This document shows positions 1 through 20,746 of a DNA stretch of 20,746 nt, piece after piece; the stretch's first letter is position 1; every line of letters begins with the position of its first letter. The stretch comes from a virus. The notes below the pieces were generated by a model. That model made no database searches and was not told the origin of the DNA. It worked only from the letters and a program-made list of their open reading frames with translations. The translations under genes and the position numbers were made by a program. The stretch spans positions 1 through 20,746 of IMG/VR virus record IMGVR_UViG_3300028025_002997. One strand, written 5' to 3'.

Positions 1-2
1 TC

Positions 3-335
3 GTGAAGACACAATCAGCCAAGGCAAAGGGACGAAACCTGCAAAAGTGGGTCGTAAAGCAACTGTTAGAAAGGTATCCACAGTTAACAGAGCTTGACCT
101 TAGAAGCTGTCCTATGGGTTCTCACGGTGAAGATGTCGTGATGTCTCAAGCAGCTAAGGAAGCTATTCCAGCAGTATTCGAGTGTAAGTCTTTAGCTAAG
201 ATAGCGGTGTACAACTACTATGACCAGGCTAAGACACACGGCACATACGAACCAATTGTAATTATTAAACAGAACGGCAGAGCACCATTAGCGGTGATTG
301 ACGCTGAAGTATTATTTGATTTGATGGCAGGATAA
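3..335 (+). CDS. PD-(D/E)XK nuclease, Holliday-junction-resolvase-like
   Basis: A 110-aa protein likely to cut branched or replicating phage DNA. The sequence shows a basic N-terminal helix (MKTQSAKAKGRNLQ), then G-E-D44 and, 16 residues later, F-E60-C-K62. This D...ExK spacing is the PD-(D/E)XK nuclease signature, and related small phage proteins are usually annotated as Holliday junction resolvases. The start is a GTG at position 3. Only two bases precede it, so a slightly longer N-terminus outside the window cannot be excluded, although MKTQSAKxKGR is a natural-looking start. It heads the visible + strand DNA-metabolism operon and is followed after 1 nt by the next gene. The nuclease fold is fairly sure; the exact substrate is inferred. 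Confidence 0.8.
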   Translation: MKTQSAKAKGRNLQKWVVKQLLERYPQLTELDLRSCPMGSHGEDVVMSQAAKEAIPAVFECKSLAKIAVYNYYDQAKTHGTYEPIVIIKQNGRAPLAVIDAEVLFDLMAG

Positions 336-336
336 G

Positions 337-510
337 ATGCGACACGCTAAAGACATTCAAGAAGAACTAAATCACATTGTCTCGACGCTAGAAGTAGAAG
401 CTCGTTACATGAGAGAACGCAATGAGAGACTTGAATCTGAGAACGAATACTTGAAGAAGCAAGTTGATGTGTTGTTAAAAATCGTAGGAGGAATGAGAGA
501 TGGAAGTTAA
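337..510 (+). CDS. 57-aa coiled-coil protein
   Basis: A short ORF that starts ATG 1 nt after the nuclease stop and reads for 57 residues: it begins MRHAKDIQEELNHIV and ends IVGGMRDGS. It is rich in Glu, Arg and Leu with leucines at heptad-like spacing (RNERLESENEYLKKQVDVLL), so a single dimerising coiled coil is likely. It overlaps the following gene by 11 nt, and its last codons carry that gene's Shine-Dalgarno sequence. It fills what would otherwise be a 164-nt gap in a densely packed operon, which supports it as a real gene. Its function is unknown; it may be a small adaptor or DNA-associated protein. Confidence 0.6.
   Translation: MRHAKDIQEELNHIVSTLEVEARYMRERNERLESENEYLKKQVDVLLKIVGGMRDGS
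487..492 (+). promoter_or_regulatory. Shine-Dalgarno for the 67-aa gene
   Basis: GGAGGA lies 7 nt before the ATG at 500, inside the end of the 57-aa coiled-coil gene. It fixes the start of the next gene and indicates that the two are translationally coupled. Confidence 0.7.
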
Positions 511-703
511 ACTAGATGTTGATAATGACTTTTGCGATGAGATTGTCGCAGCTCGTCTAATCGGTACAGCAAAGGCATTAAAGAAAGACCTAAAAGAAAA
601 GAATTGGGGACAGGAAGACTTAGAGCAGTTCCAGAAGGTCGTTGATGCCCTAGATGTTGTCGGTCCTTGGTTTGTCTATCAATGGGAGAAGAAAGTTAAA
701 TGA
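500..703 (+). CDS. Small hypothetical phage protein (67 aa)
   Basis: A 67-aa acidic/basic mixed protein beginning MEVKLDVDNDFCDEIV and ending in a Lys-rich tail (WEKKVK). No catalytic motif is visible; the middle looks helical (AKALKKDLKEKNWGQEDLEQ). The start is supported by a GGAGGA ribosome-binding site 7 nt upstream. Its stop overlaps the start of the exonuclease gene by 4 nt (ATGA), so it is probably co-translated with it. I do not recognise a family. Its place between two nuclease genes suggests a role in DNA metabolism, which is inference only. Confidence 0.7.
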   Translation: MEVKLDVDNDFCDEIVAARLIGTAKALKKDLKEKNWGQEDLEQFQKVVDALDVVGPWFVYQWEKKVK

Positions 704-1434
704 AGATACTTTTGCTCGATATTGAAACAAGTCCTAACTCAGCGTATGTCTGGGGATTATACGACCAGAACATCGGCATCAATCAAATGATAGATTCATC
801 TCAAGTTCTTTGTTACTGTGCTAAGTGGCTCGGTGATAAAGAAGTTGTGTTTGACTCAATCCACAAATCATCTCGTAAGAAGATGCTGAAAGGTATTCAT
901 GGACTTCTCAACGAAGCAGACGGTGTTGTTACTTACAATGGCAATAAGTTCGACTTACCTATTCTCAACAAGGAATTCTTACTTCATAATCTTAATCCAC
1001 CATCTCCTGCTAAGAAAATTGATTTACTGCGTACTGTTAGGAGCAACTTTAGGTTTACTTCTAACAAGCTAGATTATGTATCACAGCAATTAGGATTAGG
1101 AAAGAAAGTAGACCATGAAGGATTTGAACTTTGGCTCAAGTGTATGGACAAAGATAATGCAGCTTGGGGTCGTATGGAAAAGTACAACATCCAGGATGTC
1201 ATCTTGTTGGAAAAGCTTTACTATAAGCTTCTTCCTTGGATTAAATCGCTTCCAAATCGCAATCTTAATACGGACAATCATGTATGCCCAAGCTGTGCTT
1301 CGACGAAGATACAGAAGCGTGGATTTGCTTTGGCAGCAACAGGTACATACCAAAGATACCAATGTAAGGACTGTGGTTCGTGGAGTCAAGGGACTACAGC
1401 GATTAAAAAAGGTATTAAAATCAAAGGACTATGA
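700..1434 (+). CDS. DnaQ-like 3'-5' exonuclease with C-terminal zinc ribbon
   Basis: A 244-aa nuclease of the RNase H-fold DEDD superfamily, closest by eye to the RNase_H_2/YprB-like group. Motif I is LLLDIET with D7 and E9. Motif II is VVTYNGNKFDLPILN with D85. Motif III is YNIQDVILL with Y162 and D166 (Y-x3-D). Together these make the four metal-binding acidic residues of a 3'-5' exonuclease. Residues 196-225 add a zinc ribbon (C196-P-S-C199 ... C222-K-D-C225), probably for nucleic-acid binding. It overlaps the genes on both sides by 4 nt. No polymerase gene is seen here, so whether it proofreads, trims recombination ends or degrades host DNA is open. The enzyme class is well supported. Confidence 0.85.
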   Translation: MKILLLDIETSPNSAYVWGLYDQNIGINQMIDSSQVLCYCAKWLGDKEVVFDSIHKSSRKKMLKGIHGLLNEADGVVTYNGNKFDLPILNKEFLLHNLNPPSPAKKIDLLRTVRSNFRFTSNKLDYVSQQLGLGKKVDHEGFELWLKCMDKDNAAWGRMEKYNIQDVILLEKLYYKLLPWIKSLPNRNLNTDNHVCPSCASTKIQKRGFALAATGTYQRYQCKDCGSWSQGTTAIKKGIKIKGL

Positions 1435-1784
1435 TGAGCGGAGACCATAATATGTATTCATCCCCTGTGGCAATGCCAAATGTGTGTTATAATAGTGACC
1501 CTGCTCCGAAAACCTTAGCTGATGCCTACAAAGCCTACGCTGAGGGTTCTGAAGACCAAGGCGATGTTATGTCTAAGCAAGTCGGTGGTAATCACTACCG
1601 CAAAGCCATACAGCCTTGGGACATCATCGAAGAATGGCAATTAAACTTCTGGGCTGGCAATGTCTTGAAGTATCTGTTACGATACCCATATAAGAACGGT
1701 GTTGAAGATTTAGAAAAAGCTAAACACTATTTAGAATACCTCATCAAGAAGGAAAAAGATGCCTCTACTACTGCACGAGATTAA
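1431..1784 (+). CDS. DUF3310 protein
   Basis: A 117-aa protein with the DUF3310 signature in residues 48-107: KQVGGNHY, then IQPWDIIEEWQLNFWAGNV, LKYLLRY and KNGVEDLEKAKHYLEYLI. This helical family is common in phages and is often loosely annotated as a nucleotide kinase, but its biochemical activity is not established. The first 46 residues are a low-complexity extension outside the domain. An in-frame ATG at 1569, with an AAGG site 7 nt upstream, would give a protein starting MSKQVGGNHY, the usual family length. The upstream start is retained because it overlaps the exonuclease stop in the ATGA-like style of this operon. It overlaps the next gene by 26 nt. Confidence 0.85.
   Translation: MMSGDHNMYSSPVAMPNVCYNSDPAPKTLADAYKAYAEGSEDQGDVMSKQVGGNHYRKAIQPWDIIEEWQLNFWAGNVLKYLLRYPYKNGVEDLEKAKHYLEYLIKKEKDASTTARD
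1485..1493 (+). promoter_or_regulatory. Possible extended -10 promoter inside the DUF3310 gene
   Basis: TGT directly followed by TATAAT is a perfect extended -10 element for a sigma70-type polymerase. No good -35 hexamer is seen 16-19 nt upstream; extended -10 promoters can work without one. A start near 1500 would make a transcript covering the short DUF3310 form, the homing endonuclease and the reductase. It lies in coding sequence and may be chance. Confidence 0.3.
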
Positions 1785-1914
1785 AGAGCGACTTACAGAG
1801 CTTGATGAGATAACCTTGTTGGAGCTGTTGAACATCACCAGCGAAGACATTGTAGAACTGTTCTCTGACAGGATAGAAGAGAATGCTGACAAGTTGGAAA
1901 AAGAGGTAAGATAA
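1759..1914 (+). CDS. Conserved small acidic phage protein (51 aa)
   Basis: A 51-aa ORF beginning MPLLLHEIKERLTELDEI. It runs through the motif LLELLNITSEDIVELFSDRI and ends in EKEVR. It overlaps the DUF3310 gene by 26 nt and its TAA overlaps the next ATG (TAATG). The pattern LLExLxIxSEDIVxxFxDRIEE is one I recall as a tiny conserved protein in many aquatic phage genomes, usually near replication or nucleotide-metabolism genes, with no assigned function. The protein is fully helical by appearance and strongly acidic. The conserved motif and tight spacing make it a convincing gene despite its size; its role is unknown. Confidence 0.75.
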   Translation: MPLLLHEIKERLTELDEITLLELLNITSEDIVELFSDRIEENADKLEKEVR

Positions 1915-2399
1915 TGGAAGTAACAAAAGATTTGTTAAATCAATTATTTGAATATAAAGAAGGAGGATTATATTGGAAAGTAAATAGAAACTCTCGTGCA
2001 AGAAAAGGACAAGAAGCAGGAACTTGCCTAACATCTGCAGGATACAAGTGTCTTAATTTAAATTACACAATGTACGCAACACATAGACTTATTTTTTTAT
2101 TTCATCATGGGTTTTTACCTGAGAAAATAGACCACATAAACGGAAATAAAGTGGACAACAGGATTGAGAATTTGAGAGCTGCGTCTGTTTCTGAAAATGG
2201 TTGGAATGCTAAAAAAAGAGTAGATAACACATCTGGAGTAAAAGGAGTCTGGAAACACAATCAAGGCAAATGGGCTGCAGAGCTGACAATGAACAAGAAA
2301 AAGATATGGTTGGGCTTGTTTGTTGAAAAGGAAGAAGCTGCTAACGCTGTTAAACAATATAGAGAACAACACCAAAAGGAATTTGCAAGACATGAATAA
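1914..2399 (+). CDS. Free-standing HNH-AP2 homing endonuclease
   Basis: A 161-aa mobile-element-type nuclease. Residues 56-88 carry an HNH motif of the HNH_3 type: HRLIFLFHHG, then K-I-D73-H74-I-N-G-N78, then N82-R-I-E-N86-L-R. Residues 107-145 look like an AP2-type DNA-binding domain (SGVKGVWKHNQGKWAAEL followed by IWLGLFVEKEEAA). This two-domain layout is typical of phage homing endonucleases. It is squeezed between the 51-aa gene (1-nt overlap) and the ribonucleotide reductase (8-nt overlap), and its coding strand appears more A-rich than its neighbours. Reductase genes are known targets of homing endonucleases. All motif residues are present, so it may be active. Confidence 0.88.
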   Translation: MEVTKDLLNQLFEYKEGGLYWKVNRNSRARKGQEAGTCLTSAGYKCLNLNYTMYATHRLIFLFHHGFLPEKIDHINGNKVDNRIENLRAASVSENGWNAKKRVDNTSGVKGVWKHNQGKWAAELTMNKKKIWLGLFVEKEEAANAVKQYREQHQKEFARHE

Positions 2400-4302
2400 T
2401 AAATACACAATGAGTCCGTACAACAACTTCATCGCCAAGTCACGATACAGTCGTTATCTTGATGACCAAGGTCGTCGTGAGCACTGGAATGAAACTGTAG
2501 CAAGATACTTTGACTTCATGGAGCAACATCTTAAAGACAAACAAAGCTATGTCTTAACTAAAGAACTTCGTGCAGAGTTAGAAACAGCAGTAAACAACTT
2601 AGAAGTAATGCCGTCAATGAGAGCTATCATGACTGCTGGTCCTGCGTTAGAGCGTCAGAACATCGCAGCATTCAACTGCTCATACTTACCGATTGACGAC
2701 CCTAAAGCTTTTGACGAAGCTATGTATATTCTTCTATGCGGTACAGGTGTAGGTTTCTCAGTGGAGCAACAATATGTCAATAAACTACCTGAAGTCCCAG
2801 ACCAGTTGTTTGCTAGTCAGACTACTATTGTGGTGTCGGATTCTAAAGAAGGATGGGCAAAATCGCTTAGACAGCTCATTGCTCTTTTATATTCTGGTGA
2901 GATTCCAAAGTACGATGTATCCAAAGTTAGACCTGCAGGAGCTAGACTTAAAACCTTTGGTGGAAGAGCGTCAGGACCTGGACCTTTGGAAGAACTTTAT
3001 AAGTTTTGTATCGCCAAGTTCAAGGGAGCAGCTGGTCGCCGCTTATCATCACTCGAATGCCATGATATTCTCTGCAAAATCGGGGAAGTTGTTGTTGTGG
3101 GCGGAGTACGACGCAGTGCCATGATTTCATTGTCTGACTTGTCTGATGACAAGATGGCTCATGCTAAGGCTGGTAATTGGTGGGATGGTCAAGGTCAACG
3201 AGCATTGGCTAACAACTCTGCTGTCTACCAAGAGAAGCCATACATCGGTCAATTCATGCGTGAATGGACATCTATCTATGAATCACATTCAGGTGAGAGA
3301 GGAATCTTCAGTCGTGATGCGTCACAGAAACAAGCAGCCAAGAACGGTCGTAGGGACGCTACTTACGATTTTGGTACTAACCCCTGTAGTGAGATTATTC
3401 TTCGTCCTTATCAGTTCTGTAATCTATCTAGCTGTATTGTTCGCAGCGATGATGATATGGGTTCTTTGGAGCGTAAGATTCGTGTTGCGGCAATTCTTGG
3501 TACTTTCCAAGCTTCGCTAACTAACTTCCCATACTTGCGTAAGATTTGGCAGAAGAACACTGAAGAAGAAGCACTACTAGGTGTGTCTATGACTGGTATC
3601 TGTGATAACGCACTTTTGAATAACCCTGATGATGCTGACTTACCATCACGATTGGAGAGACTAAAAGATGTTGCTGTTACTACTAACGCTGAGTTCGCTT
3701 CTGCTATTGGCATTAATCAGTCTGTTGCGGTTACAGCAGTTAAGCCTGAAGGGACTGTATCTCAACTCTGTTCAACTGCGAGTGGTATTCATCCTCAGCA
3801 TTCTAAATACTATATTCGTAGGGTTAGAGCTGATAACAAAGACCCTTTAACACAGTTCATGATTCAGTCTGGATTCGTTGCAGAGCCTTGCGTGATGAAG
3901 CCTGATTCAACAACAGTATTTAGTTTCCCTGTTGCTGTAGCTGATGGTGCTCTATTGCGTGACGACTTATCTGCACTACAACACTTGAAGTTATGGTTGT
4001 TGTTCCAGAGACACTACTGTGAACATAAGCCGTCTGTGACTATCTCTGTCAAAGAGCACGAGTGGATGGATGTCGGAGCTTGGGTTTACAAACACTTTGA
4101 CGAAGTTACTGGTGTGTCGTTCTTGCCAATGGATGGCGGTACTTACAAGCAAGCACCTTATGAAGAGGTAACTGAAGAAGCTTACAACCAACTTAGAATG
4201 TTAGTTCCAGAGTCAGTTGACTGGGGTAACTTCAAAGAGTATGACGATAATGTCGAAGGAGCTCAAATGCTAAGTTGCACAGCAGGAGGCTGTTCTATAT
4301 GA
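2392..4302 (+). CDS. nrdJ: Class II adenosylcobalamin-dependent ribonucleotide reductase, monomeric RTPR type
   Basis: A 636-aa enzyme that reduces ribonucleotides to deoxyribonucleotides for phage DNA synthesis, using adenosylcobalamin to make the thiyl radical. Key residues are readable. C96 in FNCSY and C343 in QFCNL are the active-site redox pair. C332 and E334 in NPCSEI are the radical cysteine and its partner, with the same 11-residue C-to-C spacing as in the Lactobacillus enzyme. KPEGTVSQL (451-459) is the phosphate-binding loop. C629 and C634 in SCTAGGCSI form the C-terminal shuttle pair. It is shorter than the roughly 740-aa bacterial enzyme. The ATG at 2392 was chosen because upstream codons lie inside the endonuclease and do not resemble the family; ATG 2410 (MSPYNNF) is an alternative. 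No intein is seen. Confidence 0.93.
   Translation: MNNKYTMSPYNNFIAKSRYSRYLDDQGRREHWNETVARYFDFMEQHLKDKQSYVLTKELRAELETAVNNLEVMPSMRAIMTAGPALERQNIAAFNCSYLPIDDPKAFDEAMYILLCGTGVGFSVEQQYVNKLPEVPDQLFASQTTIVVSDSKEGWAKSLRQLIALLYSGEIPKYDVSKVRPAGARLKTFGGRASGPGPLEELYKFCIAKFKGAAGRRLSSLECHDILCKIGEVVVVGGVRRSAMISLSDLSDDKMAHAKAGNWWDGQGQRALANNSAVYQEKPYIGQFMREWTSIYESHSGERGIFSRDASQKQAAKNGRRDATYDFGTNPCSEIILRPYQFCNLSSCIVRSDDDMGSLERKIRVAAILGTFQASLTNFPYLRKIWQKNTEEEALLGVSMTGICDNALLNNPDDADLPSRLERLKDVAVTTNAEFASAIGINQSVAVTAVKPEGTVSQLCSTASGIHPQHSKYYIRRVRADNKDPLTQFMIQSGFVAEPCVMKPDSTTVFSFPVAVADGALLRDDLSALQHLKLWLLFQRHYCEHKPSVTISVKEHEWMDVGAWVYKHFDEVTGVSFLPMDGGTYKQAPYEEVTEEAYNQLRMLVPESVDWGNFKEYDDNVEGAQMLSCTAGGCSI
4284..4289 (+). 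promoter_or_regulatory. Shine-Dalgarno deciding the start of the small membrane protein
   Basis: AGGAGG lies 9 nt before ATG 4299. It also encodes part of the reductase's C-terminal TAGGC segment, so the reductase tail doubles as the ribosome-binding site for the next gene. It favours ATG 4299 over an upstream ATG at 4275. Confidence 0.7.
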
Positions 4303-4520
4303 TTATTGAATTTATTCTTGGCTTTATTGTTGGGGTCATTGTTGTTTTGTTAGGTTTTACTATAAAGCAAATATATACAAACTTATATGACCATGTAGTC
4401 AATTTAAGAGCTGAAAGAAAAGAACTGCTTGAGCGTACGAGAGAATTAACTGCCCATTTCTACAGTACTCAACAAGATGTTAATGAGTTCTACGAATGGA
4501 GAAAGTCAAAGAGTAAATAG
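4299..4520 (+). CDS. Small single-pass membrane protein
   Basis: A 73-aa protein with one N-terminal membrane segment at about residues 2-24 (IIEFILGFIVGVIVVLLGF), followed by a charged, coiled-coil-like helix (LRAERKELLERTRELTAHF) and a Lys-rich end. The start overlaps the reductase stop by 4 nt and has an AGGAGG site 9 nt upstream. It is the last gene of the + strand operon, directly before the terminator. The topology suggests an inner-membrane anchor with a cytoplasmic or periplasmic helix. I do not recognise the family. It could be an accessory lysis or host-takeover protein, but its position in the early-type arm does not favour a lysis role. Confidence 0.7.
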   Translation: MIIEFILGFIVGVIVVLLGFTIKQIYTNLYDHVVNLRAERKELLERTRELTAHFYSTQQDVNEFYEWRKSKSK

Positions 4521-4555
4521 TTTCCTTGTGTAGTCTCCTTCCGAGACCTTTATAG

Positions 4556-4578
4556 CCACCCTTCGGGGTGGTTTTTTT
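4556..4578 (+). terminator. Rho-independent terminator between the convergent arms
   Basis: A perfect 6-bp GC-rich stem CCACCC/GGGTGG closed by a TTCG tetraloop and followed by seven T. It ends the + strand operon. The T-run overlaps the TAA stop of the - strand endolysin gene (4577-4579), so the two arms meet here. On the - strand the hairpin is followed by CTATAAAGG, a poor T-run, so it is mainly a + strand terminator. A second small hairpin (GTCTC/GAGAC, 4533-4547) lies just upstream. Confidence 0.93.
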
Positions 4579-5053
4579 ATGACTCAAACATCTCTTTTTC
4601 GTGAGTGCGTCGTTTAACCAAGCCAGGAAGCACTTTACCGCCAGCTTTGGTCCAGACTAAGAACTGCTCTGCGGCAGCCTCGTATTCACTTCTATTGACC
4701 TTCATACGCAATGTAGAGTTCTGTAAGTTACCTAAGCCTACATTGAATGAGAAAGACACCAAGGCATCAAACTGTCCTTGAGTCAACGGCACTTTAATCA
4801 GACGCAATACACCAGCTTCAAACCTTGCTAGGTCTTTACGAAGTATCTCGTCTATCTCATCGGCACTTAGAACCCTATCCCAACCTGCAGGAATAGGAAG
4901 TTGTTTTCTATCAGCCAGTGGAACTTTAGCGTGGTTTGGGTCAATAACATGACCAACTCCTATCGTCCATAACAATGCAGGGCATTGATAAGGGCGGTTA
5001 CGGACACCCTCATCTTTCTTAATCTGTTCAATACACTTCTGACTTACTTTCAC
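4577..5053 (-). CDS. GH24 phage endolysin (muramidase)
   Basis: A 158-aa lysozyme that hydrolyses peptidoglycan at the end of infection. The catalytic triad pattern E-8aa-(D/C)-5aa-T of T4/P22-type GH24 lysozymes is intact: E15 in KKDEG, C24 in YQCPA and T30 in LWTIGVGH. The downstream family motifs QGQFDALVSFSFNVGLGNL and LPGLVKRRTHEKEMF are also present. There is no signal peptide or signal-anchor segment, so it should depend on a holin for export. It is the last gene of the - strand operon and overlaps the holin by 4 nt. The family assignment is firm. Confidence 0.93.
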   Translation of the reverse strand: MKVSQKCIEQIKKDEGVRNRPYQCPALLWTIGVGHVIDPNHAKVPLADRKQLPIPAGWDRVLSADEIDEILRKDLARFEAGVLRLIKVPLTQGQFDALVSFSFNVGLGNLQNSTLRMKVNRSEYEAAAEQFLVWTKAGGKVLPGLVKRRTHEKEMFES

Positions 5054-5556
5054 TTCTTCTTATCCCAGTTGCGTGAACCGAACCAGAAACCAATGATACC
5101 GCCAAGCATAGCCATCTCGTCAGAAGAGAAAATCATCTCGCTGATAATCTCTAAGTCGTCCACACCTGTAATCAAACCAGGCATTGAGAACAATTTGTAA
5201 CATAACCAGAAGTTAATCAATACTAGCTCAATAACGAACAAGTAAGTGACTGTAGGGCGAACTGTACCAACATAGTTCACCACCCAAGTTGACGCTCTTT
5301 CCATGACTTTCTTGTCGTGGTCTAAGGCAGCATTCTGCATCTGAGCAGCTGTCTGCATCTCTACTTGGTCTGTGCGAATCTCTTCCATCTTAGCTTGAGC
5401 AACGAAGCCTCGCTCCATCATCTGTAGCTCTCGCTCTGTCTGCATCTGAGCAAGTTCTAACTCATGCTTTTTATCAGCCTTGTCTTGAAAGAAACCTAAT
5501 AGGCTAGGTAGACCTGAGACTAATAGTCCACCGATTGTTGAAATTAGTGATAGCAT
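5050..5556 (-). CDS. Holin, GTA_holin_3TM type
   Basis: A 168-aa membrane protein that should form the inner-membrane lesions releasing the endolysin. There is a hydrophobic N-terminus (about residues 2-22), then a long charged helix (25-90), then two membrane segments at about 101-122 (PTVTYLFVIELVLINFWLCY) and 146-160. The final segment MLGGIIGFWFGSRNW matches the conserved end of the three-TM holin family described for gene transfer agents. The gene overlaps the endolysin start by 4 nt, the expected pairing. The family call is from motif memory; the layout and neighbour strongly support it. Confidence 0.85.
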   Translation of the reverse strand: MLSLISTIGGLLVSGLPSLLGFFQDKADKKHELELAQMQTERELQMMERGFVAQAKMEEIRTDQVEMQTAAQMQNAALDHDKKVMERASTWVVNYVGTVRPTVTYLFVIELVLINFWLCYKLFSMPGLITGVDDLEIISEMIFSSDEMAMLGGIIGFWFGSRNWDKKK

Positions 5557-5558
5557 AT

Positions 5559-5954
5559 TTATTCCTTGTTTGCTAGTGGGTTATCTAAAGCTCGTTTAAT
5601 CTTAGTGTCAGTTTCCTTACGCATATCACGAAGGTCTTTGTCAACTTCTCTTGTCATCTGCTTGTTGTTGCGTTCTACTTCCTCAACAATCTTCTCTAAT
5701 CGACGAACATCGTTCTTGATGTCGTTCTTGATGTCACGAGTGTAGTCGTTAATCTTAGAGGTGTTCTCTTCCACAGCAACTAACCTAGAGTTGTATTCAG
5801 CCATGTCTTGAATGGACTCAATCTTCTGGTACAGGTTAAAAACAAACCATAACATACCAATAAAAGTAGAAATACCAGTAGCGATAAGACCTATCATTCC
5901 GATAGACATTTTCTTACCTAATATCTCAATCTCTTTCTCTTCTATACTGTGCAT
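5559..5954 (-). CDS. Membrane-anchored coiled-coil protein, possible i-spanin
   Basis: A 131-aa protein with a short charged N-terminus, one membrane segment at about residues 17-41 (SIGMIGLIATGISTFIGMLW) and a long charged coiled coil to about residue 118 (KINDYTRDIKNDIKNDVRRL and following). This is the topology of an inner-membrane spanin, and it lies 2 nt upstream of the holin in the lysis cassette. No matching outer-membrane lipoprotein with a lipobox is apparent nested in it, so the spanin role is tentative. The start at 5954 is supported by GAGGAG 7 nt upstream; a later ATG (5909, MSIGMIG) would lose only the charged head. It overlaps the preceding gene by 29 nt. Confidence 0.75.
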   Translation of the reverse strand: MHSIEEKEIEILGKKMSIGMIGLIATGISTFIGMLWFVFNLYQKIESIQDMAEYNSRLVAVEENTSKINDYTRDIKNDIKNDVRRLEKIVEEVERNNKQMTREVDKDLRDMRKETDTKIKRALDNPLANKE

Positions 5955-7155
5955 CTACCATCTCCTCGTGTGTTTTCTGACTTCCCATTATCAGAGCGTA
6001 ATAGCTCCTGTTATTATCTTGTATTGGTTTCTTAACCATATTCCTAAACAGCATATCTATAATCATCAACGGCTGTGTCTGCATCGGTACATCTACCATC
6101 ACTGGTGCTGTCTGCGTGACTTCATTCTTAACTTCAGCTCTAGTCGGCTTTGCCACTGGTTTAGCTTCCGTCTTCTTCTCCGCCTTTGGTTCTGCTTGGG
6201 CAGTTTGAGCTGCAGGTTGCGGATTAGTCTGTTGAACTGATACTGTTGCATTGACTGGTCTCGTAATTACTTCGTTGACAATTGGGTCAGACACGACAGG
6301 AGTTTCAACGCTAACTGTGCCTGTTGTACTGACTTGAAGTACTGGTGCTGAAACAACTGGTGCTGATGGTGTGACAACATTAGCAAGTGCATAAGCTGCT
6401 TCGTATCCAGAACATCTTCTGTCATACAGCGGGTTAAGGCTGCATTGTTGATTGAAATAAGCTTGAGTGTATCCTGGACAGCTTGGGTCATAGAGAGCAT
6501 TCAATCCACATTGTTGTGTTAAATAAGCCTGAGCGTAACCTGCACAGCTAGGACTAAACAGAGGGTCTGTTAGACACATATCGCCAGTAGTTTGTGTAAT
6601 ATTTGACACATTTTCTACTCTTCTAAACCCTGGACCGCTGTAGTTCAATGTGTACTGGTTCAGTGAACTATCGCCAGTCATTCCCATTGTTACTGTTCGC
6701 CAAGGGTCTATGTTGATTTGCTCATAGTGCACACCTATATAGCCACTAGGTCTAATCTCAACACCGAAAGTGTTTAAGTTACCTGGTCTGCCATATTCAC
6801 TGATGTTTTCCCACTTGTACCGCTGATACTGAGGTGTTCCTTCAGTTAAGAACCTACCTTGACCGTAGTTAATCAAGTCCGTCTGCAATGGCATAATAGC
6901 AAAACTAAACGGATGATTAGGCTGTGTTATGTCGTATCCTGAGCAACAGAAGTGATTTGTCGGATTGAGAAACCCAACAACACCGTTGCTGAACATATAA
7001 GATTCAGTAAACACACGACCGTAGTAAGGAAAAGCAAACTGGAGTGGAACTCTAGCATAGCCATCATCACTGATTTGATGCTGTATTATCTGTGTGTAAC
7101 TTAATGTCGGTAAATATAAACAAGTTCCGACAATTAGTGACAGCAACCATCTCAT
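5926..7155 (-). CDS. Secreted protein with NIDO-like domain and Cys-GY repeats
   Basis: A 409-aa protein of unknown function. A signal peptide is clear at residues 1-20 (MRWLLSLIVGTCLYLPTLSY). Residues 30-175 look like an all-beta domain with a stretch (VPLQFAFPYYGRVF, then YMFSNGVVGFL) recalling nidogen-like (NIDO) domains. Residues 194-259 hold three 22-aa repeats, C-x9-C-x-G-Y-x3-A-Y. A Pro/Ala/Lys-rich linker (about 300-345) leads to a C-terminal segment ending RRERD. It overlaps the upstream secreted-protein gene by 4 nt and the coiled-coil gene by 29 nt. It could be a periplasmic or outer-membrane lysis factor, or a virion protein exported through the envelope; neither is shown. The signal peptide and repeats are directly visible. 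Confidence 0.8.
   Translation of the reverse strand: MRWLLSLIVGTCLYLPTLSYTQIIQHQISDDGYARVPLQFAFPYYGRVFTESYMFSNGVVGFLNPTNHFCCSGYDITQPNHPFSFAIMPLQTDLINYGQGRFLTEGTPQYQRYKWENISEYGRPGNLNTFGVEIRPSGYIGVHYEQINIDPWRTVTMGMTGDSSLNQYTLNYSGPGFRRVENVSNITQTTGDMCLTDPLFSPSCAGYAQAYLTQQCGLNALYDPSCPGYTQAYFNQQCSLNPLYDRRCSGYEAAYALANVVTPSAPVVSAPVLQVSTTGTVSVETPVVSDPIVNEVITRPVNATVSVQQTNPQPAAQTAQAEPKAEKKTEAKPVAKPTRAEVKNEVTQTAPVMVDVPMQTQPLMIIDMLFRNMVKKPIQDNNRSYYALIMGSQKTHEEMVDAQYRRERD
5962..5967 (-). promoter_or_regulatory. Shine-Dalgarno deciding the start at 5954
   Basis: GAGGAG (read on the - strand) lies 7 nt before the ATG at 5954, within the last codons of the upstream secreted-protein gene. It supports the longer form of the coiled-coil protein over the start at 5909. 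Confidence 0.6.
6379..6576 (-). repeat. Three 66-bp (22-aa) tandem repeats, C-x9-CxGY type
   Basis: Residues 194-259 of the secreted protein form three tandem units. Each begins CxxxxLY/FD (or P) and continues xxCxGYxxAYxxQQ. Cysteines fall at 194/204, 216/226 and 238/248, a constant 10-residue offset with a 22-residue period. In an exported protein each pair could form a disulfide. The third unit lacks the terminal QQ. Confidence 0.85.
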
Positions 7156-7607
7156 TTTATCTTAGGTCGAGTAGGGATTAGTGCAGTGTTGTCCATCCAG
7201 TAGTTCTTAGCTTCAACACCAACTTTACCTTCTACTGGACAGAATGTACCAGCATCCCACATAGCCCACCAAATAGCAGCATCCTGACACATCACTGACA
7301 CAGCAGCAGTTTTCATCTGCATATTGAACAATGACTCAGCCTTGATAATCATCTCACAGTTACTATCACGAACTGTAGTTCCCATAGAGATACCAAAGAT
7401 TTGAGTCTGCACCGCTGCAGCCACACCGCTACTACACATCTTGTTATTGATGGTTGTAATAGACGGTGAGATAGCTGACGGAGGAGGAGACTTTACTGTT
7501 GTCTCAGACTTAGATGTAGAGTCAGTAATGATTGGCTGTGCCTGTACTGGTACATAGCTGACACAAATAAGGACTAAGCCTATCCAAAGGTATAGTAAAG
7601 TCCTCAT
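7152..7607 (-). CDS. Secreted four-cysteine phage protein
   Basis: A 151-aa protein with a signal peptide at residues 1-23 (LLYLWIGLVLICVSY, then VQA before the likely cleavage site). A short Ser/Pro linker (SPPPSAISPS) precedes a compact domain with four cysteines at 58, 84, 107 and 123, and the distinctive stretches GVAAAVQTQIFGISMGTTVR and AAVSVMCQDAAIWWAMWDAG. I recall similar proteins in uncultured aquatic phages, always unassigned. It overlaps the ejection-type gene upstream and the larger secreted gene downstream, each by ATGA, so the pair is co-translated between virion and lysis genes. Its destination is periplasm or beyond; its function is unknown. Confidence 0.8.
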   Translation of the reverse strand: MRTLLYLWIGLVLICVSYVPVQAQPIITDSTSKSETTVKSPPPSAISPSITTINNKMCSSGVAAAVQTQIFGISMGTTVRDSNCEMIIKAESLFNMQMKTAAVSVMCQDAAIWWAMWDAGTFCPVEGKVGVEAKNYWMDNTALIPTRPKIK

Positions 7608-9661
7608 TGCTGTTGTTCCAATTCTCTAATACGACGACGAACAGCTTCTAAATCACCTGAAGGTTGTATTGTTTCAGGCAACTGTTCACGAGCTGTAGGA
7701 ACTGCTCCAGCTGCTGAGTATTTACCTAAGAAATTCATAGTATCAGCGTATGTCTGCGGCAGCGGCTTGTTAGTTACTTTTTGGTCAGCTAAGTATCGTA
7801 ACATTGTCTGACCTTGAGGATTAGTCATCATCCAAGCTAGTTTCTCAGCACTGTTAGCAGAACCAGACACCATGTTTAATGTGTCCTGTATAGCTGCTAC
7901 AGCTTTACCAACTGTCCATCCACCACCCACCGCAGCTGCTTCAGTTGTAGTACCCTGCAATTGACTCTGTAATGACTCTGAAGGACCTACAGGCTTTTTA
8001 GTAATCGATTCTAAATCACGAACCAATACTTTTACTTTAGCTTTTTCTGCTGGTGTTTTAAACAAGAAGTCATTTAAACCCAATGCACCTGCTTCTGATT
8101 TCTGAGCTGTAATATCTTTTAAATTAGACAACAGTTTATCTGGGTTTCCTTTTGCATCGTCTAACACCTGTTGCATTGTACGATTACGCAAAGAAGCCAC
8201 AATATCAGGTCTGTTTGCATCTAGTAAGTTAAGCATCACAACACGCTCTGTTGGAGTTGCTTGTGTCAAATACTGAACTGTTTCAGTAGGGTCTAAAGCA
8301 GACGGATTGTCTTTCATAAACTTCTTAATAAAAGGAGTTTCTGCGTAGCTGTCTAATTGCTTCAAACCTTCTCTAAAATCATCACGAGCTTTGCTTAATT
8401 CTTTAGCACCTTTTACATTGGCTTGAACAGCTGTGTCTAAATCGTCTCTAAAACCATTTAAAACTTTACGAGCGATTCCCTTTACTGTTCCAGGAGCGAC
8501 ACCTTTAAACACATTGTCTGTGCCGCCAGGCATTGAAAACTCACCTGTTTTAGCAGCTTTACCCCAAGACTCTAAGTTCTTTTGAAGCTCTGCAATTGTT
8601 AACTTCTGTGTTTGTTCAGCAGTTACAAAAGCTGGTTTACCGTCAGCACCTAGAACCATAGAAGGCTCTGACTGTTTAGACATTTGATTCTTTAAACCTC
8701 TTAGCTGGTCTGCTACTTGTTTTAACTCAATCGGCATACCTTCTGCTGAGTAATAAGCAATCTGGTCGTCTAATGTTTTGTTCAGACCATCAGTTCCAAA
8801 AATCCTCTCATTACCAGCTGCTTTTTCAGCAGCAGAGAAGTTAACTCTATTCTGTGCTCTGAACTTATTAACAATTCTGTTGTTCTGATAGTTAACAGCG
8901 TCAATCACACCTTTGTTAATATCAGTAGCTGTGAGGTTTTTATTAGCACTAAACTGTTGAATCTTAGATGCAAAGTCTTCTGCTGAATCAGCTTGAGACA
9001 GTCCAAAACGCTGAAATATAGGAGCACCGCCTTCTGCTTTTGCTACATCAGCTTCTGTTCTTAACAATCTCTCAGAGCCTGTGCGTTGTCCAGCAGTCAT
9101 AGGAATACCTGTTTCTGTTGAAACGGACGGTTTTGCTGTTGATGGAACATTTCGTCTTACTGCACCAGCTGCTCCTGTAAATAGACCAGGAAGAACACCT
9201 ACAAGCATTTGACCTGTTGATGATTCAGGAAACAAGCCTTTAGCAGCTAAGTTTGATAAGCCACCAATTAAACCAGCAGTGCCTACAGCAACTGTACCTA
9301 CAAGAGGACCGCCAATATAAGCTGGAGTTGCTAAAGCTGCTGCAGGAGCTGCACCTTCTGTAAAACGATAAATAGCTTGCTCAAGACCTGATTTAGGCTC
9401 GTTAGCTATTTGAAAAGTTTCACGCATTTTAGCTGTAGGAGAACCGCCAAGTGAAATATCTGTACCTGGTATTGTTGGAGCACCTTGTCCAGCTGCCTGT
9501 AATGGAATAGAAGCTACTTCAGGAATAAAACCCAATAAATTAGTAGCACCACTAGCTGCTCCAGAAAAAGCAGCTCTACCGCCTTCTGCTAACGCTTCAG
9601 CTGTGCTACGACCTTCACGACGAGCTATCTCTGCTCTTACTGCGTCTAAATCAGTTGCCAT
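7604..9661 (-). CDS. Large Ala/Gly-rich virion protein, probable DNA-ejection protein
   Basis: A 685-aa protein. Residues 103-141 and 150-168 are hydrophobic Ala/Gly-rich stretches (IGGPLVGTVAVGTAGLIGGL; MLVGVLPGLFTGAAGAV) that could insert in membranes. The remaining 450 residues are charged and helical. Genes of this size and composition after the tail-tube genes of podoviruses usually encode internal or ejection proteins that leave the particle with the DNA. The N-terminus (DLDAVRAEIARRE) and C-terminus (DLEAVRRRIRELEQ) carry the same short helical motif. No lytic transglycosylase motif was recognised. It overlaps the next gene by ATGA. The structural role is inferred from context. Confidence 0.72.
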   Translation of the reverse strand: MATDLDAVRAEIARREGRSTAEALAEGGRAAFSGAASGATNLLGFIPEVASIPLQAAGQGAPTIPGTDISLGGSPTAKMRETFQIANEPKSGLEQAIYRFTEGAAPAAALATPAYIGGPLVGTVAVGTAGLIGGLSNLAAKGLFPESSTGQMLVGVLPGLFTGAAGAVRRNVPSTAKPSVSTETGIPMTAGQRTGSERLLRTEADVAKAEGGAPIFQRFGLSQADSAEDFASKIQQFSANKNLTATDINKGVIDAVNYQNNRIVNKFRAQNRVNFSAAEKAAGNERIFGTDGLNKTLDDQIAYYSAEGMPIELKQVADQLRGLKNQMSKQSEPSMVLGADGKPAFVTAEQTQKLTIAELQKNLESWGKAAKTGEFSMPGGTDNVFKGVAPGTVKGIARKVLNGFRDDLDTAVQANVKGAKELSKARDDFREGLKQLDSYAETPFIKKFMKDNPSALDPTETVQYLTQATPTERVVMLNLLDANRPDIVASLRNRTMQQVLDDAKGNPDKLLSNLKDITAQKSEAGALGLNDFLFKTPAEKAKVKVLVRDLESITKKPVGPSESLQSQLQGTTTEAAAVGGGWTVGKAVAAIQDTLNMVSGSANSAEKLAWMMTNPQGQTMLRYLADQKVTNKPLPQTYADTMNFLGKYSAAGAVPTAREQLPETIQPSGDLEAVRRRIRELEQQQ

Positions 9662-9673
9662 TGAGTTAGTCCT

Positions 9674-10789
9674 TTATTTTTTCTGTTCTGTTAGTTGTTT
9701 TTCAAGAGCCTTTAATTGTTCTAACGACATATTTTGCAATGGGTCTGAAGCTACAGGAGATGTAGGTAATGGTCTGTCGTAGCCAGCAAATGAACCTTTA
9801 TTTTGTCTGTAGTAATCTAATCCTGCTTTTGCATCTGTTAACTTCTTGCGTTGAATTGCTAACATATCATTAATAAATGTTACAGCAACATCAGGCTGCA
9901 TAGAACCACTAGCAAATCTATCTAGTGATGCTTGGAAGTCTCTATCTGTTGGATTTACACCTAACTGTTTAGCAACAGCAGATGCAAGTTCAATACGATT
10001 AGCATTAAACTTATCAGTATTAGCCAATAAATCAATAGTCGCTTTATCTTTAATACCAAAAGTAGCTAAAGAGTTAGCAAACACTTTTCTAGCATCGTTA
10101 AATGTTCCAGAAATAATTCCTTTATTAACAGCTTTTAACTGTTCTTCTAGTCGTGGAATAACATTTTCTGCAGAGTCACGAACTTTTAATAAATTTTTAG
10201 CATCTTCTTTATCAATGTCGAGAACATTCTTATCGCCTGTATCGACTTTAATATTAGTCTTCTGACTAAAACGGCTGTAAGGAGCTCCAAGAGTTCTAAT
10301 GACATTACCGTCTTTATCAACTAAAACTTTCTGAACCATTTCAGGGTCGCCTGGGACACCAACTTCAATTTCTTTACGACCAAGAATACGAGTTTCTTCC
10401 ATCGTTTTACCTAGCGTAGCTGATTTCTGTGCTTGACCTTGTGCTAATAAAATAGCCTGTCTTGCACCAGCTGCATCGCCTTGTTGGTTTAAGAACTCTG
10501 CCATTCTTACTAAACCATCAGGTGTGTTGTCGTTTAACTGTTTAGCTTGCTCACGAATAGCAGCGATTCTTTCTTCAGGTGTCTGTACACCAAGACCAGT
10601 ACGAAGACCTTGTCCAGCTGCTTCAGAGAACATACCGACATTACCTAAGACACCGCCTAATAGGTTTTGTCCAGCTTCAGTTCCTCTCTTGTAAGCTGCC
10701 TGTTGCATGGCTTTGTTTTGCATTGCTGGTGAGACACCAAACAATGAACTAACAATCCCTAACTCTTCTTTATCAAACATATCTGCCAT
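9674..10789 (-). CDS. Probable internal virion / ejection protein
   Basis: A 371-aa, mostly helical protein that begins MADMFDKEELGIVSSLFG. A Gln/Ala/Gly-rich N-terminal part (AGQNLLGGVLGNVGMFSEAA) is followed by charged helices. A central stretch (DAKNLLKVRDSAENVIPRLE) and a C-terminal Pro-rich linker end in LEQLKALEKQLTEQKK. No enzymatic motif is seen. It starts with AAGGAA 6 nt upstream and sits between two other large Ala/Gly-rich proteins, the usual place of podovirus internal core or ejection proteins. I do not recognise a named family. The function is inferred only from position and composition. Confidence 0.68.
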   Translation of the reverse strand: MADMFDKEELGIVSSLFGVSPAMQNKAMQQAAYKRGTEAGQNLLGGVLGNVGMFSEAAGQGLRTGLGVQTPEERIAAIREQAKQLNDNTPDGLVRMAEFLNQQGDAAGARQAILLAQGQAQKSATLGKTMEETRILGRKEIEVGVPGDPEMVQKVLVDKDGNVIRTLGAPYSRFSQKTNIKVDTGDKNVLDIDKEDAKNLLKVRDSAENVIPRLEEQLKAVNKGIISGTFNDARKVFANSLATFGIKDKATIDLLANTDKFNANRIELASAVAKQLGVNPTDRDFQASLDRFASGSMQPDVAVTFINDMLAIQRKKLTDAKAGLDYYRQNKGSFAGYDRPLPTSPVASDPLQNMSLEQLKALEKQLTEQKK

Positions 10790-10798
10790 AATAATTCC

Positions 10799-12445
10799 TT
10801 AAGATAACCAGTTACCGATTGCTGTAGAAAGACCTTGCTGTGCAGCCTGTGCTAATGGATTAGCGATACTGCCCAAAGCTTGTCCCTGTCCGTATACCTG
10901 TGCTAAGTTTCCTTGTAACTGAGTAGCAGCAATGTTTTGACCGCCTAACAAGCCTAATTGACCAGCTCTTCCGCCAGCTGTAGCCTGTAGGTTAGCAATA
11001 TTTGTGCCTAATGTCAATGGCTGTTGAGCTAATGATTCCAATGCACCAGCTTGACCGAATAAGCTGCTAGATAGACCCTGTTGAGCTTGTGCTCTAGCAA
11101 GAGCTTGATTCTGTGCGTTAGCAGCTAAAGTAGCATCTTGCTGGGCTAAAGAGTTGTAGTAAGCTGCTGCAAGAGGATTAGTCTGCATCAAACCTTGTTG
11201 TCCTGGAGCATAGCCAGCTCTAGTTCCGCCAGTAGCTAAACCTGTCGTTCCTGTCTGGAATAACTTGTTCTGTAATCCAGCTAATTGCTGTTCACGACCT
11301 GGAGCTAACAAACCTTGCTGTTGAGCCATAATGTCAGCAGCTTGTTGTTGTAAGTTACCTGTAGGAATAAATGCTTGACCAGCAGACATCAAACCTTGTT
11401 GAGCAGCTTGAATTTGTGGTGTAGATGTATAACCAGCTTGAGTAATCTGACCTGTTGTCGGGTCAACAGTGTACTGAGATGTACCAAAAGCTGTTGTAGT
11501 ACCTACTGGTTTAAACTGTGCAAGATTTACTGAACGATTAACTGAACCAGTTTGTGTCTCTAAGTTCTTTTGAAACACATTCTGTAACTGATTAAGTTGC
11601 TGTGCTGTCAAAGCAGCATTAACACCACCACTTATTAAACCGCCTTGACCAGCTTGTCCCATAGGTCTGCCAGCAGCACCGCCAATCAATGACTTCAATG
11701 CGGTAGAAGCAAATGTCTTACCAGCATTCACCACATTGTCAAACAAACTATTAGAAGCAACACCGATTGGTTGACCAGTGGCACTGTTAATAGCTTGAGC
11801 ATAGCCTGAGCTTGTGTCTAGTACATAGGTTTGACCTCCAGTGTCGCTATAAATAGCTGAACCGTCATCAAAAGTTTGTAATGATGTACCGTCATCAAAG
11901 ATTTGAAAATTATCGCCCATTTGATATGTCCCCGAATCACTTCCTGTATAATATGCGTTAGATATGGCATTAGCACCTTGGTTTACACCTGCATTAACAC
12001 CGCCACTGATTAAACCTGTTAATAATCCTTGACCTACATTACCGCCTGATAATGCTTGTCCTGTAACACCTGAAGCAGCTCCGCCAGCAGCACCGCCAGC
12101 AATGTTACCTGCGACTGTAGAACCTGTCTCACCTGCTACAGTACTGCCAACCTCGCCGCCTACAGCACTTCCAACTTGACCAGCTACATAGCTTGTCGCT
12201 GCTGATTTAGCAATGTCTTCTAGCTCACCGCCTTGAGCAGCTGTAATACCTGCTGTAGCTAATGAACCAGCAACAGGACCACCAAAGTAATAAGCACCAA
12301 GTTTAATGGCACTGTTAACAGGGTCGTCTAAGACTGGTTGAATAACATTGTCATCAATCCAAGAACCTGCGTCTGATACTACATCACCGACATCAGATAC
12401 GGCATCTGAGACAACTTCAACTACTGAGGAGACTGCACCACCCAT
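10799..12445 (-). CDS. Gly/Ala/Gln-rich virion protein, probable DNA-transfer protein
   Basis: A 548-aa low-complexity protein. Residues 6-30 repeat a VSDAVSDVGDVVSDAG pattern. Residues 50-160 are Gly/Ala/Val-rich and membrane-like (VGSAVGGEVGSTVAGETGST). Residues 175-205 hold repeated FDDG turns (QIFDDGTSLQTFDDGSAIY), and the C-terminal half is rich in QQ and QQGL units. Such composition is typical of podovirus DNA-injection proteins that cross or line the envelope during ejection. It overlaps the 132-aa gene by TAATG and is the first of three large ejection-type genes. No catalytic site is recognised. The role is inferred. Confidence 0.72.
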   Translation of the reverse strand: MGGAVSSVVEVVSDAVSDVGDVVSDAGSWIDDNVIQPVLDDPVNSAIKLGAYYFGGPVAGSLATAGITAAQGGELEDIAKSAATSYVAGQVGSAVGGEVGSTVAGETGSTVAGNIAGGAAGGAASGVTGQALSGGNVGQGLLTGLISGGVNAGVNQGANAISNAYYTGSDSGTYQMGDNFQIFDDGTSLQTFDDGSAIYSDTGGQTYVLDTSSGYAQAINSATGQPIGVASNSLFDNVVNAGKTFASTALKSLIGGAAGRPMGQAGQGGLISGGVNAALTAQQLNQLQNVFQKNLETQTGSVNRSVNLAQFKPVGTTTAFGTSQYTVDPTTGQITQAGYTSTPQIQAAQQGLMSAGQAFIPTGNLQQQAADIMAQQQGLLAPGREQQLAGLQNKLFQTGTTGLATGGTRAGYAPGQQGLMQTNPLAAAYYNSLAQQDATLAANAQNQALARAQAQQGLSSSLFGQAGALESLAQQPLTLGTNIANLQATAGGRAGQLGLLGGQNIAATQLQGNLAQVYGQGQALGSIANPLAQAAQQGLSTAIGNWLS

Positions 12446-12843
12446 TATTTAAGCTCCATAGTCCATGCGAAGTTTTTACCTTTTTTATCTACTTCGATAG
12501 GTAACTTCATACTTTGCATCATTGATATTAGTTTATAGTTGTCTGTTTCACCGACTAATCTATTAACACCTGCTTGCGGTATATCTTTAATTGCTTGCTT
12601 CATTGCATTGCCAATCATTCGTGGGCTATCAATGGTGTACATATGTACTTCTAAAGTGCCTTCACCTTGCTGTAAGCCTACAAACACTGTGTTGTTATAT
12701 CGTAAGATAATAGCTTTCTTTTGCTCAACCAATGACTTTAGACCAGCTAAGAAACGCTCTTCTTCTTTAGTGAATCCACCTTTTTCTAAGTCTTGGCGAA
12801 TAATATCGCTAGTGCTTACTTCTTGGTCAATGATTTCTGCCAT
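12445..12843 (-). CDS. 132-aa phage protein, possibly GNAT-like (T7 gp13 analogue)
   Basis: A 132-aa protein with an acidic N-terminal helix and a compact alpha/beta core: KAIILRYNNTVFVGL, GTLEVHMYTIDSP, helix MIGNAMKQAIKDIP, then GVNRLVGETDNYKLISMMQS, and a final strand NFAWTMEL. The strand-helix order with an N-rich turn before the last helix (xNYKLISMMQxMKLPI) resembles the C-terminal half of GNAT acetyltransferase folds. T7 places a GNAT-like protein (gp13) just before its internal core genes, which is where this gene lies. No acetyl-CoA loop is clearly readable, so the fold call is weak. It is followed by the 548-aa gene with a TAATG overlap. Confidence 0.65.
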   Translation of the reverse strand: MAEIIDQEVSTSDIIRQDLEKGGFTKEEERFLAGLKSLVEQKKAIILRYNNTVFVGLQQGEGTLEVHMYTIDSPRMIGNAMKQAIKDIPQAGVNRLVGETDNYKLISMMQSMKLPIEVDKKGKNFAWTMELK

Positions 12844-12845
12844 GA

Positions 12846-13115
12846 TTAGAATGTACCGCCATCAATAGAACCTCCAGACAACGCACCAGTTAGCGTAATA
12901 CCGTTGCTTGCTGTGAAAGTTCCAGACACAGTTAAATTTACTGCTGTAGTTGTTCCTGTCAATGCAGGACCAGCTAAGTCAGCCTTAGTAGCAATTGCTG
13001 TTGCAATAGCATTGTATTCTGTGTCATGTTCAAAGCCACGGACAATCTTCTGGGAATTCCCTGTTGGTAAGCTATCCTTAGCTGTAAAGTTTGTGGTTTT
13101 TGTGTAGTTTGCCAT
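12846..13115 (-). CDS. Short fibre-like virion protein (89 aa)
   Basis: An 89-aa protein starting MANYTKTTNFTAKDSLPTG. It continues with an acidic helix (EHDTEYNAIATAIATKADL) and then a repetitive beta stretch rich in Thr and Gly (LTVSGTFTASNGITLTGALS) that ends SIDGGTF. This architecture, a short virion-binding head followed by beta repeats, is that of small phage fibre or tail-spike base proteins. The last residues (GGTF) match the C-terminus of the collagen-like fibre at 17661-18731. It lies between the tail nozzle gene and the 132-aa gene with gaps of 1-2 nt. Its exact place in the particle is unknown. Confidence 0.72.
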   Translation of the reverse strand: MANYTKTTNFTAKDSLPTGNSQKIVRGFEHDTEYNAIATAIATKADLAGPALTGTTTAVNLTVSGTFTASNGITLTGALSGGSIDGGTF

Positions 13116-13116
13116 G

Positions 13117-14697
13117 TTAAGCGACCCTTCCAGGTTTTACATATACATCAAGTTTTTGAACGGATAATGAAGTACCATTAATGATACTCTCTAAGCCAAG
13201 CTGTAAAGCACGACCAGTGCCAGAAGCAGGGACATCTAGTTTAGTAATTACAACACCGCCTGAATACTTAGCAATGCCATATTCACCGATACCGTATTCT
13301 GAAATAGAGCCTGTATTCAGTATATTTACTGCAGATTCATAACTACCTTCGTAGTCAAAGTCCCACTTTACTGATACTGTTTGACCTGCTCCACCAATAA
13401 GGTAGAAGTCAGCTTTCTTTAGAATTTTTAGTTGTGTTGGTGTCTGATAATCAAAGTAGTTGGTATAATAAGACATCTCATAGTCTGTACCATTATCTTG
13501 ATAACCAATATACTTACCAACATAACCAGCTAAACCAAAGTAAACTTCTTTGTTTCGTGTTAAGCACATAGCTGTAGGAATCAATTCAGACCATGTTGTT
13601 ACACGAGCTGCACCATCTTGCATCTGCACTCTTGTATCAAGACAATAAACAATGTTTTGACCAGGAAACGATAGTAAGTAAAAAGCATCTAAAGGGCTAT
13701 ATACTGACTTAATTTCTTTTGGTGTTTCAAGTGAAACATAGTTTAACAAGTCGTCACGAACATTCTTAGACAAATCTCTAAACGGTGCAGACTTCTCTTG
13801 AATAGTTCTTGCTAATGACCTTACACCAGTGTCAGACAAAAAGATAACATCAGTACCTGTTGTCTGTACAGAGTCTCTGGCAATACAGCCAATACCTGTT
13901 ACAACATCAGACAATGTGATAGCTGTAGGGTCTTGTGCGTTAGCATAAACTACTGTATGACGCTCACAGAAGATAATCAAAAAACCGTTGTGAGCAGCAA
14001 TCGCTGTGATAGGGTCTCCATCACCTACAACCTCAGATATATTTAATCTACCAGCTGTACCTGTTCTATAGTTCAGTGCATCAACTAAGTCACTAAAATA
14101 AACAGTTTGTTGGTCTCCAGCAATGTCTGCAACCCATGTACGACCATAAGCAGCTAAAGCACAGTTAGGTGTAAATGTAGATGTTGTATAGCCGTTAGGC
14201 AATGTACCTAAATCACCTAGTCTCTGAAATCCAAAAGCACTGGTTAAGTAGTTCAACACCAATACAGGATGTCCTGCTTGTACAACAGTACCGTAAGACT
14301 TAGTCTCACCTGATTGCTGAATGTTGGCTACTTGCCAATGACTGTCTGATATTGTATAAGACACATTACCGTCATCAGCAGCATTACGAACAGTCTTAGC
14401 TACCAGAGCACCAGACTCTTCAATAAATAGCTTATTATTACCAGCAGCAAACAACACCACATTGTTATCAGGACCACGAAGTTCGTGTACTGTCTTAACA
14501 TCAGCAGTGCCTAAATCAGTATTGGTAGCGTGGACATTGTCCCAGCCTTTACGAGAACCAATACGACCAAACTTATCAATAATACAGTTGTTTGCAATTA
14601 AAGCGTATCCAGACTCCAATGTAACGCTAGAGTCCTGGGTGTTTAAACCCATGAAGCCAGGAGCTGCTACAGTTGCTGCTTGGAGTTGTTTACTCAC
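13117..14697 (-). CDS. Tail nozzle / packaged-DNA stabilisation protein, P22 gp10-like
   Basis: A 526-aa structural protein of the short tail, below the adaptor. The N-terminus is MSKQLQAATVAAPGFMGLNT, followed by a Q-D-S-S-V-T-L-E-S-G segment and N-C-I-I-D-K-F-G-R-I-G. This is the pattern that opens P22 gp10-type and related tail stabilisation proteins. The body has repeated beta-propeller-like blades (VVLFAAGNNKLFIEES; GFLIIFCERHTVVYAN; VIFLSDTGVRSLA). The GTG at 14697 was chosen because it overlaps the adaptor stop by 4 nt (GTGA) and gives the expected N-terminus. A TTG at 14709 would add four residues. The family match is by recalled motif; the tail role is supported by the adaptor directly upstream. 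Confidence 0.82.
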   Translation of the reverse strand: MSKQLQAATVAAPGFMGLNTQDSSVTLESGYALIANNCIIDKFGRIGSRKGWDNVHATNTDLGTADVKTVHELRGPDNNVVLFAAGNNKLFIEESGALVAKTVRNAADDGNVSYTISDSHWQVANIQQSGETKSYGTVVQAGHPVLVLNYLTSAFGFQRLGDLGTLPNGYTTSTFTPNCALAAYGRTWVADIAGDQQTVYFSDLVDALNYRTGTAGRLNISEVVGDGDPITAIAAHNGFLIIFCERHTVVYANAQDPTAITLSDVVTGIGCIARDSVQTTGTDVIFLSDTGVRSLARTIQEKSAPFRDLSKNVRDDLLNYVSLETPKEIKSVYSPLDAFYLLSFPGQNIVYCLDTRVQMQDGAARVTTWSELIPTAMCLTRNKEVYFGLAGYVGKYIGYQDNGTDYEMSYYTNYFDYQTPTQLKILKKADFYLIGGAGQTVSVKWDFDYEGSYESAVNILNTGSISEYGIGEYGIAKYSGGVVITKLDVPASGTGRALQLGLESIINGTSLSVQKLDVYVKPGRVA

Positions 14698-15347
14698 ACG
14701 CTCACCCAATTAGTGTCTTCAATGTAACGATTAGACTCAAGAGCAATATAATCAGCCATTAAGTTCTTAGCTAGTAAATAAGCTTCTGAAGAGGCTAAAC
14801 CACCGTCTTCACCACGCTCTACTAGAGCTCTTGCATACGCATTCATAATCACGACATCAGCAGGAACTTTAATTACTGTGCTATCGCTAGTTAGTTTGTC
14901 TTGTGGTAAGAACACATTGAATCGTAATGTGTAAACACCGTTAGGAATTGGGAAGACATCAACTAGCGTGTCTCCGTTAGAGTCTTGACCGTTAAAGTTG
15001 TAATACTGTGGAGAACCTTTTTGTGCAGTTGTCAACAAGAACTGCTGGTCCATCCAATCACGAGTAGCTTGTCTTAAAAACCAGTTACTTGTGTCATTTA
15101 ATACATTACCAACTCTAAAGCGTACACCAGAGCCTGTGAGGACATAACTGAACAAATCAGCTGTTGTGTCGGCTGTTAAGGTTTCTGACAACGCATTCCA
15201 ATTGTAAGCAGCTTCTACCTGTGTCTTAGCATCGTTAACGAAAGTACCGATTAGCTTAGAGTAAGTAGTAGCATTAACTGTAGAGACTTCAGACTCTCTA
15301 AGTCTTAGTAAAACTTCATTAACTGCTTGTAAATAAGTAGTTGTCAT
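14694..15347 (-). CDS. Head-tail adaptor, T7 gp11 / P22 gp4-like
   Basis: A 217-aa protein that should sit under the portal and connect it to the tail nozzle. It opens MTTTYLQAVNEVLLRLRESE, a helical start seen in many podovirus tail tubular A or adaptor proteins. The middle is a beta domain (VFPIPNGVYTLRFNVFLPQ), and helices follow (NAYARALVERGEDGGLASSE, then AYLLAKNLMADYIAL). It has an AAGGGA ribosome-binding site 4 nt upstream of the ATG spacer and a predicted promoter immediately before it, so it appears to lead its own transcription unit. Its end overlaps the nozzle gene. The assignment is confident from overall pattern and order. Confidence 0.85.
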   Translation of the reverse strand: MTTTYLQAVNEVLLRLRESEVSTVNATTYSKLIGTFVNDAKTQVEAAYNWNALSETLTADTTADLFSYVLTGSGVRFRVGNVLNDTSNWFLRQATRDWMDQQFLLTTAQKGSPQYYNFNGQDSNGDTLVDVFPIPNGVYTLRFNVFLPQDKLTSDSTVIKVPADVVIMNAYARALVERGEDGGLASSEAYLLAKNLMADYIALESNRYIEDTNWVSV

Positions 15348-15357
15348 ATATTCCCTT

Positions 15358-15386
15358 AGTTTAGCACACTTTTATGTTTGTGTCAA
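15358..15386 (-). promoter_or_regulatory. Predicted sigma70-type promoter ahead of the adaptor gene
   Basis: On the - strand a perfect -35 TTGACA (15386-15381) is separated by exactly 17 nt from TAAACT (15363-15358), a 4/6 match to -10. TGC sits just before it, forming an extended -10. It lies in the only notable gap of the small-gene run (15348-15394). The expected start, near 15351, is downstream of the AAGGGA ribosome-binding site (15357-15352) and only about 4 nt before the ATG, so a transcript from here would be nearly leaderless. Confidence 0.55.
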
Positions 15387-15394
15387 CAATTATT

Positions 15395-15655
15395 TTACCA
15401 TTTTACCTTGTCAGCCCAATATGCCGCACTCATCTTACCTTTGGCAATATTCTTAGCATGACGGTCTTTAAAAGCCTTATTTCGTGCTGTTCCTTCAGGA
15501 CTACCTTTTACACCTTGTTGACCGAAACGAATTGTCTTTATTTGGTCGCCAGATTTAGCCACAACAACATGAGACTTAGTTGGGTGACTTGGTGTTGATT
15601 TAGGCTTATTATAGCCTGAAACACCTGCTTTAGTTAGTCTTGAGTCTTTTTTCAT
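15395..15655 (-). CDS. Basic conserved phage protein (86 aa)
   Basis: An 86-aa, strongly basic protein that begins MKKDSRLTKAGVSGYNKPKS. It contains a core (KSHVVVAKSGDQIKTIRFGQ) and ends KNIAKGKMSAAYWADKVKW. I recall this pattern, especially the TIRFGQQGVKGSP and KGKMSAAYWAxKVKW blocks, as a widespread uncharacterised phage family, possibly the one catalogued as DUF6321. The charge suggests DNA or RNA contact, or a small head-associated protein; neither is shown. Its ATG overlaps the stop of the 49-aa gene (ATGA) in a series of coupled small genes, and it is the last gene before the adaptor promoter. Confidence 0.78.
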   Translation of the reverse strand: MKKDSRLTKAGVSGYNKPKSTPSHPTKSHVVVAKSGDQIKTIRFGQQGVKGSPEGTARNKAFKDRHAKNIAKGKMSAAYWADKVKW

Positions 15656-15801
15656 TTCTTTTTCTTAGCTGTTTTAGCAGCATCTTTGAAGTCTTTAGCG
15701 GTTGGAGCACCTTTAGAGCCTACCTTACGCATCTTTTCACCTGAACCAGACTTGATACGAGCTTTCTTGGCTGCGATATTGGCATACAGTCCTGGTTTCA
15801 T
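15652..15801 (-). CDS. Very small basic phage protein (49 aa)
   Basis: A 49-aa ORF beginning [20 protein letters not shown] and ending AAKTAKKKK. About a third of its residues are Lys or Arg. The block [25 protein letters not shown] is one I recognise from many aquatic phage genomes, always near structural genes and without a function. Its start overlaps the stop of the 57-aa gene by TAATG and its stop overlaps the 86-aa gene by ATGA. This coupling and the recognised motif support it as real. It may bind nucleic acid. Confidence 0.72.
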   Translation of the reverse strand: MKPGLYANIAAKKARIKSGSGEKMRKVGSKGAPTAKDFKDAAKTAKKKK

Positions 15802-15974
15802 TAGCGACCTCTCTTAGAGTTATTCTTCATCGTTCTTGCACCACGAACTGGCATAGATTTACCAGCCTTTGACAAAGCAATAGCCACTGCTTGTTTCTGT
15901 GGCTTGCCTTCTTTAACCATCATACGGATGTTAGAAGATACTGTTTTGTCTGATTTACCTGATTTCAATGGCAT
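15801..15974 (-). CDS. Small basic phage protein (57 aa)
   Basis: A 57-aa protein starting [20 protein letters not shown] and running through a [20 protein letters not shown] block to a basic tail. The pattern [29 protein letters not shown] is a common small phage and prophage family of unknown function. An upstream in-frame ATG (16010) is less likely, because ATG 15974 has GAAAGGG with a 6-nt spacer and gives the usual family start. The gap to the preceding gene is 1 nt, and the stop overlaps the 49-aa gene. Function unknown; nucleic-acid binding is possible from charge. Confidence 0.78.
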
Positions 15975-15975
15975 A

Positions 15976-16302
15976 TTAAACCCTTTCAAGCACAAAAGTG
16001 CAGATTGCATAAAATGTTGAAGAAGCTTCTGGTGTCATAGAGATTGTGTCTCCTTCTTCCAAAACTACATAAGCTCCACCGTCAAACTTAAAATAATCTT
16101 TAGATGCTAAACTGAACTCATTAAAAACATTGATAGTTGTAGTTGTACTAGCATCATACCAAGACACAGTGATATGCTTAGTGTTACCACCACCGTTGTG
16201 TAGATACATTAGATTCCATCTAACTTGATAGCCGTCAGGAACGGTATATATTAAGTTAGACGACCCTGCTGTTAAGTTTTTACCTACTGATAGGTGTTTC
16301 AT
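15976..16302 (-). CDS. Small beta-rich virion-type protein (108 aa)
   Basis: A 108-aa protein of alternating strands: it begins [20 protein letters not shown], continues [19 protein letters not shown], then ITVSWYDAS, and ends [13 protein letters not shown]. The layout suggests a small beta-sandwich such as those that decorate tails or attach to fibres. No enzyme motif is present. It is coupled upstream to the 69-aa membrane protein by TAATG and lies in the block between fibres and adaptor. I recall similar short proteins in phage tail regions, but the role is inferred. Confidence 0.68.
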
Positions 16303-16511
16303 TATCCACCAAACATTTTCTTAATAACTAAAGTTATCGCTGCACCAATAGAACCTGCAGCAAGAAGCAATACATATAATCCACCTTTACCTTGGTTAAT
16401 TACTGCATTAACCTGTTGCATCTCTTTGCGTAACAGATGAACTTCGTTAATTAGTATCTTGACCTCTGCTTGTAAAGCTCCGAAGTCCTTGTCTGTTATG
16501 TTGTCTGACAT
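16302..16511 (-). CDS. Coiled-coil plus C-terminal TM protein, XhlA/holin-like
   Basis: A 69-aa protein with an N-terminal coiled coil (DFGALQAEVKILINEVHLLR) and one C-terminal membrane segment at about residues 43-64 (GGLYVLLLAAGSIGAAITLV) followed by IKKMFGG. This order is seen in XhlA-type hemolysin/holin accessory proteins, which help holins in some phages. A proper three-TM holin is encoded about 11 kb away next to the endolysin, so this may be a second holin, a holin regulator, or a membrane-contact protein of the tail. Start and stop are coupled to its neighbours. The topology is clear; the function is open. Confidence 0.7.
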   Translation of the reverse strand: MSDNITDKDFGALQAEVKILINEVHLLRKEMQQVNAVINQGKGGLYVLLLAAGSIGAAITLVIKKMFGG

Positions 16512-16513
16512 AC

Positions 16514-16666
16514 CTACCCTATGAGTTCTTCTTCATTGATTACTGGAACTGCTTGCCACTTACTTGTGTAGCCTTGAGTAATGCAAATATATCTAACCTG
16601 AAGTTCTTGAGTCTTATCTTGTTTAATAATAATACGAAACTCAGGTGTTGAATTTGGATATAACAT
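16514..16666 (-). CDS. Conserved tiny phage protein (50 aa)
   Basis: A 50-aa ORF starting MLYPNSTPEFRIIIKQDKTQ and ending VINEEELIG before a TAG. It reads as two or three beta strands with a Trp-Gln-Ala turn (TSKWQAVPV). Its ATG overlaps the stop of the 79-aa gene (TAATG), and it ends 2 nt before the start of the XhlA-like gene, so it fills an otherwise empty 154-nt gap in the small-gene series. I recall MLYPNSTPEFRI-like starts among fibre-proximal genes of other phages. Function unknown. Confidence 0.7.
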   Translation of the reverse strand: MLYPNSTPEFRIIIKQDKTQELQVRYICITQGYTSKWQAVPVINEEELIG

Positions 16667-16905
16667 TATTCAGGCTGTTGTTCAGTAGTTGATTCAGGTT
16701 GCGGTGGTGGTACATATTCAGCAATTACACCATATTCACCTGCATTTGCTTTAGTCCAAATTTCTTGGATGTGTGCATAAGCATCTGTGCCATTAATACC
16801 TGATGGATGTTCCTCATTAACTTCTTCATACTTTACAACGCACTCAAAAAAAGTATGTTCGGCATCACACCACTTTAAATCTTTAACATATTGAACTGTA
16901 AACAT
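16666..16905 (-). CDS. Small fibre-proximal phage protein (79 aa)
   Basis: A 79-aa acidic protein: MFTVQYVKDLKWCDAEHTFF, then CVVKYEEVNEEHPSGINGTD, then AYAHIQEIWTKANAGEYGVI, closing with a Pro/Glu/Gln-rich tail (PPPQPESTTEQQPE). The beta-rich start and the NEExPxGINxTDxYAHIQEIW block recall proteins found beside phage tail fibres, some annotated as fibre-associated or assembly proteins. AAGGA lies 6-7 nt before the ATG. It is the first small gene after the two fibre genes, which fits a fibre-related job, but this is inference. Confidence 0.7.
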   Translation of the reverse strand: MFTVQYVKDLKWCDAEHTFFECVVKYEEVNEEHPSGINGTDAYAHIQEIWTKANAGEYGVIAEYVPPPQPESTTEQQPE

Positions 16906-16914
16906 AATTTATCC

Positions 16915-17660
16915 TTAAGAAATACGAACCCAAAGACCAGGTGTAAGAGTAGAACCATCGCTAAATGCTCTTGACACACATCTCCATGTTCCTGAACCAA
17001 TAGTAGTGTATACAGCACCGATTGCAAAATTAAAATATGGCATATACACATCATTTCCAGAATTATCCATTACCACGGAAATTGGATATGTTCTTAAACT
17101 TGAACCCGCAATGGTTGAATTTGGGTTGTAATTTGTTGTGTTACCTGGTCTACCACAAACATAACTACCAATAGCATATAAATCAGTATTAGTAATTGCA
17201 CCTGTTTGACCGTTAAGAGATGTTACACCACCACCTGAACCTGAGGAAGCAGAAGTAATACGACCTTTAGCATCAACAGTTACAGTAGCTGTAGTATATG
17301 TCCCTGCAGTAACACCAGTGCTTGATAACTTATTAGTAGTTACAGCACCGTCAGCAATTTTAGCTTCTGTTACATTTGAATCAGCAATCTTTGCAGTAGT
17401 AACAGCATTGCTTGCAATATCGCCAGCAACAATAGTACCATCAGCAATCTTTGCAGAAGTAATTGCACCGTCAGCAACCTTATCTGTAGTGATGCCGCCA
17501 TCAACCACAGTAGAAGGAATGATTTCCTTAACTACTCCACCAGTATGCTCTGTGTATAGTTTACCATCAGCAGTATTAACCGCTAACTCTCCCACTGATA
17601 AAGAAGAAGCAGCTGGAACTGCACTTGCAGTCTGGCTGTTCTTAGTTATAATTGTAGTCA

Positions 17661-17661
<1 letters not shown>
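16915..17661 (-). CDS. Tail fibre with decapeptide repeats
   Basis: A 248-aa fibre protein. Residues 17-46 (ASSLSVGELAVNTADGKLYT) are a common N-terminal segment of phage fibres. Residues 54-113 are six tandem 10-aa repeats of the DGAITSAKIA type, which should form a regular beta-structured shaft. Residues 117-137 (TAGTYTTATVTVDAKGRITS) are another frequent fibre block, and the C-terminal 100 residues form a non-repetitive beta domain (a possible receptor-binding or closing domain) ending GLWVRIS. Its start overlaps the collagen-like fibre stop by TAATG and uses a ribosome-binding site coded by that gene's last residues. The fibre role is confident; the receptor is unknown. Confidence 0.83.
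17323..17502 (-). repeat. Six 30-bp (10-aa) tandem repeats in the fibre shaft
   Basis: Residues 54-113 of the fibre read as six units of ten: DGGITTDKVA, DGAITSAKIA, DGTIVAGDIA, SNAVTTAKIA, DSNVTEAKIA, DGAVTTNKLS. The conserved positions are D1, the beta-branched pair at 4-5 and the K-I/V-A end. Unit number is likely to vary by recombination. Confidence 0.85.
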
Positions 17662-18731
<1,070 letters not shown>

Positions 18732-18794
18732 GTATTATCCTTTGTGTCTTGTTTAAAGACTCCGAATACACATTCCTGCGTAATGCGAGCCCTT

Positions 18795-18825
18795 AAAAAA
18801 GACCCCTGCCGAAGCAGGGAATCTT
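18795..18825 (-). terminator. Rho-independent terminator after the coat gene
   Basis: On the - strand CCCTGC-TTCG-GCAGGG forms a 6-bp stem with a UUCG tetraloop, followed by GTC and six T. It starts about 16 nt after the coat gene stop and precedes the fibre genes, so it should reduce read-through from capsid to fibres. Confidence 0.9.
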
Positions 18826-18835
18826 AGTGCTTATA

Positions 18836-19792
18836 TTAAGCGTTAACAGCCAATACGAAACCAGCTTCTGGGCGAACAACTTTAGTACCGAACAATGTGT
18901 CGGCAGTGTAAAGTGTTGACAAGTAGTCTAGTTTGTACTGAGTCTGTGAGCGAACACCAACTTGCTCAGCAAGAACCATTGTGTCTGTATGGAACAACAA
19001 TGCAGCTTTAACACCATCACCAGCTGAGTTCTCAGCAGCAGTTTCGATAGTAGGCATATTGCTTGACACATAGATGTCGATGCCATACAACTTACCGATT
19101 TGACCGTTCTGAACACCACGACCATCAACGAAGTCGCTTGAGTTGTAGCGGTCAACACCCATGATTGCATTACGCAATGATGGTGGGATTGCAAACTTAC
19201 GACCGTCCATTGGTACATCAGCGTCGTCCATCAACTGGATTAGCTTACGGAAACCAGCGTCAGTGAATACATCAGATGTAGTTACTGTGTCAACAGCGTA
19301 AGCAGTCAAACCAGTAGAAGCATCGATGAAGTATGCGTTTGAGTGAACCCAATCAGAAGCGTCGCCGTCACCGAAAGACTTACCTAAAGCAATCAACTCG
19401 TCGTCAACTTGTTTAGCCAAAGCATAGCCAGCGTCTTCTGTGTAGAATGAGCGTAGTGATGACAAAGCTTGAACAGCAGTGATGTCCTCGATGAAGCGTG
19501 AGTATTCAAAGTGCTTGTTGATTAGAACTTGTACTTCAGATTCAGCGTTAGCTTGAATTGTAACAGCTGTGTTAGCAGCTTTAGCAGTTGCTGAGCCACG
19601 AACTGGCTTAGGAATGTGCAATGTGTCGCCTTTTTTGCCTTTGAAAGACATCTTGCGAACTAAGTTTGCCAATACTAAGTTTTTCTTGTAGGCAGCGATA
19701 ACCTCATCAGACCAAATTTCTGGAATGAAGTTTGCTGCTGCTGTGTTGTTAACGATGGAGGTACTATCTCCTGGGTATACTACTTTTGCCAT
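18836..19792 (-). CDS. Major capsid protein, HK97 fold
   Basis: A 318-aa coat protein. The N-terminal arm (NNTAAANFIPEIWSDEVIAA) is followed by an extended-loop region with GKKGDTLHIPKPVRG. Residues 95-140 hold the long spine helix (SSLRSFYTEDAGYALAKQVD). Later come the A-domain type elements DVPMDGRKFAIPPSLRNAIM and NGQIGKLYGIDIYVSSNMP, and a C-terminal strand (TLFGTKVVRPEAGFVLAVN). These are typical of podovirus and related HK97-fold major capsid proteins of about 320-350 aa. The scaffold gene lies directly upstream and a strong terminator directly downstream, as expected for the most abundant virion protein. An AGGAA site lies 9 nt before the ATG. Confidence 0.9.
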   Translation of the reverse strand: MAKVVYPGDSTSIVNNTAAANFIPEIWSDEVIAAYKKNLVLANLVRKMSFKGKKGDTLHIPKPVRGSATAKAANTAVTIQANAESEVQVLINKHFEYSRFIEDITAVQALSSLRSFYTEDAGYALAKQVDDELIALGKSFGDGDASDWVHSNAYFIDASTGLTAYAVDTVTTSDVFTDAGFRKLIQLMDDADVPMDGRKFAIPPSLRNAIMGVDRYNSSDFVDGRGVQNGQIGKLYGIDIYVSSNMPTIETAAENSAGDGVKAALLFHTDTMVLAEQVGVRSQTQYKLDYLSTLYTADTLFGTKVVRPEAGFVLAVNA

Positions 19793-19831
19793 GATTTTAT
19801 TTCCTATAAAAGTTTAAGTTAAATACTAAAA

Positions 19832-20674
19832 TTACTTGACTCTACCTTCAGCGTATGCAGCCATAATCTCTTCAGACATCTGGTCGTAACGGTCAGGGTC
19901 AGTCATTCTCAATTTAATAAGGTCTGCTCTACGATATACTTTTCTGCTTGACTCACCAGCACCGCCAACATCCACGGTTGCAGCTTTCATTGCAGTTTTC
20001 TGTGCGTTAGCTTCTACTTCATTTGATTGAGCTGTCTGTTGGACAACCTGTTGTGCTTTGATTTGTTTAATCTCTTTGTAAGTAGATAACAACTCGTCAG
20101 CAGCTTCAAAATCGTATTCTGCGTCAGCTTTAGCAAACAAGTTCAATCGAATTGCTGAAGATTTAACCCAATCCTGGAAACCACTGTCTTGTGCAATAGT
20201 TACAAAGTCTGGATGTTTTGCAGACAACTGTTGAGCTGTCTTCATCTTCTTCATTTCAAGTGCTGCTTGTCGTGCTTCAATTACTGCAGGATGCTTTTCA
20301 ACCTGTCTGTTCACAGCCTGTTTAGGGTCTGCAAAAAAGTCTTCTTCAAGCGATTCTTCAATCGGCTGTTGCTGAACTTTCTTGTTAGATTCGAGTTGTT
20401 GCTTTAAAAGCTGGTCTGCAAGGCTTCGTACTTCGTGAACCTCGTTTGCTTGACGACCGATGAGCTTTTCAGCTTCTTGGTGCATCCTTGCAATCTCGAT
20501 AGCTGATTTACCTCTGTACTTCTCTGGTAACTCTTCTACCGCTGGTTCAGCGTTGTCAACCGCTTCAGGTTTACCAGAACTAGTTGTATCTGGGACTGGG
20601 GTTGTAACATCTTGTACTACTTCTTGCTCATTGCTTTCAAACAGTTCGTCTTGGTCAATAAAGTTTGCTGCCAT
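19832..20674 (-). CDS. Capsid scaffolding protein
   Basis: A 280-aa protein of acidic and helical character: an acidic, disordered start (FIDQDELFESNEQEVVQDV), a central helical part rich in Gln, Lys and Glu (HEVRSLADQLLKQQLESNKK), and a basic/acidic end with RRADLIKLRMTDPDRYDQM and MAAYAEGRVK. No catalytic motif is seen. Podovirus scaffolds have this composition, are placed just before the coat gene and end in a charged helix that contacts the coat. The ATG has AGGAG 6 nt upstream. Assignment is by position and composition plus the familiar TDPDRYxxxxxEIxxAYAEGRV end. Confidence 0.85.
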   Translation of the reverse strand: MAANFIDQDELFESNEQEVVQDVTTPVPDTTSSGKPEAVDNAEPAVEELPEKYRGKSAIEIARMHQEAEKLIGRQANEVHEVRSLADQLLKQQLESNKKVQQQPIEESLEEDFFADPKQAVNRQVEKHPAVIEARQAALEMKKMKTAQQLSAKHPDFVTIAQDSGFQDWVKSSAIRLNLFAKADAEYDFEAADELLSTYKEIKQIKAQQVVQQTAQSNEVEANAQKTAMKAATVDVGGAGESSRKVYRRADLIKLRMTDPDRYDQMSEEIMAAYAEGRVK

Positions 20675-20746
20675 TTAAAGTCTCCTGTCACCGAATCAAG
20701 TGATTTTAGGATTTATATTCTGAGGCTCTTGCGAGGTGTCTCAGGC
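20675..20746 (-). other. Leader of the scaffold gene and probable 3' end of the upstream gene
   Basis: The 71 bases ahead of the scaffold hold its AGGAG ribosome-binding site. Two open - strand frames enter from the right edge and stop at 20713 (ending PRKSLRI) or 20706 (ending RASEYKS). One of them is probably the end of the portal gene expected upstream, but the piece is too short to decide. No promoter is evident. Confidence 0.35.

Follow-up and report, generated by a model that had tools for sequence, protein, structure and literature searches.

Why should a phage encode exported, cysteine-bearing proteins between its ejection and its lysis genes? The question is raised by the IMG/VR virus record IMGVR_UViG_3300028025_002997, the whole 20,746 bases of which are referred to here as the window. 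A first-pass annotation described two reading frames overlapping by ATGA, and proposed that this pair acts in envelope disruption, as an unusual spanin for example, or alters the surface of the infected cell. Both reading frames lie where they were placed and overlap as described, but they are not a pair, since a third gene makes a trio. We conclude from the sequences that this trio, A-B-C, makes up an exported module of the envelope that is conserved and probably expressed late; our search of the literature for the three families found no description of it.

The gene run and its exported proteins

The genes concerned form a tightly packed run in the window, from ejection gene through trio to holin-like and lysozyme genes:

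U, 7604..9661, minus strand: probable ejection protein of 685 aa, judged by its position, upstream of A with an ATGA overlap
A, 7152..7607, minus strand: exported protein of 151 aa, signal about residues 1-23, four invariant mature cysteines, predicted hairpin (59-80, low confidence) and helices
B, 5926..7155, minus strand: exported modular protein of 409 aa
B front domain (residues 22-187), 6595..7092, minus strand: predicted β-sandwich, pLDDT mostly ~90; the part swapped between lineages
B cysteine repeats (residues 194-259), 6379..6576, minus strand: three C-x9-C units of 22 residues each, predicted helical
B linker (residues 263-367), 6055..6369, minus strand: rich in Pro, Ala, Glu and Lys, predicted disordered
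B C-terminal stretch (residues 368-408), 5932..6054, minus strand: helix and conserved D-N..H.EMV..QY motif, common to the second B type
C, 5559..5954, minus strand: N-terminal transmembrane (TM) segment, coiled coil, no cysteine, C-terminal NPLA; 29-nt overlap with B
D, 5050..5556, minus strand: holin-like membrane protein and putative holin; phrog_6637, with a weak match to the holin family phrog_3427
E, 4577..5053, minus strand: endolysin, Phage_lysozyme PF00959 (7.5e-41)

The stop codon of A and the start codon of B share ATGA (AAG ATA AAA TGA and ATG AGA TGG on the minus strand), and the start of A overlaps U in the same way. These overlaps chain A and B to the gene upstream, and the run continues through C into D and E, bearing out the placement between ejection and lysis genes. 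U has no family match in Pfam or PHROGs. Elsewhere in the window, 17661-18731 on the minus strand encodes a collagen-like protein with GATGATG repeats, probably a tail fibre. The 530-aa protein at 13117-14709, also on the minus strand, has as its best PHROG phrog_5107 (1.5e-36), which is labelled amidase; the remaining matches of this protein are to head closure and virion proteins, and the label looks doubtful.

The N-terminus of A consists of MR, a hydrophobic core and PVQA followed by Q, a pattern that places the signal at about residues 1-23. In B the corresponding sequence is MRWLLSLIVGTCLYLPTLSYT followed by Q, giving a signal of about 1-19 to 1-21, and a relative has AQA followed by QII at the same place. 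A heuristic requiring a charged N-region, a hydrophobic core and small residues at -3 and -1 is passed by 220 of 221 A proteins and 183 of 187 B proteins, compared with 18% of other genes. Because it also passes proteins with an N-terminal TM segment, it marks a signal for export or insertion and not cleavage as such; in these terms the signal peptides first described (residues 1-20 and 1-23) are present in both proteins and near-universal in their relatives.

The cysteines noted at first sight, four in A and three C-x9-C pairs in B, are likewise real and kept across relatives. Mature A has exactly four (58, 84, 107 and 123), invariant in 176 of 176 distinct relatives. Those of B comprise C194/C204, C216/C226 and C238/C248, together with C70/C71. 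Among relatives, 742 of 789 repeats have the C-x9-C spacing; the units recur every 22 residues and number from ~3 to 15, a regularity far beyond chance. These conserved cysteines favour a periplasmic location for A and B.

AlphaFold models of B show the front β-sandwich, helical cysteine repeats (193-260), the disordered linker and a C-terminal helix; A is predicted to be helical, with a poorly predicted hairpin. Fold searches of the PDB with A and with B matched nothing, Pfam gave no match for either, and no structural protein family was found for them in Pfam or PHROGs. A falls in phrog_20531, a family of unknown role, and BFVD matches to B are solely uncharacterised or loosely named phage proteins. 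For C, hydropathy and sequence indicate an N-terminal TM segment and a coiled coil, and its tail reads NPLANKE; a C-terminal NP[L/M/F] is found in 138 of 142 C proteins, compared with 22 of 3990 other genes.

Several candidate identities were considered. A nidogen-like domain was discarded for B, which has no Pfam or PDB match to one, and the lipobox-like VGTC in B has the wrong residue at -1. A may be an outer-membrane β-barrel subunit, as its hairpin suggests, but that hairpin is of low confidence and a C-terminal TM segment is present in 65 of 221 A proteins. A is not a paralogue of the hairpin protein family cl8 (see below), with which HHalign gave 14% and which has the signal peptide alone in common with it.

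Distribution and conservation of the trio

The module is widespread. In IMG/VR, 57 loci are close to the A of the window, while the A profile recovers at least 594 and B 169. The order A, exported protein, C recurs in pelagiphages, roseophages, T4-like phages and freshwater phages; A is carried by the named pelagiphages HTVC115P, HTVC023P, HTVC202P, HTVC033P, Baldr and Mosig and by the roseophages CRP-207 and CRP-810, and gp25 of Achromobacter phage JWAlpha has it as a C-terminal domain. A cellular origin was considered and rejected: one genome scan gave 30 contigs, each from a MAG or single-cell assembly, and these are plausibly phage.

A recognisable B is present in the module at 185 of the 202 loci with room for it, mostly overlapping or abutting A, and at 174 of these C is present too. 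At nearly all of the remaining 17 loci another large protein takes the place of B, most then with a C-like protein ending NPL. Two types of B can be recognised, sharing the cysteine motif and the C-terminus (97% and 98%) but not the front domain. Even where A is 50-65% identical to that of the window, the B front domain has a median identity of 12%. The pelagiphage protein in the B position combines an acidic linker with a front domain that bears a carbohydrate-binding annotation; we tried it as a sequence homologue of the window's B and found no detectable relation, the likeness being one of position and layout.

In a second architecture (54 loci, among them L180, L186, L203, L206 and L221), additional exported genes lie between B and C. 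They belong to families that we term cl6 (~166 aa), cl7 (~128 aa) and cl8 (~140 aa), which have no Pfam match and, by eye only, a fimbrial or Ig-like look. Homologues of three such genes occur in the same order as gp150-152 of Vibrio phage Thalassa (L268:4139-5294), where they precede a lipoprotein, a T holin (PF11031) and an M15 endolysin; the culturable host makes this phage a possible test bed.

Two further observations concern annotation. CRP-810 gp51 (L264:6219-6641) and CRP-207 gp73 (L266:3292-3873), called 'lysozyme' and 'putative lysozyme' in GenBank, are C homologues with a TM segment and coiled coil, end in NPLGR and DNPL, and match the C profile at 5e-10 and 5e-13. Neither has a lysozyme domain, and we therefore regard both as misannotations. 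A short reading frame just upstream of A (L267:862-1098, L264:4612-4872 and L266:1710-1937) resembles a miniature A, with weak profile hits of 2e-4 to 4e-5.

Lysis genes, timing and the spanin question

Is the module tied to lysis? The neighbourhoods of homologues show such a link in the window's lineage and several others; elsewhere the module can lie far from lysis genes. In the window's lineage it is followed by the holin-like D and then by an endolysin of one of two types (lysozyme or M15). It lies near an M15 endolysin in HTVC023P and endolysins in several others, and it adjoins a lysozyme in MW202481, a GH19 enzyme in ct7L0027 and, with a glucosaminidase nearby, an amidase in HTVC033P. 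Among the 27 records with a profile-found endolysin, 16 have the module within 5 kb of it, compared with 6.6 expected; this set leaves out CRP-810 and CRP-207, whose 'lysozymes' are the C homologues, and ct7L0027 and HTVC033P, whose endolysins are known from annotation. Counting the window's lineage as just two records reduces this to 7 of 18 against 3.9 expected (p = 0.07), and in genomes above 65 kb it is 0 of 6. The weaker link after this reduction, and its absence from the large genomes, count against a role in release. Different lineages have different holins in the neighbourhood of the module.

The timing of expression is suggested by promoters. In the larger phages, an exact T4-type late box lies upstream of 25 of 83 nonredundant A genes that have their own upstream region, compared with 20 of the 361 other genes that are uncoupled and 39 of the 3320 windows taken at random. 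As evidence from a motif alone, this enrichment suggests that the module is probably late in the larger phages too, and we take A, B and C to be probably late-expressed.

The specific proposal of an unusual spanin is not supported. Six-frame translation of the window gave no open reading frame with a lipobox, and four relatives of 36-38 kb have no convincing lipoprotein gene, only three tiny unconvincing reading frames. Among proteins with a signal, lipobox-like sequences occur in 3 of 220 A and 5 of 183 B. The Rz family PF03245 was over its cut-off in none of 54 records, and the match of the window's C to phrog_214 (0.0028) is of the weak kind typical of coiled coils. Moreover, two large relatives, G011 and G045, have a canonical overlapping i-/o-spanin pair (phrog_739 and phrog_812) adjacent to the endolysin, while 21 kb and ~70 kb separate it from the trio. 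The trio can thus coexist with true spanins and, being also far from lysis genes elsewhere, is not simply a spanin. The broader reading as envelope disruption fares better, as the proteins look exported, are probably late and are chained into the lysis run; it is the spanin identity that lacks support.

A small cysteine-rich lipoprotein with the motif RYPCQ[DN]P was seen at L100:8141-8320, L109:8475-8708, L057:5780-6016 and L231:11379-11615; in the first three it is encoded directly 3' of C, and it could be an o-spanin-like partner.

Role of the module and comparison with known systems

What, then, does the module do? We rank a role in release as the most likely, followed by late surface display, and tentatively suggest, at slightly less than even confidence, that A-B-C is a late exported trans-envelope complex that aids an outer-membrane or release step. 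A, probably held by disulfides, and B would both be exported, B reaching from an N-terminal binding domain through its cysteine repeats and long flexible linker to the conserved C-terminal helix. C would be anchored in the inner membrane, its coiled coil, ending in NPLA, probably periplasmic. If the three bind one another, they might form a connection from the inner membrane to the outer membrane or the surface, where the swappable domain of B, gripping a host-specific outer ligand, would substitute for a lipid anchor; once holin and endolysin have acted, the complex would help to breach or detach the outer layer. It may be the main route in small phages that lack recognisable spanins, and an accessory in large phages. 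This proposal draws on the gene order kept across unrelated phages, the export signals and invariant cysteines, the late box upstream of A, the placement before holin-like and endolysin genes with the proximity to endolysins, and the i-spanin-like topology of C where no convincing lipoprotein and no Rz match over cut-off is found. The canonical spanins of G011 and G045 tell against it, as does the variable front domain of B, which simple membrane rupture would not need.

A stronger form of the release proposal is, in our view, unlikely: a disulfide-locked three-protein tether, with a swappable host-specific binding domain replacing the lipid anchor, that breaks or sheds the outer membrane at lysis and represents a separate kind of aquatic-phage machine. 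A survey found no recognisable spanin in 91 of 677 phages (~13%), and raises the question of how else they pass the outer membrane (PMC6139136). Such a tether, if real, would help to explain how these phages exit. The module, abundant in aquatic phages, offers defined genes with which outer-membrane exit without a spanin could be tested.

The swappable front domain of B speaks for the altered cell surface named by the first-pass annotation. An exported complex could set it on or under the outer membrane late in infection and mask the phage receptor, preventing superinfection, keeping progeny off infected cells and debris, or making cells adherent. We consider this rather less probable than release, though it accords with the swapping and divergence of the front domain, with the 'carbohydrate binding' annotation of the B-position genes in AP013540 and HTVC033P, the commonest named class in hypervariable islands (PMC3909814), and with the separation of the module and the lysis genes in large phages equipped with spanins of their own. 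In T4, imm and other exclusion genes are expressed early, whereas many phages have late boxes here; the repeated placement in lysis regions is also unfavourable, and no outer-membrane or surface anchor was identified.

It is improbable that A and B belong to the particle, with hydrophobic N-termini that serve in entry and are not Sec signals. They are late genes adjoining ejection and tail genes in podoviruses, and the carbohydrate-binding annotation has been read as host recognition, yet both carry cleavage-site patterns, the signals are near-universal and the cysteines invariant. The homologues did not prove to be ordinary virion proteins remote from all lysis genes, and gp25 of JWAlpha, a distant A-domain protein, does not appear among the few particle bands identified in the published account (PMC3915230). 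Equally improbable is control of lysis timing by periplasmic proteins that respond to the state of the envelope or to an external signal by holding back or setting off the holin, like the T4 antiholin RI: a small disulfide-bonded protein adjoins holin and endolysin and B has a variable, sensor-like domain, but the nearby holins vary by lineage, the module also lies far from holins, and Pfam and PHROGs gave no similarity to RI.

Among known proteins, JWAlpha gp25 (phrog_20531) shares the A domain at its C-terminus, but differs in its G/N-rich front, in having no trio and in lying outside the lysis region. The curli pore genes CsgG-CsgF of pelagimyophages and the OM43 phage Melnitz (PMC7029224, PMC9004378, PMC9599517) similarly encode exported envelope proteins of marine phages, proposed to bear on lysis or the cell surface (PMC9004378, PMC7029224); A, B and C have no Pfam match to CsgG, CsgF or CsgA/B. 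Genes with a 'putative carbohydrate binding domain' are the commonest named genes in metaviromic hypervariable islands of marine phages, where they are read as host recognition (PMC3909814). The B-position genes of AP013540 and HTVC033P, so annotated, differ in having an export signal and in lying between A and C, which suggests that one class of these genes may encode exported envelope proteins and not tail fibres.

The closest comparison is with two-component spanins such as lambda Rz/Rz1 (PMC6139136). The layout of C, with its N-terminal TM segment and coiled coil, resembles that of an i-spanin, and in the window's lineage the trio occupies the holin-endolysin region and probably acts late in the envelope. 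A unimolecular spanin combines an N-terminal lipobox with a C-terminal TM segment, and the window's A, B and C have no lipobox. Compared with the two-component systems, the trio dispenses with a lipoprotein partner, adds two exported cysteine-rich proteins and a swappable domain, and in G011 and G045 is found alongside canonical spanins.
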